Of a stretch of DNA of 64,000 nucleotides, positions 1 through 64,000 are shown piece by piece. The DNA comes from Colwellia sp. (GTDB taxonomy: Bacteria; Pseudomonadota; Gammaproteobacteria; Enterobacterales; Alteromonadaceae), in assembly GCA_013215295.1 (NCBI GenBank), contig JABSOZ010000014.1, forward strand, positions 1 to 64,000, written 5' to 3'. The notes under the pieces are model-generated. The model had not been told where the DNA came from. It did not search any database and worked only from the letters and a program-made list of their open reading frames with translations. The stretch's first letter is position 1; each line of letters opens with the position of its first letter. The translations under genes were made by a program, and so were the position numbers.

Positions 1-28
1 TGTGAGAGTAGGACATTGCTAGGCGCCT
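1..28 (+). rRNA. rrf: 5S ribosomal RNA, 3' end only
   Basis: The first bases match the 3' arm of gammaproteobacterial 5S rRNA: GAGAGTAGGACATTGC followed by CTAGGC, which would pair with the 5' end of the molecule outside the window. A strong rho-independent terminator follows within 10 bases, as expected at the end of an rRNA operon. The exact 3' end is uncertain by a few bases. Confidence 0.9.
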
Positions 29-36
29 ATTAGAGA

Positions 37-64
37 AGCCCGATTCGAAAGAGTCGGGCTTTTT
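37..64 (+). terminator. rRNA operon terminator
   Basis: Inverted repeat AGCCCGATTC / GAGTCGGGCT around a GAAA tetraloop, ending in a T-run. It directly follows the 5S end. Confidence 0.9.
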
Positions 65-66
65 GC

Positions 67-180
67 TGTCTGGAATTCTAAAGTTTCATATAAATCGCTA
101 AACATAAAGCAGTTGCGCCAATGGTCGTGTGACTTATGTTGAGTAAGGCCCATGTCAGAGTAAAACATTGCTAGGCGCCT
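67..180 (+). pseudogene. Decayed tandem 5S rRNA copy
   Basis: It starts with TGTCTGG two to three bases after the first terminator, like a 5S 5' end. It keeps GCGCCAATGGTCGTGTG (5S consensus GCGCCGATGGTAGTGTG) and ends CCCATGTCAGAGTAAAACAT then TGCTAGGCGCC, nearly identical to the 3' end of the intact copy at 1-28. The central loop region is not recognisable, so it is probably a pseudogene of a duplicated 5S-plus-terminator unit. Tandem 5S genes at the end of rrn operons are known, for example in E. coli rrnD. A divergent functional 5S is unlikely given the lost core. Confidence 0.7.
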
Positions 181-188
181 ATTAGAGA

Positions 189-239
189 CCGCTATTGTGC
201 ATCCATGCACTCGCTGCATTAGTACATACATGTACGTCA
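189..239 (+). repeat. 51 bp two-hairpin repeat inserted behind the 5S pseudogene
   Basis: The first and second 5S copies read identically through CCTATTAGAGA and resume at AGCCCG. The second copy has 51 extra bases between these points. The insert holds a perfect hairpin (GTGCAT-CC-ATGCAC, 197-210), the linker GCATTAGT, and a second hairpin (GTACAT-AC-ATGTAC, 222-235). Related copies lie at about 9431-9475 and 9540-9583. Confidence 0.75.
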
Positions 240-268
240 AGCCCGGTGCGAAAGAGTCGGGCTTTTTG
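239..268 (+). terminator. Second copy of the rRNA terminator
   Basis: AGCCCGGTGC-GAAA-GAGTCGGGCT followed by a T-run. It is nearly identical to the terminator at 37-64 and was duplicated along with the 5S copy. The upper stem has lost pairing on one side (GGTGC against GAGTC). Confidence 0.75.
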
Positions 269-437
269 CTATCTACAATAAAATTTGTTCAACTTTACTT
301 TTTAGTTTACAGAATAAGGTCTTCGGAGAAATTTAAGTCCTAACATATTTGAATATTAATATTTATTTTCAATGTAACGTGTGTATCAATCAGGAACTTG
401 CTAAAATCTAGTTATTAAAAAATTACTTAGTGTTGTT

Positions 438-1370
438 ATGGCAATTAATTGGTTCCCTGGGCATATGCATAAAGCCCAAAAAGAAATAAAAGAAATTCTC
501 CCACAAATTGATGTTGTGATAGAGGTTTGTGACGCTCGACTTCCGTTAAGTAGCGAAAACCCAATGATCACTGAAATTAGAGGTGATCTTCCTTTAATTA
601 AAATATTAAATAAATCAGACTTGGCAGACCCAAAACAAACTAAGATTTGGTTAGAGTATTTAGAGTCTCAGAAAAACGTTAAAGCAATTGCTTTAACTAC
701 AGACAACCCTAGTGTAGCGAAAACACTCCCAGCCCTTATCCGTAAATTAGTTCCTGGTAAAGATCAAACAGGCAAGCAAATTAATGTTGTTATAATGGGT
801 ATTCCTAATGTTGGTAAATCAACATTATTGAATACTTTAGTCGGTAAAGCTAAAGCTAAAGTAGGTAACGAACCAGCGGTTACTAAAGGTCAGCAGCGTA
901 TCCGTTTAGATGACGGGCTTTTCTTATATGATACGCCAGGTATGTTATGGCCTAAAATTATTAATGAAAATAGTGGCTACCGCTTGGCTATAACAAGTGC
1001 AGTAAAAGATACGGCATTTGACCACGAAGATATTGCCGCATTTGCGGGTGAATATTTATTAGCTCAATACCCGGATCGTTTGAAAGATCGCTATCAACTG
1101 CAAGAAATACCCGAAACAGAGACTGAGCTAATTGAAGAAATTGGCAAGCGACGCGGTTGTGTAAAGTCTGGTGGTCGTATTGATTTACATAAAGCTTCCG
1201 CTATTTTGATCAATGAAATACGTGACAAAACGCTCGGTGGTATTACGTTTGAAACACCAGAGATGATAGAAAGAGAAATACTTCATTTTAACGAAGTTGA
1301 AGCGAAGAAAATTGCAGCTCGAGAAGCTAAGAAAGAAGCACGTGGCCGTGGTCGAAGAAACAAACGTTAA
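438..1370 (+). CDS. rbgA: Ribosome biogenesis GTPase YlqF/RbgA
   Basis: A circularly permuted GTPase of 310 residues. The G4 motif NKSD (58-61) precedes the G1 P-loop GIPNVGKST (121-129) and G3 DTPG (165-168), the order diagnostic of the YlqF/YjeQ group. The C-terminal region (about 215-290) matches the RbgA-specific domain, followed by a basic tail. Family role: late 50S subunit assembly in the cytoplasm. The ATG start at 438 precedes the conserved N-terminus (INWFPGHMHKA), which is typical of this family. The gene is followed 13 bases later by a HIT gene on the same strand, a likely two-gene transcript. Identification is firm; function is by family. Confidence 0.95.
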   Translation: MAINWFPGHMHKAQKEIKEILPQIDVVIEVCDARLPLSSENPMITEIRGDLPLIKILNKSDLADPKQTKIWLEYLESQKNVKAIALTTDNPSVAKTLPALIRKLVPGKDQTGKQINVVIMGIPNVGKSTLLNTLVGKAKAKVGNEPAVTKGQQRIRLDDGLFLYDTPGMLWPKIINENSGYRLAITSAVKDTAFDHEDIAAFAGEYLLAQYPDRLKDRYQLQEIPETETELIEEIGKRRGCVKSGGRIDLHKASAILINEIRDKTLGGITFETPEMIEREILHFNEVEAKKIAAREAKKEARGRGRRNKR

Positions 1371-1383
1371 GAGAGAACTAAAT

Positions 1384-1812
1384 ATGTCTAATACTTTTCA
1401 ACTACATGAACTATTACAACGTGACGCAATTGAATTATTAGAATTGCCATTATCAACGCTGTTACTGATGAACGATAGCAACTACCCATGGTTTGTTTTA
1501 GTGCCTAGAGTTGAAAATATTCAAGATCTTTATCAGCTTGATTGGGAGCAGCAACAACAGTATTTAAATGAATCAAGCTTGCTCAGTGAAGTATTGATGC
1601 AATTATTTAATGGTACTAAAATGAATGTAGCCGCGCTTGGTAATATTTGCTCGCAACTCCATGTTCACCATATTGTTCGGTTTTCTGATGATATTGCTTG
1701 GCCTAAACCTGTATGGGGCGAGGTGCCGATGAAGCCATATTCACTAGAAGAGTTAGAGTCGTTAAAAGTAAAAGTACTTCCTGCGTTAGCTATTATAACA
1801 ACACAGGAATAA
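1384..1812 (+). CDS. HIT family protein (histidine-triad hydrolase)
   Basis: 142 residues, cytoplasmic. The motif QLHVHHIVR aligns with the histidine triad H-x-H-x-H-x-x. The first position is Gln, while the second and third His, including the usual nucleophile, are kept. Downstream AWPxPVWG is typical of proteobacterial HIT proteins. Family members hydrolyse nucleoside phosphoramidates or dinucleoside polyphosphates; the substrate here is unknown. The frame is open back to 1297 inside rbgA, but the ATG at 1384 follows a GAGAGAA ribosome-binding site and gives the normal family length. It is probably co-transcribed with rbgA. Confidence 0.85.
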   Translation: MSNTFQLHELLQRDAIELLELPLSTLLLMNDSNYPWFVLVPRVENIQDLYQLDWEQQQQYLNESSLLSEVLMQLFNGTKMNVAALGNICSQLHVHHIVRFSDDIAWPKPVWGEVPMKPYSLEELESLKVKVLPALAIITTQE

Positions 1813-1821
1813 CTTATTAAT

Positions 1822-1861
1822 AAAATCTCGCCGAGTTATGCAACTTTATCTTGGCGATTTT
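1822..1861. terminator. Possible shared terminator between HIT gene and megL
   Basis: AAAATCTCGCC pairs with GGCGATTTT across about 20 bases, with one bulge. It sits between two convergent genes and overlaps the last megL codons. A/T tracts on both sides would allow bidirectional use. The stem is imperfect. Confidence 0.4.
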
Positions 1862-3041
1862 CAATTTTGTCTAATGACTGTTTAAGATCTTCAAGTAAGT
1901 CGCTTACATGCTCTAAGCCAACAGATATACGTATTAAACTATCACTTATGCCTGCCGCTGTTCTTTCTTCTGGAGTATAGGGTGAATGTGTCATTGATGC
2001 AGGATGTTGTATTAAAGACTCTGCATCTCCCAGGCTCACCGCGATAGAAAATAAGTTCATACGATTAATAAACGCTGCACCACCTTTTAAATCTGTATTT
2101 AATTCAAACGCGATAACACCACCGGCAGCTTTCATTTGTGTACCGATAAATTTATAGCCTTCGTGAGATTTTAATCCCGGGTAATATACTTTAGCTATCA
2201 TTGGATGGCTTTCTAAAAACTCAGCAATCGATTGGGCATTAGAACAGTGGCGTTCCATACGCAATGGCAGAGTCTTTAAGCCTCTCATGATCAACCACGC
2301 ATCATGCGGGCTCATCGTTGCACCAATATCTTTAAGTGCTGTTAACTTTATATGACTGATCATGTCAGCATTGCTACAAATGATACCTGCTACTACATCA
2401 CCGTGGCCATTCAGGTACTTAGTAGCACTATGAACCACTATATCTGCACCAAATTTACCGGGTTGCTGTAAAACAGGGGTCAGAAACGTATTATCAACAA
2501 TTGACAGAATATTATGTTGCTTTGATATCGCTAAAATTCGTTCTAAATCTAAAACGACTAAGTTTGGATTAATGGGTGTTTCTAGGAATATTACTTTAGT
2601 ATTCGGCTTAATTTCTTTTTCGATATTTTCAGGAATGCTCATATCAACGAATGAAACTTCAATACCGAATTTTGTAAGCATATGGCTGATTAACGCATAT
2701 GAGCAACCGTATAAGGCGCTTGATGAAATAATATGATCACCACACTGTAAATTAGCTAATAAAGCGCCTGATACAGCAGCCATTCCCGTTGCTGTAGCTG
2801 CGGCATCATCCATATCTTCCATAGCGGCAACACGCATTTCTAATTGTCTTACCGTAGGGTTTCCTAATCTACCATAGATATAACCTTCTGCTTCACCGGC
2901 AAAACGCTCAGCACCTTGTTCAGCACTATCAAAAATAAAAGTAGAGGTTTGGTATAGGGGCGTAGCTAATGAACCGAACTGCTCGTCATTAATTCGACCT
3001 GAATGGATTGCTTGGGTTTCAACGTGTTTGCTATGTTTCAT
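1836..3041 (-). CDS. megL: Methionine gamma-lyase (Cys/Met metabolism PLP enzyme)
   Basis: 401 residues of the cystathionine gamma-synthase/lyase fold. Seen: GYIYGRLGNPT (53-63), Asp183 in VDNT, and PLP-binding Lys208 in HSATKYLNGHGDVVAG. Cys113 in the LYGCSY context corresponds to the active-site cysteine that distinguishes methionine gamma-lyases from other trans-sulfuration enzymes. Expected reaction: methionine to methanethiol, ammonia and 2-oxobutyrate, in the cytosol. It is divergent from a TyrR-like sigma54 activator, and the gap holds a -24/-12 element, an IHF site and a TyrR-type box, so regulated expression is likely. A cystathionine gamma-lyase or O-acetylhomoserine sulfhydrylase is less likely because of the Cys and the neighbour. 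Confidence 0.85.
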   Translation of the reverse strand: MKHSKHVETQAIHSGRINDEQFGSLATPLYQTSTFIFDSAEQGAERFAGEAEGYIYGRLGNPTVRQLEMRVAAMEDMDDAAATATGMAAVSGALLANLQCGDHIISSSALYGCSYALISHMLTKFGIEVSFVDMSIPENIEKEIKPNTKVIFLETPINPNLVVLDLERILAISKQHNILSIVDNTFLTPVLQQPGKFGADIVVHSATKYLNGHGDVVAGIICSNADMISHIKLTALKDIGATMSPHDAWLIMRGLKTLPLRMERHCSNAQSIAEFLESHPMIAKVYYPGLKSHEGYKFIGTQMKAAGGVIAFELNTDLKGGAAFINRMNLFSIAVSLGDAESLIQHPASMTHSPYTPEERTAAGISDSLIRISVGLEHVSDLLEDLKQSLDKIENRQDKVA

Positions 3042-3152
3042 TATTTATCTGCACTATATTTAGTTGGAATGAGGTAAATTATCGGTGTGGTTGTTTGTTT
3101 TGTGATTGTTACACCGTTAACCGCCCTCAATAATAAGGTTATTGATGTTAGA

Positions 3153-3167
3153 GCAATAATAAGGCCA
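3153..3167 (-). promoter_or_regulatory. Candidate sigma54 (-24/-12) promoter for megL
   Basis: Read on the minus strand: TGGCCTTATTATTGC, matching TGGC-N7-TTGC with the invariant GG and GC at the correct spacing. Transcription would start near 3141, about 100 bases before the megL ATG. Confidence 0.65.
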
Positions 3168-3186
3168 GTAATTATTTTCACAATTT

Positions 3187-3199
3187 AATCAACACGTTA
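3187..3199 (+). promoter_or_regulatory. IHF-type site
   Basis: AATCAACACGTTA is an exact match to the IHF consensus WATCAANNNNTTR. It lies between the activator box at 3231-3248 and the -24/-12 element, where IHF normally bends DNA at sigma54 promoters. A single short consensus in AT-rich DNA can occur by chance; position is the main support. Confidence 0.55.
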
Positions 3200-3230
3200 G
3201 GTGTTTTTCGTACATATTGTGAATAAAAAG

Positions 3231-3248
3231 TGTAATATTTATATTACA
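3231..3248. promoter_or_regulatory. TyrR-type operator (upstream activating site)
   Basis: TGTAATATTTATATTACA has perfect TGTAAT / ATTACA arms with a 6-base spacer. The TyrR box is TGTAAA-N6-TTTACA, so each arm differs by one base. It lies about 90-107 bases upstream of the predicted megL start, a usual distance for a sigma54 activator. Confidence 0.65.
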
Positions 3249-3337
3249 AGATTTGGCTGTAATAATTCTATTAAATAGAATAAATAGCAATTATCGCTGT
3301 TTTAATTGGTTTTTTTGATGTACCTTAATTAGTACGG

Positions 3338-3355
3338 TGTAATTTTATTGGTACA
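3338..3355. promoter_or_regulatory. Weaker TyrR-type half-palindrome next to the regulator start
   Basis: TGTAATTTTATTGGTACA has a good left arm and a partial right arm (GGTACA), and ends three bases before the ATG of the TyrR-like gene. This position would suit autorepression. Confidence 0.35.
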
Positions 3356-3357
3356 TA

Positions 3358-4893
3358 ATGTTGAAAGTTGTAATTGAATCCTCTGATAGATTGGGCATCA
3401 GTCAAGAAATTCTCTCGATATTCTCTTTAAATTCATGGAATTTAAAGGCAATTGAAGTAGAGACATGTTTTACCTTTGTCTCCATTGATAGTCCAAATGT
3501 AGATTTCGATAAAATTGAAGAAGCACTCAAAGAAACCAGTGGCATAATAAATTGTCGTGAAATTGACTTTATGCCCTCGGAAAAAAGAGAGAACCACCTT
3601 CATACACTGTTAGCAAGGATCCCTGACCCTATTATCGATATCGACGAAAAGGGCGTAGTGCTTGTTATTAATCAAGCAATAAAAGAAATAGTGTCACCTG
3701 TTGAAAATAACTTGGTTGGCAAGTCTATCGTCGCTTTTATAGATTGTACGCTGGATGCTTTGTTAAAACCTAAAGAGCACAGCCTTTCGTTAACTTTTTA
3801 CGATAGACCATTTATCGCAGATATTTTACCTGTGTATTCCAAGAAAAGAATATCAGGGGCAGTAATTAGTTTGCGATCAATTGATAAGCTCGGTCGACAA
3901 ATCGCCTTAATGCAGTCATCTACTGATGGAATTTTAGATAACATTGTTGGTAAGTCAGAAAAATTACAATCAGTCATGGCGCAAACATTAAGGTTTGCCG
4001 AGCTTGATTTACCTGTGCTTATTACCGGAGATACCGGAACAGGCAAGGAACTTATTGCCCGTGCGCTACATCAAGAAAGTAGTAGGAAAGAGGCCCCATT
4101 TTTGACGATTAACTGCGCCTCATTACCAGAACAATTACTTGAAAGTGAATTGTTTGGCTACGAATCAGGGGCTTTCACGGGAGCTGCTAGAGGTGGAAAA
4201 CCTGGTTTATTTGAACTGGCTAATGGTGGTACTGTCTTTCTAGACGAGGTCGCAGAGATGTCGGTATATTTACAGGCCAAACTGCTTAGATTCCTACAAG
4301 ATTATAGCTTTCGCCGATTAGGGGGAGTTAAGGAACTAACCGCCAATATAAAGATAATCAGTGCCTCACATCAAAATCTTACTGAATTAATTCAAAAAAA
4401 ATTATTTAGAGAAGATTTATATTATCGTTTAAATGTTTTAACCCTTGCTTTACCTGCTCTAAATCAACGTGTTGAAGATATCCCATTATTAGTTGAACAT
4501 TTCGTTAAGAACGCCGCTCGCCAAGTTGAGCAAGAAGCACCTATATTAACGCCTTCTGCATTATCATTATTACAAACATATCAATGGCCAGGTAATATTC
4601 GACAATTAGAAAATTCCATTTTTAGACTAGTCGCATTAAATACCAAGCGTGTTATTCAACGTAATGACGTTGAAGATATTTTATCGGTACAAGAATTTGA
4701 TAAAAATGATGAGATTAATATAGTTCAATATGAGAGTTTTAGAGACTGGACAAGCGCACAAGAACATTTTGAAAAGGCATTACTAATGGAATTATACCCC
4801 TCATATCCGAGTACTCGGAAATTAGCTCAGCGCCTTAAGGTTTCTCATAACAAAATAGCGATGAAATTGAGGGCTTATAATATACCGAGCTAA
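3358..4893 (+). CDS. TyrR/PhhR-family sigma54-dependent regulator
   Basis: 511 residues, the TyrR length. Order: N-terminal ACT-like domain (1-65), PAS domain (about 75-185), AAA+ domain with Walker A GDTGTGKE (224-231), Walker B-like VFLDEVAEM, then a C-terminal TyrR-type HTH (about 470-508). Residues 271-276 are GAFTGA, the loop that contacts sigma54. E. coli TyrR lacks this motif, so the protein should be a true sigma54 activator, closer to PhhR. ACT and PAS domains suggest amino-acid sensing. Divergent from megL with matching boxes between, so megL is the obvious target; aromatic amino acid genes elsewhere may be others. Confidence 0.85.
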   Translation: MLKVVIESSDRLGISQEILSIFSLNSWNLKAIEVETCFTFVSIDSPNVDFDKIEEALKETSGIINCREIDFMPSEKRENHLHTLLARIPDPIIDIDEKGVVLVINQAIKEIVSPVENNLVGKSIVAFIDCTLDALLKPKEHSLSLTFYDRPFIADILPVYSKKRISGAVISLRSIDKLGRQIALMQSSTDGILDNIVGKSEKLQSVMAQTLRFAELDLPVLITGDTGTGKELIARALHQESSRKEAPFLTINCASLPEQLLESELFGYESGAFTGAARGGKPGLFELANGGTVFLDEVAEMSVYLQAKLLRFLQDYSFRRLGGVKELTANIKIISASHQNLTELIQKKLFREDLYYRLNVLTLALPALNQRVEDIPLLVEHFVKNAARQVEQEAPILTPSALSLLQTYQWPGNIRQLENSIFRLVALNTKRVIQRNDVEDILSVQEFDKNDEINIVQYESFRDWTSAQEHFEKALLMELYPSYPSTRKLAQRLKVSHNKIAMKLRAYNIPS

Positions 4894-5100
4894 TGTGGGT
4901 CTATCCGATGAGATTACACACCTACCGGGCGTTATTAAACATTATTGTGGGGCGCTGGGCGCGTGTATAGTCTTAAGTGATAACGGTAATTGATTCATAA
5001 ATTGAGTTATATGCCAATAAGTTTCTGCTTAAAATTTACGGTTAACAACAGCATAGGCTAGGAATCATTTGACGATGTTTATCTATTATGAATGTTTAGA

Positions 5101-5508
5101 CTAACCGCCAACAAATTTAACTTTAAAGCCATTATTCTCTAAAACTTGTTTGATTTGCTCTCTTTTGTCACCTTGAACCTCAATCACTTCTCCGACAACA
5201 CTGCCACCAGTACCGCAGGTTTTCTTTAATTTTTTAGCTAATTCTTTGAGTGCTTTGGCATCTATACCTAAACCACTAATCGTGATAACTCCTTTTCCTT
5301 TTCTTCCTTTAGTTTCACGCCTAACTCTTGCAAAGCCATCACTGGGAGTAATATCTTTGGCGCCACCATCTTGCTTGATACGTCCAGTCTGTGTCGAATA
5401 TACTAATGAACTGTCAGACGGTTGCTGTATTTCTGAATTAGCTGGTGATGCGTTTTTTCTACCAAATGCACCGGCAAGATCGCTAAGACTAGTAAGTTTA
5501 TTTTTCAT
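5101..5508 (-). CDS. yciH: YciH/SUI1 family translation factor
   Basis: 135 residues. The C-terminal half is an eIF1/SUI1 fold: VRRETKGRKGKGVITISGL, then LKKTCGTGGSV, then IEVQGDKREQI and VLENNGFKVKFVGG. The N-terminal 60 residues are polar and poorly conserved, as in other YciH proteins. The frame is open 10 codons further up, but the ATG at 5508 gives the expected N-terminus. Bacterial YciH acts at initiation, affecting start-site fidelity, and its physiological role is not settled. Single gene between a convergent regulator and etfA. Confidence 0.9.
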   Translation of the reverse strand: MKNKLTSLSDLAGAFGRKNASPANSEIQQPSDSSLVYSTQTGRIKQDGGAKDITPSDGFARVRRETKGRKGKGVITISGLGIDAKALKELAKKLKKTCGTGGSVVGEVIEVQGDKREQIKQVLENNGFKVKFVGG

Positions 5509-5560
5509 AATGTTAATACCACTATTTAATCGACACAATTGCTAAATTTAAGACAAAAAT

Positions 5561-5590
5561 AAAGCCACTGTAAAAGTGGCTTTATTATAC
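5561..5590 (-). terminator. Terminator of etfBA
   Basis: AAAGCCACT / AGTGGCTTT hairpin with a short loop. On the minus strand it is followed by TTTATTTTTGT. It lies between the etfA stop and yciH. Confidence 0.8.
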
Positions 5591-5629
5591 CTAGAATACT
5601 CTAGAAAATAAGTCTGAAAACGTTATCGT

Positions 5630-6556
5630 TTACAGTTTAGCTTCAAGCTCTGGTAATACGTCAAATAAATCACCAACAATACCGTAGTCAGCCACTTGAA
5701 AAATTGGCGCTTCAGCATCTTTGTTAATTGCCACAATGATTTTTGAATCTTTCATACCCGCTAAATGCTGGATAGCACCACTGATACCTACAGCTATGTA
5801 TAAATCCGGAGCAACAATTTTACCTGTTTGTCCAACTTGCATGTCGTTCGGTACAAAACCAGCATCTACTGCGGCGCGTGAAGCACCAATTGCTGCACCA
5901 AGTTTGTCAGCAATTCCTTCAAGTAATTTGAAGTTGTCGCCATTTTGCATGCCACGACCACCAGATATAACTACGTCAGCAGCGCCTAACTCTGGACGCT
6001 CTGATTCAGATAATTGGTCACTTACGTGAGCAGAAATACCCGCATCAGTAACAGTGTCTAGTGAAACAATTTCAGCACTACCGTCAGCTGCTACAGCATC
6101 AAAACCTGTTGGACGAACAGTAATGACTTTTTTGCTGTCTAAGCTCTGTACAGTAGCGATTGCGTTGCCAGCATAGATAGGGCGAACAAACGTATCTGCA
6201 CTTTCTACTGCAATAATATCTGAAATTTGAGCAACATCTAATAAAGCGGCAACGCGAGGCATGAAGTTTTTACCTGTTGTTAACGCCGTTGCTAAAATAT
6301 GATCGTAATCACCAGCAAGCTCAGTCACTAATAGACTGATGTTTTCTGCTAACTGGTATTCGTATGCGGCATTGTCAGCAACTAATACTTTACTTACACC
6401 ATTAGTTTTTGCAGCTTCTTGAGCGACAGCTTGACAATTGCTACCTGCAACTAAAAGGTGAATGTCACCACCAATAGCTTGTGCTGCTGCAACAGTTTTT
6501 AAGGTGTCTGCTTTTAATGTGCTGTTATCGTGTTCAGCAAATACTAAAATACTCAT
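5630..6556 (-). CDS. etfA: Electron transfer flavoprotein alpha subunit
   Basis: 308 residues. The N-terminal alpha/beta domain begins [11 protein letters not shown]. The C-terminal FAD-binding domain carries [42 protein letters not shown] and [12 protein letters not shown], all hallmarks of EtfA. It binds FAD and passes electrons from acyl-CoA and related dehydrogenases to ETF-QO. The ATG overlaps the etfB stop by four bases (ATGA), so the two subunits are translationally coupled. A terminator follows. Confidence 0.97.
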
Positions 6557-7305
6557 GAGATCACCTTCGCTTCATTTTTCAGTTTTTCAATTAATGTATC
6601 AACGCTATCAACTATGATACCTGCTTGACGTTCTGCAGGAGGCGTTACTTTTAATAATGTTGAGCGTGGACGTAAATCAATACCAAAATCAGCGGCAGGC
6701 ATAACAACTAAAGGTTTACGTTTTGCTTTCATTATATTAGGTAATTTAGCATAACGTGGTTCGTTCAATCGTAAATCAGTGGTCACAATTGCTGGTAAGT
6801 TAAGTGCAACAGTTTGTAGGCCGCTATCAACTTCACGAGTAACATTGACTTTATCACCTTCAACCTTTACTTCAGAAGCAAATGTGCCTTGCGGCATACC
6901 GGTTAAGGCAGCAAGCATTTGACCTGTTTGATTGTTATCGCTATCGATAGACTGCTTACCTAAAATGACTAATTGCGGTTGTTCTTGTTCAACAATTTTT
7001 TGTAATAATTTTGCAATATTCAACGCATCTAAGTTTTCATCAGTTTCAATTTGAATAGCACGATCAGCACCTAGTGCTAGTGCAGTTCTTAATTGTTCTT
7101 GGCAAGATTTATCACCGATAGATACGGTAATAACTTCAGTTGCGATCCCCGCCTCTTTCAAACGAACGGCTTCTTCTACTGCTATTTCACAAAAAGGGTT
7201 GATTGCCATTTTTACATTAGCAAGATCTACATTTGAATGATCTGCTTTTACGCGAACTTTGACGTTATAGTCAATTACACGTTTGATAGGTACTAATACT
7301 TTCAT
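6553..7305 (-). CDS. etfB: Electron transfer flavoprotein beta subunit
   Basis: 250 residues, the standard length. Seen: [59 protein letters not shown] and the KAKRKP segment. It forms the AMP-binding half of the ETF heterodimer with EtfA. First gene of the etfBA operon, divergent from etf-QO about 300 bases away, so the complete electron branch from flavin dehydrogenases to ubiquinone is encoded together. Confidence 0.97.
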
Positions 7306-7544
7306 CGTTGCCTCTGATTGTGTTTATTGTGTTTGTATTTATAGAGTAAAGCTAACGTTTTTGTTACTAGATTAACATTAGCAAATATTTGTAATTATTG
7401 CTCGACAGACTAATACTAGAGTACGTGAACGTCAACGTAATATAGTAGTTGTTTCTGATAAATTGAGCTTAAATAGCTTTTGCCACATTATCTTTAAATA
7501 GAAGATAGTATTTATGGACAAAATATCTATAATGAGTGATATTA

Positions 7545-7560
7545 TCAAACAGGTGTTTGA
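7545..7560. promoter_or_regulatory. PsrA-type operator, upstream copy
   Basis: TCAAAC-AGGT-GTTTGA, a perfect inverted repeat. It matches the published PsrA pattern (G/C)AAAC-N2-4-GTTT(G/C). The second copy follows at a 19-base centre-to-centre distance. Confidence 0.65.
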
Positions 7561-7563
7561 AAA

Positions 7564-7579
7564 TCAAACGAGTGTTTGA
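7564..7579. promoter_or_regulatory. PsrA-type operator, downstream copy
   Basis: TCAAAC-GAGT-GTTTGA, with the same arms as the copy at 7545-7560 and a different spacer. It sits 24 bases before the etf-QO ribosome-binding site, where a bound TetR-family repressor would block transcription. In Pseudomonas and Alteromonadales PsrA responds to long-chain fatty acyl compounds and controls ETF genes. Confidence 0.65.
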
Positions 7580-7612
7580 TTTTATTTCAATGAATATTTT
7601 TTGGGGAAGTTT

Positions 7613-9262
7613 ATGGAACGCGAATCGATGGATTTTGACGTTGTTATTGTTGGTGCTGGTCCGTCTGGTTTAGCAACAGCTTGTCGTTTGATGCAGCTAG
7701 CACAAGAGAAAGATCAAGAACTCACGGTCTGTGTTGTTGAGAAGGGATCAGAAGTTGGTGCACATATTTTGTCGGGAGCGGTTTTTGAACCAAGAGCGCT
7801 AAATGAATTATTTCCCGATTGGCAGGAAAAAGGAGCGCCGTTAAAAACAAAAGTTACTGGCGATGACATTTATTTGCTCAATAGTGAGAGTAACGGTATC
7901 AAATTACCTAACTTCTCTGTCCCAAAAACTATGCACAATGATGGAAATTATATTGTAAGTATGGGCAATGTTTGTCGATGGTTGGCAGAGCAAGCAGAAG
8001 CGTTAGGTGTTGAGATTTTCCCTGGCTTCCCAGCCCACGAAGTACTTTATAATGATGACGGCAGCGTTGCCGGTATTCTTACCGGTGATATGGGCCTAGA
8101 TGTTAATGGCAATGAAAAAGATTCATTTGAACCTGGTATGGAACTGCGTGCTAAATACACAGTGTTTGCTGAAGGTTGTCGTGGTCATTTAGGAAAAGAG
8201 TTGATCAGTAAGTTCAACTTAGATGAAGGAAAGTCTCCACAGCACTATGGATTAGGTTTTAAAGAAATTTGGGATGTTGACCCAGCTAAACATCAAGAAG
8301 GTTTAGTGGTTCATACTGCTGGTTGGCCATTAGATAAAGGCACTACTGGCGGCGGGTATTTATATCATGCTGAAAATAACCAAGTATTTGTCGGTTTGAT
8401 CGTTGATTTAAATTATAGCAATCCTCATTTAAGCCCATTCGACGAGTTTCAACGTTATAAACACCACCCAAAAATCAGTCAATACCTTGAAGGCGGTAAG
8501 CGTGTATCTTATGGAGCACGTGCTATGGCTAAAGGAGGCTTTAACTCTTTACCTAAAATGACTTTACCTGGTGGAATTATAGTTGGTTGTGATGCTGGAA
8601 CCATAAACTTTGCGAAAATAAAAGGTAATCACACGGCAATGAAATCTGGTATGTTAGCCGCTGAAACTATTTTTCATGCGATAGCATCGGGTGATGAAGG
8701 TGGTAAAGATTTACTCGCTTACACCGAAAGTTTCAAATCGTCTTGGTTATATGAAGAATTATATAACACACGTAACTTTGGTCCAGCGATGCATAAGTTT
8801 GGCACTATGTTGGGTGGGGCTTACAATACGCTCGATCAAAACTTCTTTAACGGTAAATTACCCTTTAACTTTAAAGACGATACGCTTGACCACGACCAGC
8901 TTAAATTAGCGTCAGAAGTTGCGGTTATAAATTACCCTAAGCCAGATAACAAACTAAGCTTCGATAAGTTAACTTCGGTATTTTTATCTAATACTAATCA
9001 TGAAGAAGAGCAACCTTGCCATCTGAAACTTGCTGATGCAGGAATACCTATTTCTGTTAATTTAGTTAAGTATGCAGAGCCTGCACAACTTTACTGTCCA
9101 GCGGGTGTTTATGAAGTTGAAGCAACAGAGCAGGGCGATAAGTTAGTGATTAACGCACAAAACTGTATTCATTGTAAAACGTGTGATATTAAAGATCCAA
9201 GCCAGAATATTACTTGGGTAACACCAGAAGGAACAGGTGGACCGAATTACCCGAATATGTAA
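7613..9262 (+). CDS. etfD: Electron transfer flavoprotein-ubiquinone oxidoreductase
   Basis: 549 residues. Contains the N-terminal FAD-binding GAGPSGLATA, an internal membrane-associated quinone-binding region, and the C-terminal 4Fe-4S ligands in YCPAGVYE and CIHCKTCDIKDP, ending TPEGTGGPNYPNM as in all ETF-QOs. It takes electrons from reduced ETF and reduces ubiquinone at the inner membrane. Start: a TTG-initiated extension from 7601 is possible, but ATG 7613 has a strong GGGGAAG site at 7603-7609. Two PsrA-type boxes lie just upstream and a clear terminator follows. Confidence 0.97.
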   Translation: MERESMDFDVVIVGAGPSGLATACRLMQLAQEKDQELTVCVVEKGSEVGAHILSGAVFEPRALNELFPDWQEKGAPLKTKVTGDDIYLLNSESNGIKLPNFSVPKTMHNDGNYIVSMGNVCRWLAEQAEALGVEIFPGFPAHEVLYNDDGSVAGILTGDMGLDVNGNEKDSFEPGMELRAKYTVFAEGCRGHLGKELISKFNLDEGKSPQHYGLGFKEIWDVDPAKHQEGLVVHTAGWPLDKGTTGGGYLYHAENNQVFVGLIVDLNYSNPHLSPFDEFQRYKHHPKISQYLEGGKRVSYGARAMAKGGFNSLPKMTLPGGIIVGCDAGTINFAKIKGNHTAMKSGMLAAETIFHAIASGDEGGKDLLAYTESFKSSWLYEELYNTRNFGPAMHKFGTMLGGAYNTLDQNFFNGKLPFNFKDDTLDHDQLKLASEVAVINYPKPDNKLSFDKLTSVFLSNTNHEEEQPCHLKLADAGIPISVNLVKYAEPAQLYCPAGVYEVEATEQGDKLVINAQNCIHCKTCDIKDPSQNITWVTPEGTGGPNYPNM

Positions 9263-9283
9263 TTGATTAAGTCTTTAATCAGA

Positions 9284-9309
9284 AAAAAGCCTGCATATGC
9301 AGGCTTTTA
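9284..9309 (+). terminator. Terminator of etf-QO
   Basis: AAAAAGCCTGCATATGCAGG then CTTTTAT: a perfect GCCTGCATATGCAGGC palindrome flanked by A- and T-tracts, 21 bases after the stop codon. Confidence 0.85.
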
Positions 9310-9310
9310 T

Positions 9311-9412
9311 GTTCAGGATGAACGGTATGTCACGGACACATGGATGTGTATGAGTGACGATGTTCAGGATGAACGGTATGTCACGTACAGATGGATGTGT
9401 ATGAGTGACGAT
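9311..9412 (+). repeat. Two tandem 51 bp direct repeats
   Basis: Units 9311-9361 and 9362-9412 both begin GTTCAGGATGAACGGTATGT and end GGATGTGTATGAGTGACGAT, differing at only a few bases. A third unit starts at 9413 but diverges after GTTCAGGATG. Each unit contains ACACAT-GG-ATGTGT or a one-mismatch version, the reverse-oriented form of the hairpin in the 51 bp insert at 189-239. Short open frames across it on both strands are repeat artefacts. Confidence 0.8.
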
Positions 9413-9430
9413 GTTCAGGATGGCCTTTCT

Positions 9431-9475
9431 CAGACATCCTGTCTTGCAAGGCATTAGTGCCTCCTTGCACGTCAA
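9431..9475 (+). repeat. Two-hairpin repeat, copy B
   Basis: Hairpin AGACA-TCC-TGTCT (9432-9444), linker GGCATTAGT (9450-9458), and second stem GTGC/GCAC or the longer TGCAAGG/CCTTGCA. Same architecture as 189-239, with different stem bases. Confidence 0.65.
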
Positions 9476-9539
9476 CGGTCATGATTTTAGTTCCAGACAA
9501 ATCATAAGTAAGCAATGTCATGGACACATGGCCGTTTTT

Positions 9540-9583
9540 TTGACATCCATGTCATCACGGCATTAGTACATCCGTGTCCGTCG
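9540..9583 (+). repeat. Two-hairpin repeat, copy C
   Basis: Hairpin TGACAT-CC-ATGTCA (9541-9554), linker GGCATTAGT, second stem CACGG/CCGTG (9556-9576), ending in CGTC like copies A and B. A fragment of the 51 bp unit (GATGTGTATGAGTGACGATG, then TTCAG) follows at 9583-9606. The rest of 9263-9656 contains no gene that can be supported. Confidence 0.65.
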
Positions 9584-9656
9584 ATGTGTATGAGTGACGA
9601 TGTTCAGAAGTCTTGAAATGTCAAAATTACATTAATTCAACATATGAGGGAGAATT

Positions 9657-10430
9657 CTATTTTGTCTCTATCAAATCAAATTCACTAAGCTGATTAATAC
9701 TTTTTTGCAATCGTGCTTCAAGCTGGTCTAGCTTTTTTAAACTATTGCAAAATTTTGCCGCTTTTAATTCAATTTCTTGAGCTCTCGGTTCAATTTCAAG
9801 GTGTAAGCCTTTTTCCATACCTTTTAAACGTTGATCAAAAGCTTCTACTCTCTGCTCACTATTTCGTTCTTCATTCGTTGTCATGGCTTCACCAACAGCC
9901 ATTAGAATAGTACCTATTGATTCCGTAACTATGCTTTCTATCTCTTGCTCAAACGCACCAGCAAAAATATCATCAAAATCATCGAAATCCTGTGAGGCAA
10001 TGTAATAGTTAGTATCACTGTGATTAAAACGTTCACGAAGACGATATTGCATTTCATCAAATCGTTCTTGAATTTTTTGATGTGAAGCACTGTTCTCTCC
10101 GGTTAAGCCAGCAATAACTTTATTTACAGCTTTTAAACCAATTTCAACACCTTCAATGGCAATATCTACTATTTCTGGAACTTGTTTACGAATGCCTTGG
10201 CTATATTGATGTATTAACTCTATTTGTTGTTCATTAAGATAAACTTCACGGCCTTTAATAAATAACTGTTTATCGTTATTTATTTGAACGAATGTCTGGC
10301 CTTTTTGTATGATACGTACATGAGACGGGTTAATCACAACACCGTAATTAAAGTTAATATCACATTGCTGAGCACTCACATTACTAGCCATTAGACTAGC
10401 AATTATAAATGAAGAAATGAAGAGTTTCAT
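9657..10430 (-). CDS. Exported DUF2884 (YggN-like) protein
   Basis: 257 residues with a signal peptide (about 1-20, ending VSA-Q). The early Cys, the short beta-rich segment (VQINNDKQLFIKGREVYLN) and the long helical remainder follow E. coli YggN. The C-terminal half has extended coiled-coil-like helices with a second Cys (KFCNSLKKLDQLEARLQ). Predicted periplasmic. The function of the family is unknown. It stands alone, with its own upstream region next to the DUF342 gene on the same strand. Confidence 0.75.
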   Translation of the reverse strand: MKLFISSFIIASLMASNVSAQQCDINFNYGVVINPSHVRIIQKGQTFVQINNDKQLFIKGREVYLNEQQIELIHQYSQGIRKQVPEIVDIAIEGVEIGLKAVNKVIAGLTGENSASHQKIQERFDEMQYRLRERFNHSDTNYYIASQDFDDFDDIFAGAFEQEIESIVTESIGTILMAVGEAMTTNEERNSEQRVEAFDQRLKGMEKGLHLEIEPRAQEIELKAAKFCNSLKKLDQLEARLQKSINQLSEFDLIETK

Positions 10431-10481
10431 TGTTAGTCCAAAGTAATGGAAATGGGATTTATAAAAAGCTGATACATTAAT

Positions 10482-12170
10482 TTATGAGGTATGAACAATG
10501 GGGTCAAAATGAATTTTTCTTTCTCTATAACTCATTTTTGTCGGGCCATATTCTCGACGAGAATTGTCATTAAAGTCACCAACAATTAGTTTTACTCCAT
10601 GATAAAGTTTTTCTGTTGCTTCTACGAATACCCCCGTCATATAGGCTTGAAGTTCTTCTTCAAAAGCCTCTTTCTCATTTAAAATTTCACCCATTTTATT
10701 TGCATGAAATTTATAAGTTGAAACTAATTTATTGAGCATTTCAGGTTTAACTTTATCTTTCGGAAGTTTTTTTAGCTTGTTTACTGCAAGTTGTAATTCA
10801 GTCGTTTTATCTGAGTCTATTTTTAATCGTGTTTCAATATCTTCTAAGTGCACTTTCATATCAACAATTTTTTTAGAAAAATTGATGATGGTTGTACTGC
10901 CAGCTGTAGCACCTAACATACCGGCATGAACAGATTTACCTGCTCGAATATAGCCAGCAATCAGCTTGCCATTAGCTTTCGCTTCAGATCCTAACCATAG
11001 TGTTTCTTCTACATCAATGATGCAGTGCATCATTTGATTTTCAATACGTAAAGAGTGACATGATATCTCGGCATATTGACTATACTTTGCATAGACAGAG
11101 CCTTTCGCTCTAATGCTTACACTCATTTGAATGTCATCAACAGGTACTTCTTCAATATCTTGCTTTCGTCCAATAATACCGCTACCAATAGTGATATCAC
11201 CGCCAGCATCTAATGTGGCTGACTCAACAAAACCACCAATGGATATATCGCCAGTAGCAACAACTCTCATGCCTTCGCAGATATCACCATCAATAATAAC
11301 ACTACCTTCAAACTTGATGTGTCCGGTACTAACATCAACATTTTTTATACGATAAACACCATCTACTTCCATGCCGTTCTCGATGATTCTAGGTAAGCCA
11401 ACGAGGGTCGAAATTAATACCTGATCGTTCTTTTTGCTGATGGCGGTACCTTCACCAACTTGCATATTCACATCTTCACCCGCGACAGGATCTAAAGGTG
11501 ATCCTGTTACCGTAAAGCCTTTTACACCTTCAGTCAGCGGGATCTTTTTAGCCAGTGGGTCGCCTACTTTTACGCAAATAATATCGCCTAAGTCACGCAT
11601 GTCGACACTACCATCTTCGCGTTCTTTAGGGCGTAAAATTCTATCTTGAGCACTTTGAACTAATAGTTTTATTTTAGAGTTTTTACCATTAACAGCATCT
11701 TTACCTTGTGCTATTTCGCCTTTTACAATAGAGCCAGCAGGCTCTTTAGCTGCTTTATGAGCAAGTCCTAATAACTGCTCTTTAGTAAAACCTTTAGTGA
11801 CACCAGATTGTTGAGCGGAATTTAGGATTGCTTTAGCGGATAAGTGTTTACCACCGAGTGCTGTTGAAATCTCTGCTGATGCAGACATTTCATCACTATC
11901 GATAGAGATAGTGATGCTTGCGTCACGACGTTCTAAAATTTGGTAGACTATTTCCCTGCCTGATTTATTTGCTTGAAGTGGTTTTAAAACACTATTAAGT
12001 TCTGCGACAGCATTTTTTATATTACCGTTATCAACATACAAATCTTTAAATTCTGAATTTTCAATAAGTTCATGAATAGTTACTTCTAATATTTGAGAAG
12101 CATCTTTAACCGGTTGCAAAACAAGGTCTATATTATTTTTTTTATTGATCACTAAACTTGCTTGTGTCAC
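10482..12170 (-). CDS. DUF342 / FapA-family protein
   Basis: 562 residues, cytoplasmic, no signal or membrane segment. The central region (about 180-400) is a right-handed beta-helix of the FapA/DUF342 type, with PLAKKIPLTEGVKGFTVTG, GVYRIKNVDVSTGHIKFEGS and VVATGDISIGGFVESATLDA repeats. A coiled-coil segment follows (about 430-510). The start is GTG at 12170 with GGAG ten bases upstream; a nearby ATG is out of frame. Family members are linked to flagellar or cell-surface assembly, but no flagellar genes are here. A 108-residue unknown gene lies directly upstream on the same strand. Confidence 0.8.
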   Translation of the reverse strand: MTQASLVINKKNNIDLVLQPVKDASQILEVTIHELIENSEFKDLYVDNGNIKNAVAELNSVLKPLQANKSGREIVYQILERRDASITISIDSDEMSASAEISTALGGKHLSAKAILNSAQQSGVTKGFTKEQLLGLAHKAAKEPAGSIVKGEIAQGKDAVNGKNSKIKLLVQSAQDRILRPKEREDGSVDMRDLGDIICVKVGDPLAKKIPLTEGVKGFTVTGSPLDPVAGEDVNMQVGEGTAISKKNDQVLISTLVGLPRIIENGMEVDGVYRIKNVDVSTGHIKFEGSVIIDGDICEGMRVVATGDISIGGFVESATLDAGGDITIGSGIIGRKQDIEEVPVDDIQMSVSIRAKGSVYAKYSQYAEISCHSLRIENQMMHCIIDVEETLWLGSEAKANGKLIAGYIRAGKSVHAGMLGATAGSTTIINFSKKIVDMKVHLEDIETRLKIDSDKTTELQLAVNKLKKLPKDKVKPEMLNKLVSTYKFHANKMGEILNEKEAFEEELQAYMTGVFVEATEKLYHGVKLIVGDFNDNSRREYGPTKMSYRERKIHFDPIVHTS

Positions 12171-12209
12171 GCGACATTTACTCCAATATTACAACTTAAA
12201 GGTAAAATA

Positions 12210-12536
12210 TTAAATGTAGTTTTCTTGGTGAATCTTAATAAAAGAAGTTGTGTTTATTTTTGAATAATCTATTTTATATTCCTTATTATCAAGTGCTTGT
12301 ATGAAAATTAGTGTTTTTGACTCACCAAAAACATCTGATGCACTTACATCAACGACATCTAGATATGCTTTTTTAGCGTCTGCTTTCTTACGTGGCACTT
12401 CACCTTTGTAAACACCAATGCCGCGGTTACTTACTACTACTACAGGGTGATTACCATTTAAGATAAGTAAATCAAACTTTCTCATTTTATGAATAATGGT
12501 ATTTCTGCCACTGATGATGTAATTTTTTTCTATCAA
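12210..12536 (-). CDS. Hypothetical protein, 108 residues
   Basis: Not recognised. No signal peptide or membrane segment. The sequence is rich in beta-strand patterns (FDLLILNGNHPVVVVSNRGI, TLIFIQALDNKEYKIDYSKI), suggesting a small soluble beta domain. It lies about 40 bases before the DUF342 gene on the same strand and is probably co-transcribed with it. The codon pattern resembles its neighbours and the frame is clean, so it is likely real. A partner or regulator of the DUF342 protein is speculation from position only. Confidence 0.6.
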   Translation of the reverse strand: MIEKNYIISGRNTIIHKMRKFDLLILNGNHPVVVVSNRGIGVYKGEVPRKKADAKKAYLDVVDVSASDVFGESKTLIFIQALDNKEYKIDYSKINTTSFIKIHQENYI

Positions 12537-12738
12537 AATATGCTCCTATATTTTACTAATATGAATGGTGATATTAATCACATCAATAACTAATTTGTCT
12601 ACAATACTATTATTCTAGGTTATTATAACTATAAATATATAAAGTTTTGATTTATGGCGCAATAAAAATGACATTTCTTTTGATGTTTTTAAGATAAATA
12701 CGCAAAAATTAACATGTATTATACATTTATAATCGACT

Positions 12739-14013
12739 TTAGAAATAAAGAGGCACTTTGTCAGTGTTTATTAACAAGCGTCTAATCAAGTCAAGTGCCC
12801 TTGCTGCAACGGCGTGCTGAAAATAGGCACGATTAGCTTTAATGCTAAAGTAATGACTGTAAATTTTTTCTTTACTGCCCCAAGCAATCCAAACAGATCC
12901 TACTGGTTTTTCTTTGCTTCCTCCATTTGGACCAGCAATGCCTGTAACGGCAATAACTAAATCAGCATTTGCTGACTTTAATGCGCCTTGAGCCATTTCG
13001 ATAACCGTTTGTTCACTTACCGCACCATGCTGCAATAGCGTGTTTTCATCAACATTCAATAATTTACTTTTCATCTCATTTGAATAAGTTACAAATCCGG
13101 CTTCAAATGAAGCTGAAGCACCTGAAACTTTTGTTAATTGACTGGCAATTAAACCGCCAGTGCAAGATTCCGCTGTTGTTATTTTCAAGTTTTTCTGCTG
13201 ACATAATTGCAGGACTATTTCGGATAATGTGCGCGGTTTTTCTTTGATTTCTTCAACGATGTGGTCATCTAATAATGCTTTTATTTCTTTAATGAGTTCA
13301 TTTTTTAATGGCACATGTTCATGTTTTTCAATTGTTAATTTTAACTCAATTAATGGAGAAGATGCTCGAAAGCCCATTTCCACCTCTTTAGGCCAATTTG
13401 GAAAGTATTTCACTAACATTGATTGTAAAGTTGATTCGCCAATGCCAAATAATTGTAAACGAGTAATATCCATTTCGGCAGTGAAACTTGATTTAGATTC
13501 CAGTGCAGGGATAATTTCTTCATCAAGCATTATTCTCAATTCACTGGGTACGCCAGGAGTGCAAAAAATTTGGCATTTATTTAATATTAATGTAAAACCA
13601 ACCGCGCTACCCACTCTATTAGGAACAATATCGCAGCCTTTGGGCAGAATTGCTTGTTTAAGGTTAGCTTTGCTTAAATGCGCGTTTCTTTGCTGACACC
13701 AATCTTCTAAATGCGCTAATGCTGCTGGATGTTGTTCTAAAGGAAGATTACAAGCTATTGCTAATGCTTGCGCCGTTAAATCATCAGTTGTGGGTCCAAG
13801 GCCACCATTAATAATTAATACGTCAGCATTTTTTGTGAGAGTGTTTATCTCATCGGCAAGTAAATGTAGATCATCAGCTAAAGTGACTTTACGACTAATT
13901 TTCATTCCAATGGCTTTGCATTGTTGAGCGATCATTGCTGAATTACTGTCAACAATATCTCCGGTCATTAACTCATTACCCGTCAGAAGAAGATATACTT
14001 TAGCTGTAGTCAT
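12739..14013 (-). CDS. cinA: CinA-family protein (NMN deamidase / MoaB-like fusion)
   Basis: 424 residues. The N-terminal MoCF-biosynthesis-like domain (about 1-170) has LLTGNELMTGDIVDSN and INGGLGPTTDDLT. The C-terminal CinA domain (about 265-415) has TTAESCTGGLIASQLT, TGIAGPNGGSKEKPVGSVW and a terminal helix. The C-domain deamidates nicotinamide mononucleotide in pyridine nucleotide recycling; the N-domain can act as an ADP-ribose pyrophosphatase in some homologues. An upstream TTG extension exists, but ATG 14013 matches the family N-terminus. Competence involvement is not implied by the sequence. Confidence 0.92.
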   Translation of the reverse strand: MTTAKVYLLLTGNELMTGDIVDSNSAMIAQQCKAIGMKISRKVTLADDLHLLADEINTLTKNADVLIINGGLGPTTDDLTAQALAIACNLPLEQHPAALAHLEDWCQQRNAHLSKANLKQAILPKGCDIVPNRVGSAVGFTLILNKCQIFCTPGVPSELRIMLDEEIIPALESKSSFTAEMDITRLQLFGIGESTLQSMLVKYFPNWPKEVEMGFRASSPLIELKLTIEKHEHVPLKNELIKEIKALLDDHIVEEIKEKPRTLSEIVLQLCQQKNLKITTAESCTGGLIASQLTKVSGASASFEAGFVTYSNEMKSKLLNVDENTLLQHGAVSEQTVIEMAQGALKSANADLVIAVTGIAGPNGGSKEKPVGSVWIAWGSKEKIYSHYFSIKANRAYFQHAVAARALDLIRRLLINTDKVPLYF

Positions 14014-14197
14014 ATGTACGCTCAAAAACCAAATAAAATAATAGCCGTAGACTACTGCATAAGTTTGATTATTGTTAGCTAATTGAAGTAAATAAAAACT
14101 TGTTTAAAAAATATGAATAAATTTAAACCTTTTTTGTTTTACATGTTACTTATGATTATTAAAACAAAAAACCATTAATAATATTTAAGGGAAATTC

Positions 14198-14968
14198 ATG
14201 AAAAATTCATTTAAAAAGCAACTTACTTTAGCAACTCTTTTATCACTTTCTATGATTACTGTTGTTTACGCAGACGTTGAAGATACCATTGAGAAATCAT
14301 TTGATGTAAGTGAAAATGCGACTTTACGACTTGCTAATATTAATGGTGCAGTTGAAATTAAGGGCTGGGATAGAAATGAAATTAAAGTAACGGCAATTAT
14401 CACTGCTAAGAACCAAGAAGATAGAGATCGTATTAAGGTTGAATTTGACCAAAGCTCTAGCGGTGTAAGTGTTGAAACTGAATACGAAAAACAGCTATCT
14501 TGGGGGCGAAATAACAGCTCTGGGAAAGTCGATTATACGGTAATGGTGCCATTTGGCGCTTCTTTAACTGACATCGAATTAGTTAATGGTTCGTTGGTTA
14601 TTGATAAAGTACAAGGAGAAATAAAAGCTAATACAGTAAACGGTTCAATTAACGTTCAAGGCTTAGCTGATGATCTTGAATTAAATTCAGTTAATGGCAG
14701 TATAAAAGCAACTTATCAGCATATTGATAATAATATTGATGAAATTGAATTAACAACGGTTAACGGAAGTATTAAGCTTTATTTGCCAAGCGAGTTGAAC
14801 GCCACTATAAACGCAGAAACGATGCACGGCAGCATTAAAACTGGCTTTGGACTTTCAAGCCATAAAAAAATGTTTTCTGGCCGTAGCTTATCTGGAAGTG
14901 TTGGTAGTGGTGATATTAAAATTGATTTAGAAAGTGTTAATGGCAGTATTAAAGTAATGAAAAATTAA
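14198..14968 (+). CDS. Exported DUF4097 beta-helix protein
   Basis: 256 residues with a signal peptide (about 1-26, ending VVYA-D). The mature part is a repetitive beta-solenoid: NG(S/A) turns recur every 15-25 residues (NINGAVEIKG, VNGSLVIDKV, VNGSINVQG, VNGSIKATY, VNGSIKLYL, MHGSIKTGF, VNGSIKVMK). This fits the DUF4097 adhesin-like family. Predicted periplasmic or surface; function unknown. AAGGGAAA precedes the ATG. A strong terminator follows, so it is probably a single-gene unit. Confidence 0.8.
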   Translation: MKNSFKKQLTLATLLSLSMITVVYADVEDTIEKSFDVSENATLRLANINGAVEIKGWDRNEIKVTAIITAKNQEDRDRIKVEFDQSSSGVSVETEYEKQLSWGRNNSSGKVDYTVMVPFGASLTDIELVNGSLVIDKVQGEIKANTVNGSINVQGLADDLELNSVNGSIKATYQHIDNNIDEIELTTVNGSIKLYLPSELNATINAETMHGSIKTGFGLSSHKKMFSGRSLSGSVGSGDIKIDLESVNGSIKVMKN

Positions 14969-14999
14969 TTTTTAACAAAAATTTCAATCTGGACTTTTA

Positions 15000-15027
15000 C
15001 CACAACATTTATGTTGTGGTTTTTTTT
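15000..15027 (+). terminator. Terminator of the DUF4097 gene
   Basis: CCACAACAT / ATGTTGTGG with a two-base loop, followed by a run of eight T. Confidence 0.9.
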
Positions 15028-15097
15028 ATTTGGTTGTCGGTAAAAATAATGCACAATAGCGGACAAATCTGACAAATCTGCTAAGGCGTATTTTAAA

Positions 15098-15484
15098 GTG
15101 AGTGAACAATATAACCGAGCGTTATTGGCTGGGCGCTGGTATCGTATGGAAATGAGCGAGACAGGTCACCAACTTGTTGAGTATGCTGAGCTTTGTCTTG
15201 ATGGTAGTTTTGAATTTTCTTTTGTTGAACAAAATGCTCAAGGGGAAGTTCTATGTCAGAATATTGAATTAGGCGATTGGGGTTTAGTAGGAGATATTCA
15301 TTTTACTATTACCCAAGAAGAAGTTGATGATGGTGAACATTTTCGGGCAGATTTAGCCGATGAAAATAATTATCATGCCTATAAAGTATTAGCGTTAGAT
15401 AGCCAAATATTTAAATATCAGCATATAGTAAGCAATGAAGTGTTTATCCTTCGTCGAGTTATTGATAAAATCGGCCATTGTTAA
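15098..15484 (+). CDS. Hypothetical protein, 128 residues
   Basis: Not recognised. Begins with GTG (MSEQYNRALLAGRWYRMEM). Soluble, acidic, rich in aromatic residues and alternating strand patterns (LCLDGSFEFSFVEQ, LGDWGLVGDIHFTI), reminiscent of small lipocalin-like or META-like beta folds in which a W-x-L-x-x-D/G-x-F pattern recurs. No signal peptide. It lies 60 bases before dapA on the same strand. The ribosome-binding site is weak, but the frame and composition support a real gene. Confidence 0.6.
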   Translation: MSEQYNRALLAGRWYRMEMSETGHQLVEYAELCLDGSFEFSFVEQNAQGEVLCQNIELGDWGLVGDIHFTITQEEVDDGEHFRADLADENNYHAYKVLALDSQIFKYQHIVSNEVFILRRVIDKIGHC

Positions 15485-15546
15485 ATTAAGTTATTCGTAT
15501 AGTACAATGAATTATTTCCCTTTTACTTAATAAGTAGTTGAAAAAA

Positions 15547-16455
15547 ATGAAAAATATAAAATCAGCAAGTTTAATTACTGCGATAAAAACTCCTTATAAT
15601 GCACAAGGTGAAATTGACCTTGTTACTTATGATCAACTTGTTGCACAACAAATTGAGGCTGGCGTTGAAGGTATTGTTGTGGGTGGAACTACGGGGGAAG
15701 GGCATTTATTAAGTTGGGAAGAACATTTAATGCTAATTGCTCATACTGTTCATCAGTATAGCGACAAGCTTATTATTGTTGGTAATACCGGTAGTAATAA
15801 TACGCGAGAAGCGATTAAAGCGACACAAAATGGTTTTGCTATGGGAATGGATGCCGCACTTCAAATCAATCCATATTATGGCCGAACGTCAAAGGCTGGT
15901 GTCGTGGCACATCTTAATAAATTGTTGGATATTGGTCCTGCTTTTATTTATAACGTACCGGGCAGAACTGGTCAGGATCTTACGCCAGATATAATTGAAC
16001 CATTATCAACCCATAAGAATTTTATTGGCGTAAAAGAATGTGGCGGCAATGAACGTATTGGTTATTATGAGAAGAAAGGTATCGCTTGTTGGTCAGGTAA
16101 CGACGATGAATGTTATGTAGGGCGCCACGAATTTGGTTCTCACGGTGTTATTTCAGTAACGTCAAATGTTGTTCCAAGCTTAATGAGAACCTTAATGGAC
16201 ACTCAAAATAGCGAGTTAAACGATCGTTTACAAAATTTAATGAAATGGTTGTTTTGTGAACCAAACCCAATTGCTATCAATACCACGTTAATGATGACGG
16301 GTGCTGTTGAACGTAATTTCAGATTACCTTATTTAGCATTAACGTTAGAGCAACGTCAGCAAGGTTTTGATTATTTAGCTAAATTTGAAACGTCTGAACT
16401 TGTTGGTGATAAATTAGCATTATTGAACGACAGTGATTTTAATTACTGTGTGTAA
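15547..16455 (+). CDS. dapA: 4-hydroxy-tetrahydrodipicolinate synthase family protein
   Basis: 302 residues, TIM-barrel class I aldolase. Seen: GGTTGEGHLL (46-55) with the paired Thr, catalytic Tyr135 in YNVPGRTG with Arg140, and Schiff-base Lys163 in GVKECGGN. Arg140 corresponds to the arginine that binds aspartate semialdehyde in DapA, favouring a lysine/DAP pathway role over sugar-acid aldolases of the same family. The frame is open nine bases up to a TTG, but ATG 15547 is the normal start. It is not next to other lysine genes, and a second dapA elsewhere is possible. Confidence 0.8.
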   Translation: MKNIKSASLITAIKTPYNAQGEIDLVTYDQLVAQQIEAGVEGIVVGGTTGEGHLLSWEEHLMLIAHTVHQYSDKLIIVGNTGSNNTREAIKATQNGFAMGMDAALQINPYYGRTSKAGVVAHLNKLLDIGPAFIYNVPGRTGQDLTPDIIEPLSTHKNFIGVKECGGNERIGYYEKKGIACWSGNDDECYVGRHEFGSHGVISVTSNVVPSLMRTLMDTQNSELNDRLQNLMKWLFCEPNPIAINTTLMMTGAVERNFRLPYLALTLEQRQQGFDYLAKFETSELVGDKLALLNDSDFNYCV

Positions 16456-16461
16456 ATAAGT

Positions 16462-17334
16462 TTATGTTAGGGCGTTTAATGATGGCATTAAATGCTCTGG
16501 CAGTTTGAACGCCTTTTGTTGTGATGTTATTGGGCAAACAAAACTTAACGCTACGGCACATAGCTGCAAATCAACCTTTTTGTCATCGATAATTTTTTCA
16601 ACTATCCCGTGTAATCTATCGCCAACGACGGGCATATTAATACTCGCTGCATGACATCTTATTTGATGTTTTCTACCGGTATCTATTTTCACCTGAACTA
16701 ATGATGCATTATTTTTTTCATCATACTCAATATGCGTAAAGTGACTACTTGCACTTTTACCATCTACATCATTAGTTAAAGTGTCTGGTTGCGGGCGTAA
16801 ACGATGATCACCATGCACAATAATGTGATAGGTTTTCTCTAAATCATGTTTCTCAAACATTGTACTTAATGCGCGAGCGGCTTTTTTACTGTGTGCGATC
16901 AGAATTATGCCTGTAGCCGCTCTATCTAATCGATGAACGATAAATGCTGCTCGTTCAGGAATCAGATGAGTTTGTGCCCAGCGCGCAATAGTACAATGGT
17001 CGCTCCACTTTGAACCCTGAGATAACATGCCGTAGGGCTTATACCATACGCTGTAATCTGAACAGTCCTCAATTAATAGTGCTTCATTAGGCTGTTGACT
17101 CAATACGTGTTCATCGTAGTAAAAGTGTAAAGTATCGGCAATTTTTAATGGTTTCTTAATTCGTCTTAATCGCTGCGTACTTTTACCACGCGTTAACCAT
17201 AACGCACCTTGTTGAATAGCTTGTTTTAATTGAGCATTACTTAGCGCGCACTGTTGATTGAGTTCAGTGATCACTGCGCTATTTTCTGTTGTAATATCAA
17301 GGTGAAGCTCAAATTTATTCAAGGGTATTGTCAA
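16462..17334 (-). CDS. RluA-family pseudouridine synthase
   Basis: 290 residues. An S4-like N-terminal region (about 25-75) is followed by a catalytic domain with VHRLDRAATGIIL, where Asp137 is the nucleophile, and KTYHIIVHG, VKIDTGRKHQIRCHAA and GDRLHG. It isomerises uridine to pseudouridine in rRNA or tRNA; the target cannot be read from sequence, and it is more divergent than RluC or RluD. The only usable start is TTG at 17334, with a weak upstream site. Convergent with dapA with 6 bases between. Confidence 0.85.
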   Translation of the reverse strand: MTIPLNKFELHLDITTENSAVITELNQQCALSNAQLKQAIQQGALWLTRGKSTQRLRRIKKPLKIADTLHFYYDEHVLSQQPNEALLIEDCSDYSVWYKPYGMLSQGSKWSDHCTIARWAQTHLIPERAAFIVHRLDRAATGIILIAHSKKAARALSTMFEKHDLEKTYHIIVHGDHRLRPQPDTLTNDVDGKSASSHFTHIEYDEKNNASLVQVKIDTGRKHQIRCHAASINMPVVGDRLHGIVEKIIDDKKVDLQLCAVALSFVCPITSQQKAFKLPEHLMPSLNALT

Positions 17335-17459
17335 CGTTTAAGTTCTTTGTGATGATTAATCGCGTTAGTTTATCAAAATTAATCGTTAACTGGATTGGTA
17401 TTCTGTTTTTCATCAGATAAAATAGTGAAATAAATAATATAAACAGAAGATAAAAAATA

Positions 17460-17801
17460 ATGGAACGTGATTTAACTTTATTCCCAGAAGATAATGTTGG
17501 CAATGCCTTATGGCAAATGATGAATGATGGAGACGATTTAAATAAAGAACGAGAGATTGAATTTTCAGTCATTTTCCCCAGTGAAGATGCCGCTTTGAAA
17601 TTTGGTCAAATGTTATTGGAAAACAATCAAAAACTTTCGTTTTCACCGTATGATGGTAACGAAGATTTTCCTTGGGAAATTACTGCTTATCCATTCGTCG
17701 GTGCAAGTTATGAAAACATTAGCTCGTATCAGAATTTATTGATTTCAAGTGCTGAACCGCTTGGTGGGCAGTATGATGGGTTTTATTGCGCTGCAGCCTA
17801 G
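17460..17801 (+). CDS. RraB-family ribonuclease E inhibitor-like protein
   Basis: 113 residues, acidic. Pattern FPEDNVGNALWQMMNDGDDL, REIEFSVIFPSEDAALKFGQ, PWEITAYPFV and LGGQYDGFYC matches the RraB/DUF695-like family: two alpha-beta units with a terminal YDGW/F-type motif. E. coli RraB binds RNase E and slows RNA decay. This is the shorter, single-domain branch, and RNase E binding has not been shown for it as far as I know. Divergent from the pseudouridine synthase gene. Confidence 0.75.
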   Translation: MERDLTLFPEDNVGNALWQMMNDGDDLNKEREIEFSVIFPSEDAALKFGQMLLENNQKLSFSPYDGNEDFPWEITAYPFVGASYENISSYQNLLISSAEPLGGQYDGFYCAAA

Positions 17802-17914
17802 TTTATTTTTCATATATAAAGTGTCAGGTTCATTAGATATTTAAATTGGCGTATAATCTCTGTAATTCACAGATATTTTTTTGCTGCGATATTTCAGTAA
17901 TATAAAGGGTGTTT

Positions 17915-18127
17915 ATGCTAGATATAAAGCAATTTGACCAACTTAAAAAAACGAGTGGCAAATCATTTAATGATCAAAAGGCGTTGATCAAAAAAGTGAT
18001 GGCAGGCCGACAAATAAAATGTGAAACCTGCGGTTCATTACTTCGTTTGATTGTCCCAGAAGATAAAACCACACCAGGTGTTTATTGTGGTAAGGGTTGT
18101 ACTGATATTTGTTTAGATTTTGTCTAA
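17915..18127 (+). CDS. Small zinc-ribbon-like protein, 70 residues
   Basis: Not assigned to a named family. The C-terminal half has four cysteines: CETCGSLL, then VYCGKGCTDICLDFV, giving a likely C-x2-C ... C-x3-C metal site. The N-terminus is basic and helical. ATG 17915 sits five bases after AAAGGG (17904-17909), while the alternative GTG at 17909 overlaps that site and is rejected. Could be a regulator of nucleic-acid processing given the RraB neighbour, but this is only positional. Confidence 0.65.
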   Translation: MLDIKQFDQLKKTSGKSFNDQKALIKKVMAGRQIKCETCGSLLRLIVPEDKTTPGVYCGKGCTDICLDFV

Positions 18128-18138
18128 ACTGTCAACGC

Positions 18139-18984
18139 TCACTTAGTTGATACGAGTGAGCGACAAATTTCTTTTACTGCTGTGATGATTGATGAATTTT
18201 CTTTATTGCTGTTAAAAGCTAAGCCAATATCTTTGATTAAGTGATTATCTTCTATTGGAATTAAGGTTAATTCATCAGCATTCAATATTTCTCGCCAATC
18301 AGGTAGTAATGCCGCACCAATCCCCGCACACACTAATTGCCAAGCATACTCTACCGTTTTGATATTAGCGCGCGGTTGAAATCTTACAGAAGTATCTGTC
18401 ATACCAGCTTTTAGTTTATCGAGTGCTTCACAAGGTGCAATATTGATGAAAGGCATACCTTCCAATTCAGCAATATTAATTGACGATTTTTTAGCAATAG
18501 GCCAATTTTTTGGCACCGCAAGTTGATAGTTGTCTTGCCAAATAGGAATGAAACTTTCATTCTTGGCAACCGAATGGGCAATGACAACACGTGCATCACA
18601 TGGCTCTTCGGGATCAACTAAAGTGAGTTCTATGTTTTCAATTTCCTCAGTAATTTTTTTCAATAAATAACTTATTCGCTGTGCACCTAATGAACGCATA
18701 ATACCTAATCTGAGTAATACCGGCTTTGGGCTTGCTGAAAAAAGGTTACTAATAGACTTTGCATTATCTGCCATTTCTTTCGCTTTAGGATAAAGCTTAT
18801 CGGCTGCATCTGTAGGTAATACACCGCGAGCATGACGTATAAATAAAATAATATCTAAGTCTGACTCAAGCTGCTTAATCGCGGTGGTTATCGAAGGTTG
18901 AGAAACAAAACAACTTCGAGCTGCAGCACTAATACTGCCTTGTTCATAAACTGACTGAAAATATTTTAGTGAGCGAAGTTCCAT
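18139..18984 (-). CDS. LysR-type regulator of the CoA-transferase/thiolase operon
   Basis: 281 residues. N-terminal winged HTH (MELRSLKYFQSVYEQGSISA ... SQPSITTAIKQLESDLD), linker helix, then an effector-binding domain. ATG 18984 has GGAAAG upstream; a TTG 12 bases earlier is ignored. It is divergent from the CoA-transferase gene across about 250 bases that contain a palindrome at 19096-19112. By LysR logic it should activate the operon in response to a pathway intermediate. The effector is unknown. Confidence 0.85.
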   Translation of the reverse strand: MELRSLKYFQSVYEQGSISAAARSCFVSQPSITTAIKQLESDLDIILFIRHARGVLPTDAADKLYPKAKEMADNAKSISNLFSASPKPVLLRLGIMRSLGAQRISYLLKKITEEIENIELTLVDPEEPCDARVVIAHSVAKNESFIPIWQDNYQLAVPKNWPIAKKSSINIAELEGMPFINIAPCEALDKLKAGMTDTSVRFQPRANIKTVEYAWQLVCAGIGAALLPDWREILNADELTLIPIEDNHLIKDIGLAFNSNKENSSIITAVKEICRSLVSTK

Positions 18985-19095
18985 GAGTCTTTCCAATTAG
19001 GCTTATTAATCTGAATTTATGTTTATTAAACAAAAATAGCGTCAATTATATTTGATATATATCTGATATATATTTTATGAATGTTAATTTAATTT

Positions 19096-19112
19096 AGGTA
19101 TAGTTTATACCT
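19096..19112. promoter_or_regulatory. LysR-type operator candidate
   Basis: AGGTATA-GTT-TATACCT, a perfect 7-base-arm palindrome in the LysR/CoA-transferase gap, overlapping a second TATACC repeat. The spacing is compatible with LysR recognition elements. Confidence 0.5.
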
Positions 19113-19240
19113 ATACCTTTTATAAACAAATTATATTTTTCAAGAGTAAATACAAGCAGTAAAGTTGTTATATATTCATACAAACAACGTCATCCTGAAT
19201 TTACCTCAAGGCGGCGAGTTGAAATAGGAATGAACCAACG

Positions 19241-19951
19241 ATGATAAATAAATTTAGCACCACTGCAGCTGATGCTGTTGCCGATATTTTTGATGGGGCA
19301 ACTGTGATGATCGGCGGCTTTGGTGAAGCAGGAAGTCCGATTGAGTTGATCCATGCACTTATTGACCACGGTGCTAAAAACCTCACCGTTGTTAACAATA
19401 ATACCGGTAGTGGTCATGTGGGCTTAGCGGCTTTAATTGAAAATGGGCAAGTAGGAAAAATGATTTGCTCATTTCCACGTACGGCTAATTCTACGGTTTT
19501 TCCTGACCTATACCGCGCCGGTAAAATTGAGCTAGAACTTGTGCCACAAGGTACGCTTGCCGAACGTATTCGAGCGGGCGGCGCTGGCATTCCAGCATTT
19601 TTCACTGCGACTTCGGTAGGAACACCTTTGGCTGATGGTAAAGAGCATCGCAACTTTGATGAACGTGATTACGTGATGGAGCTAAGCTTAACTGCTGACT
19701 TTGCCCTTATCAAAGCGAAAGAAGCCGATCGTTATGGCAACTTAACCTACAACAAAACCGCGCGGAATTTTGCACCCATTATGGCAATGGCGGCAAAGAC
19801 CACCATAGTACAAACGAGTCACTGTGTGGAAGCTGGCGATATTGATCCCGAAACCGTTGCGACACCAGGCATTTTTGTTGACCGAATTATTCATGTTGAA
19901 AACCCATTACAAGAATCTCGCTTAAATGCGCAAGGGAGAACTTACCCATGA
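19241..19951 (+). CDS. 3-oxoacid (3-oxoadipate-type) CoA-transferase subunit A
   Basis: 236 residues, family I CoA-transferase alpha subunit. Seen: MIGGFGEAGSPIELI (glycine-rich CoA site), NNNTGSGHVGLAALIENGQV, and IRAGGAGIPAFFT. Closest by pattern to PcaI/CatI subunits, which move CoA from succinyl-CoA to 3-oxoadipate, but acetoacetate-type enzymes share these motifs. The stop overlaps the start of subunit B (ATGA). First gene of a four-gene operon driven from the LysR gap; AGGA lies 11 bases before the ATG. Confidence 0.9.
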   Translation: MINKFSTTAADAVADIFDGATVMIGGFGEAGSPIELIHALIDHGAKNLTVVNNNTGSGHVGLAALIENGQVGKMICSFPRTANSTVFPDLYRAGKIELELVPQGTLAERIRAGGAGIPAFFTATSVGTPLADGKEHRNFDERDYVMELSLTADFALIKAKEADRYGNLTYNKTARNFAPIMAMAAKTTIVQTSHCVEAGDIDPETVATPGIFVDRIIHVENPLQESRLNAQGRTYP

Positions 19952-20631
19952 GCTTAGAAAAAAATACACAAGCAGTTGGCTGGACACGCGACCAAATGGC
20001 TGAACGTGCCGCACTTGATATTCCTGATGGTTCATACGTTAACTTGGGCATTGGCATTCCTGAAAAAGTCGCTCGCTATGTACCACAAGGGCGTGAATTT
20101 ATTTATCACACCGAAAATGGCTTATTAGGCATGGGACCCACACCAGAAGTGGGTGAAGAAGATGCCGACCTAATTAATGCCGGCAAAAAGCCTGTAACCG
20201 CTATTGCTGGCGCAGCATATTTTCATCATGCTGACAGCTTTGCGATGATCCGCGGGCAGCATATCGATGTTTGTGTATTAGGAGCAATGCAAGTGGCACA
20301 AAATGGCGATTTAGCTAATTGGTCAACCGGTGCACCAGATGCTATTCCTGCTGTGGGCGGTGCAATGGATCTTGTGGCGGGGGTGAAAACCATTTTTGTT
20401 ATTACTCAACACACCACAAAAAATGGTATTGCCAAATTGATTGAAGCATGTAGTTACCCGTTAACCGGTCAAGGTGTTGTTAGCCGAATTTATACCGACT
20501 TATGTGTTATTGAAGTGACCAGTAAAGGCTTTGAACTGGTTGAATTAGCCCCTAATGTAGCGTTCGACACTGTTCAAGAACGCACTGATGCCAAACTTTT
20601 AGACCCAAACAATATAGCGGAGCAATCATAA
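19948..20631 (+). CDS. 3-oxoacid (3-oxoadipate-type) CoA-transferase subunit B
   Basis: 227 residues. Carries the catalytic glutamate in YHTENGLLGMGP (Glu56) and LGIGIPEKVA, GAAYFHHADSFAMIRGQHID and GAMQVAQNGDLANWSTG, the usual beta-subunit motifs. Together with subunit A it forms the heteromeric transferase. Translationally coupled on both sides: ATGA with subunit A and TAATG with the aminotransferase gene. Substrate chain length is not readable; the thiolase neighbour points to a 3-oxo dicarboxylate such as 3-oxoadipate. Confidence 0.9.
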   Translation: MSLEKNTQAVGWTRDQMAERAALDIPDGSYVNLGIGIPEKVARYVPQGREFIYHTENGLLGMGPTPEVGEEDADLINAGKKPVTAIAGAAYFHHADSFAMIRGQHIDVCVLGAMQVAQNGDLANWSTGAPDAIPAVGGAMDLVAGVKTIFVITQHTTKNGIAKLIEACSYPLTGQGVVSRIYTDLCVIEVTSKGFELVELAPNVAFDTVQERTDAKLLDPNNIAEQS

Positions 20632-22004
20632 TGTCATCTACCTCATTTATCTCAAATGGTTCAGCTACTTTAGCTGATCAAGACAGTAAAAGTGCTCAGC
20701 TTTTTAAGCGTGCAAAAAAAGTATTACCAGGCGGTGTTAGTCGCAATACCATTTTTAAATTGCCACATCCTGATTACGTTGAAAAAGGTCAGGGCTGTTA
20801 TGTTACCGATATTGACGGTGTAACTCGCATCGATTTTGCCAATAATATGGCGTCACTGATCCATGGACACGCTAACCCAGAAATTACCCAAGCGATTATC
20901 GAGCAAGTACAAAAAGGCACTGCCTTTACTATGGCCACCGAAATTGAAATTGAGTATGCCGAACTCTTATGTGCACGTGTACCTGGTTTTGAAAAAATTC
21001 GTTTTGTAAATTCTGGCACCGAAGCGGTAATGGCGATGATCAAAGCTGCGCGTGCTTTTACCGGCAAAGAAAAAATAGCAAAAGTGGAAGGTGCCTATCA
21101 TGGCGCTTATGATTACGCCGAAGTTAGCCAAACCGCAGCCCCTAAAAATTGGGGCGATGAAGACCAACCCGCCAGTGTTCCTGTTGCCAACGGTACACCT
21201 GAGGGCGCTTTAGATGACGTTATTATTATTCCTTATAACAATGTTGAAAAAGCTTTAGCCATTTTAAATCAGCACAAAGGTGAATTAGCGGGAATACTGA
21301 TAGATCCCGTTTCTCATCGTGTTGGTATGGTGCCAGCGAGTGAAGAATTTGTTGAAGCACTTTATCAATGGACACGAGAAAACGCCGCATTACTGATGTT
21401 TGATGAAGTGATCACCTTCCGCGTTAATTATGCTGGCGCTCAGCAAAACTATAAAGTGGCACCGGATTTAACCGCCATCGGAAAAATGATTGGTGGTGGT
21501 TTCCCTGTTGGTGCATTTGCTGGCAGAAGTGATGTAATGGAGGTACTTGACCCAACTCAACCGAAAGTTTTATTACCCCATTCAGGTACTTTTTCTGCTA
21601 ACCCTGTCACCATGACCGCAGGTATTACTGCGATGCGTTTGTTCGATGAAAAAGCGGTAGATTATGTCAATGATTTAGGAGACTTAGCCCGTAAAGAAAT
21701 TAGCCATGCCATTGAAAAAACCGGTATTAAAGCTTGTGTCACGGGAGCGGGTTCAATGTTTCGAATCCACTTAAAAGAAGATGCACCCAGTAATTATCGT
21801 CAAGCATATGCGAATGAAGATGAAGCTAAAGGCTTGAAGTTATTACTCACGCATTTGTTTGAACAAGGGCTGATGATGATCAATACTTGCTCTGCTATGT
21901 TATCAACGGCAATGACCGAAAAAGAAATTATGATTTTAGTGGAACATTTAAGCTCAGGCTTTGAAAAAGTCATTGAGCAATATCCTTCACTAAAGAGAAG
22001 CTAA
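20631..22004 (+). CDS. Class III aminotransferase (beta-amino-acid / GSA aminomutase-like)
   Basis: 457 residues, PLP fold type I. Seen: LPGGVSRNT (32-40), FVNSGTEAVMAM, GAYHGAYDY, Asp258 in MFDEVITFR, PLP Lys285 in AIGKMIGGGFPVGAF, and HSGTFSANPVTM. The pattern is close to glutamate-1-semialdehyde aminomutases and to beta-phenylalanine aminotransferase, whose carboxylate-binding Arg41 appears matched by Arg38. A haem-pathway role is unlikely inside a CoA-transferase/thiolase operon. I infer transamination of a beta-amino acid to a 3-oxo acid that feeds the transferase. Substrate is unproven. Confidence 0.8.
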   Translation: MSSTSFISNGSATLADQDSKSAQLFKRAKKVLPGGVSRNTIFKLPHPDYVEKGQGCYVTDIDGVTRIDFANNMASLIHGHANPEITQAIIEQVQKGTAFTMATEIEIEYAELLCARVPGFEKIRFVNSGTEAVMAMIKAARAFTGKEKIAKVEGAYHGAYDYAEVSQTAAPKNWGDEDQPASVPVANGTPEGALDDVIIIPYNNVEKALAILNQHKGELAGILIDPVSHRVGMVPASEEFVEALYQWTRENAALLMFDEVITFRVNYAGAQQNYKVAPDLTAIGKMIGGGFPVGAFAGRSDVMEVLDPTQPKVLLPHSGTFSANPVTMTAGITAMRLFDEKAVDYVNDLGDLARKEISHAIEKTGIKACVTGAGSMFRIHLKEDAPSNYRQAYANEDEAKGLKLLLTHLFEQGLMMINTCSAMLSTAMTEKEIMILVEHLSSGFEKVIEQYPSLKRS

Positions 22005-22112
22005 AGACAGCTCAAGTAAAGTAAATTAAGATAAAACAAATTCTAAAGAGAAAAATGAATGAGTGACTTTTCCAATGAAGAAAAAAGCACGTCACAAAGA
22101 GAAAATAATGAG

Positions 22113-23318
22113 ATGAATGACGTCTTTATTTGTGACGCAATTAGAACACCTGTTGGCCGCTTCGGTGGTTCACTGGCGACTATTCGTGCCGACGATTTAG
22201 CGGCATTGCCCTTAAAAGCATTAATGGACAGAAATCCCGATTTAGATTTTAGCCAAGTTGATGATGTTATTTTAGGTTGTGCTAACCAAGCCGGTGAAGA
22301 CAACCGCAATATTGCGCGTATGGCGACTTTATTAGCCGGTTTACCTTATCAAGTACCTGCAACAACGTTGAACCGTTTATGTGGTTCAGGTTTGAATGCG
22401 GTAGGTATTGCTATGCAGGCGATTAAGTCAGGTGAAGCTGAAATGATTATTGCTGGCGGCGCTGAGAGCATGACTCGTGCGCCTTTTGTCATGGGCAAAG
22501 CCGAAAGCAATTTTTCACGAACTCAAGAAATGTTTGATACCACCATGGGCTGGCGTTTTGTTAATAAGGCGCTCGATAGTGCTTATGGCACGGAAACCAT
22601 GCCACAAACCGCTGAAAATCTAGCTGATGAATTTAACATTAGTCGTGAAGACCAAGACAAGTTTGCCTTTGCCAGTCAGCAAAAAGCAGCCAATGCACAA
22701 CAAGCGGGTTTATTCGACGAAGAAATAGTGCCGGTAAGTATTGCTCAACGTAAAAAAGATCCAATAATTTTTGCTAAAGATGAACATCTAAGATTAACCA
22801 CTTTAGAAAAAATGTCAGCGTTAAAACCTTTTGTTCATGCTAAAGGATGTATAACGGCGGGTAATGCTTCAGGTATTAATGACGGCGCTGCGGCCATCTT
22901 ACTTGCTTCACGTAAGTCGGTAGAAAAAAACAACTTAACGCCCATCGCTAAAGTGCTAGGTATGGCCGTGGCAGGAGTACCGCCACGCATTATGGGCATA
23001 GGCCCCGTACCGGCAACGCAAAAGTTATTAAAGCGATTAAAGTTGTCATTAGCTGATATGGATATAATCGAGATAAACGAAGCGTTTGCAGCACAAGCAT
23101 TAGCCTGTATTCGTGAGTTAGGTTTACAAGATGATGACCCGCGCATTAATCCACAAGGTGGCGCTATTGCCTTAGGGCATCCGCTTGGCATGAGTGGCGC
23201 ACGTTTAATTATCTCAGCAGCTCGTCAATTACAACGCAGCAACAAGCGTTACGCTTTGTGTACTATGTGTATCGGTGTCGGACAGGGCATTGCTTTGATT
23301 ATTGAAAAGAGTGATTAA
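22113..23318 (+). CDS. Thiolase, 3-oxoadipyl-CoA type (PcaF-like)
   Basis: 401 residues from ATG 22113, the length of PcaF/PaaJ. Seen: MNDVFICDAIRTPVGRFGG, nucleophile Cys90 in LNRLCGSGLNAVG, NEAFAAQAL, GHPLGMSGARL, and CIGVGQG with the second catalytic Cys. It cleaves 3-oxoadipyl-CoA to succinyl-CoA and acetyl-CoA in the known family. The frame extends to an ATG at 22059, adding 18 polar residues absent from relatives; both starts have AAAGAGAAAA upstream, so the longer form is not excluded. Last gene of the operon, followed by a terminator. Confidence 0.9.
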   Translation: MNDVFICDAIRTPVGRFGGSLATIRADDLAALPLKALMDRNPDLDFSQVDDVILGCANQAGEDNRNIARMATLLAGLPYQVPATTLNRLCGSGLNAVGIAMQAIKSGEAEMIIAGGAESMTRAPFVMGKAESNFSRTQEMFDTTMGWRFVNKALDSAYGTETMPQTAENLADEFNISREDQDKFAFASQQKAANAQQAGLFDEEIVPVSIAQRKKDPIIFAKDEHLRLTTLEKMSALKPFVHAKGCITAGNASGINDGAAAILLASRKSVEKNNLTPIAKVLGMAVAGVPPRIMGIGPVPATQKLLKRLKLSLADMDIIEINEAFAAQALACIRELGLQDDDPRINPQGGAIALGHPLGMSGARLIISAARQLQRSNKRYALCTMCIGVGQGIALIIEKSD

Positions 23319-23354
23319 TCCCATTGGGAATGACAGGGGCAGTTGACTAACATT

Positions 23355-23398
23355 AAACACTTAACTTGATTGATGATAATTAAGTTAAGTGTTTTTTC
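23355..23398 (+). terminator. Terminator of the CoA-transferase/thiolase operon
   Basis: AACACTTAACTT / AAGTTAAGTGTT, 12 perfect pairs around a 14-base loop, then a T-run. Confidence 0.85.
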
Positions 23399-23524
23399 TT
23401 TATGAGGCTTTAATCGGACTTCAATAGACACCTTCAAACTATCTTATGATTTAGTTGGACAATTTTATTGCGGGTTTTTTAATGGTCTTGTGCGCAAAAA
23501 TAAATACTTCTCATCTCGATCTTT

Positions 23525-24145
23525 TTATTGGCAAAAATTTAATTTTGTCATGCCGTGTTGATAGGCAAAGTTAATTAACTCGGCAATATTTACTAAATTT
23601 AGTTTACACATAATGTTTGAGCGGTGAACGTTAATTGTTCGTTCACTGTTGTTAAGTGTGTTGGCGACCTCTTTATTGCTTAAACCGAGTACTAAAAGTT
23701 CAATAACTTGTAGCTCCTTGGGAGTTAGCTTATTGCTATAGTCATTCATCGAAACAAGTAAAGAATTTGAAATAAATGATTGATTGTTGGATACAGATGC
23801 TAGTGCAGCTAAATATTGCTCACTTGAATCAGTTTTTAAGCATATTCCTTGAATGATTTTATTATCAAGTAAGGGGATCAGGTTGTAAAAACTATCGATA
23901 GTTGTCATCACAATAATTTTTAACCTTGAGTTATGTCGTTTTAGGTTTTCAATATTCTCAGATACCTTAGTTAATAAAAATTGATGATCGGTAAAAAGTA
24001 CATCTATAGTTATGATTCTTAGCGTGTTTTGCAAATCACTGAAGTTTTCTACCGAGGCATTTACACGAAATCCATGTGCTTCAAACTTACACTGAAGTCC
24101 TATCCTAAGTAACTCTTGTTGTTCAGCGATCACAATATTTATCAT
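23525..24145 (-). CDS. NarL/LuxR-type regulator with degenerate receiver domain
   Basis: 206 residues from ATG 24145, which has AAAGGAT eight bases upstream; a GTG extension is ignored. The receiver-like N-domain keeps a candidate phospho-acceptor Asp53 and Lys104, but the usual acidic pair is Glu8-Gln9. The C-terminal LuxR HTH (about 143-190) is complete: LTPKELQVIELLVLGLSNKE and ERTINVHRSNIMCKLN. No histidine kinase is adjacent. It may work without phosphorylation. Target unknown. Confidence 0.8.
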   Translation of the reverse strand: MINIVIAEQQELLRIGLQCKFEAHGFRVNASVENFSDLQNTLRIITIDVLFTDHQFLLTKVSENIENLKRHNSRLKIIVMTTIDSFYNLIPLLDNKIIQGICLKTDSSEQYLAALASVSNNQSFISNSLLVSMNDYSNKLTPKELQVIELLVLGLSNKEVANTLNNSERTINVHRSNIMCKLNLVNIAELINFAYQHGMTKLNFCQ

Positions 24146-24446
24146 ATGTTTATCCTTTATCTGCTGTAATGTCACTATTAGATAATAAGATTGTGGATAA
24201 ATTGAGGAAGTTAACGATACAGTTGAATCTAATTATCGGAACACGGAGTTATGATAATAAAAAAGTATAATTTTCAAATTGTTGTCTATTTGTCTTTATT
24301 AGCTGAACTTGGATGATAATGCTTGTAAGGAACTAGAAATCGGCCTTGAATCGCTTGATGATTGAATTCGAAGACCGTATTTTGGACTATATTTAAAATC
24401 TGTTTCAGGATTTATTCAGCTTTACATTTAAATAGAGAAATAACCT
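24146..24446. other. Intergenic, no gene seen
   Basis: About 300 bases of AT-rich DNA between the LuxR-type and RelA/SpoT-like genes, both on the minus strand. No open frame with a ribosome-binding site, and no clear terminator or operator. Confidence 0.5.
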
Positions 24447-25628
24447 CTATAACAATGCAACACCTTTCTCACCTTTAACATACAGCGCTAAGCTAACACT
24501 TATTAATGCTTCTTTTTCAACGTTACTTACTGTTAAAGTTGATGGACTAGTGCTTAACCTGTCAATCATCGCTCTTACCACGGCTAAAGGCACTTTAACG
24601 CTTGGAACCCTAGTACCAATGAAACTAAACCAGTCTCCATTCATGTGATGAAGAACCGTTTTCAAAACATTAGGGTTATTAATAGTAAATGTATTAGCTC
24701 CTTTTGGTGCATCTCTTAAAATGTCGTAAATCACATGCTCTTTTTCTTTCGCAATTAACATGCCTGTTGTATTTAATTGCAATTCTCCTATCATGCCATT
24801 TCGCATTTTTAAGAAAAATTTAATGTCTTTATATCCAGATTTTTGTGCGCCTTTATTAAAACGACTTAACTGGCTTCCCTTGCTAGCAAAGGAATAGCGA
24901 TCTTTTAATGCTGATTGAAAATGCTGCACTTCTCTAAATTCATCTGTGCGGGTGATAAAGTGTTTTGCGGCCGCCATATCTTTAACATGAGTAAATTCAA
25001 CCGTCATTCTTGCACAATCTTTTAAATCGCCAATATCATCCATGGGATTTCGATTGGTGATTTTATCCAGTGCGCCGCTAAAACTTTTAATGCCACCGTA
25101 AGCTCCTGGTGGAACGGATAGCTTGCCACTAAATAATGAAACAATATATTTACTAAACTCCTTAAGTTCTTCCTGAGCCTTAATAATTTCTTTATACATC
25201 ATAAAAAGTTGTTTTCTTTTTAACCGTGCGTTCGCCAGTTGCATTTTTGATGTTAAGCTTGCACCTTTAGTGCTGATTGAACTTTTGCTGCCAACGCCAA
25301 GTGAAACCCTACTTTTCATTTCATCGCTTAAATAGGTTTTAAATGCCATATCATCGGTTAAAATACTGTGCATTATTTGGGCTACTCTGCCTTCATCCGT
25401 TGCAAGATAGCTTTTACTTTTCATTTTAACTTCAAGTTCTTTTAACGCAGTACTATATGCCTTTTGATCTACTAGTCTAAAGCCCTGAGACATATGAGTA
25501 CTACGATCTATATGTTTTAATACGATGGGTTTTCGCTTGTCTATTTCTGCTTTCAATAACTTCCATTCGTCACGGGTATGTGCAGATCCATCTTTTGGCA
25601 TTAATGTAAATTCTTGAGAGTAAGGCAT
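24447..25628 (-). CDS. RelA/SpoT-like nucleotidyltransferase-fold protein
   Basis: 393 residues, no signal peptide or membrane segment. The middle (about 170-310) follows the RelA/SpoT synthetase layout: a Lys/Gly segment (SGKLSVPPGAYGGIKSF), then DDIGDLKDCARMTVEF, then KSGYKDIKFFLKM with GELQLNTTGMLIAKEKEH. Glu282 in GELQL would be the catalytic Glu of the E-x-Q-I-R-T motif. The flanking regions are helical and unfamiliar, and no HD hydrolase, TGS or ACT domain is present. It could be an alarmone synthetase, a toxSAS-type toxin or an effector. No antitoxin-like small gene is adjacent. The assignment rests on motif reading only. Confidence 0.5.
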   Translation of the reverse strand: MPYSQEFTLMPKDGSAHTRDEWKLLKAEIDKRKPIVLKHIDRSTHMSQGFRLVDQKAYSTALKELEVKMKSKSYLATDEGRVAQIMHSILTDDMAFKTYLSDEMKSRVSLGVGSKSSISTKGASLTSKMQLANARLKRKQLFMMYKEIIKAQEELKEFSKYIVSLFSGKLSVPPGAYGGIKSFSGALDKITNRNPMDDIGDLKDCARMTVEFTHVKDMAAAKHFITRTDEFREVQHFQSALKDRYSFASKGSQLSRFNKGAQKSGYKDIKFFLKMRNGMIGELQLNTTGMLIAKEKEHVIYDILRDAPKGANTFTINNPNVLKTVLHHMNGDWFSFIGTRVPSVKVPLAVVRAMIDRLSTSPSTLTVSNVEKEALISVSLALYVKGEKGVALL

Positions 25629-26151
25629 TGTGAATTCCTTTTTAAATGTTCGCAGAAGTATTAAGTAGCTTATATTAAATTGATAACATGCGTGACTGTA
25701 GTCTTATGATAGGCCTCACTACAAAGACAGAGTATAAGGAGTTTACTCTATTGATTTTATTTGCAGATTGGTATAAATGGTGGTTTTTAGTATGGCATAG
25801 CCTTTTGCTGAATTCTAATTAATAAAATGCTTCATTCTTATATGTTTCCCACTTTTATTTTTTTTAAGCGGTGACTGATTGGCAAAAAAAGTTATCAGCA
25901 TCTACTATTAAAAAATTAAACAAATTAGTAAAGTGAGTGATTTTAAAAAAAGGTTTTACATGGAGTTAAACTGCTAAGGAAATATTACTTCTTATCTTAT
26001 TGGCTACCAATTTATCACCGTATTGACTCCTCGTATTCCAAAATATTGAATTTTATGTATCACGCGATTAAAAAAAACAAAGGATTTGCAAAGAACAGAG
26101 CTGAACTTATAACGTATCTACTCTCTTTTATTAGCACAACAAGGAAAATAT
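25629..26151. other. Long AT-rich intergenic region
   Basis: About 520 bases between divergent genes. I see only a 34-codon open frame near 26055 that overlaps the HDOD start and has no convincing ribosome-binding site. No repeat, hairpin terminator or RNA gene recognised. Confidence 0.5.
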
Positions 26152-26988
26152 ATGTTTGATATAGATGAACAAAAGATGAATGACGTTATTTCTAGTTTTC
26201 AAATTCCAGTAAAACCTGAAATTTTATCTGAAATTCAAAACCTAATGGACATAAAAGAGCCAAATATAGAAAAAATTGCACAACTTATTGCTAGTGATAT
26301 TGGTTTGTCATCAGCAATATTAAAAATTATAAATTCACCATTTTATGGCATGAGCCGTAGAATATCAGAAATAAAACAAGCGGTTATGATGTTAGGTCTA
26401 AAGATAATTAATGGGTTAGTTACCGCATTATTATTAAAAGCATCATTTAAAGGTGATGCGAGTATTTCACTAGAGCAGTTTTGGGATGATGCACTCGATA
26501 TTGCTAATGCTATTAGTTATATCGGTAACAAGGTTAAAAATGAAGTACCTGTGGATATGCTTTATAGCATAGGGTTATTTCATAATTGCGGGATACCCTT
26601 ACTTGCCTTGAAGTATCCAAATTATAAATTGGTACTGCAGGCTGCTAATAAACAACATAAAAATTCAACCGCTTTAGAAGAAAAATATTATAATACTAAT
26701 CATGCTGCATTAGGTTATTACGTAGCTTCGTCATGGCACTTGCCCAAAGAGATTTGTTATTTAATTGCTCAGCACCATGATTTAAACTATTTAAAATATA
26801 ATAATGATCATCAAGCACAACTCATTTATGCGGTTTTAAAAATAGCAGAAAATGTAATTGAGCGTGTAAAGAGACAAAGAAACTCACCAGACTGGGAATT
26901 TATTCAAGAGGCCGTATTAGAAATTGTCGGCTTATCTCAAATGGATTACACTGATTTAGAGGATGATTTTTCAGAACTTTTCGAATAA
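26152..26988 (+). CDS. HDOD domain protein
   Basis: 278 residues. The HDOD domain (about 15-210) shows IAQLIASDIGLSSAILKIIN, SPFYGMSRRISEIKQAVMML, a degenerate HD-like centre and YYVASSWHLPKEICYLIAQH. HDOD proteins lack the metal-dependent phosphohydrolase site of true HD domains and act as signalling adaptors. No GGDEF or EAL domain is fused. GGAAAATAT precedes the ATG. Slight overlap in transcription unit with the yhhN gene 28 bases downstream. Confidence 0.85.
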   Translation: MFDIDEQKMNDVISSFQIPVKPEILSEIQNLMDIKEPNIEKIAQLIASDIGLSSAILKIINSPFYGMSRRISEIKQAVMMLGLKIINGLVTALLLKASFKGDASISLEQFWDDALDIANAISYIGNKVKNEVPVDMLYSIGLFHNCGIPLLALKYPNYKLVLQAANKQHKNSTALEEKYYNTNHAALGYYVASSWHLPKEICYLIAQHHDLNYLKYNNDHQAQLIYAVLKIAENVIERVKRQRNSPDWEFIQEAVLEIVGLSQMDYTDLEDDFSELFE

Positions 26989-27016
26989 AAATAACATCAA
27001 GGGAAATGTAGTAATA

Positions 27017-27652
27017 ATGACCAAGTTACCACTCAATTTGTTTATAATTTTTGCCGGCGTTTTTATTGCATCAACCTTTTTTAATCCTTACCCGTTAAGC
27101 TGGATATTAAAGCTTTTACCTATTTTCGTCTTGATCCATTTTTCATGGCAACAACTGCTTTTAACGCGAAAAAGTACTCATAAATTATTTATTTTAGGAT
27201 TGATTTTTTCTGGTTTAGGTGATTTTCTCTTAGATTACGATCGTGTTAATTGGTTTGTTTTTGGCTTAGGCTCTTTTTTAGTCGCCCATCTTTTTTACAT
27301 TTTTAGCTTAAAGCCTTTTACCTTGAAACGCGTACCAATAATCGTATTATATTGCCTCTATGGCACGGGAATGTTTTCATTCATTTATGCTGGCTTAGGT
27401 GAACTGTTTATACCCGTATTGATATATATGACGGTACTGTTGTTAATGGGAATAGCAACGTTACTGTCACATAAATCGAATACTTGGCTGATTATTGGCG
27501 GTATCAGTTTTATTCTTTCTGACTCATTAATTGGACTTGATAAGTTTTATCTTGAAATACCCTATGCAAGCTTTTGGATAATGACTACGTATTACTTTGC
27601 ACAGTTCTCATTAGTGAAAGGGATGTTTGAGCAAAAGCAGCGCTTGGCGTAG
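27017..27652 (+). CDS. YhhN family membrane protein
   Basis: 211 residues with about eight hydrophobic helices. Conserved LGLIFSGLGDFLLDYD (acidic pair in a helix), FVFGLGSFLVAHLFYIFSL and GGISFILSDSLIGLDKF match the YhhN/TMEM86 family, whose animal members are lysoplasmalogenases of the inner membrane. Bacterial substrates are mostly unknown. Start chosen at ATG 27017 rather than an in-frame codon inside the HDOD gene. Convergent with the following LysR gene, 7 bases apart. Confidence 0.85.
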   Translation: MTKLPLNLFIIFAGVFIASTFFNPYPLSWILKLLPIFVLIHFSWQQLLLTRKSTHKLFILGLIFSGLGDFLLDYDRVNWFVFGLGSFLVAHLFYIFSLKPFTLKRVPIIVLYCLYGTGMFSFIYAGLGELFIPVLIYMTVLLLMGIATLLSHKSNTWLIIGGISFILSDSLIGLDKFYLEIPYASFWIMTTYYFAQFSLVKGMFEQKQRLA

Positions 27653-27659
27653 TTGTTAA

Positions 27660-28592
27660 CTAGGTATCGCCTAGTTTCTCCATTATAAAGTCTATGAAAC
27701 ACCTGAGCTTAGCGGGCATATTTTTTTTACTTGGATAAACCAGATAAACGCCAATATTAATGGGCATTAAATCTTCAAACAACGGAATTAATTTTCCAGA
27801 CTCAACTTCTTCTCGTAAATTAAAAAGTGGCATGCGTATTATACCTTGCCCAGCGAGACAGAGTGAAATCATCATTTCCGAGTTATTACAAGAAACGCGA
27901 CTTGTCACATGGGTTTGAGTTTTGTGACCACTCTTAGTGGTGTATTGCCAAGTTTCAGGTGTTTTTAAATTACGGTAACTTATCATTTGATGATGAACTA
28001 AATCCTCAGGCTGCATAGGTGTACCATGATTCTTTAAGTACTCAGGTGAAGCGAGCGTCAGGCTAGTAGAGTTCATAAAACGACGACTGATCAAACTCGA
28101 GTCTTCAAGTTGAACAGCAGCTCTGATGACGATATCGAACCCATCGGCAACTAAATCTACTTTATGATCGTTTAAGTCAATGTCTAAGGTGATCTTTGGA
28201 TACTTAGCAAGAAACTCTGCCAATATAGGGCGAATTCGTGAAACGCCTATGCCAACAGGGCAGCTTAATTTTAAACGACCTTGAGGTGTTTGTTGCCGCC
28301 CTGAGAGACTACTTTCTACTTGTAAAGCATCTTCAATTATCTGCTGGCATTGTTGGTAATAAACTTCACCTTCAGATGTTAAGCTTAATGTTCTTGTGGT
28401 GCGATGTAATAAACGCACCCCTAAGCGAGTTTCTAACTTACTGACCTCTTTACTGATATAAGAGGTTGAGTGGTTCATTTTTTCAGCCGCATTGACAAAG
28501 CTTTTACTTTGCACGACTTGCACAAAAACTGAGATGCCATCAAGTAAATTACTATTGCTTTGTGGTGAGGATAATGTTTTATTAGCTTTCAT
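27660..28592 (-). CDS. LysR-family regulator next to a flavin reductase
   Basis: 310 residues. The HTH (FVQVVQSKSFVNAAEKMNHS then SYISKEVSKLETRLGVRLLH) and effector domain resemble the CrgA/DmlR-type group (RLKLSCPVGIGVSRIRP). It carries an extended N-terminus of about 18 polar residues. Divergent from the reductase gene across 115 bases with a LysR-style palindrome at 28664-28682, so it probably controls that gene in response to an oxidative or quinone-like signal; the signal is inferred, not seen. Confidence 0.85.
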   Translation of the reverse strand: MKANKTLSSPQSNSNLLDGISVFVQVVQSKSFVNAAEKMNHSTSYISKEVSKLETRLGVRLLHRTTRTLSLTSEGEVYYQQCQQIIEDALQVESSLSGRQQTPQGRLKLSCPVGIGVSRIRPILAEFLAKYPKITLDIDLNDHKVDLVADGFDIVIRAAVQLEDSSLISRRFMNSTSLTLASPEYLKNHGTPMQPEDLVHHQMISYRNLKTPETWQYTTKSGHKTQTHVTSRVSCNNSEMMISLCLAGQGIIRMPLFNLREEVESGKLIPLFEDLMPINIGVYLVYPSKKNMPAKLRCFIDFIMEKLGDT

Positions 28593-28663
28593 ATGGAAAT
28601 AATATGTTTGTAAATAGGTTATTAATCTTTTATAGGAAACAAGCTACACTACTTTCATTGCTT

Positions 28664-28682
28664 TACCTATAAATAGTAGGTA
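28664..28682. promoter_or_regulatory. LysR-type operator candidate
   Basis: TACCTA-TAAATAG-TAGGTA, a perfect 6-7-6 palindrome, 26 bases before the reductase ATG and about 70 from the regulator start. Confidence 0.5.
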
Positions 28683-28707
28683 TATCGTTACAAAATTTGG
28701 AGTTCAG

Positions 28708-29235
28708 ATGAAAATTATCGCTTTTGCTGCCACCAGTAGCCGTAAATCAATCAATAAACAGTTAGTAAGCCACGCTGCAAGTTTAGTGGAAAATGCACAA
28801 GTTGAAGTGTTAGATATTAATGATTATGAAATGCCTTTGTTTAGTGAAGATAGAGAGGCTGAATTAGGTAAGCCGCAATTAGCTCAGGACTTTATTGATA
28901 AAATAGCCAGTGCTGATGCCTTAGTCATTGGTTTTGCCGAGCACAATGGTTCATATACCGCAGCATTTAAAAACCTATTTGACTGGAGTTCTCGTACGCT
29001 GCAAAAAGTCTATCAAAATAAACCGTTAGTATTACTTTCTACCTCACCTGGTCCTGGCGGCGCGGCAACCGTGTTAGCGGCGGCAGTAAATTCAGCACCA
29101 TATTTTGCTGGAGATGTGAAAGCTCATCTATCTGTGCCAAGATTTTATGATAATTTTGATAGTGAAAAAGGGCAGTTAAAAAACACGGAATATGCAGATA
29201 AACTAGCTTCAGCTATGGCAATGCTGAGCCAGTAA
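28708..29235 (+). CDS. NADPH-dependent FMN reductase family protein
   Basis: 175 residues, flavodoxin-like fold. Seen: IAFAATSSRKSINKQLVSHA (phosphate loop), DINDYEMPLFSEDRE, VIGFAEHNGSYTAAFKNLFDW and LLSTSPGPGGA. Family enzymes use FMN and NAD(P)H to reduce quinones, azo dyes, chromate or flavins. TTGGAG lies nine bases upstream of the ATG. Its 3' end overlaps the convergent cobD gene by 27 bases. Confidence 0.85.
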   Translation: MKIIAFAATSSRKSINKQLVSHAASLVENAQVEVLDINDYEMPLFSEDREAELGKPQLAQDFIDKIASADALVIGFAEHNGSYTAAFKNLFDWSSRTLQKVYQNKPLVLLSTSPGPGGAATVLAAAVNSAPYFAGDVKAHLSVPRFYDNFDSEKGQLKNTEYADKLASAMAMLSQ

Positions 29236-30282
29236 TTTAGCTAATATTTTGTATTGCTTTGGGTTAGGTATACCAAAGCGCAAAGCGTTATTTTCATCGC
29301 ATAAACGCACGTAAAGACCCTGTCGACAGAAGGATTGAAAAAGCTCTGTCGCTTGAGGGTGAATTAATGTTTTAAATAATCCACAGCCACTTATGCTAAT
29401 TTTTATTCCTTCGCCTTTATTGAACGGTTTTAAAAACGTTGTTGTTAATAATTCTTCAAGTTGCGTTGATAACGTAATGAGTGTTTGTTGTTGTCTAGAT
29501 TGCCATTGATGATTATTTAATGCTTGCTCAGTAATAAATTGTGCCGGACCGTTTACTTCCCATGGCGAAGCCATTGCTTTTAACTTTTCTAGCCAATACT
29601 GATTGGCACTTAAGAATCCAATTCGAATACCGGCTAAACCAAAAAATTTACCTACCGAACGCAAAACAAATAGGTGTTTATTTTCAGTTAAGTGAATAAT
29701 CGACTGATTGGGCTGAATAACATCCATAAAAGCTTCATCTACAACTAACCAACCTGATAGAGCCTCAATTTTTTTGAGTAGGTCTGTCAACGTTCGCTGT
29801 TGATGTAATTCACCCGTTGGATTATTAGGATTAATAACCACAACAATTGAGTACAGCGTTAAGTCTTCGCAAGAGGGTAAATCATTATAGTGCTTAATGT
29901 TAAAGCCAGCATCACACCAAGATCTTTCATGCTCTTTGTAACCGACTTCCGGTAACCATACATCAATTTGGCTTGGAGATTTGTTGGTATAATTAAGATA
30001 GAGATTGGGTAATCGAGCAATAACGGCTTGGCTGCCACTCGTTGCGTTGATATTTTCAGTACAATAATATCGTTTTGCAGCCTCAATTAACCCATCGCTT
30101 GTTTGCGGCAATTGTTGCCATATATTTTCTGGGATGTTGGGAATAGGGTAACTGATTGGACTAATGCCCGTTGATAAGTCTAACCATTTTTTTAAAGGTA
30201 TCGAGTAAAGTTCCGCAATTTCATTGAGCTGTCCACCGTGAATTAACCTTGTGGTGCTTTCATTAATTGGTTTATTTATCAT
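29209..30282 (-). CDS. cobD: Threonine-phosphate decarboxylase (cobalamin side chain)
   Basis: 357 residues, PLP-dependent histidinol-phosphate aminotransferase-like fold. HGGQLNEIAELYSIPLKKWL and DLSTGISPISYP are the CobD/CobC signature, with NPNNPTGE, VVDEAFMD and PLP Lys in LRSVGKFFGLAGIRIGF. It makes (R)-1-aminopropan-2-ol phosphate for the nucleotide loop of B12. Its start overlaps the cbiB stop (ATGA). Third gene of a three-gene B12 operon. Naming follows the Salmonella scheme. Confidence 0.9.
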   Translation of the reverse strand: MINKPINESTTRLIHGGQLNEIAELYSIPLKKWLDLSTGISPISYPIPNIPENIWQQLPQTSDGLIEAAKRYYCTENINATSGSQAVIARLPNLYLNYTNKSPSQIDVWLPEVGYKEHERSWCDAGFNIKHYNDLPSCEDLTLYSIVVVINPNNPTGELHQQRTLTDLLKKIEALSGWLVVDEAFMDVIQPNQSIIHLTENKHLFVLRSVGKFFGLAGIRIGFLSANQYWLEKLKAMASPWEVNGPAQFITEQALNNHQWQSRQQQTLITLSTQLEELLTTTFLKPFNKGEGIKISISGCGLFKTLIHPQATELFQSFCRQGLYVRLCDENNALRFGIPNPKQYKILAKLLAQHCHS

Positions 30283-31244
30283 GAATTCACACCATCAAAA
30301 TAATGTATAATTTCATAACAAAAGTAAATGACGATTAACGTTATTACCGCTTTATTTACAAGACGGATACTGCGTAAAATATCATTTTTGACTAAGGCAT
30401 TACCACAACCTAATGTTACGGAAATCACCTCTTTACCATGATAAATTGCTGAACCGCCTAGCTTGAAATTAAGCACACTAGCGCCAGTGGCCATTACCCA
30501 ACCGCCATTGAGGCTCTTATACTGATGACTTTGTTGATAACCATTTTTTAATGCATTTATTGTTTTTGGTACAGATAAATTGGTTTGTAAAGCATAAAGC
30601 AGAGCGGATACTTTTGCACTCGGCCAGCCGAGTAGATCGTCCATTCGTGCAGCGCACCATCCAAAATGGAGGAATCGTTGATTTTTATAACCCCACATTG
30701 CATCTAAAGTATTGGCAAGTCGATGTAAAATAACAAAAGGTGCTCCGCCGATAATGAACCAAAAAAAACTAGCTACGGCGGCGTCATGACCATTTTCTAA
30801 TACAGATTCAACGGTGGCACGTGAAATATCTTGTTCTGATAAGTCATCCGTTTTACGACTGACTAAATAACCACAAAAGTGTCGCGCAGTTGCTAAGTCA
30901 CTTTTTTCGAGTGGTTTTAGTATTTGCAAAGCATGCAACTTCAGACTTTTTAAACCTACTGAAAAATACAGCACGATTGCATCTAGGCACCAAAAAAACA
31001 TATTGTTCTGGTGAAAGTAATAATAAATAAAGGGTAATGGAGCACATAATACTAACCACGATAATATGCCGAGAAGTCGAGGCAACCAGATATTTGTGCG
31101 TTCAGTTTCATTATGATGGCTATTAACTGTTTTTTCTATCTTAGAGGTTAACCACCCAAAGCCAACTAAAGGATGAAAACGTTTTACCTCACCCAGTAAA
31201 TAGTCAAGGTGATATGCCATCATCATAATCAATGATGTGATCAT
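30279..31244 (-). CDS. cbiB: Adenosylcobinamide-phosphate synthase
   Basis: 321 residues, integral membrane with about five hydrophobic segments. Seen: LDYLLGEVKRFHPLVGFG, ISRATVESVLENGHDAAVAS, PFVILHRLANTLDAMWGYK and FGWCAARMDDLLGWP, all typical of CbiB. It attaches aminopropanol phosphate to adenosylcobyric acid. Overlaps the phosphatase gene upstream and cobD downstream by four bases each, giving tight coupling. Confidence 0.92.
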   Translation of the reverse strand: MITSLIMMMAYHLDYLLGEVKRFHPLVGFGWLTSKIEKTVNSHHNETERTNIWLPRLLGILSWLVLCAPLPFIYYYFHQNNMFFWCLDAIVLYFSVGLKSLKLHALQILKPLEKSDLATARHFCGYLVSRKTDDLSEQDISRATVESVLENGHDAAVASFFWFIIGGAPFVILHRLANTLDAMWGYKNQRFLHFGWCAARMDDLLGWPSAKVSALLYALQTNLSVPKTINALKNGYQQSHQYKSLNGGWVMATGASVLNFKLGGSAIYHGKEVISVTLGCGNALVKNDILRSIRLVNKAVITLIVIYFCYEIIHYFDGVNS

Positions 31245-31852
31245 GTTGTTATCTTATCTGTTGATTTTTTTGTGATGTCGAGAGTTGATATTAGTGTGAA
31301 ATCTTGTTTTTTTGTATCGTAACTCACCAGAAAAATACAGCCGTTATCAAAGGCTTTCTGCTGAGTGTTTATGGCATGTCCATCTGAAAACCTGTTAACC
31401 ATCGATGATAAAAAACAACGTAAAATGTCACCATGACTAACGACCAAAATATTGTTAGTATTTTTATCTTCTACTACATAAGTGGTCGCAATATTGATTA
31501 AAGCTTTTTGAAACCGTACTGAACACGCAATACCTGATTCACCATTAGGGGGAGCAATGGTGTTTACTTGATGAAAAATAGCTTGATAGTGATTATCTAA
31601 CTTAACTTCTTCAATATACTTTCCTTGCCAACTCCCAAAGTTTCGCTCTATTAATGTTGACGTTAGTTTGTGCGGAAGTTGCAATGTCGAACTCACAATA
31701 AGGTGTATATTTTTATTCGTCAGTTGCTCTGCTATCGACTCAGCCTGTAAAAGGCCTTTTTCTGTTAAAGGGCTATCAAATTGCCCTTGAAACTTTCCTA
31801 TTTTATTCCACTGTGTTTCGCCGTGACGCGTAAGATAAAAATTTATAACCAT
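31241..31852 (-). CDS. cobC: Histidine phosphatase, probable alpha-ribazole phosphatase
   Basis: 203 residues of the phosphoglycerate-mutase-like histidine phosphatase family: YLTRHGETQWNKIGKFQGQ, the acidic general-acid region ERNFGSWQGK, and the second catalytic His in LVVSHGDILRCF. In this operon it is most likely CobC, removing phosphate from alpha-ribazole-5'-phosphate or from adenosylcobalamin-phosphate. First gene of the cobC-cbiB-cobD operon. No B12 riboswitch is visible in the 82 bases upstream. Confidence 0.8.
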   Translation of the reverse strand: MVINFYLTRHGETQWNKIGKFQGQFDSPLTEKGLLQAESIAEQLTNKNIHLIVSSTLQLPHKLTSTLIERNFGSWQGKYIEEVKLDNHYQAIFHQVNTIAPPNGESGIACSVRFQKALINIATTYVVEDKNTNNILVVSHGDILRCFLSSMVNRFSDGHAINTQQKAFDNGCIFLVSYDTKKQDFTLISTLDITKKSTDKITT

Positions 31853-31934
31853 AATCTGTGCTAGAAAATTACTTATACATTAATAATATTGTTCAATATT
31901 TTAGCATAGCTGGAGATGGAGTTAGACGCTTTAT

Positions 31935-32549
31935 CTATTTATTAAAAGACGCTAACTCTAAAGTTACTTGGTCTACGCCATGTTTTTTAATCCGCTTACT
32001 TATTTCAGCTTGTTTGGTACTTAGTAGCGAAATGCCTTCAATAATCATATCGTAAGCTTTCCACTGTTGTGTTTTCTTATTTTTACGCATCTGAAAAGTA
32101 ATGTTTATTTCAGGCGCATTAGGCTCACTAATGATAGTACTTACACCAATAATTCTGGCGCCGTTAGTAGGTTTAGCCGGTTCAAATGACACTTTTTGGT
32201 TTTTATATTGTTTAAGGGCAATGGCGTAGGTTCTCACTAAATAACTGCGCATAGACACCGTAAATTTTTCACGCTGTTCTTTGGTCATTTCTTTTAAGTT
32301 TTTACCTAAAACTTTAAAAGCTGCATATTTGTAGTCTATTGATGGCATTAACTCTTCTTCGACAATGTCACGCATCAGATCAGGAAATACTTTTAGTGAC
32401 TCTTGATTTTTTGAAATTCGTGAAAATAAACGTTCACCGGTATCTGCTATTACAGCATATGGCGAGTTTTCAATACTAAAGGCATTGCTAGAAAAACTCG
32501 TAAGAGAGCTGGTCAATAATATAGCGATAAATACAAAGAAGTGTTTCAT
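31935..32549 (-). CDS. MlaC-like phospholipid-binding periplasmic protein
   Basis: 204 residues with a signal peptide (about 1-24, ending SNAFS). Family pattern: SPYAVIADTGERLFSRISKN, LPIDYKYAAFKVLGK-like centre, MRSYLVRTYAIALKQYKNQ and W-KAYDMIIEGISLLSTKQAE. MlaC/Ttg2D carries phospholipids between the outer and inner membrane. The other mla genes are absent here, so it is a stand-alone paralogue. The start at 32549 gives a proper signal peptide. A TetR-type palindrome lies 66-87 bases upstream. Confidence 0.8.
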   Translation of the reverse strand: MKHFFVFIAILLTSSLTSFSSNAFSIENSPYAVIADTGERLFSRISKNQESLKVFPDLMRDIVEEELMPSIDYKYAAFKVLGKNLKEMTKEQREKFTVSMRSYLVRTYAIALKQYKNQKVSFEPAKPTNGARIIGVSTIISEPNAPEINITFQMRKNKKTQQWKAYDMIIEGISLLSTKQAEISKRIKKHGVDQVTLELASFNK

Positions 32550-32614
32550 TTTTATGTCCGTCAAAGAGAGTATTTAATAAGAACTGAGTCATTCATCAGT
32601 AATGGGGATATTGT

Positions 32615-32636
32615 ACATACCGACCAGGCGGTATGT
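32615..32636. promoter_or_regulatory. TetR-type operator upstream of the mlaC-like gene
   Basis: ACATACCG, six bases (ACCAGG), then CGGTATGT: a perfect 8-base-arm palindrome. It shares ACCGACC-N-G-N2-GGTA with the site ahead of the tetR gene at 33342-33360. Confidence 0.7.
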
Positions 32637-32714
32637 AAATAATTAATTGTTACTTTTTATTACTATTTGCTATATCAAAACCAATAATAATAGATGTAAA
32701 TTAAATGAAGAGGA

Positions 32715-33302
32715 CTATTTTGTACGAAGATCTCTAATGTAACGACAAAGTTCTTTGATGACTTTCTCAAAAAGGTCTTTGTTTTTTGAACACTTACTTA
32801 AGCTAGAAGAACCCTGAAAAGTAGACACTATAAAATAAGCTACTTGGCTGAAATCAATATCGTCACGCAGTTGACTCGCAGCGCGCTGTAAGTTAATCGC
32901 AATAAGTTGATTAAGTTGTTGTTGCATATTTAAAATTCGCAATCGAAACCCTTCATCTACAGACGACATCTCTTGACATAGGTTGTTGAGAGGGCAACCA
33001 CATACGATTTCGTCGCAGCTTGATTCTTCATACATGGTAGTAAAAAAATCACATAAACCTTCAATTGGGTCATCTAATTCTACGGCAGGTTGCCATAACG
33101 CTATAAACATAGGCGTATATATTTCTTCAAATACAGCGTAACCCAATTCCATTTTATTTTTAAAATGATGGTATAAAGCACCTTTTGAAACATCACAACG
33201 CACTAAAATACTAGACAAGCTTGTTGCGATAAAACCATTTTTATGAATTTCATCTGCACTTATTTCTAGTATTTTTTGACGAGTTTGCTCTGCATCTCTC
33301 AT
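32715..33302 (-). CDS. TetR-family repressor
   Basis: 195 residues. N-terminal HTH: QKILEISADEIHKNGFIATS then VSKGALYHHFKNKMELGYA. The effector domain has several cysteines (CDEIVCGCPLNNLCQEM), which is unusual and could sense metals, thiol reagents or electrophiles. Upstream of and co-oriented with the mlaC-like gene, with similar palindromes before both, so it probably represses itself and mlaC. The ligand is unknown. Confidence 0.85.
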   Translation of the reverse strand: MRDAEQTRQKILEISADEIHKNGFIATSLSSILVRCDVSKGALYHHFKNKMELGYAVFEEIYTPMFIALWQPAVELDDPIEGLCDFFTTMYEESSCDEIVCGCPLNNLCQEMSSVDEGFRLRILNMQQQLNQLIAINLQRAASQLRDDIDFSQVAYFIVSTFQGSSSLSKCSKNKDLFEKVIKELCRYIRDLRTK

Positions 33303-33341
33303 ATGAACTGCTTTAATTACCCTATAGTTTCAATTTATTCT

Positions 33342-33360
33342 AACCGACCGGTGGGTAGGT
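33342..33360. promoter_or_regulatory. TetR-type operator upstream of tetR
   Basis: AACCGACCGGTGGGTAGGT: ACCGGT core with outer ACC/GGT arms, one mismatched pair each side. It is 40 bases ahead of the TetR start and shares the core of the palindrome at 32615-32636. The remaining 320 bases to the next gene show nothing else. Confidence 0.6.
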
Positions 33361-33679
33361 TGTAAACCTAGTTACTTTTCCTGTTATTGGAATTATCGGT
33401 AATTCGAAGTTATAACCTGATTGTTTTTAATTAAGGGGAAATATTATAAAGCAGCGATTGAACAGGCATTATCACTGTGATTTTATTTTACGTCACTAAA
33501 TTGATTCATTTTTACTAACATCAATATTTATAACACCGAGAACTATCTTTCTTGGGTGAAGTTATAAATTGGAATAATATTTATTGCCTTTATAATCTAT
33601 GCTTAGTTTACCTGATAGTAAGTATTAACTTTATATACCATACTTTGCTATCGTATTTTGATGGACAGGTGTATCTGAA

Positions 33680-34432
33680 ATGAAGTACAAACGAGTGCTA
33701 ACTTATTTTTGTTCTCTAATGTTTGCTACCACCATTCAGGCTGGTTCACAAAAATTACTACTTCTTACTGAGCATTCGCCTCCTTATCAATACGCTAGCA
33801 AATCTAATAAAGTAGAAGGGCTTACTACAAAAGTTATTCAAGCGGCACTTAAATTAACACCTTACCAATATAAAATGAAAATATATCCTTGGTCCCGTTC
33901 ATTTTTTTTGGCGCAGGCGGAAGAAAATAGGTGTATTTACTTAATGTCTAGAGATAAAGAAAGAGAAAACAAATTTCATTGGGTAGCACCAATTTTATCG
34001 ACAAATGATTATTTCATTGGTTTGTCTGGAAGAACTGATATTAATATTAAGAATATTGATGATGTTAAAAAATACAAGGTGGCAGTTTTAAAGGAAGACC
34101 GTACCTATTATGAATTGTTAAAACGGGGTTTTGTTGAAAATAAAAACCTTTTTGTTATTAATGATAGTACGACAATGTTGAAACTTTTAACTCGAAGAAA
34201 ACAGATTGATTTTATTGTAGCCGACACGATTAATGTCAAATATCGCGCTAAGTTTAATGATATGGATTATGAATTATTTGAAATATATTATAAATTAAAT
34301 GAAACGCCAACAGATCTATATTTAGCCTGTAGTTTACAAACCTCGAAAAAAGTTGTGCAAACACTTTCTCAAGCAATTAGCACGATTAAAGAAAATGGAA
34401 CTTACGATAAAATACTCGAGACATGGCAGTAG
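33680..34432 (+). CDS. Periplasmic substrate-binding-like protein (SBP family 3 type)
   Basis: 250 residues with a signal peptide (about 1-22, ending IQA-G). The pattern LLLTEHSPPYQYASKSNKVE then GLTTKVIQAALK, PWSRSFFLAQAEENRCIYLM and VAVLKEDRTYYELLKRGF is that of PBPb/SBP_bac_3 proteins, which bind amino acids or act as sensory inputs. No ABC permease or kinase is adjacent, so this is an orphan, as is common in marine gammaproteobacteria. Ligand unknown. Confidence 0.8.
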   Translation: MKYKRVLTYFCSLMFATTIQAGSQKLLLLTEHSPPYQYASKSNKVEGLTTKVIQAALKLTPYQYKMKIYPWSRSFFLAQAEENRCIYLMSRDKERENKFHWVAPILSTNDYFIGLSGRTDINIKNIDDVKKYKVAVLKEDRTYYELLKRGFVENKNLFVINDSTTMLKLLTRRKQIDFIVADTINVKYRAKFNDMDYELFEIYYKLNETPTDLYLACSLQTSKKVVQTLSQAISTIKENGTYDKILETWQ

Positions 34433-34482
34433 AATATAAATGGCTTGAAGAGGCCATTTATCAATGTTTATTTCTAATAAAT

Positions 34483-34505
34483 CATGCATCTAAGGTAGAT
34501 GCATG
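34483..34505. terminator. Perfect stem-loop between convergent genes
   Basis: CATGCATCTA-AGG-TAGATGCATG, a 10-pair stem with a three-base loop, between the binding-protein gene and the convergent TPR gene. A second weaker hairpin (AAATGGC/GCCATTT, 34438-34459) precedes it. No T-run, so terminator function is uncertain. Confidence 0.4.
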
Positions 34506-34543
34506 GAGACGGAGTTTTTGCCAAAGTCATTGGTTTTTAACGA

Positions 34544-34963
34544 CTAAGTACTTGTTAACTTTTCTAATAAATTATAAATTTCATCTTTTAATTCTTTATC
34601 CGCTATTTTATTACAGCTGATTTTAGCTTTCTCTAAATGTGCAATGGCATTTGTTTTCTCACCTAATTCAACTTGTAGTGATGCTACTGAAAAACCAATA
34701 GATGAACGGAAATCCTTAGAATTAATCTCTTCCGCTTTAAGTAGTGCTTTTTCGTAAAGAGAAATGGCAAGGGTATAATCGTCTGTGAAGTCTGCGAGAG
34801 TTTCCCATTGCACCGGATGGTCTTTTTCGGTGCTTTCATTTTCATCGCATATTTGCTTTAATTCACTATACAAATTATCGAAGCGTGCTTGATTTTTTCG
34901 CTGAGCAGCGTGCATTAAATCTCCAGCCAAAATGAGTACGCGTTTGTATATCTTTGTATTCAT
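34544..34963 (-). CDS. Small TPR-like protein
   Basis: 139 residues, cytoplasmic, all-helical. Two TPR-like units: WETLADFTDDYTLAISLYEK with ALLKAEEINSKDF, then SIGFSVASLQVELGEKTNAI with AHLEKAKISCNKI. No enzymatic domain. Likely a protein-interaction module; no partner can be named from the neighbourhood. Confidence 0.65.
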   Translation of the reverse strand: MNTKIYKRVLILAGDLMHAAQRKNQARFDNLYSELKQICDENESTEKDHPVQWETLADFTDDYTLAISLYEKALLKAEEINSKDFRSSIGFSVASLQVELGEKTNAIAHLEKAKISCNKIADKELKDEIYNLLEKLTST

Positions 34964-35316
34964 GGATTACCCTATTTATTGTTTTTTAGATATTAAGGTG
35001 ATTATAATGTTTTTAGCTAAACTAAACAGGTCGTCAGTTGTTTATATGACTAAAACAGCAATAATAAATGGTTATAAAAAAGCTGTTCTCCCAGTAGAGT
35101 CTTTAATGATGGTTTACTCATGATAATTCATTGTACAAACTGGAATATCTAAATCTTTTGCGATTTCCTATTACCTTTTACAATAGAGGCTATTTACTCA
35201 GGTTCTTTCACTGTATAATAATTTTCTAAGCATGCTGGTTAGTTCTAACTTGCTTCTCCTGTAAAGTGATTGCCGTTTGGCATTATCAGATAATATTATA
35301 AGAGCTAGATAACTTA
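34964..35316. other. Intergenic region without a supported gene
   Basis: A 63-codon frame (34932-35123, plus strand) crosses the TPR gene start and this gap. It lacks a ribosome-binding site and has no recognisable product, so it is not called. No repeats or terminators seen. Confidence 0.45.
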
Positions 35317-35640
35317 ATGAAACCATATTCAGATATTGCCGAATTAATAGAAATGTTAGAATCAGAAATAAAATCACTTACCGATACCATTAAAACTTTG
35401 AAAGAAGAACCGCAAAGTTTTAATGAACAAATTATTTTGAAGTATATTGATACGGGTAGTACAGGTAAAACTAAAGATTTTGTTAGATCATTGGGTGTGA
35501 AGGCTGAACGCGGTTCATTCTTTTCATCGGGTGATGTGAGTAAGTTGATAAAAAACGGTGCTGATGATGTTTCACCTGAGTTGATTGATATCGCACGAAA
35601 AGTCGTTAACATGAAAAAGACAGGTGGCATGCATCGTTAA
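35317..35640 (+). CDS. Hypothetical protein, 107 residues
   Basis: Not recognised. The N-terminal 35 residues form a likely coiled coil (IAELIEMLESEIKSLTDTIK). The rest (KTKDFVRSLGVKAERGSFFS then SGDVSKLIKNGADDVSPELI) is helical and basic and might be a small nucleic-acid- or protein-binding domain. Weak ribosome-binding site. It lies 114 bases before the cold-shock gene on the same strand. Confidence 0.6.
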   Translation: MKPYSDIAELIEMLESEIKSLTDTIKTLKEEPQSFNEQIILKYIDTGSTGKTKDFVRSLGVKAERGSFFSSGDVSKLIKNGADDVSPELIDIARKVVNMKKTGGMHR

Positions 35641-35754
35641 TTCGAAATACAGTCTATAATTTCTATTTAGAGTAGATTGATAAGATTCTAATTCTGATTT
35701 GTAATGGTGATAGCAAATTAGAACTATATTTTTCACCAATGAAAAGAGAGTGTT

Positions 35755-35961
35755 ATGAGTAAAGGTATCGTTAAGTGGTTTAATGCAGATAAAGGTTTCG
35801 GATTTATTACTCCAGAAGACGGAAGTAAAGATTTGTTTGTTCATCATTCAGAAATCCAATCTGGTGGCGAATATGCAACATTGGCTGACGGCCAAGCTGT
35901 TGAGTTTGAAGTTGGACAAGGTCAGAAAGGACCATGTGCAAATAAAGTTGTAGCTGTTTAA
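35755..35961 (+). CDS. CspA-family cold-shock protein
   Basis: 68 residues, one cold-shock domain. RNP1 [11 protein letters not shown] and RNP2 DLFVHHSEI are intact, with [14 protein letters not shown] at the start and the standard GPCANKVV end. It binds single-stranded RNA and DNA and acts as an RNA chaperone. Cold-adapted genomes usually carry several. AGAGAGTGTT precedes the ATG. Which paralogue it is cannot be told. Confidence 0.95.
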
Positions 35962-36272
35962 GCGATAACTTATAACAAGTAGGTAAGCCGGGTGCGCTAT
36001 GTGCACTCGCTTGCTTATGCGTTATAGATACCACTCTACCTATTAAATCTAGATTTCATTTAAAGCTAAATATCTATTTTTAAGCCAATACCTGCAATGT
36101 TTTCAGTATTACTCCAATAAACACCTAAAATCTAAAAAACCTTCATTAGCCCTACCTTTGCTCACTCGATAATTATTATTAAATATTGTCTGTTTTATGC
36201 TTTGACATCAATGGTTAATCGCATGTAGATTTAATATTAGGAAAATAATAATAATTTAATGGAGTATCGTTA
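35962..36272. other. Intergenic region after cspA
   Basis: Contains an imperfect hairpin (TAAGC ... GCTTA with an inner GTG/CAC, about 35983-36018) that may end the cspA transcript but lacks a T-run. The rest is AT-rich with no supported gene. Confidence 0.4.
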
Positions 36273-38252
36273 ATGTTTAAAGCGTATAAGTTTATTTTAA
36301 TTTTAGCTTTTGGATTTTCTTCAATAGCCTATGCTGAAAAAGAAGAGTTGTCCTCAACGCAGATAAAAAAGTTCAAAAATGGAATTTTTGAAGTTGTATC
36401 CTTGAAGTTAGTTGATAATGCAATATACAAAGACGAATTCCCTCATGATTTAATTCCTTTTCATATTAGAAAAGATAAACAACATAGCCTCGGAACCGCA
36501 TTTTTAATCAAAGAAAATACTTTTGTATCCGCAGCTCATGTTTTTAGTCTTGAATATCGGTCGTTATTTTCCGATAACTTTGCTGTTCGTGATAATGAAG
36601 GAAATATATTTAAGATCACAAATGTTGAAAAGTACTCAAATTACAGAGATTTGATACAATTTTCAGTTGAAGGCAACACGTCTAAATATCATAAATTCGA
36701 CTTAGCGGAAAATTATGAAGAAGGAGATGTTGTTTATGCCGCCGGAAATGCGTTGGGCGAAGGGGTTATTTTCAGGAAAGGCTCTTTAACATCATTTACT
36801 TATGAACCAATTGATGGAAAGTGGAAGAACATCCGTTACTCTGCGGCAGCATCCCCAGGAAACAGTGGTGGACCCCTTTTAAATTTACAAGGGGATGTCG
36901 TTGGGATTGTTACTCAAAAATCATCGAATGAAAATCTTAATTATGCTTTCCCTATCAAAGAATTTAAAGAATTTAGCTCAGAAAGTGCTGAATTTTTTAC
37001 CAATCAAATGGCAGAAATTGAATCGCTTAAACAGTTACGTTACAAGTGGAAATTTAATGCCAAGCTGCCACAAGAAATTAAGTCGCTGAGAGTACAAGCA
37101 GAAAAAAGTTTCTATACTCGATTTATAGATGCCAGGGATGAGTTTGTTACTAAATATCAAAAGGATATTTTTCCTAAACATGAAAATGTAACTAAGTATC
37201 TAAAGAACCAACCTAATAAAACTGTGCTTTCAATCATTGATATTAACGGCAATGGAGAGTGGATGCTTTATAAGCCTGAAGATGAAAGACAAATCAAAAT
37301 TAGTAAAGATCAAACCTTACGTTTTAGTACCAATAATAAAATAATGGGTGGTTATCAATTTTCCTTAGATAAGCCTGAAGGGAAAAGTTTAAAAGAATTC
37401 GTTAACGATAAAAAAGTTATTTTAGATACATTTTTAACTTCAGTGCAATGGAATAGACAAATAGGGAACATCCCAGTTTATATTACTTCTTATGGAGAGA
37501 CCGCTTATGAAGAGCAATATGAAGATAGGTATGGCAGAGTTTGGCAAATGGCAACATGGAATGATCAATATTCAGATAGAGCAATGATGCTTTATTGTCT
37601 ACCAACACCTTCAGGGGTTGCATGTGATTTCGTTGAAACGTCAGTTGCATGGCTTGAAGTACAAAAAAAGGGATATAGAGATAATCTTCATCGTTTAATG
37701 CTTTCTTACTCAGCCAAGTTGAGTGAGTGGAAAGAGTTTATTAATTTACCGGATGATATTATTCCAAAGCAGTTTAGAAATTCAACGTTTGATGTTTCTG
37801 AAAATAAGGTTGTGTTCGAAATAGGTGAATTTTCAGGGGATTTGGAAAACCTGAAGTTGACCGATCAAAGCAAACTTTATGTGGCGGCTGAAATCGATCC
37901 AGATAATATCAATGAACTTATTGTCGGTAGTGTTAATTTTACCCCGAATTCCAATGAAGATGGAACATTTTATATTTCTAGATACTATAACTTAGGCGAG
38001 TATGCGACGGATAATTACAAAGATTTTTGGCGTAAATTTAGTCATCAAGAATCACCATATAATTTCGAAGTGATCAATGAAGGAAGGCTCATTACTAAGT
38101 ATTTGAATCTTATGGCGAGTGAAGAAAAAGAAAAATTGGCCAATGTTGAAGATGCAAATCTCGGTTATTTAGTTGGCTGTAAACTTCAATCAGAAGTAAA
38201 AGTAGAGGAGTTTAATAAGTCATGCGACTCTTTTATTAAAGGTATCCGTTAA
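36273..38252 (+). CDS. Secreted trypsin-like serine protease with large C-terminal region
   Basis: 659 residues with a signal peptide (about 1-21, ending AYA-E). The N-terminal third (about 60-235) is a chymotrypsin-fold protease: His89 in VSAAHVF, Asp126 in NYRDLIQF, Ser198 in SPGNSGGPLL, then GDVVGIVTQ. The remaining 420 residues match no family I know. They contain three to four cysteines (YCLPTPSGVACDF, LVGCKLQ, KSCDSF), many aromatic residues and a likely beta-rich fold. Predicted periplasmic or secreted. There is no PDZ domain, so it is not a DegP/HtrA relative. Single gene with GGAG before the ATG. Confidence 0.8.
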   Translation: MFKAYKFILILAFGFSSIAYAEKEELSSTQIKKFKNGIFEVVSLKLVDNAIYKDEFPHDLIPFHIRKDKQHSLGTAFLIKENTFVSAAHVFSLEYRSLFSDNFAVRDNEGNIFKITNVEKYSNYRDLIQFSVEGNTSKYHKFDLAENYEEGDVVYAAGNALGEGVIFRKGSLTSFTYEPIDGKWKNIRYSAAASPGNSGGPLLNLQGDVVGIVTQKSSNENLNYAFPIKEFKEFSSESAEFFTNQMAEIESLKQLRYKWKFNAKLPQEIKSLRVQAEKSFYTRFIDARDEFVTKYQKDIFPKHENVTKYLKNQPNKTVLSIIDINGNGEWMLYKPEDERQIKISKDQTLRFSTNNKIMGGYQFSLDKPEGKSLKEFVNDKKVILDTFLTSVQWNRQIGNIPVYITSYGETAYEEQYEDRYGRVWQMATWNDQYSDRAMMLYCLPTPSGVACDFVETSVAWLEVQKKGYRDNLHRLMLSYSAKLSEWKEFINLPDDIIPKQFRNSTFDVSENKVVFEIGEFSGDLENLKLTDQSKLYVAAEIDPDNINELIVGSVNFTPNSNEDGTFYISRYYNLGEYATDNYKDFWRKFSHQESPYNFEVINEGRLITKYLNLMASEEKEKLANVEDANLGYLVGCKLQSEVKVEEFNKSCDSFIKGIR

Positions 38253-38272
38253 TTATCAACGCTATATTTACC

Positions 38273-38306
38273 AGGGAATAGAGGCGTATGTACAATTCTA
38301 TTCCCT
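38273..38306 (+). terminator. Hairpin downstream of the protease gene
   Basis: AGGGAATAGA / TCTATTCCCT, ten perfect pairs with a 14-base loop, 20 bases after the stop codon, followed by AAAATTAG. No strong T-run on the plus strand. Confidence 0.5.
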
Positions 38307-38412
38307 AAAATTAGATTTAAAACGACTAAAATTCACTATTCCAACATGAGTTTATTTTTAATTTCTTCTGTGATAAATAGAATGTTATATAATTATTAAG
38401 CTCAATATACGT

Positions 38413-38865
38413 TTAACTTCTATCGTCTTTAGGTGAGTCCATCACCACGTGAGTCGTAATGGTACTCACTTGTGATATCACCCCTAAAACATCGGCATGA
38501 AATAATTTAAACGATTTAATGTCTTTTGTTTCAATACGCAATAAATATTCAAATGCTCCCGTAACGTTGTGACATTCTTTCACATCTTTGGCTAACTTTA
38601 TCGCTTGCTCAAAAGCGAGTTGTGATTCAGTTGAATGCTCATTAAGACCAATGCCTACATAAGCAATAAAATTATTTCCCATTAACTCATTATCTAAAAT
38701 AGCGCGATAACCTTTAATCAGACCACTACTTTCAAGTTCTTGTACTCTGCGCAGGCATGCCGAAGGCGATAGACCTATAATTTCTGCGAGCTCAGAATTG
38801 GGAAGTCGACCATTTTTAGTTAGCTCTTGCAATATTCTGTCGTTATATCGGTCTTTTTTGAACAT
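38413..38865 (-). CDS. Lrp/AsnC-family regulator
   Basis: 150 residues from ATG 38865, the normal family length; the frame is open 20 codons further but the extra residues are basic and unlike the family. HTH: LPNSELAEIIGLSPSACLRR, followed by the RAM ligand-binding domain (about 65-145) with IAYVGIGLNEHS and VTGAFEYLLRIETKDIKSF. Divergent from a LysE-type exporter, so it probably controls export of an amino acid that it senses. Neither candidate start has a clear ribosome-binding site. Confidence 0.85.
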   Translation of the reverse strand: MFKKDRYNDRILQELTKNGRLPNSELAEIIGLSPSACLRRVQELESSGLIKGYRAILDNELMGNNFIAYVGIGLNEHSTESQLAFEQAIKLAKDVKECHNVTGAFEYLLRIETKDIKSFKLFHADVLGVISQVSTITTHVVMDSPKDDRS

Positions 38866-38963
38866 AAGTTGTGTTTTTTGTTGTTTTGTTAATGTTATAC
38901 GCGCGAAAATTGTAGCAAATTTCATTTAACATTGCATAACAAAAAATAAAGAGCGACCTTATT

Positions 38964-39554
38964 ATGAATATAGAAGTATTATCAGCCTTAATTGTTTTTG
39001 CGTTTGTGTCTTCCATAACGCCAGGTCCCAATAACTTGATGTTAATGAATTCAGGTGCAAATTTTGGCTTTAAAAAGACGATCCCACACATGTTAGGTGT
39101 TGGCATGGGATTTACATTAATGATTGCTTTAGTAGGTTTTGGTGTTATTAAATTATTTGATGAATTTCCACTGAGTTATGAAATATTAAAAGTACTCAGT
39201 ATTGTCTATTTACTGTATTTAGCCTTTAAAATAGCCTGTTCAACCGGAAATCTTGAACAAAAATCTTCAAACGCTAAACCTTTTAACTTTGTTCAGGCCG
39301 CTTTATTTCAATGGGTTAACCCAAAAGCGTGGACGATGGCGTTAACTTCTATCAGTATTTATGCACCTACAAAAAGTGTAAGTGCCGTGTTGTTCGTGTC
39401 AATTGTCTTTGGTATTGTGAATCTACCCTGTATTAGTTCTTGGGTTGTTCTAGGGCAAAAAATACAAGTACTGTTGACGGATAAAAAACGCTTAAGAGCT
39501 TTCAATATTAGTATGGCCATTTTGCTTATTCTTTCATTATATCCAGTCTTATAA
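38964..39554 (+). CDS. LysE/RhtB-family amino-acid exporter
   Basis: 196 residues, six predicted membrane helices. SSITPGPNNLMLMNSGANFG is the family signature, followed by LGVGMGF and FNFVQAALFQWVNPKAWTMA. It exports amino acids or related metabolites across the inner membrane. Divergently paired with the Lrp/AsnC regulator. The substrate is not readable. Confidence 0.88.
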   Translation: MNIEVLSALIVFAFVSSITPGPNNLMLMNSGANFGFKKTIPHMLGVGMGFTLMIALVGFGVIKLFDEFPLSYEILKVLSIVYLLYLAFKIACSTGNLEQKSSNAKPFNFVQAALFQWVNPKAWTMALTSISIYAPTKSVSAVLFVSIVFGIVNLPCISSWVVLGQKIQVLLTDKKRLRAFNISMAILLILSLYPVL

Positions 39555-39604
39555 TCTTGGCTGCAAGATCTCTTGAGGAAGATAACAATGGATGTTGGTC
39601 AATG

Positions 39605-40522
39605 TTAATTATCTTCTTTACTCTTTACGTCGAACATCACTTTTAACCATCTTAAATTTTCAGGGCCAAGTTTCGCCTTCTTATGTAAAGAAGGTGTTTC
39701 ATAGACTTCTTGGTAAACATGACAAAGAGCAACCTCGGTGAGCTCGCGCCATCTTTCCCCGTCTAGTTCAGGAATACTACCGCTAGCCAAATTTGGGCCT
39801 GTTAATGGGTCGTGTTGTGCCTCAGTTGTGCGCAGTGTTAATTCTAATTCTTGCAATATAGGGTTAATAACTTGAAGGGTATTTGCACTTTCAAATTCCG
39901 ATTCAATATGTTTTTCTGCTGCTTTTATTGATTTATCACGTTGATATTCAGTGATTTTCTCACCTGTAGGTCGCAGTCCATATTTATTAATAATACTACC
40001 AACGCCGGGTAACAGCGCCTTTGCTGCAATGCCAACACCTAATAAAGGGTTAACAATAGCGGCCAATCCTCCAACCAATAACATCCCATAGGTAAGTTTT
40101 TTATCCAGAGAGTCTATTTGATTTGCCAATGACTCTAGACCACTTGGCTGCTGATGAGTTACCCGGTTGACTTTTTCCTCAGCAGACTGGCGCATAAATC
40201 CTTTAAGCATTTCTTCAGAGTGCTCATTAGGAAAGTGAAAAACACGTCGTTTAGGGAGGTTGTTAATTTCTGGGACGCCATTGGGTAAACACCGCATTGT
40301 ATGCAGAGCAAACTTGTACTCAGAAAGTTCAAAGGGGATGACAAAATAATGTTTTTCATCATACTGTTCTCCGCTGTATTTGTCTGATTTTTCTAGAGAA
40401 ACAAAAATGGGGAGACCATTGACTTTCTCTTTAACCATGGAGTAACTTGCGGCTAATTCATCTGACGTTTTATCAGCCGCTAAACGAACAGCCTCTATTC
40501 CTTTTTTAAGAAAATCTTTCAC
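39605..40522 (-). CDS. Hypothetical protein with a hydrophobic central segment
   Basis: 305 residues from GTG 40522 (a TTG three codons earlier is possible). Not recognised. A soluble N-domain (1-115) precedes a short hydrophobic stretch (about 145-175: YGMLLVGGLAAIVNPLLGVG) with a Gly-rich continuation, then a helical C-domain (190-305). It may be a membrane-associated or pore-like protein. It lies next to a probable MITE but shows no transposase features. Confidence 0.6.
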   Translation of the reverse strand: MKDFLKKGIEAVRLAADKTSDELAASYSMVKEKVNGLPIFVSLEKSDKYSGEQYDEKHYFVIPFELSEYKFALHTMRCLPNGVPEINNLPKRRVFHFPNEHSEEMLKGFMRQSAEEKVNRVTHQQPSGLESLANQIDSLDKKLTYGMLLVGGLAAIVNPLLGVGIAAKALLPGVGSIINKYGLRPTGEKITEYQRDKSIKAAEKHIESEFESANTLQVINPILQELELTLRTTEAQHDPLTGPNLASGSIPELDGERWRELTEVALCHVYQEVYETPSLHKKAKLGPENLRWLKVMFDVKSKEDN

Positions 40523-40613
40523 AATGACCAAACTTATTTATATTTCTGCATAATCATATTTATGCATGCTTGTTATGACATTATCAATCCTTTTATCGAT
40601 ACTTTTGTCTTTA

Positions 40614-40878
40614 ATACCAATTCAAATAAGTTTTTTCCCGCTCAGCGAGACTTTAAAGACTTAGAGGTAAGGCTTTGATTGAAGAGAATGGTTATTCCCT
40701 TGTCGAAATCAATAACGCAGGCTGTAAGCCTTTAAAATATCGCCCTTCGGGAGCTTGTCAGTGATTCGATAACCACACAGAATTTCTTTTATATAGAATA
40801 ACTATATACAAAAACATTCTATTTGTTCTCAAACCACTGACAATCTCTGAGTGTGAACTAACTTAATTGAATTGGTAT
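40614..40878. mobile_element. Probable MITE, 265 bp
   Basis: Left end ATACCAATTCAAATAAGTT (40614-40632) and right end AACTTAATTGAATTGGTAT (40860-40878) are inverted repeats matching at 18 of 19 bases. The interior is more GC-rich than its flanks, has no gene, and holds a second inverted pair (CTTGTCAGTG / CACTGACAAT). No unambiguous target duplication is seen. Confidence 0.75.
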
Positions 40879-40895
40879 CAATGTGTTTGCTAGTA

Positions 40896-42269
40896 TTACC
40901 AACCACCACTACCACTATAAAAAGAGCTGTTTTTTACAATACGACGACTGCTTTCTATATCGATGATGTTAAAACCAATGTGGTTGATATATTCGGTTAA
41001 TGGTTCTTCGACGGATACCGTGATTGAAGCAATTTTTAGCTCACCCGGTAACACTTCAATTTGTGCTGAACTGGTTATTTTTGCATGCGCTAAACCATTG
41101 ACTTCGATTTGATAAAACTTGGTTTCACTGGATTTATTTCTTACTTTAAACAAGAAGGTGTTTTCAATATCACCGAATTGATTAACGCGATAGAGTGCTT
41201 GTCTGTCTCTAATAATATTCACTTCAAAACTCTGCCAAACATTTGCCCAAATAAGTATTGAGACTAAAGTTATTGTAACGACGCTGCCGTAGCTAAAATG
41301 ACGCTGCCAATTGTTTTTTGCGGGTTGTTCGTTGGTAAATGAAATAAGGCCTTTTTGATAATTAAACGTCTCCATTGTCATATCGCAAGCATCAGCACAC
41401 AGACCACAATTAATGCACTCGTATTGTAAGCCAACTCTAATATCGATACCTACCGGGCATACTTGCACGCAAAGATCGCAATCTACACAATCGCCCATGC
41501 CCTGCGGTTTAACTTGTGAGCGTTTACGAGGGCCTCGGTTCTCTCCCCGTAGCTTATCGTAACTGACCAGCTTGGTTGATTTATCAAACATTGCCGACTG
41601 AATACGAGAGTAAGGGCACATATGCTGACACATTTTATCTTTTATCCAGCCAGCATTCACATAAGTACAAACAGCGAAAAATAGCACCCAATATACAGTT
41701 GTTTCTGAGGTGTTAAACAAAAGAAACGGCAGGTAAAGTTCATCTACCGTGATGAAATATGACATAAATACCAGTGCAGTAAAAAGAGACACAAGTCCCC
41801 AAAGAAAGTGCTTAAGGCCTTTTTTATAGAGTTTATTTAAGCTTAATGGCTGTGCGTTTAACGACTTACTTTGATTATGACTGCCTTCAATTCGACGCTC
41901 CAACCAATTGAACATCAGCATCCAAACTGTTTGTGGACAAGTAAACCCGCACCAAACACGACCATAAAATTGCGTGATATAAAACAGCACAAAAGCAGCA
42001 AGAATAAAAACCAAGCACATGATCAGTAAATCTTGAGGGAATAAAGTCAATGAGAATAAATGTACTTGCTGCTGGAGAAGGTCAAAATATATCGCTTGAG
42101 CGCCGTTAAATTGTATAAAAGGCACCAAGACAAAAAGCAGTATTAATATCACGCTTAAACTGCGTCGGATCAGTTGATACTTTCCTTTTTGCTCACGAAG
42201 GTAAATTCTATCGTCAAGGTCAGAGGTTTTAAAAATGAGGTTTTTTTCTAACGAGTATGATGGTTTCAC
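40896..42269 (-). CDS. ccoG: Cytochrome oxidase accessory protein CcoG (RdxA/FixG)
   Basis: 457 residues from GTG 42269. DRIYLREQKGKYQLIRR opens the conserved region, then five to six membrane helices, the ferredoxin-like clusters CVDCDLCVQVCPVGIDIR and CINCGLCADACDMT, and a C-terminal Ig-like domain (FLFKVRNKSSETKFYQIEVN). CcoG helps deliver copper to cbb3 oxidase. The frame runs up to 42383, but GTG 42269 has a strong GGGGAAG four bases upstream and gives the family length. No ccoNOQP is in the window; it is divergent from a MocR gene. Confidence 0.9.
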   Translation of the reverse strand: MKPSYSLEKNLIFKTSDLDDRIYLREQKGKYQLIRRSLSVILILLFVLVPFIQFNGAQAIYFDLLQQQVHLFSLTLFPQDLLIMCLVFILAAFVLFYITQFYGRVWCGFTCPQTVWMLMFNWLERRIEGSHNQSKSLNAQPLSLNKLYKKGLKHFLWGLVSLFTALVFMSYFITVDELYLPFLLFNTSETTVYWVLFFAVCTYVNAGWIKDKMCQHMCPYSRIQSAMFDKSTKLVSYDKLRGENRGPRKRSQVKPQGMGDCVDCDLCVQVCPVGIDIRVGLQYECINCGLCADACDMTMETFNYQKGLISFTNEQPAKNNWQRHFSYGSVVTITLVSILIWANVWQSFEVNIIRDRQALYRVNQFGDIENTFLFKVRNKSSETKFYQIEVNGLAHAKITSSAQIEVLPGELKIASITVSVEEPLTEYINHIGFNIIDIESSRRIVKNSSFYSGSGGW

Positions 42270-42382
42270 TTGGCTTCCCCAGCAGATATTTTCATTGCGG
42301 GAAGTGTAAATTGTTAATCTGTCATTTATAGATACACTATTATAAATTACAATAGGTACAGGTTGAATAATGGACATGACCA

Positions 42383-43822
42383 ATGAGACAATTCAAATAT
42401 GAACAATTAGCCAATAAGTTAATTGTTCAAATTGAAGATGAAAAATGGCGACCTAATGAAAGACTCCCCTCTATTCGAGAGCTGGCTCAGCTTTATAGTG
42501 TTTCAAAAATTACAGTGCAAAAAACGCTTCATACCTTAGAAGCGAGAGGGATCGTTTTTGTAAAAATGAAATCTGGCTACTACGTTGCCCCCGTAAAACC
42601 GCTTCAACAAATTAGCCAAAGGCTTACTGAAATTGGTAAACCAAAGCTGGTTGATGTTCCTGAGGTTTTTTATGAAATTATGGAGCGTACAGCTGCTTTT
42701 GATATAGCCCCGCAGAACTTAGATACTGGTCAAGCGCCGAATCACTTATTGTTATTAAACCGACATATCAGTCGTGCGTTACGAAAGAGCCCGCAAAACC
42801 ATGCGCTCTATTATTGTGAGCCACCAGGGGACTTGTCACTAAGGCATCAAATTAGTGAACATTATCGAAGGCGCGAGCTTAATATTTCAGCGCAGGAAAT
42901 ATGCATTACCTCAGGCTGTCAAAACAGTTTGTTTTTAGCGTTAATGGCAACATGCCAACCAGGTGATATTGTTGCCATAGAAAGCCCGGCATTTTATGGT
43001 GTTTTACAATTATTACAGCAACTTAAATTACAAGTCGTTGAGCTGCCAAGCTCTTATACGGTTGGCTTGACGGCTGATGCGCTAGAAAAAGCCACTAAGA
43101 AGTGGGACATTAAAGCTTGTGTGCTAACCGCTAACTTTGCCACGCCAACTGGGGCGCTTATTCCCGTAAAAGAAAAACGTAAAATAGCAGCGCTTGCCAA
43201 CGATAAAAATATCATCATCATTGAAGATGATATTTACGGAGACTTAGGTTTTCATTCTAAAGTCGTGCCACTTAAAAACTACGATACCCAAGGAAATTTT
43301 ATTTTATGTAGCTCTTTTTCTAAGTCACTTTCAAGGGATTTGCGTATTGGCTGGATTGTCGCGGGTAAGCACTTTAAAAAAATAGTGCACATGAAATTGG
43401 TTTATCAGCTATCAACTAGCCAAGCGATTCAGCATGGCTTGTCGAACTTTTTAGCCGAAGGTCATTTCGAAAGGCACTTGCAGCAATATCGTAAAGTGCT
43501 CCGCGTACAACGTGATCAGTTAACCAATGGCATTGCAGAGCATTGGCGAATCGCGACAATATTTACCGTACCTGATGGTGGGCTAGCCATTTGGCTGCAA
43601 CTACCCGTAGAAATTGACACCTTCTTACTTTATCAACGTGCTATTGCCGAAGGCATAATAATCACGCCAGGCAGATTGTTTTCGTCAGTTAAAAAGTTTT
43701 CAAATTGCTTGAGGTTAAGTTTTGCACACCCAACGACTGGGCACCGATTACAAGCACTGATTAGATTGGGGGCTTTGTGTGAAAGTATGATGAAGAATAA
43801 ACGTTACTATAAAATAAATTAG
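42383..43822 (+). CDS. MocR-type (GntR-aminotransferase) regulator
   Basis: 479 residues. N-terminal GntR winged HTH (about 1-75: LPSIRELAQLYSVSKITVQK) fused to an aminotransferase-like domain with PLP-site motifs ITSGCQNSLFLAL, IIEDDIYGDLGFH and the Lys region SSFSKSLSRDLRIGW. MocR proteins use PLP or an aldimine as signal and usually regulate a neighbouring gene. The divergent neighbour is ccoG, 113 bases away. A direct link to copper or oxidase function is not known to me; the true target may be elsewhere. Confidence 0.88.
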   Translation: MRQFKYEQLANKLIVQIEDEKWRPNERLPSIRELAQLYSVSKITVQKTLHTLEARGIVFVKMKSGYYVAPVKPLQQISQRLTEIGKPKLVDVPEVFYEIMERTAAFDIAPQNLDTGQAPNHLLLLNRHISRALRKSPQNHALYYCEPPGDLSLRHQISEHYRRRELNISAQEICITSGCQNSLFLALMATCQPGDIVAIESPAFYGVLQLLQQLKLQVVELPSSYTVGLTADALEKATKKWDIKACVLTANFATPTGALIPVKEKRKIAALANDKNIIIIEDDIYGDLGFHSKVVPLKNYDTQGNFILCSSFSKSLSRDLRIGWIVAGKHFKKIVHMKLVYQLSTSQAIQHGLSNFLAEGHFERHLQQYRKVLRVQRDQLTNGIAEHWRIATIFTVPDGGLAIWLQLPVEIDTFLLYQRAIAEGIIITPGRLFSSVKKFSNCLRLSFAHPTTGHRLQALIRLGALCESMMKNKRYYKIN

Positions 43823-43971
43823 CCAGAATGGGCTATTGAAATTTTAACCTATTATCTGTGACAACTAAATTAGAAAAAAAATTATCTTCTACTATATTTA
43901 TCATGTGGCACAAAGATCTAACCTATTAGATCTGTCAATTAAGTTAGCCTAGAAAGTAATGGGATCTAATC

Positions 43972-46900
43972 ATGGTCAAACAGTTTTTACTTAAATCTTA
44001 TCGTCGTGACCTCTCTACTTATATAAGTAATCTCAATACTCGAACTAAGATCTTGCTTGGTTTTAGCGTGCCATTATCACTGCTCATTATTATTGCTACC
44101 GTGTTTTTCTTCAGTATTGGCGAATTAACGGACACCTCCAAGTGGGTAAAACATACCCATCAAGTGATCACCGATGGTAAAGAACTCGAAAAACTGATGA
44201 TCGATATGGAAAACGGTGAGCGGGGTTTCCTTATTACCGGTAAAGATAGCTTCTTAGAACCTTTCATCGCATCTCAAAAAGTTTGGGATACCAAAGTTCA
44301 GGCTTTACAATCCTTGGTTCGAGACAATCCCAGCCAGGTGGAAAAATTAGATGATATAATTATTCTTGAAAAGCAATGGTATAAAGAGGCTGCGACAGTA
44401 GAAATTGCTAAGCGACGCTCAGTAAAAGAGACCAATAAAAGCTTAGAATACATGCAGAATGTCTTAAGAAAAGGACAGGGCAAAAATATCCTTGATAGCA
44501 TACTCAAGACTATTGAAGAGCTTAATCATATATTTGAGCAAGCCAACTATCCACTAGGGATCAATGCTCTATTGGCCATTGCTAAAGATATTGTTGATCA
44601 AGAAAGTGGCCAAAGAGGTTTCCTTATTACTGGCGAAGAAAACTTCCTTGAACCCTATAATTTAGGGCAAAAAAACTTTGATGTACATATGGATAATCTT
44701 CGACAATTGATTGAAAGCCATTTTGACCACACAGAGGTCTTGGCTCAAATAAATCAGTTAGAGGAGTTGTCATTAAGTTGGTTAACCTTGGAAGCAGAGC
44801 CTGAAATAGCATTGCGCAATGAAGTTAATACCGGCACCAAAACCAATGTTGACATAGAGAATGCACTGGCTTTGTCGGCTGGTGGCGGTATTATAACTAA
44901 AATAAAAGCGCAGCTATTTGCATTAACTTACCAATTTGAAAAAGCCAACCACTCAGCAGGAAAAAACTTAGTTGCACAAATTTCGTTGGACTTAGTGGAT
45001 CAAGAATCACATCTACGGGGGTATTTAATTACCGGGAAAAGTAACTTTTTGACTCCTTTTGAAGAAGCAAGGGCTGAAAAATTGGTGCACTTAGCAAAAC
45101 TGAAAATGATCGTTAACAACAGTTTAAATAAACAACAGGTTTTTAACAAAATTGACCAGATTCATACATTATCGACACAATGGCATAATGATGCAGCGAC
45201 ACCTGAAATAGAAGCTCGTCGAGAAATTAATCGAACAGGGATATCTACTTTAAGGTTTTTAGAGGGAATCTTAAACCGAAACACAGGAAAAGATATTTTA
45301 GATGCGCAACGGCTCATTATTGATTCCCTAACAATCTACTTTAAAAACGAGCTCGATCTTCAAGGAGAAAATTATATCCTTAAGCTTGCCAAAGCTATTG
45401 TTGATGAGGAAACTGGCGAACGAGGCTTTTTAATTACTGGCAACGATAGCTATTTAGCACCTTATCTACAGGGACAACAAGACTTTGAGCAAACCATTAT
45501 TGATTTATTGGTTTATATCGATGTTAAAGTGGCTAATACTAATACTAATACTAATACTAATACTAATACTAATACTAATACTAAAGATTATAATGACCAC
45601 AAGCTATTAAAAGACGATATCTTTAAACTGAGAAATCAACATCGTCAATGGAACGAACAAGCCGCCAAACCAGAAATAGCTGCTAGACGAAACATTGACT
45701 TAAAAAATATAAATAGTTTGGAATTTCTTCAAAAAACATTGATCCAAGAAAAAGGAAAAAAAATTCTTGATGAAATGAGAGCCATTATTGCAACGTTAGA
45801 AGCTAATTTTAAAGACTCAAATTTTACCGCCTCTAAACATTTGCTTACCATTTCAAAGGCAATTGTTGACCGTGAAACTGGTCAACGCGGCTTTTTAATT
45901 ACCGGAGAAGACTCGTTTTTAGAGCCTTATCATCGAGGGCAAGCGGTATTAAGAAATACGTTTCCAAAACTACAATCGGTTATCTCAAGTGGTTTTGACG
46001 CGCAGGATGTCCAAGAAAAACTTGATAATATTGAACAATTTTCCAGCCGTTACCAAGCTTCTGCATTAGCGGAAATAGCGCTACGCAAACAAATGGATAA
46101 GAGCAAGGGTTCATTTCAACCTATTGAAAAAGTAGTCGCTTCGGGACGTGGCAAAGGCATATTAGAAAAAACCAGGAATTTGTTGCAAAACTTAAAAGCG
46201 ACTTTCGTTCAAGGACAAAATGAAGCCGCCCAGTACTTAGCTATCCGCATTGAAAAAGATTTACTCGACCAAGAAACAGGGTTACGTGGTTATCTGGTTA
46301 CCGGTCATGATGAATATCTTCAAGCTTTTGATGATGGATATTTAGCCATGCAAGCGAACTTTACCTCTTTAAGGACGTTGATCTCAGCCAGCTACGACAA
46401 AGCAGCTGTATTAGCGAGTATTGAAAAATTAAGGGCTAAAAGCAGACAATGGGATGACCAAGCAGGATCACCTGAAATACTATTACGCCGGAAATTGAAT
46501 TTAGTGGGCAGTAGCATGAGTGATGTCACTTCGCTTATTGAACAAGAAACCGGTAAAAATATCACCGACCAAATAAGAGCTATTTTGACCGCATTTATTG
46601 CCGTTGAAATGGAGTTAATGAATGGTAGAGAGCTAGAAGCAGACCAAGCGGCCAGCACTGCTCTTTTTGTTGTGCTAGTGGGTACTGTTATCGCTATTAT
46701 TATCGCTCTCGTCGTTGCTATGCTGGTATCAAATTACGTGGTAGAAAAGCTAAGTATTCTAGTAATCGCGACTAATAAATTTACTGAGGGTGATCTCAAT
46801 CAAAAAATTGAAATTAATTCCGGAGATGAATTTGCAACACTGGGTTTGTCTTTTAACGAGATGACCAAAACAATGAAGTACTCAATTAATGAGATGGAAC

Positions 46901-48459
46901 AAGCAACTCGCGCAAAAGGAGAGTTCCTTGCTAATATGTCTCATGAAATTAGAACACCTATGAATGGTGTCTTGGGCATGTTAACGATATTAGAACAATC
47001 TGGTCTTAGCGAGAAACAGGAAAGTTTGGTCACCACCATTCGGTCATGTGGTGACGGTTTAATGGTGGTGATTAACGACATCTTGGACTTGTCGAAACTA
47101 GAGTCAGGAAAACTTGAAATAGAACAACACCCCTTTAAGTTAGAAGATTGCATTGAAAACAGCCTTTATCTATTAAGCTCTTTATCATCTCAAAAAGGGT
47201 TGTTATTAACCTATGATATTGGCGAGAACGTGCCCGAAAGTTTATTAGGAGACAATATAAGAATAAGACAAATATTGATGAACTTGATTGGTAATGCGAT
47301 TAAATTCACCGAATTTGGTGATATTAATATCTCGGTAGCGGTAACTAAACAAGTAAACAATATTTATCACCTCCGTTTTACGGTTAAAGACGGTGGTATT
47401 GGCATATCTAAAGCAGACCAAGCGAAATTGTTTCAGCCTTTTTCTCAAGTAGATGCATCAACGACAAGAAAATACGGTGGTACAGGGTTAGGTTTGGTTA
47501 TTTGTCAAAAACTTGTTGAGCAAATGCATGGTGAAATCGGTGTAAATAGTAGCCAAGGTCAAGGGGCTACTTTCTATTTCACCATTCCTTTACAACAAAT
47601 TGAATTCCAAGAAAAAGAGCAAAAAAGAAGATACTCGGACATTGACCATGAAATGGCGAAGAAATTACCTTTGTCCATACTTATTGTTGAAGACAATAAT
47701 GTTAACCAAATAATAGCGAAAAACTTGCTTGAAAACTTTGGTTATCAACCAGATTTAGCTGAAAATGGGAAAGTAGCTTTATCGGCAATAGACCGAAAAT
47801 CATATGATGTCGTTTTTATGGATATGCAAATGCCAGTGATGGATGGTATTGAAGCCACTAAAAGAATTGTGGAGTTATATGGCAGTGATAGGCCCAGAAT
47901 TATTGCGATGACAGCTAACGTTTTTACCGCCGACAAAGAGAAATGTTTTGCTGCTGGAATGGATGATTTTATTGGTAAACCTATTGTTGTTGAACATGTT
48001 ATTGCGGCACTACTACGTTGTAAAAATAATACTGTTAATCAGCCGGAAACTGCTGGCAATATAAGTGATATTAAATTGGTGAGTCCAACACAAAAAGAGC
48101 AAATTGTTTGGGATGAAGACGGTTTTTATCGCCGAGTCAGTAACAATGAAAAGCTTGCTGGTAAAATGGTGACCATGTTTCATCAAGATATCAATTTGAT
48201 GGCTGAAGAATTAGCACAATTGATCACAGCCAATGACTTTGACGCTATTGTGATGCTAGCGAACAAAATCAAAAATTTAACCGAGAATATCGGAGCATTA
48301 GCACTTAAAAAACATCTTGAACAACTCGTCGTAGTTGCTAAAGCTAAACAAGATTTATCTAAAGCATTGCTAAATTTTCAACAGCAAAAAGATACCTTGA
48401 TGTCTGTACTCGTTGAGCATTTTCCACAAATAAACAAGCAAAATTCTATATCTTCTTAA
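43972..48459 (+). CDS. Hybrid histidine kinase with six CHASE3-like sensor units
   Basis: 1495 residues. TM1 at about 27-49, then six CHASE3-like units, each with a (G/H)xRG(F/Y)L(I/V)TG core at residues about 82, 213, 347, 482, 637 and 770, spaced 131-135 apart except 155 around an Asn-Thr insertion. TM2 at about 894-918, HAMP, HisKA with His991 in NMSHEIRTPMNG, HATPase (N-box about 1104, DGGIGI, GGTGLGL) and a receiver with Asp1284 and Lys1335. The C-terminal HPt-like domain has Asn1431 where the phospho-His should be. Inner-membrane sensor with a periplasmic array. Signal and output unknown; no partner regulator is adjacent. Confidence 0.9.
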   Translation: MVKQFLLKSYRRDLSTYISNLNTRTKILLGFSVPLSLLIIIATVFFFSIGELTDTSKWVKHTHQVITDGKELEKLMIDMENGERGFLITGKDSFLEPFIASQKVWDTKVQALQSLVRDNPSQVEKLDDIIILEKQWYKEAATVEIAKRRSVKETNKSLEYMQNVLRKGQGKNILDSILKTIEELNHIFEQANYPLGINALLAIAKDIVDQESGQRGFLITGEENFLEPYNLGQKNFDVHMDNLRQLIESHFDHTEVLAQINQLEELSLSWLTLEAEPEIALRNEVNTGTKTNVDIENALALSAGGGIITKIKAQLFALTYQFEKANHSAGKNLVAQISLDLVDQESHLRGYLITGKSNFLTPFEEARAEKLVHLAKLKMIVNNSLNKQQVFNKIDQIHTLSTQWHNDAATPEIEARREINRTGISTLRFLEGILNRNTGKDILDAQRLIIDSLTIYFKNELDLQGENYILKLAKAIVDEETGERGFLITGNDSYLAPYLQGQQDFEQTIIDLLVYIDVKVANTNTNTNTNTNTNTNTKDYNDHKLLKDDIFKLRNQHRQWNEQAAKPEIAARRNIDLKNINSLEFLQKTLIQEKGKKILDEMRAIIATLEANFKDSNFTASKHLLTISKAIVDRETGQRGFLITGEDSFLEPYHRGQAVLRNTFPKLQSVISSGFDAQDVQEKLDNIEQFSSRYQASALAEIALRKQMDKSKGSFQPIEKVVASGRGKGILEKTRNLLQNLKATFVQGQNEAAQYLAIRIEKDLLDQETGLRGYLVTGHDEYLQAFDDGYLAMQANFTSLRTLISASYDKAAVLASIEKLRAKSRQWDDQAGSPEILLRRKLNLVGSSMSDVTSLIEQETGKNITDQIRAILTAFIAVEMELMNGRELEADQAASTALFVVLVGTVIAIIIALVVAMLVSNYVVEKLSILVIATNKFTEGDLNQKIEINSGDEFATLGLSFNEMTKTMKYSINEMEQATRAKGEFLANMSHEIRTPMNGVLGMLTILEQSGLSEKQESLVTTIRSCGDGLMVVINDILDLSKLESGKLEIEQHPFKLEDCIENSLYLLSSLSSQKGLLLTYDIGENVPESLLGDNIRIRQILMNLIGNAIKFTEFGDINISVAVTKQVNNIYHLRFTVKDGGIGISKADQAKLFQPFSQVDASTTRKYGGTGLGLVICQKLVEQMHGEIGVNSSQGQGATFYFTIPLQQIEFQEKEQKRRYSDIDHEMAKKLPLSILIVEDNNVNQIIAKNLLENFGYQPDLAENGKVALSAIDRKSYDVVFMDMQMPVMDGIEATKRIVELYGSDRPRIIAMTANVFTADKEKCFAAGMDDFIGKPIVVEHVIAALLRCKNNTVNQPETAGNISDIKLVSPTQKEQIVWDEDGFYRRVSNNEKLAGKMVTMFHQDINLMAEELAQLITANDFDAIVMLANKIKNLTENIGALALKKHLEQLVVVAKAKQDLSKALLNFQQQKDTLMSVLVEHFPQINKQNSISS
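45535..45582 (+). repeat. In-frame hexanucleotide microsatellite (AATACT)8
   Basis: Eight perfect AATACT units encode (Asn-Thr)8 inside the fourth CHASE3-like unit of the hybrid kinase. Unit changes keep the frame, so they would alter length rather than switch the gene off. Confidence 0.95.
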
Positions 48460-48639
48460 CAATCAATGACTGCTTTAAGGCGGTAAGTGTTTCAGGTTTT
48501 ACCTGGGTAGCTAAAGAGCAACTTTCATCTTATCCTTTAAATGACTATCTACAGCGATACATCACGGTAGATAGCTAGTCTAAAGTACATTACAAAAAAG
48601 AGTGTGATTTCTCAAAATGACCATTTTTATCAGAGTGAG

Positions 48640-49788
48640 TTATTGACCAAACTGACTATTTTTATCAAAATGAATAACAGTGCGGATACTTTCGCCTTTA
48701 TGCATTAATTCAAACGATTCATTAATGTCTTCTAGCGGCATGGTATGAGTGATGAAATCGCTTAATTTGAATTCTCCCGCTAAATAGCGCTCGACGTAAT
48801 CTGGTAATTCAGTTCTCCCTTTAACGCCCCCAAATGCAGAGCCACGCCATACTCGGCCCGTTACCAGTTGGAATGGGCGAGTTGATATTTCTTGTCCTGC
48901 ACCAGCAACACCAATCACAATAGATTCTCCCCAGCCTTTATGACAACACTCTAAAGCAGAACGCATTAGGTTAACATTACCAACACATTCAAATGAGTAA
49001 TCAACACCACCATCGGTTAACTCAACGATAATGTCTTGAATTGCACGGTCGTAATCTTTCGGATTAATACAGTCGGTAGCGCCAAGTTTTCTAGCAAGTT
49101 CGAATTTACTTTCGTTAATATCGATGGCAATAATACGACTTGCTTTTGCCATCGTTGCGCCAATAACAGCTGATAAACCAATGCCGCCAAGTCCGAAAAT
49201 GGCAACGGTTGCGCCTTCTTCAACTTTAGCGGTATTCATTACAGCGCCCATGCCGGTGGTAACGCCACAACCTAATAAGCATACTTCTTCTAATGGTGCT
49301 TCTTTATTCACTTTCGCTAAAGAAATTTCCGGTAATACTGTGTATTCAGAAAACGTTGAACAACCCATGTAATGGAAAATGGCTTGGCCGTCTTTATAAA
49401 AGCGGGTAGTGCCGTCTGGCATCAAGCCTTTGCCTTGAGTTTCGCGAATTTTTTGACAAAGGTTAGTTTTACCCGACAAACAGAACTTACATTCACCACA
49501 TTCTGGTGTATATAACGGAATAACGTGGTCGCCTACCTGAACACTGGTAACGCCTTCACCGATTTGTTCAACGATACCACCGCCTTCATGGCCTAATATA
49601 ACGGGAAATATTCCTTCAGGATCATCGCCCGATAAAGTGAACGCATCGGTATGACAAACGCCTGAGGCAATAACTTTAACTAATACTTCTCCTTTACGAG
49701 GCAGCATTACATCAACTTCTTCAACTGATAATGGTTGATTAGGGCCCCAAGCAATCGCTGCTTTCGATTTAATAAATTTATCGGTCAT
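48640..49788 (-). CDS. frmA: S-(hydroxymethyl)glutathione dehydrogenase / class III alcohol dehydrogenase
   Basis: 382 residues, zinc alcohol dehydrogenase family. Catalytic zinc ligands in [13 protein letters not shown] and [10 protein letters not shown]; structural zinc site [21 protein letters not shown]-binding [13 protein letters not shown]. The length and VGDHVIPLY context place it in the glutathione-dependent formaldehyde dehydrogenase class, which also acts on S-nitrosoglutathione. Cytoplasmic. The usual S-formylglutathione hydrolase gene is not adjacent. Divergent from a LysR regulator. Confidence 0.93.
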
Positions 49789-49905
49789 ATTGATTCTCGT
49801 TGTTAAGTTAATCGAACTATCTGAAGGTTATGTTGAGTATTATATTTGTTTATATATAAATGATAATATACTAAATAGGTAAATAACTATTACTGACAGG
49901 TAACA

Positions 49906-50775
49906 ATGATGAAGTGGGAAGGAATTAGCGAATTTGTCCACGTTGCTGAAACGGAAAGTTTTACGCAAGCGTCTAAAAAAATGCTCATCTCAACAGCTCA
50001 AGTGAGTCGACAAATAAGTGCATTAGAAAAACGTCTCAATATTAAGTTATTTTATCGTACGACACGTAAGGTTTCATTAACCGAAGAAGGCAGAGTCTTT
50101 TATCAGCACTGCCGAGGTGTACTAGATGGTTTAGACGAAGCCGAACGAGCCATCACCAATTTACAGATAAAGCCACAGGGTAAAATTAAACTGACAGCGC
50201 CAGTGACTTATGGTGAGCAAAAAATATTGCCTTTAGTAAATAATTTTATGAAAAAATATCAAGATGTTGAAGTGAGTGCATATTTGAGTAATCAGCAATT
50301 TGACCTAGTTGAAGAAGGGTACGACTTAGCTATTCGTTTAGGTAAGTTAAGTGACTCAACTATGATGGCAAAAAAATTGGGAAAACGGACAAACTATTTG
50401 TGTGCATCACCAGAGTATATAGAGAAGTATGGCATTCCTCTCTCCTTGTCTGAATTGAATAAACACAGCTGCTTATTGGGGACACTTGATTATTGGCATT
50501 TTGCTTATTCGGCTAAAGAAAGGAATCTTCGAGTGAGTGGCAGACTTCGTTATAACAGTGGTGTCAGTTTAGCTGATGCAGCACTGAAAGGGCTGGGGAT
50601 TGTACAACTGCCGGATTATTATGTTCAGGAATATTTAAAAAGTGGTGAACTTGTTAGTGTGCTAGATAATTTTAGAGAACCCGATGGGGGAATATGGGCT
50701 ATTTATCCACAAAATCGTCATCTATCTCCGAAAATAAGATTATTAGTCGATTATTTAGTTGAGCACATTAGTTAA
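49906..50775 (+). CDS. LysR-family regulator, divergent from frmA
   Basis: 289 residues. HTH: FVHVAETESFTQASKKMLIS then AQVSRQISALEKRLNIKLFY, with a DmlR/CrgA-type effector domain (KIKLTAPVTYGEQKILPLV). Two consecutive ATG codons (49906, 49909) follow an AGGT. A marine arrangement of frmA with a divergent LysR gene is common in my recollection, and activation by formaldehyde stress is a reasonable guess. The 117-base gap is AT-rich with a TTTATATATAAA palindrome at 49849-49860. Confidence 0.87.
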   Translation: MMKWEGISEFVHVAETESFTQASKKMLISTAQVSRQISALEKRLNIKLFYRTTRKVSLTEEGRVFYQHCRGVLDGLDEAERAITNLQIKPQGKIKLTAPVTYGEQKILPLVNNFMKKYQDVEVSAYLSNQQFDLVEEGYDLAIRLGKLSDSTMMAKKLGKRTNYLCASPEYIEKYGIPLSLSELNKHSCLLGTLDYWHFAYSAKERNLRVSGRLRYNSGVSLADAALKGLGIVQLPDYYVQEYLKSGELVSVLDNFREPDGGIWAIYPQNRHLSPKIRLLVDYLVEHIS

Positions 50776-50780
50776 ACTAT

Positions 50781-50815
50781 TCGTGCATGTAAATTATTCA
50801 TCATTACATGCACGA
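50781..50815. terminator. Hairpin between convergent LysR and POT genes
   Basis: TCGTGCATGTAA / TTACATGCACGA, 12 perfect pairs with an 11-base loop, just after the LysR stop. No T-run, but the strong stem suits a convergent-gene boundary. Confidence 0.55.
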
Positions 50816-50828
50816 CAATATTGACTTA

Positions 50829-50858
50829 AGAAACTTTTTGTCAAATGGTAAAGTTTCT
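50829..50858 (-). terminator. Hairpin after the POT transporter gene
   Basis: AGAAACTTT / AAAGTTTCT, nine pairs with a 12-base loop, immediately downstream of the POT stop on the minus strand. Confidence 0.5.
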
Positions 50859-50861
50859 GAT

Positions 50862-52358
50862 TTATTTAACGCCGTGCATTAATTTGTTAATCATTGGCGC
50901 GATAATAAACAGTAATACTCCACTAGCGGTTAATAGCCAAAAGCTAAAACTAAAACCTCCTAACGCTGAAGCAACAGTCATACCTGTCTCGCCGCTCATT
51001 GAACCTGCCAACATGCCCGAAAAATTATTACCGATTGCCGTACTTAAAAACCACCCCCCAAAAGCGAAGCCAGCAAGAGAAGCGGGTACAAGCTTACTGA
51101 CCATAGACAAGCCGATAGGTGATAAGCATAACTCTCCAATAGTATGTAAAACGTAACAAGCAGCAAGTGGCCAAATTGGAATCATGTTGTTTTCATCAAG
51201 TAAGTTTTCTAAAGCGAACATCAAGATTAAAAAACCTAAACCTGTCCCTAAAAGGCCTAAAGCAAATTTACGGGGAATACTGGGTTCAAACTTATTCTTT
51301 GCCATAAAAATCCATAGAGCAGAAACAATCGGCGCAAATATTAAAATGGAAACAGAGTTCACAGACTGAAACCACGCAATTTTAAATTCAATCGCTTCGG
51401 TGATGGTTCTATCAACAATATTTTGGGCTAGGAAGGTTAATGAGCTGCCTGCTTGTTCAAAAAACATAAAGAAAATAACGTTAAAGGCAAACATAATTAA
51501 ACAAGCAATAACCCGTTCAAAAGCAACTTTACCGTCACGTTTAGCATGAGACAACAGCATTACGGCTAAGGCCACAAATAATATGAATAAAATCCATGCG
51601 AGAACTTGTGCACCTGCAAAAGCCATAAGAATGTAAAAAGGTACAATCGAAACAATAGCGCCCAAAACAACGTAAACAAGATTTCTGGTGCGCATTGGTG
51701 TTTTTTCAACACTCCCCAAGCCTTTTAACTGCTTACGGCCTATGTAAAACCAAACGTAGCTGATAAGCATACCAACACCGGCAGCGCCAAAAACGGCTTT
51801 GTAATTATCCATCATCGGCGTATCGGTTAATGTGCTTGCTAACCATTGAGTAATAATCGGAGAAATCATCGCCCCTGCATTTATGCCCATATAAAATATG
51901 CTAAAACCCGTGTCGCAGCGAGGATCACCTTCGGGGTAAATTTTACCCACTAAATTAGAAATATTAGGTTTGAATAAACCATTACCAACAATAACTGTCG
52001 CTAAGCCGACCATAAAAAATGTTTGGTCGGGCATCATGATCATAAATAATCCTGCCCCCATGATTAAAGCGCCTACGAGTATGGAGTGCTGTGAACCAAT
52101 GACTTTGTCAGCAATATAGCCGCCAAAAATTGCACTGGCATAAACTAAAGCTAAATATGAACCATAGGTATTGGATGCAAAAGACTGCCCTGATGTATCA
52201 CCATTAAAAAACTGCGCGACTATATATAAAGTTAATGCCCATCGAATGCCATAGAAAGCAAATCGCTCCCAAAACTCTGCCATAAATAACATCCATAATG
52301 GTTTTGGATGCCCCCATAAATTATCAAACTCGGGTGTTGCCTGTAATGTTGCTGTCAT
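50862..52358 (-). CDS. POT-family peptide:proton symporter
   Basis: 498 residues, 12-14 membrane helices. The conserved first-helix motif EFWERFAFYGIRWALTLY, SNTYGSYLALVYASAIFGGY, GNGLFKPNISNLVGKIYP and the FYMGINAGAMISP region define the PTR2/POT family. It imports di- and tripeptides using the proton gradient. AGAGGGAAAATA precedes the ATG. Divergent from a winged-helix/TPR regulator with phased repeats between, and an exported peptidase lies beyond; together these suggest a peptide-use module. Confidence 0.93.
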   Translation of the reverse strand: MTATLQATPEFDNLWGHPKPLWMLFMAEFWERFAFYGIRWALTLYIVAQFFNGDTSGQSFASNTYGSYLALVYASAIFGGYIADKVIGSQHSILVGALIMGAGLFMIMMPDQTFFMVGLATVIVGNGLFKPNISNLVGKIYPEGDPRCDTGFSIFYMGINAGAMISPIITQWLASTLTDTPMMDNYKAVFGAAGVGMLISYVWFYIGRKQLKGLGSVEKTPMRTRNLVYVVLGAIVSIVPFYILMAFAGAQVLAWILFILFVALAVMLLSHAKRDGKVAFERVIACLIMFAFNVIFFMFFEQAGSSLTFLAQNIVDRTITEAIEFKIAWFQSVNSVSILIFAPIVSALWIFMAKNKFEPSIPRKFALGLLGTGLGFLILMFALENLLDENNMIPIWPLAACYVLHTIGELCLSPIGLSMVSKLVPASLAGFAFGGWFLSTAIGNNFSGMLAGSMSGETGMTVASALGGFSFSFWLLTASGVLLFIIAPMINKLMHGVK

Positions 52359-52429
52359 TATTTTCCCTCTGGGGATTAGATATTATTTATCCCTTTCAGC
52401 ATACGCCTGACTAATTTTTGTACTTGAAG

Positions 52430-52502
52430 CTTTGGTGAAGGTAGGTAAAAGTTTTGGTGAAGCTTTGGTGAAAAGTTAATGAAACAGTTGCTCTTTGGTG
52501 AA
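52430..52502. promoter_or_regulatory. Four phased CTTTGGTGAA direct repeats
   Basis: Copies start at 52430, 52452 (first base T), 52463 and 52493, giving spacings of 22, 11 and 30 bases, close to two, one and three helical turns. They lie between the divergent POT and winged-helix/TPR genes. OmpR/PhoB-type winged helices bind such direct repeats. Confidence 0.65.
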
Positions 52503-52522
52503 TTTACGATAAATTAGCCGTT

Positions 52523-54241
52523 ATGCAGGAAATAATTAATGCCGATGTTGAGGCAACAAAAAACAACAAAGTAACTCGCTATCTTATTGATGATCTTAAC
52601 TTAGATGTACAAAGAGGGGAGCTTACTCGTAACGGTGAAGCACTAACGCTACCAAAACTTAGCTATGATCTCTTAGTGGCATTAGCGCATGCCGCTCCTG
52701 CGTTATTGAGCCAGCAAGAACTGATGCAAAAAGTTTGGCCTGATCGTGTTATTGGTGATGAAACTTTAAAACAGCGCGTAAAGTTATTACGAAAAATACT
52801 CGATGATAATGCCTGTGACCCAAAATACATTGAAGCAGTACGAGGAAGGGGATATAGGCTTATCCCACAGGTAACCTGTGAATGTGTCATAAAGCGTTCA
52901 CCGTCATTGATGCCCGATTTACACGCGAATGACAGTTTTTCAAACTTATTGCCGTCGTCGCTACATCGATGGTGGCGAAGATCTTTCTATATCGGCATAC
53001 TACTTTTTAGCGTTATAGTAAGCGGTGGGATTTTAGCGTCATTCATTTATCAGCAACAAGCAGATAGCCAGAACGATGTTAAAATAGACCCTGAGATAAG
53101 TTTACTTGAGCAGCAAGTTGGAAAGTCTGCCTATAATCTATACCAGCGTGGGCGTGAGTATTATAAGCGTTATCGAGCACAAGATAATAAAATAGCGATC
53201 GATTTTTATCGACAAGCGATTACTGAAAAACAAACATTCTCAGAAGCCTATGCAGGGTTAAGTCAAGCCTACAGTCAAGAATACTTTCAGTTTGGTGGCA
53301 ACGAAAAAAGTAAACAAGCCGCTATTGATAACGCCTACCTTGCGATTAGTTATAATAATAATTCCCCAGATGCATATAAAGCATTAGGTACTGCCTATTA
53401 TGTATCTGGCTGGTTATCAAAAAGTATTAATGCTCTATTACGAGCAGAGAAAATTGCTGTAGATGATCGCGAAATTCTGACCAACTTAGCTTATATTTAT
53501 AGTGAACAAGGAAAGTTCGAACAAGCCCTTTTCTGGCATAGGAAAACCTTAGATGTAGCTCCTGATTACGCCCCTGCAATGTTACACATCGCGATAACAT
53601 TACAACGTACAGAACATTTTGAACTGGCATTACAGTGGTACCAAAAATCTATTGAACAACAACCTGATTACTTATTAACGACCTACCATTTTGCTCATCT
53701 TTATATTGAATTAAGCCAGTTCGAAAAAGCACGAGAAGTCATTGAACAAAGTTTAATCAATCAACCTGAACATCCGTTGTTGCTTGAGGCATTGGCTGAT
53801 AGTTATTTCTATGAGGGGAAACCCAAAATAGCTAGCATATATTATCAAAAGGTTGCGGATAAGCGGAAAAACCAGCCGCTCAACCATGCGAATATATTGT
53901 TAGTATTATTGCAAAAAGGTGGTCTAGATCCTCAAATAGAAATAGATAAAGTGTTAGTTGAGAAATTTAAAAATCAGCTAATTACTTTACATTTATATGG
54001 CAGTGAAAAGCCACGAACGAGTTTATATCTTGCTGAAATTTATGCAGTGTTAAACAATGAGGCATTAGCGATGCGTTATTTGGTACAAGCGCTTGAGCAA
54101 GGACAAGTATTTAATTATCAAATTGAACACTCGGCTCCCTTTGTCAATTTGAAAACGTTACAGCGCTATAAAAAATTACAACAACAAAAGGAGCAGGGGA
54201 GTTTAGCTGCTCCTAATCTTGATAAATACTTCGACAATTAA
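52523..54241 (+). CDS. CadC/ToxR-like winged-helix regulator with TPR periplasmic domain
   Basis: 572 residues. N-terminal OmpR-type winged helix (about 20-115: LPKLSYDLLVALAHAAP ... DETLKQRVKLLRKILDD, RGRGYRLIPQV), a single membrane helix (about 155-176), then a large periplasmic TPR array (about 190-520, eight or so repeats such as AYLAISYNNNSPDAYKALGT). Membrane-bound one-component regulator, probably sensing an extracellular peptide or related ligand through the TPR part. Its position next to the POT gene and phased repeats implies that it controls POT and possibly itself. Confidence 0.88.
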   Translation: MQEIINADVEATKNNKVTRYLIDDLNLDVQRGELTRNGEALTLPKLSYDLLVALAHAAPALLSQQELMQKVWPDRVIGDETLKQRVKLLRKILDDNACDPKYIEAVRGRGYRLIPQVTCECVIKRSPSLMPDLHANDSFSNLLPSSLHRWWRRSFYIGILLFSVIVSGGILASFIYQQQADSQNDVKIDPEISLLEQQVGKSAYNLYQRGREYYKRYRAQDNKIAIDFYRQAITEKQTFSEAYAGLSQAYSQEYFQFGGNEKSKQAAIDNAYLAISYNNNSPDAYKALGTAYYVSGWLSKSINALLRAEKIAVDDREILTNLAYIYSEQGKFEQALFWHRKTLDVAPDYAPAMLHIAITLQRTEHFELALQWYQKSIEQQPDYLLTTYHFAHLYIELSQFEKAREVIEQSLINQPEHPLLLEALADSYFYEGKPKIASIYYQKVADKRKNQPLNHANILLVLLQKGGLDPQIEIDKVLVEKFKNQLITLHLYGSEKPRTSLYLAEIYAVLNNEALAMRYLVQALEQGQVFNYQIEHSAPFVNLKTLQRYKKLQQQKEQGSLAAPNLDKYFDN

Positions 54242-54249
54242 CATATATA

Positions 54250-55545
54250 TTATGTGAAACTAGCAACCTTGCCAATTGGCGAGTCTAAAGAGTCCGGCGG
54301 CACAGTAAACCACTGTGCGCCTTTATCCGTCATGTATATACAGTCTTCAAGACGAACGCCAAACTCCCCTGGAATATAAATGCCGGGTTCGTTGGAAAAA
54401 CACATGCCAGCTTTAAGCTTTTCTTGTTCGCCATGAACAAAATTAACGCTTTCATGACCTTCCATCCCTATGCCGTGTCCCGTTCTATGTGACAAACCAG
54501 GCAACTTATAACCTGGGCCAAATCCTTCTGCTTGATAATGCTTTCTTACGGCATCATCAACCAAACCAGCAGCAGTGTTGAGCTGGGCTTGTTCGAAAGC
54601 TATTTTTTGCCCCATTCGAACGGTTTGCCAAACATCACGCTGACGCTTTGATGGCTCACCAACGACAAAAGTTCGGCTTATATCTGATTGATATCCATGA
54701 ACATTACAGCCACAATCCATCAAAACAATGGAACCTTCTTTTATAATATGTTGCTTTTTACTGCCATGCGGGAAAGCACTGGCTTGGTCAATTAGCGCCA
54801 TATTCCACACGCCTTTTCCGCCTAAAGTTGCTTGTGCATTACTCATCAAACTTTTGACTTGTGAGCCGGACATACCGACTTCTAATTTCGAGTAAACCTC
54901 GCCATAAGCTAATAACGTCACTTCATTCGCTTTGTGCATAAGCTGTAATTCATGGTGACTTTTAATGATACGACAGCCACGAGTAACAGGTTCTGCACTG
55001 ACATGCTCAAGGTTTGATAATAAACTCATCACGCCATTTTGAACAAAATAACGGACGGAATTTTCAAAACCAATTTGACCTTTTGAAAGGTTGATGCCAC
55101 GGTCTGAGAGTATTTGTTTAATGCGCTCAAATGGGCTTTCATGTTCTTGCCAAACACGAATGTCACCGTTAATCGCTAAACTTTCTTGTATGCTTGGCTC
55201 TTCAAAAAACGGACAAACAATACCCACTTTACCTTCACGAGGGATCACTAAAGCCGTTAGACGTTCACTTCGCCACCATTGAATACCCGAGAAATAGTCC
55301 ATGGCTGCGCCAGGTTCAATAATTAATGCTGAAATGTTCATTTGTTGCATTAATGTCTGAGCTTTTTTTATGCGGTTTTCACGCTCAACTGAAGTAATCG
55401 CAGAAACATTTTTAGTAATGTTTTTGAGTGTATCGTTATTTGATTCACTATTTTTATTTACAGAGGCTAATGCCGCACTTGATACCGATAGTGCGGCTAT
55501 GCTTGCGCCACTGGCTTTGAGAAAGGCTCTTTTATTCATGTTCAT
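54250..55545 (-). CDS. Exported M24-family Xaa-Pro peptidase-like protein
   Basis: 431 residues. An N-terminal export signal with NKRAFLKASGASIAA resembles a Tat signal, with Lys-Arg in place of Arg-Arg. The C-terminal pita-bread domain keeps the five metal ligands in VLMDCGCNVH, SDISRTF, THGIGMEGHE-like TGHGIGMEGHE, FSNEPGIY and VRLEDCIY. Creatinase-type N-domain (about 45-190). It removes N-terminal residues ahead of proline in the family. Periplasmic location beside a peptide importer fits peptide trimming before uptake. Two ATG codons (55545, 55539) are both possible. Confidence 0.87.
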   Translation of the reverse strand: MNMNKRAFLKASGASIAALSVSSAALASVNKNSESNNDTLKNITKNVSAITSVERENRIKKAQTLMQQMNISALIIEPGAAMDYFSGIQWWRSERLTALVIPREGKVGIVCPFFEEPSIQESLAINGDIRVWQEHESPFERIKQILSDRGINLSKGQIGFENSVRYFVQNGVMSLLSNLEHVSAEPVTRGCRIIKSHHELQLMHKANEVTLLAYGEVYSKLEVGMSGSQVKSLMSNAQATLGGKGVWNMALIDQASAFPHGSKKQHIIKEGSIVLMDCGCNVHGYQSDISRTFVVGEPSKRQRDVWQTVRMGQKIAFEQAQLNTAAGLVDDAVRKHYQAEGFGPGYKLPGLSHRTGHGIGMEGHESVNFVHGEQEKLKAGMCFSNEPGIYIPGEFGVRLEDCIYMTDKGAQWFTVPPDSLDSPIGKVASFT

Positions 55546-55724
55546 AAATATGTTCCTGCAATAATAATGAGGTAACGCTATCTGCTTTTGACTGATTCAA
55601 CAAGGAATAGGCGTTGAAGTGTTGGGTTTATCAGATAACCTGAGCTCTGGGTCGATAGGTTAATATTGGAGAATATTTCACTACTTATCTATTGCACCAT
55701 TAATAGATAAGCAAAAGGTCATCG

Positions 55725-56333
55725 TTATTTTTCGTTTGCCGCTTCATCATTGCGCTGCTGCGCTAAAGCCTGCAATTGTTTTGATTGTTGATGAAGACTA
55801 CATCTTACTAATATCTCACGATCTTCTTCACGAATATGATGATAAATAACTTTATAGTGAGTGATTTCATCATTTTCAACACTTGCAGAAATTATTTCCC
55901 CACAACAATAAATGGCACAATTATCGTCATGTAGGAATATTTTTAGTTCAATAAACTGGCCAACAATGAAGTTATTCTTACTGGAAAAAATAACACCACC
56001 ACCACCAAAATGTGTCCCTTGATAGCGTTGTTTTTCGTTATCTTGTTCACTCAAAATGTAACTGACCAATAAGTCGATTTTTTGTGCTTGATGATGTAAA
56101 TATTCAACTAACTGTCCAGCAACGCTACCAATTGTTTGAAGAGGGCGTAAAGCGGCTTGGTCAAGTGTGATTATTTCAGATGCCATCTTAAAAGGCATTG
56201 GCATTGCATTCATAAAGGCCTGATAACTATGCGTAGCATCAGTATCTATGATTGTTGCATTAACATTAAATGGATAATTGATTGAAAAAAACTCATCAAA
56301 TTTAGTCGATTTATTTTCGCTATGTTCAGACAT
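55725..56333 (-). CDS. PilZ-like domain protein
   Basis: 202 residues. The C-terminal half (about 105-190) follows a PilZ pattern: YQGTHFGGGGVIFSSKNN (in place of D-x-S-x-x-G), VGQFIELKIFLHDD, CCGEIISASVEND and IREEDREILVRCS. The RxxxR c-di-GMP-binding motif is not clearly kept, so binding is doubtful. The N-terminal half is helical and unassigned. Last gene of a minus-strand group after the TetR gene. Confidence 0.6.
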   Translation of the reverse strand: MSEHSENKSTKFDEFFSINYPFNVNATIIDTDATHSYQAFMNAMPMPFKMASEIITLDQAALRPLQTIGSVAGQLVEYLHHQAQKIDLLVSYILSEQDNEKQRYQGTHFGGGGVIFSSKNNFIVGQFIELKIFLHDDNCAIYCCGEIISASVENDEITHYKVIYHHIREEDREILVRCSLHQQSKQLQALAQQRNDEAANEK

Positions 56334-56345
56334 GTGTGGCCCTTA

Positions 56346-56987
56346 TTATTTTTGTTGTTGCTGAATAAAAACCTTTACTACACATTCGCACATTTCATCA
56401 ATATGACTAGTATCAAGGTAAATTCCATCAATGAGCAATCGTGCAATACCATGCAGCGTTCCCCAAGTAACTTGCGCTAAACGTAAACTGTTTTCATCTT
56501 TAATTAATAAACCTTGTTGCTGCCACGTTTTGGTCATTTCTAGTTGATAATTGAAACTAGGGTAGGCGATATCGCGTAAGGCTTGATCGCTATTATTATT
56601 TTTCCAAATTGTTTTACCAAACATCAGTTCGTAAATTGAAGCGTTTTCCGTTGCAAACTGTATGTATGCGAAGACAAACTGACGAAATGTATCTTCCCCT
56701 GAAAGGGTTTTATTATCAAATATCTTATTAGAAACATGCTGTAATTGAATAAAACCTAGTGCGGCTATTGCGCAAAGTAAATCATTTTTATTATTGAAGT
56801 GGTGATAAGTTGCCGTACGAGAAACGCCAATGCGCTCAGCGAGTTTTCGCAATGAAAGCCCTTCAATACCCGCTTCTTTAATCATCTCTGCGCCTGTTTC
56901 TACAAGTGAACTGCGTAAGTCACCATGATGATAGGCTGTTTTTTTGCTTGGTGGTTTCATTAGCGTACTTACTTTTAATCTGCTCAT
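56346..56987 (-). CDS. TetR-family regulator, coupled to thrE
   Basis: 213 residues from ATG 56987. HTH: AYHHGDLRSSLVETGAEMIK then GVSRTATYHHFNNKNDLLC. The AYHHGDLR start and the C-domain (IQFATENASIYELMFGKTIW) fit the TetR WHG-type group. The ATG is two bases after the thrE stop (TAATATG), so it is probably translated with thrE. A shorter ATG at 56960 matches the usual family start but has no better ribosome-binding site. Ligand unknown. Confidence 0.82.
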   Translation of the reverse strand: MSRLKVSTLMKPPSKKTAYHHGDLRSSLVETGAEMIKEAGIEGLSLRKLAERIGVSRTATYHHFNNKNDLLCAIAALGFIQLQHVSNKIFDNKTLSGEDTFRQFVFAYIQFATENASIYELMFGKTIWKNNNSDQALRDIAYPSFNYQLEMTKTWQQQGLLIKDENSLRLAQVTWGTLHGIARLLIDGIYLDTSHIDEMCECVVKVFIQQQQK

Positions 56988-56988
56988 A

Positions 56989-58215
56989 TTAAAGCGTTTT
57001 ACGTGAGGGTAAGGCAACATTCGCAAAAATAAGCCCTGCGACTAATGACATGAAAATCAAAAATGCCTGTGAACCAATATTGCTGGTGTTTATCATATCC
57101 ACTCCTGATATCGCACTGTTCAAACCGATATAGACTTTACTGCCTGGCACAAGTACCACGAGGCCTAATAACTTAACAATACTAGAGGGAAGTTTCATAA
57201 TTCGTGAGAATACATTACCATAAATTCCCAGTATAAATGCGCCAACAAAAGCGCCTAGCGCTGGTCCTAAATAAGCAGCGCCAATAATACTTGCACCATA
57301 AGCGACATAACCTGAGATTATTCCCCAAGGTGCGTCTTTCTTACGTACGCGAAATAATATAACTAAGCTGATTGATAACGTAGTCACTGCTGCCCATGCT
57401 GTCCAAATAGGCATATTACTGGGGGACACATATACCGCTTCTCCCCAGAAAAGCTTACCTAAAGCCATGCCGAGTACCGCACCAAAATAAAGCTTAAAGA
57501 GCATCATTACCGCATCCATAATACGTGCGGTTCCCGACATCAAATGTCGAGCGGCTAATTCTGCTAAGCCGAGTGTTAAAGCTAAGCCGGGTATAAAAGC
57601 AATAATGGCTGAAAGGATGACAAGTGGCATGTTAATGCTTGGGTCAATAAGTGTAATTGCCGATGCCAACAATGCTGTTGTTATCGCTGCAACAGGCTCT
57701 AACATATCGGTAACACGGCGAGAATTTTCGGCCCAAAAGGTAAATAAGCAAACCACAAAGCCTAATAACACCGACCAAAAAACATCGTTCCAGCTGGTGT
57801 GCATCAACATAGCAAAAGCACCACTTGAAGCGCCATAGGCTAAAAATGTAAGAAAACGACCATAAGGATTTGGCTTGTTAGCAATTTCAGCTAAACGCTC
57901 AATTGCTTCTGACAAAGAGCGTTGACCAGAACTTAATTCATCAACGAGTTCATCAGTTCTTGCCAATGAGCCTAAATCAAGTTCTCCTGGTTTTACTCGA
58001 ATAACATGATTGTATTGCTGATGTTCTTCATCTTCTGAAAGTACAAACGTTAAAGCAGTAGGCGTTATAATAAAGCATGCTTTTAAATCTAGATCTTTGG
58101 CAACATTCTGTAAATGTGCTTCAAGGCGATAAGCAGGAGTACCAAACTTATGTAAAGCCTTGCCTAATCTTATAATAAATCGACGCTTTTCAGCGAAATT
58201 ATCAGTTGCGGTCAT
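56989..58215 (-). CDS. thrE: Threonine/serine exporter family protein (ThrE)
   Basis: 408 residues. The N-terminal cytoplasmic domain (about 1-120) has FIIRLGKALHKFGTPAYRLE, then ten membrane helices: FLTFLAYGASSGAFAMLMHT, FIPGLALTLGLAELAARHLM-SGTAR, ISGYVAYGASIIGAAYLGPA and LVPGSKVYIGLNSAISGVDM. This is the single-chain form that fuses DUF1212 and DUF3815. It exports threonine and serine at the inner membrane. The divergent small membrane protein lies about 100 bases away. Confidence 0.9.
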   Translation of the reverse strand: MTATDNFAEKRRFIIRLGKALHKFGTPAYRLEAHLQNVAKDLDLKACFIITPTALTFVLSEDEEHQQYNHVIRVKPGELDLGSLARTDELVDELSSGQRSLSEAIERLAEIANKPNPYGRFLTFLAYGASSGAFAMLMHTSWNDVFWSVLLGFVVCLFTFWAENSRRVTDMLEPVAAITTALLASAITLIDPSINMPLVILSAIIAFIPGLALTLGLAELAARHLMSGTARIMDAVMMLFKLYFGAVLGMALGKLFWGEAVYVSPSNMPIWTAWAAVTTLSISLVILFRVRKKDAPWGIISGYVAYGASIIGAAYLGPALGAFVGAFILGIYGNVFSRIMKLPSSIVKLLGLVVLVPGSKVYIGLNSAISGVDMINTSNIGSQAFLIFMSLVAGLIFANVALPSRKTL

Positions 58216-58316
58216 ATAATTGCTTACGTAATATTACTTGTTATCTTGCTATGGTAATTGAATAATTAGCTAATGCAATGTGCAATTTACACATCGTTAA
58301 ATAAAGGGGGGAAATA

Positions 58317-58490
58317 ATGACATTAATCATAATTTTATTAGCTGTTTTTGCCGGTATTGCTCTAATGGTAGTATTAGGTGAACGCTTTGCCAAGCCGATA
58401 ACGGATGAAGAACAAGCTAAGTATTCAAAGATTCTTCCTATATTAGTGTTTATTTTAATTGTTGGCAGCTTAATTAAAATGTTCATCTAG
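58317..58490 (+). CDS. Small membrane protein, 57 residues
   Basis: Below the usual length cut-off but well supported: ATG 58317 follows GGGGGG(AAATA), a very strong ribosome-binding site, and the frame reads to TAG 58490. Two hydrophobic helices (MTLIIILLAVFAGIALMVV and ILPILVFILIVGSLIKMF) flank a charged loop (GERFAKPITDEEQAKYSK). Not recognised by name. It is divergent from thrE. A transport-accessory role is only positional. Confidence 0.7.
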   Translation: MTLIIILLAVFAGIALMVVLGERFAKPITDEEQAKYSKILPILVFILIVGSLIKMFI

Positions 58491-58603
58491 CTTAAGTTAG
58501 TTGATTTTTATCTACCAATTCGCTGTGATTTATTGATCTAGCAGTTTGATTCATATTCTTGATGATTTAAAATAAAAGAATAACAATTTTTTTAAGGATT
58601 TTA

Positions 58604-59374
58604 ATGTTAACTATTCCGCAGATTAACTTAAAAAATAAAGTCTCAGAACAAGAGTGGCAAACACGTATAGATTTAGCCGCCTGTTATCGACTCATTGCAA
58701 TGCATGGTTGGGATGATTTAATTTACACGCATATTTCAGCGCGTATTCCAGGATCTGAACACTTGTTAATTAACGCATTTGGTTTAGCCTTTGACGAAAT
58801 AACGGCGTCGAATTTAGTGAAAATAGATTTATCGGGTAATATTATTGACCCCGATTGTCCCTTTGAAATTAATCCTGCTGGCTTTACTATTCACAGCGCG
58901 GTACATGAAGCTCGTCACGACGCGCAATGTGTTTTGCATTTACACACCAATGAAACTATTGCGGTTGCCAGTTTAAAAGAAGGTTTATTACCCTTAAGCC
59001 AGTACGCTATGTTTGCACTCGCATCGATGAGTTACCATGATTATGAAGGATTAGCGGTCAATGCTGATGAAAAACTACGTCTACAAAATAATTTAGGCAA
59101 CGCAAATTTCATGCTATTGAGAAATCATGGTGGTTTGACCCTTGGCGAAACTATTGGCGATGCGTTCATGCATATGTACGATTTAACGCGTGCTTGCCAA
59201 GTACAGTTGAAAGTATTGGCTACCGGTATGGAACCTATCTTTGTTGACCAAAGCATTATTGATGGCATTAAAGCGCAGGCTAACATTGTTCATACAGGCA
59301 GTACTGGAGGACAAAAGTCTTGGCCTGCAATGGTCAGAAAAGTGTATCGTGCTGATCCTAGCTTTGCCACCTAA
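58604..59374 (+). CDS. Class II aldolase/adducin family protein
   Basis: 256 residues. RIDLAACYRLIAMHGWDDLI then YTHISARIPG, catalytic Glu in NPAGFTIHSAVHEARHDAQC, zinc His in VLHLHTNETIA and NHGGLTLGETIGDAFMHMYD. The fold cleaves or epimerises phosphorylated sugars; in this sub-branch many members have unknown substrates and some lack aldolase activity. AAGGATTTTA precedes the ATG. Followed by an enolase-superfamily gene on the same strand, probably the same transcript. Confidence 0.85.
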   Translation: MLTIPQINLKNKVSEQEWQTRIDLAACYRLIAMHGWDDLIYTHISARIPGSEHLLINAFGLAFDEITASNLVKIDLSGNIIDPDCPFEINPAGFTIHSAVHEARHDAQCVLHLHTNETIAVASLKEGLLPLSQYAMFALASMSYHDYEGLAVNADEKLRLQNNLGNANFMLLRNHGGLTLGETIGDAFMHMYDLTRACQVQLKVLATGMEPIFVDQSIIDGIKAQANIVHTGSTGGQKSWPAMVRKVYRADPSFAT

Positions 59375-59497
59375 TATAAGTAAACGGTCACTCTGCATTA
59401 TAAATAAACACAGTTATCCTGACTTTCAGGATCTTGATATTGTTGCGATTAAAATCACGCTATTGCGGCAAGTCCTAAAATATTTTGAGAATATAAA

Positions 59498-60682
59498 ATG
59501 AAAGTAACTCACGTAGAAATTTTTGATATTGAATGCCCAAATCGCGCAGGCTGGAATCCGGTTTTCATTCGTGTCCATACCGATGAAGGTATCTCAGGTG
59601 TTGGTGAGGCGGGCCTTGCTTATGATTGGGGGCACAGTGCTGCAGCGGCAATGATAAAAGAAATCACCGAAGCGGTATTAATTGGTTTTGACCCCTTTAG
59701 AACCGAATTGTTATGGTCAAGAATGTTGCGCGAAAGCTTTTGGGGACTTGGTGGTGGACCCGTTTTATATTCAGCAATGAGCGCTATTGATACGGCACTT
59801 TGGGACATAAAAGGTAAAGCATTGGGTGTACCTGTTTACCAATTGTTAGGTGGTAAGGTGAATGATAAATTGCGCACCTATGCTAGCCAATTACAGTTTG
59901 ATTGGGACGTTGAGATTAAGAAGTTATTTTTACCTGAAGAATATGCAGAAGCGGCATTAAAAGCAGTTGCTGAAGGATATGATGCCGTAAAAGTAGACCC
60001 TATCGTTTATAACGCTGATGGCACATCGTCATTTGATCGCACTAAATTATTTACTAAACCGCAAATGCGTTTATTTGGCGACAGACTAAGAGCTATTCGT
60101 GATGCTGTTGGCGAAGATGTTGATATTATTTTTGAATCTCATTCATTAATGGGCGCAGCTTCGGCGATTCAAATGGGCGAAATTGTCGAAGAAGTGGGTT
60201 GTATGATGTACGAAGAGCCAGTGAATTACCTAAACGCTAAAGTGCATAAAAAAGTCGCTGAACGTGTCAATGTACCCATCGCCGGTGGCGAACGTTTATA
60301 CCATCGTTGGGATGTACGTCAGTATTTTGAAGATCAAAGTATTGATGTTTTGCAACCTGATGTCGGTTTATGTGGCGGCTTTACTGAATCTAAAAAAGTT
60401 TGTGACTATGCTGATGTCTATGACATTCGTATTCAAGCTCACGTTTGTGGCGGCCCTATAGCAACCGCGGCATCTCTGCATTTAGAAACAGCCATTCCTA
60501 ACTTTTTAATTCATGAGCATCATACCTATGCCACCAAACATTGGAATCGTGAATTATGTATACAAGATCCACAACCTATCAATGGTTTTTTTCAGGTCAC
60601 AGAAGTACCGGGTCTCGGTATTGAATTGAATGATGAAGTTGTGAAACGTTCACCGAATGTTACGGTTAATGCTTTGAAGTAA
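59498..60682 (+). CDS. Enolase-superfamily dehydratase (mandelate racemase/MLE group)
   Basis: 394 residues. N-terminal capping domain, then a barrel with the KxD-like VKVDPIV, metal ligands Glu in IIFESHS, Glu in YEEPVNYL and Glu in AGGERLYHRW, and catalytic His in IQAHVCGGPI. The arrangement is that of sugar-acid dehydratases (galactonate, rhamnonate or similar). It should remove water from an acid sugar to give a 2-keto-3-deoxy acid, which fits the aldolase-fold gene just upstream. Substrate not readable. Confidence 0.85.
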   Translation: MKVTHVEIFDIECPNRAGWNPVFIRVHTDEGISGVGEAGLAYDWGHSAAAAMIKEITEAVLIGFDPFRTELLWSRMLRESFWGLGGGPVLYSAMSAIDTALWDIKGKALGVPVYQLLGGKVNDKLRTYASQLQFDWDVEIKKLFLPEEYAEAALKAVAEGYDAVKVDPIVYNADGTSSFDRTKLFTKPQMRLFGDRLRAIRDAVGEDVDIIFESHSLMGAASAIQMGEIVEEVGCMMYEEPVNYLNAKVHKKVAERVNVPIAGGERLYHRWDVRQYFEDQSIDVLQPDVGLCGGFTESKKVCDYADVYDIRIQAHVCGGPIATAASLHLETAIPNFLIHEHHTYATKHWNRELCIQDPQPINGFFQVTEVPGLGIELNDEVVKRSPNVTVNALK

Positions 60683-60703
60683 AATTGTGAGTTTACCCCT
60701 TGT

Positions 60704-60757
60704 TAGCACTTATGTTTATCTGAATATAATATTATATTCAGATAAGCGTAAGTGCTA
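60704..60757. repeat. 54 bp near-perfect palindrome
   Basis: TAGCACTTA / TAAGTGCTA outer arms and TTATCTGAATATAAT / ATTATATTCAGATAA inner arms with no loop; only the three-base spacers (TGT/GCG) mismatch. It follows the enolase-superfamily stop by 21 bases. It could form a cruciform, act as a terminator or be a repeat remnant. Confidence 0.75.
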
Positions 60758-60835
60758 TTCGTTGACGATTCTTATACGTAAATCTATAAAACCGATTTAC
60801 GAATTTATTTATCCGCTAAATCATCTTATTCAACG

Positions 60836-61453
60836 TTATTTGATAGGTGATGAGCTAAATCCCTGTAAAACAAGTTTTTTGAGTTTAGGGTTTATAATCA
60901 AGGTTGCCATAATTTGATTGTTATTCAAGGTCCATACATCATGGCTATGCGCATTTAATGACACCATAATCATATTGATACCTGGATTAAATAACCCGCT
61001 AGGTAAGTGGAGATAATTACCATAAACACGGCTGATTTTTTTCCCGTTAACATACAGATGTGCATGCCCATCAACGACAAATTTTTCATTCATTGCTATA
61101 GAAGACTGAGCAGGGCTTATCATGAAAGTGGACTCAAATTCAGGCGGTTCAAGCTCAAAATCAGCGACGGAAATATGTAAGTTGAAGCCATCTTTTTTAT
61201 CTTGAAAAATGGCGATGTTGATTTTAGGTGTTTCTGCCCCTTCAGGTATTGAAATAGGTTTATGGTCATGAACCATACCCTTCATATTTTCCATTCCAGC
61301 CATATCGCCCATGCCTGACATGTTAGCCATATCATGTTTCATGGGCATTGCTTTAGCGGTAGGTGTTTTTTCTTGGGCCGACAAGTTTGTTGTACTCAAC
61401 AATAACAGCAGAGGTAAAATGAGTAACTTAAAATTTTTTGCTTTTATTTTCAT
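60836..61453 (-). CDS. Exported Met/His-rich protein, possible copper binder
   Basis: 205 residues with a signal peptide (about 1-26, ending LSA-Q). Residues about 37-66 are Met/His-rich (MPMKHDMANMSGMGDMAGME, then NMKGMVHDH), the pattern of periplasmic copper-binding segments. The C-domain has DGHAHLYVNGKKISRVYG and LNAHSHDVWTLNNN, with a cluster of His. No family name assigned. Downstream of a YHYH-domain gene on the same strand, a pairing I would take as functional. Copper binding is inferred from composition only. Confidence 0.7.
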   Translation of the reverse strand: MKIKAKNFKLLILPLLLLLSTTNLSAQEKTPTAKAMPMKHDMANMSGMGDMAGMENMKGMVHDHKPISIPEGAETPKINIAIFQDKKDGFNLHISVADFELEPPEFESTFMISPAQSSIAMNEKFVVDGHAHLYVNGKKISRVYGNYLHLPSGLFNPGINMIMVSLNAHSHDVWTLNNNQIMATLIINPKLKKLVLQGFSSSPIK

Positions 61454-61495
61454 GTGAAAACTCTCCAGAAATCAATTGTTTTCATTGTAGGCTTC

Positions 61496-61533
61496 AGATA
61501 AGAAGGAGTTATGTTGATACTTCCTTCTTATCT
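61496..61533 (-). terminator. Hairpin after the YHYH gene
   Basis: AGATAAGAAGGA / TCCTTCTTATCT, 12 perfect pairs with a 14-base loop, in the 107-base gap before the Met-rich gene. No T-run; it may attenuate rather than stop transcription. Confidence 0.5.
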
Positions 61534-61560
61534 CAATAATTGCCTTAACTGGGCAATGAA

Positions 61561-64000
61561 TTAATTACAAACTTGAATGCCACTCGTTGCTAATTTTCCA
61601 TAAAATGTTGGACCGATGTTATAGGGAAATGAGGCTTCTAAATTTCCATCAACTTCTGTCACGGTTGTATGATAATGATAACCATAATCTCCGTGTGAAT
61701 GGCCGTTGTGGTCATCTAAATATTCACCACCCAAGTCAGTTAAACTTGAATCATAATAGAAATCTTCATAATAAAACCCAGAAATGGTGGTGAAGTCATT
61801 ACCTGAATTTGATGAGACGGTTTCATCTGTAGTAGGTCCAGACGTTACACTGACAGTCCCTTGGCTTAAGTCGTAGTTATCAACCAGCTGACAACTACGT
61901 TCGCCGACTGTTCCACATCCTGAACTTGATGTTACATCATCGTAGTCACGAGCAACCCAAGCACTTTTAGCGAGTACATCAGAAGCATGATATGGACCAT
62001 AGATAGGGTAACCATCAGCAGCATAACCATAAACAGGAGAGTGACCCGTGCCATCGTCATTAAAGAGTGTCATTAAACATGATGAAAACATGTGGTGATG
62101 ATAATCACCCGATGTTTGAGCGTGGCCTAAACACACATCTAAGTCATAAAGTTCAAATTTAGGTGCGTTATTACTCCATACTTGTTCACCATTAAAGCTT
62201 GCGCCATCTGACCAACTATATACGGCCGTACCATTAAGCATATAGCCGATCATGCCTAGTCCACCAGACGTACACACCTCAGAGGCAACTTCTGGCTTAA
62301 TGGGTAAACTCTTTACTTTACTTTGATCGCTCGGACAAGCAGGGCCAGAAGGCCAATAGCCTAAGTCGCATCCTTGCCCACGAATTTCAAATCCAATGTC
62401 TTCACCAAAGTCGATTGTTTGACCTGCAGTTGCTGTGGTAACACCATTACTGTTTCTAAAATCCGAACTTGCCTGCGGTCTACTGTTTAACGTGTCAATA
62501 TCGTCTTGTGTGAGTGTAACTTGATAGTTTGGAATACCACTGGCAGATACTTCTATCATACTTTCATTGTCTGAATTGGTTCGGTCAGTAATTGATTGAA
62601 CATTCACTTCGGTACCTATACTTGTGGTGTCATCTAAAATATATAATGATCTTTCTGCATTTGCGTTGGTTTGCCATTGCGCTGCAATAATGTACATAGT
62701 ATCGCTATTGCTGTCTTCAGTGCCATCGTTCACCACTAAGCTGAAGGTGTAGTTACCGGCAATATCAGCGGTGAATGTTGGAGAAACAACTGAACTATCG
62801 GATAAATTTGCAATACTACCCACGGGGGCATTTTCTATCGCCCAGTTGTAAGTGAGGGTCTCGTTATCTTCGTCAGAACTGTTACTTCCGTCTAAATTAA
62901 CTTCGTTATCTAGGTTTATATGAATATTAGTACCGGCATCTGCTATAGGCGTATTGTTTGATGAATTGACGGTAATCGATATGGTTGCGGTGTTGGAGTC
63001 TGCTTCTCCATCATTTGCGTTAAAAGTGAAACTGTCACTGCCGCTAAAGTTCGTCGTAGGAAAGTAATGCACGGTTGCACCGTCATACTCTAATGTACCA
63101 TTACTTGGCTGAGTGACTATGTTATAGGTTAGGTTATCATTCTCAATATCAGTAGCGGTTAAGGTGAATTCAACAGAGTCATTTTCATTTGTGGTGCCAA
63201 CAGCGTCGTAAGCAACAGGTGCATCATTTATCGGTATGATCTCAATAGTAATCTCGCCGATATTCGAGGTGTTATCGCCATCATTGCCAAAATAAGTAAA
63301 ATAACCTGTCTCATTGGTATTTTCTGTCGGCGTAAATGTGACGCTTGAGCCACTGATAAGCACACTACCATTAGTTGGGCCGTTATCAGAGGCCATGGAA
63401 TAAGTTAAACTGCCATCATCATCATTTTCTTCAGACAAATTAATCACTACAGGCACATCTTCAAAAGTAGTTACCGTAATATTTTGAACAACAGGGGCAG
63501 TGTTTATTGCGGTAATAGAAATTGTCACCGTAGCTATGTTTGAATCATCGCTGCCATCATTGGCCATAAAAGTAAAACTATCGTTACCACTATAATTTGT
63601 TTCAGGCGTATAAGTAGCCGTTGTTTCTGTGAGGATTATGCTACCGAAACTTGGCCCCGTAGCAATTGAATAACTGAGTTCATCTCCTTCGGTGTCTTTG
63701 GCTGCAAGAATAATATTGGTGGTGACATTTTCATCCAATTCAACAGTAATATCACTTGCAACGGGTACATCGTTCACTGATTCAACGTAAATAGACACTA
63801 CAGCGATATTTGAATCACCTATGCCATCATTAGCTTTATAAGAAAAACTATCATTGCCTATATAATCAGTGTCTGGCGTGTAAAGGGCTATTGATCCCGT
63901 GAGTGATATATTACCGTTACTGGGAGAAGTCACGAGTGAATAAGTGAGTTCGTGCTCGTCGCTGTCAGTTGCATCGAGATTAATTTCGATAGCCATATCT
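61561..64000 (-). CDS. Surface protein with tandem-95 repeats and C-terminal YHYH domain (partial)
   Basis: The N-terminus lies beyond the window; the frame is open to the edge and the first visible Met is internal. Visible part, about 812 residues: four Ig/cadherin-like tandem-95 repeats (for example NIATVTISITAIN and YSGNDSFTFMANDG), one PKD/REJ-like repeat, then a YHYH domain with GYAADGYPIYGPYHASD, conserved Cys, and GDYGYHYHTT. The domain is probably extracellular. YHYH proteins are poorly understood; the His-rich motifs suggest metal binding. Paired with the Met/His-rich exported protein downstream. Confidence 0.85.
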   Translation of the reverse strand, partial: DMAIEINLDATDSDEHELTYSLVTSPSNGNISLTGSIALYTPDTDYIGNDSFSYKANDGIGDSNIAVVSIYVESVNDVPVASDITVELDENVTTNIILAAKDTEGDELSYSIATGPSFGSIILTETTATYTPETNYSGNDSFTFMANDGSDDSNIATVTISITAINTAPVVQNITVTTFEDVPVVINLSEENDDDGSLTYSMASDNGPTNGSVLISGSSVTFTPTENTNETGYFTYFGNDGDNTSNIGEITIEIIPINDAPVAYDAVGTTNENDSVEFTLTATDIENDNLTYNIVTQPSNGTLEYDGATVHYFPTTNFSGSDSFTFNANDGEADSNTATISITVNSSNNTPIADAGTNIHINLDNEVNLDGSNSSDEDNETLTYNWAIENAPVGSIANLSDSSVVSPTFTADIAGNYTFSLVVNDGTEDSNSDTMYIIAAQWQTNANAERSLYILDDTTSIGTEVNVQSITDRTNSDNESMIEVSASGIPNYQVTLTQDDIDTLNSRPQASSDFRNSNGVTTATAGQTIDFGEDIGFEIRGQGCDLGYWPSGPACPSDQSKVKSLPIKPEVASEVCTSGGLGMIGYMLNGTAVYSWSDGASFNGEQVWSNNAPKFELYDLDVCLGHAQTSGDYHHHMFSSCLMTLFNDDGTGHSPVYGYAADGYPIYGPYHASDVLAKSAWVARDYDDVTSSSGCGTVGERSCQLVDNYDLSQGTVSVTSGPTTDETVSSNSGNDFTTISGFYYEDFYYDSSLTDLGGEYLDDHNGHSHGDYGYHYHTTVTEVDGNLEASFPYNIGPTFYGKLATSGIQVCN

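Follow-up and report, generated by a model that had tools for sequence, protein, structure and literature searches.

A compact operon of Colwellia sp., located in the 64,000-nucleotide stretch of DNA analysed here (the window), is probably the lower half of a 2-aminoadipate catabolic pathway. From sequence comparison we are confident that it specifies a beta-amino-acid to acyl-CoA module, we strongly favour the view that this module is fed by a radical-SAM enzyme of one of two families, called here c4 and c5, and a C6 dicarboxylate is its probable substrate. In the proposed scheme, a PLP-dependent radical-SAM 2,3-aminomutase (c4 or c5; c5 in this organism) would turn L-2-aminoadipate into 3-aminoadipate by moving its amino group from C2 to C3, the aminotransferase encoded in the operon would convert the latter to 3-oxoadipate, CtAB would add CoA, probably from succinyl-CoA, to give 3-oxoadipyl-CoA, and the thiolase would release succinyl-CoA and acetyl-CoA. 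In a number of relatives, lysine would yield 2-aminoadipate via saccharopine, pipecolate or piperidine-6-carboxylate. More broadly, we lean towards a lysine/2-aminoadipate route that would lead via 3-aminoadipate to the beta-ketoadipate pathway in many phyla, with two mutually exclusive aminomutase families. We infer every reaction and substrate, as well as the action of a trans-encoded c5 with the window's operon, and show gene identities, conserved linkage and co-occurrence of an aminomutase-like gene. The order of reactions given in the preliminary description, i.e. transamination of a beta-amino acid, CoA activation and thiolysis, fits the genes found.

The tight coupling reported earlier for LysR, both CoA-transferase subunits, the class III aminotransferase and the thiolase was confirmed, with open reading frames and overlaps as claimed. 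ctA (CoA-transferase subunit A, PcaI/ScoA type, 19241..19951), ctB (subunit B, PcaJ/ScoB type, 19948..20631), the aminotransferase, a proposed 3-aminoadipate transaminase (20631..22004), and the PcaF-type 3-oxoadipyl-CoA thiolase (22059..23318) all lie on the forward strand. ctA and ctB overlap by 4 bases (ATGA), ctB and the aminotransferase gene by 1 base (TAATG). The HMM match of the thiolase runs from residue 19 onward and its true start is probably the ATG at 22113. The LysR-type regulator (18139..18996, reverse strand; Pfam HTH_1 and LysR_substrate) is divergent from the operon, and the divergent promoter region carries an inverted repeat, GGTATA-GTT-TATACC (19097..19111), as a candidate regulator site. 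Directly past the thiolase gene lies a terminator-like hairpin of 18 pairs (3 G-C) followed by a T run (23355..23394, forward strand). Terminator-like sites in the region number 10, against 5.9 expected from shuffles, and this stem is the longest of the 10. Judged from sequence, LysR and the four genes form a compact unit, then the terminator-like hairpin.

The CoA-transferase subunits exceed both NCBIfam cut-offs for 3-oxoacid CoA-transferases of the PcaIJ/ScoAB type: ctA scores 353.8 bits with TIGR02429 pcaI_scoA (cut-off 128.5) and ctB 302.2 bits with TIGR02428 pcaJ_scoB (cut-off 243.55), models that match 3-oxoadipate and acetoacetate enzymes alike. We take the Glu of TENGLLG in ctB to be the catalytic residue. 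The thiolase is a PcaF equivalog by NCBIfam TIGR02430 (679.5 bits, cut-off 597), and its best solved relative is 6pca, a beta-ketoadipyl-CoA thiolase. It carries the motifs LCGSG at 107, GHPLG at 373 and CTMCIG at 401, whose residues presumably form the Cys-His-Cys active site.

The operon aminotransferase scores 357.4 bits with TIGR00713 hemL, under the cut-off of 527.3, while a separate HemL encoded elsewhere in the genome reaches 637.1 bits. Its best solved relatives are 6k8h, the beta-amino-acid transaminase StoTA of Sphaerobacter, and ForI. In the literature (PMC6927412, PMC8724604, PMC7337054, PMC10589169, PMC6150868), R36 of 6k8h is the proposed carboxylate binder, 6k8h takes aromatic, branched and aliphatic beta-amino acids, and ForI is proposed to aminate a ketone between two carboxyl-bearing carbons, its substrate being still unconfirmed in the 2019 paper. 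R38 of the operon enzyme aligns with this StoTA-type R36. The role of GSA aminomutase, which the preliminary description had named as a possible refutation, is unlikely given this alignment and the separate HemL, which exceeds the cut-off. All but one of the 80 relatives have the PGGxxR motif, the exception (L064) having AGGVSR. At position 284, the operon enzyme has the motif GKMIGGG, whose Lys285 is presumably the PLP lysine.

Gene order was compared in the best 80 of 272 loci, ranked by likeness to the window's aminotransferase and drawn from many phyla; upstream counts were restricted to the 66 whose upstream sequence extends over 4 kb or more. Both ctA and ctB lie upstream of the aminotransferase gene in 62 of 66 loci, all found through the aminotransferase, and a thiolase gene lies at most 1 kb downstream in 52/72 (5/17 for c5 operons). 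The conservation check proposed earlier came out in favour of the operon: its order is kept far beyond close relatives, thus more than chance. Three of the loci (L014, L019, L032) appear to be records already in genomes G025, G073 and G135, hence are not independent of them. The aminotransferase is present in 5 of 147 genomes of the window organism's family, one carrier (G073) being a fragmented genome of 9.2 Mb in 1390 contigs. In a class-level sample with at most 4 candidates scored per genome, it was found in at least 1 of 369 genomes (E 1e-110), that of the window. Among three of 138 plasmid records with aminotransferase relatives, that of Mesorhizobium (62%) was c5-linked, and those of Rhizobium (48.5%) and Sphingobium (44.9%) had other neighbours.

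A radical-SAM gene of the KamA superfamily lies upstream in 51 of 66 loci, c4 in 32 and c5 in 19. The two families appear to replace each other, since none of the 80 loci has both and five c4-c5 switches were counted on a quick aminotransferase tree (54 rows with one in cis). If loci with neither gene are included, label changes number 9 for c4 and 9 for c5; L017, L049 and L053, whose matched range contains a stop, were left out of the tree. In the window's genome no c4 or c5 is found in cis at the operon, and a c5 is encoded elsewhere, at G000:C12:536567-538000. All five aminotransferase genomes among the 147 of the family have c4 or c5; among those lacking the aminotransferase, only G069 (c5) and G040 (a broken c4) do. 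The hypergeometric probability of this co-occurrence is 1e-8 by genome and 4.5e-5 by genus, or 4e-8 and 2e-4, respectively, with G040 as a carrier. Matches to c4 at E 1e-60 occur in 16/147 family genomes, of which two intact ones (67–68% identity) were counted, 13 (35–40%) of a paralogue family and the broken G040 copy being set aside; if all of these are included, c4 relatives are not confined to genomes with the operon.

Both families retain CxxxCxxC and the KamA PLP lysine. Asp293 and Asp330 of KamA bind lysine. In the 38 aligned sequences, the Asp293 column is Arg in 17/17 c5 and 21/21 c4 and the Asp330 column is Ser/Thr; among 13 other KamA-like proteins, 3 also have Arg at the first of these columns. 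This Arg suits an acidic substrate, and glutamate would fit too. With the c4 and the c5 model alike, no PDB fold other than lysine 2,3-aminomutase (2a5h) matched at E <=0.001. Mean pLDDT was 74.8 for c4 and 63.9 for c5, with a poor C-terminal quarter; because the structure models are limited, the pocket residues were taken from sequence alignment. By cluster motif, PLP lysine and predicted aminomutase fold, c4 and c5 were assigned to the KamA superfamily. The proteins tested nevertheless fall far below every named model: 57.8–77.5 bits for TIGR03820, lysine 2,3-aminomutase (cut-off 525.4; 5 proteins), 47.9–86.2 bits for TIGR04368, glutamate 2,3-aminomutase (cut-off 650; 5 proteins), and 66–107 bits for TIGR00238, below its cut-off of 199.2. 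NCBIfam has no name for either family, and c5 of the Mesorhizobium plasmid is annotated 'hypothetical protein'.

Genes for 2-aminoadipate formation adjoin c4 in some relatives: a piperidine-6-carboxylate dehydrogenase in six loci (L035, L040, L041, L045, L046, L070), an AmaA-like oxidase in L035, and a saccharopine dehydrogenase with an LKR-type pair in L048 and L054. In 33 further genomes, from chosen c4/c5 loci without the six in which the gene had already been seen adjacent and without others, the dehydrogenase exceeded the cut-off in 20 (c5 11/15, c4 9/18) and was absent from 13 at E 1e-120, against 1 of 14 control genomes, few and unrelated. It was found in 0/5 aminotransferase genomes of the family, the window's included, at E 1e-100, hence no 2-aminoadipate source is evident in the window's genome. 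In a congener without the operon (G101), it lies near LKR- and saccharopine-dehydrogenase-like genes. Two cultured environmental bacteria, Ancylomarina salipaludis (L086) and Labilibacter sediminis (L065), combine the operon with c4 and the dehydrogenase.

The window's LysR is 80% identical to its counterpart at this operon in L014/L010 (a single record), 63–65% to those of Shewanella (L017, from the c4 carrier S. surugensis, L018, L028), and 60% and 51% to operon-adjacent LysRs in L063 and L037. LysRs of a sister clade, about 35% identical, adjoin piperidine-6-carboxylate dehydrogenase, a weak hint that the two may be connected. Bases flanking the 19097..19111 repeat are largely kept in L010, the arms only partly. 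Most Colwellia-type operons have a PcaR/PcaU-type regulator, and the family cut-off was passed at the 2 related operons tested; the window's operon has LysR and not a PcaR-like regulator.

As possible substrates, the preliminary description had named 3-aminoadipate and the osmolyte beta-glutamate. The first is favoured by the PcaF equivalog, the PcaR/PcaU-family regulators and the 2-aminoadipate genes beside c4. The radical-SAM enzyme upstream makes an ordinary alpha-amino acid the likely source rather than an environmental osmolyte; beta-glutamate nevertheless stays in the main rival, which we consider unlikely. There, glutamate would pass via beta-glutamate, 3-oxoglutarate and 3-oxoglutaryl-CoA to acetyl-CoA and malonyl-CoA. 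The Arg in the Asp293 column is suited to acidic side chains in general, glutamate 2,3-aminomutase has replacements comparable to those of c4/c5 at these columns, ForI is proposed to act on a doubly flanked ketone, and a source of 2-aminoadipate is not evident in the window's genome. However, the c4/c5 tested score 48–86 bits against the 650 of the glutamate model, the thiolase and PcaR/PcaU-family regulators point to 3-oxoadipate, and the genes beside c4 and the dehydrogenase in 20/33 genomes would be left unexplained. Another beta-amino acid, such as beta-phenylalanine, beta-leucine or a beta-alanine homologue, agrees with the published substrate range of 6k8h and has very little probability given the PcaF-type thiolase, the acid-type pocket residue of the partner aminomutase and the 2-aminoadipate genes near some operons.

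A route of beta-lysine was once described in a Pseudomonas. There, lysine is converted to beta-lysine, which is N-acetylated, transaminated and activated by CoA transfer; thiolysis then gives a 4-acetamidobutyryl thioester, and a thioesterase follows. The route shares with our scheme a 2,3-aminomutase product, transaminase, CoA activation and thiolysis in the same order. Its application here is consistent with the KamA-superfamily enzyme upstream and with small thioesterase-like genes upstream of c4 in L037, L042, L050 and L056 (a hotdog match in L042) and is very unlikely: both lysine-binding Asp columns are changed in 38/38 sequences, indicating an acidic rather than basic substrate, two c4 genomes (L115, L116) additionally encode lysine 2,3-aminomutases that exceed the TIGR03820 cut-off, and no acetyltransferase was identified among the minority of neighbours that were annotated. 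An alternative in which the operon would be the terminal part of an aromatic beta-ketoadipate pathway, with the aminotransferase a passenger, is extremely improbable. The PcaI/J/F-type proteins, the PcaR-type regulators of relatives and matches to intradiol dioxygenase (PF00775) in G025 (2), G109 (1) and G135 (1) speak for it. Yet the association of the aminotransferase with ctAB is kept across phyla, in 62/66 loci that were themselves found through the aminotransferase, and the window's genome has a second PcaF-type thiolase (714 bits, L112) in what we take, by eye, to be a phenylacetate cluster. PF00775 has no match in that genome, and for this enzyme the earlier statement that ring-cleavage genes are lacking holds.

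The 2-aminoadipate pathway proposed here would share with the end of the beta-ketoadipate pathway (PcaIJ, PcaF) its CoA-transferase and thiolase types, the probable intermediates 3-oxoadipate and 3-oxoadipyl-CoA and, at Colwellia relatives of the operon, the regulator family, but its 3-oxoadipate would derive from a beta-amino acid, not from ring cleavage. Known routes of lysine degradation via 2-aminoadipate (saccharopine/pipecolate), whose genes adjoin the operon in some relatives, deaminate it at C2 to 2-oxoadipate, whereas here the amino group would first shift to C3. c4 and c5 resemble lysine, glutamate and arginine 2,3-aminomutases in cluster motif, PLP lysine and best fold match, but differ in scores and lysine-binding Asp positions. 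Similarly, the aminotransferase resembles beta-amino-acid transaminases (6k8h, VpAT 4ao9, MesAT 2yku) and ForI in class III family and R38/R36, but unlike them sits with a CoA-transferase, a thiolase and an aminomutase-like partner. In the open PMC literature we found no paper on 3-aminoadipate catabolism or the operon, such a term occurring once each in two papers. If true, the pathway would be a further bacterial exit for 2-aminoadipate, to succinyl-CoA and acetyl-CoA, bypassing 2-oxoadipate. Two radical-SAM families without an NCBIfam name would gain functions and many 'aspartate aminotransferase family' genes an assignment, and 3-aminoadipate would become a metabolite worth looking for.

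The five open reading frames named in the preliminary description (a divergent LysR regulator gene, the CoA-transferase subunit genes ctA and ctB, a class III aminotransferase gene and a PcaF-type thiolase gene) were borne out by ORF calling and profile searches, with their overlaps and gene identities. A terminator-like hairpin of 18 pairs, AT-rich and with a T run, lies 3′ of the operon (23355-23394). NCBIfam profiles placed CtA in the PcaI/ScoA subfamily, CtB in the PcaJ/ScoB subfamily and the thiolase in the PcaF equivalog; the nearest solved structures are succinyl-CoA:3-ketoacid transferases for subunit A and the beta-ketoadipyl-CoA thiolase 6pca for the thiolase. Those nearest to the aminotransferase are the beta-amino-acid transaminase 6k8h and ForI. 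Its R38 is aligned with R36 of 6k8h, a proposed carboxylate binder (PMC10589169), and ForI is proposed to aminate the ketone between two carboxyl-bearing ring carbons (PMC8724604), its substrate being given as unconfirmed in its structure paper (PMC6927412). Identity with HemL was ruled out by the HemL profile result, and the genome has a separate HemL. About 1.7 kb beyond LysR, a DapA-family lyase is encoded on the plus strand (15538-16455; TIGR00674, 223.7 bits for a cut-off of 206.15).

The aminotransferase is rare, occurring in 5 of 147 genomes of the family and, at E 1e-110, in one of 369 genomes of the class sample, the window's own. A scan of genome contigs gave 272 relatives, of which the best 80 were retained; by record taxon labels these 80, many of them from MAGs, belong to Pseudomonadota, Thermodesulfobacteriota, Myxococcota, Bacteroidota, Planctomycetota, Cloacimonadota, Sumerlaeota, Ignavibacteriota, Actinomycetota, Acidobacteriota and Chloroflexota. 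Gene order, whose conservation the preliminary description had proposed to check, was indeed conserved: among the best 80, ctA and ctB lie upstream on the same strand in 62 of the 66 loci that have 4 kb or more of upstream sequence, and a thiolase follows within 1 kb in 52 of the 72 that have 1.5 kb or more downstream. In 51 of the same 66 loci a KamA-superfamily radical-SAM gene is also found upstream on the same strand, from one of two families without an NCBIfam name, c4 (32 loci) or c5 (19 loci). It adjoins ctA as a rule and the aminotransferase gene at L034, L036 and L084; the 15 loci devoid of it are 12 Colwelliaceae records, L061, L073 and L076. The two families were found together at none of the best 80 loci. 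A quick tree of the aminotransferases, from which 3 of the 80 rows were dropped, requires five switches between c4 and c5 over the 54 rows that have either gene in cis; the two families therefore appear to substitute for each other.

Both families, proposed here as 2,3-aminomutases, retain CxxxCxxC and the PLP lysine. For the models of both, the PDB gave a single fold match at E ≤0.001, lysine 2,3-aminomutase 2a5h, and the five proteins tested fell far under the cut-off of all named 2,3-aminomutase models. The column of KamA Asp293 is Arg in 17/17 c5 and 21/21 c4 proteins of a multiple alignment, and that of Asp330 is Ser or Thr. A HMMER pairwise alignment of one c5 protein with 2a5h shifted the Arg by one residue, with a gap; multiple alignment and profile comparison put the Arg of c4 and of c5 in one column. 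KamA-like proteins of about 450 residues at two further loci (L124, 1417-2784; L128, 1468-2805) also carry Arg at the Asp293 column; no NCBIfam match was found for them at E 1e-60, and they are possibly further aminomutase families.

No c4 was found in the window's genome, which has c5 in trans (G000:C12:536567-538000). This c5 shares 70% identity with the one linked to the operon in L033, and the LysR divergent from it is 63% identical to that beside the L033 c5. Such a pair of c5 and divergent GcvA-like LysR (L108, 9565-12095 in the window's genome) precedes the operon in L033, L053, L055, L066 and L069, and a c5-LysR pair like that of the window's genome is present in family genome G025. 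In two other genomes, G109 and G135, the operon likewise has neither c4 nor c5 in cis, and a c4 lies some 7 kb (G109) or 20 kb (G135) from it on the same contig. Overall, c4 or c5 occurs in all five aminotransferase-bearing genomes among the 147 of the family, and one genome, G069, has c5 without the aminotransferase; hypergeometric figures for this co-occurrence take no account of how closely the genomes are related. A c4 relative with several stops in G040 (C45:26474-28308), where no aminotransferase was found at E 1e-100, marks an apparent decay of the pathway. Another radical-SAM family, with 35-40% identity to c4 residues ~120-530, was seen in 13 family genomes (for example G028:C5:103470-104660); one member is in G073, a genome that has the operon genes as well.

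Genes of lysine and 2-aminoadipate metabolism neighbour some c4 operons. L-piperidine-6-carboxylate dehydrogenase was detected by tblastn at six loci and, as a fragment, at the edge of L037; the L045 protein scores 795 bits with NF050084 (cut-off 730). L035 encodes an AmaA-like pipecolate oxidase (458.6 bits, under its cut-off of 600), and the two Cloacimonadota loci carry saccharopine dehydrogenase and an AlaDh/PNT-type (LKR-like) gene. Among 33 other c4/c5 genomes, 20 have a dehydrogenase scoring over its cut-off (11/15 with c5, 9/18 with c4), versus 1 of 14 controls; around the 14 dehydrogenase places examined, an LKR-like gene lies near one (L152) and a saccharopine-dehydrogenase-like gene near another (L146). 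The regulator at the two Colwellia operons tested exceeds the PcaR/PcaU/PobR cut-off, and its protein cluster is represented at 14 of the best 80 loci; the window's operon has LysR in its place. At L037, L042, L050 and L056, c4 is preceded by a small gene of thioesterase-like type (hotdog model tested on L042 only). On a conjugative Mesorhizobium plasmid (L143, 7151-11999), c5, annotated 'hypothetical protein', accompanies fdxA, the gene of an aminotransferase (62%) and two paired CoA-transferase genes of a different subtype; the fdxA ferredoxin may feed the radical enzyme.

Our reading from sequence is that 2-aminoadipate would be converted by the c4/c5 enzyme to 3-aminoadipate, by the beta-transaminase to 3-oxoadipate, by the PcaIJ-type CoA-transferase to 3-oxoadipyl-CoA and by the PcaF-type thiolase to succinyl-CoA and acetyl-CoA. 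It would account jointly for an aminomutase-like gene whose pocket residue is of acid type, for a beta-transaminase alongside enzymes of the PcaIJ and PcaF types, and for both the lysine genes and the PcaR-type regulator. The best rival substrate is beta-glutamate, which the preliminary description had named with 3-aminoadipate. Against 2-aminoadipate we count that a search found no piperidine-6-carboxylate dehydrogenase in the window's genome and the four other family carriers, whereas a congener that lacks the operon does carry one; that the thiolase is often missing next to c5 operons (adjacent in 5 of 17); and that matches to the intradiol-dioxygenase family occur in three other operon genomes. 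Nothing on the operon or on 3-aminoadipate catabolism was found in the open-access library searched, subscription papers being mostly outside it. With a known enzyme type for every step, the 2-aminoadipate route is read as a catabolic pathway assembled from known reaction types.
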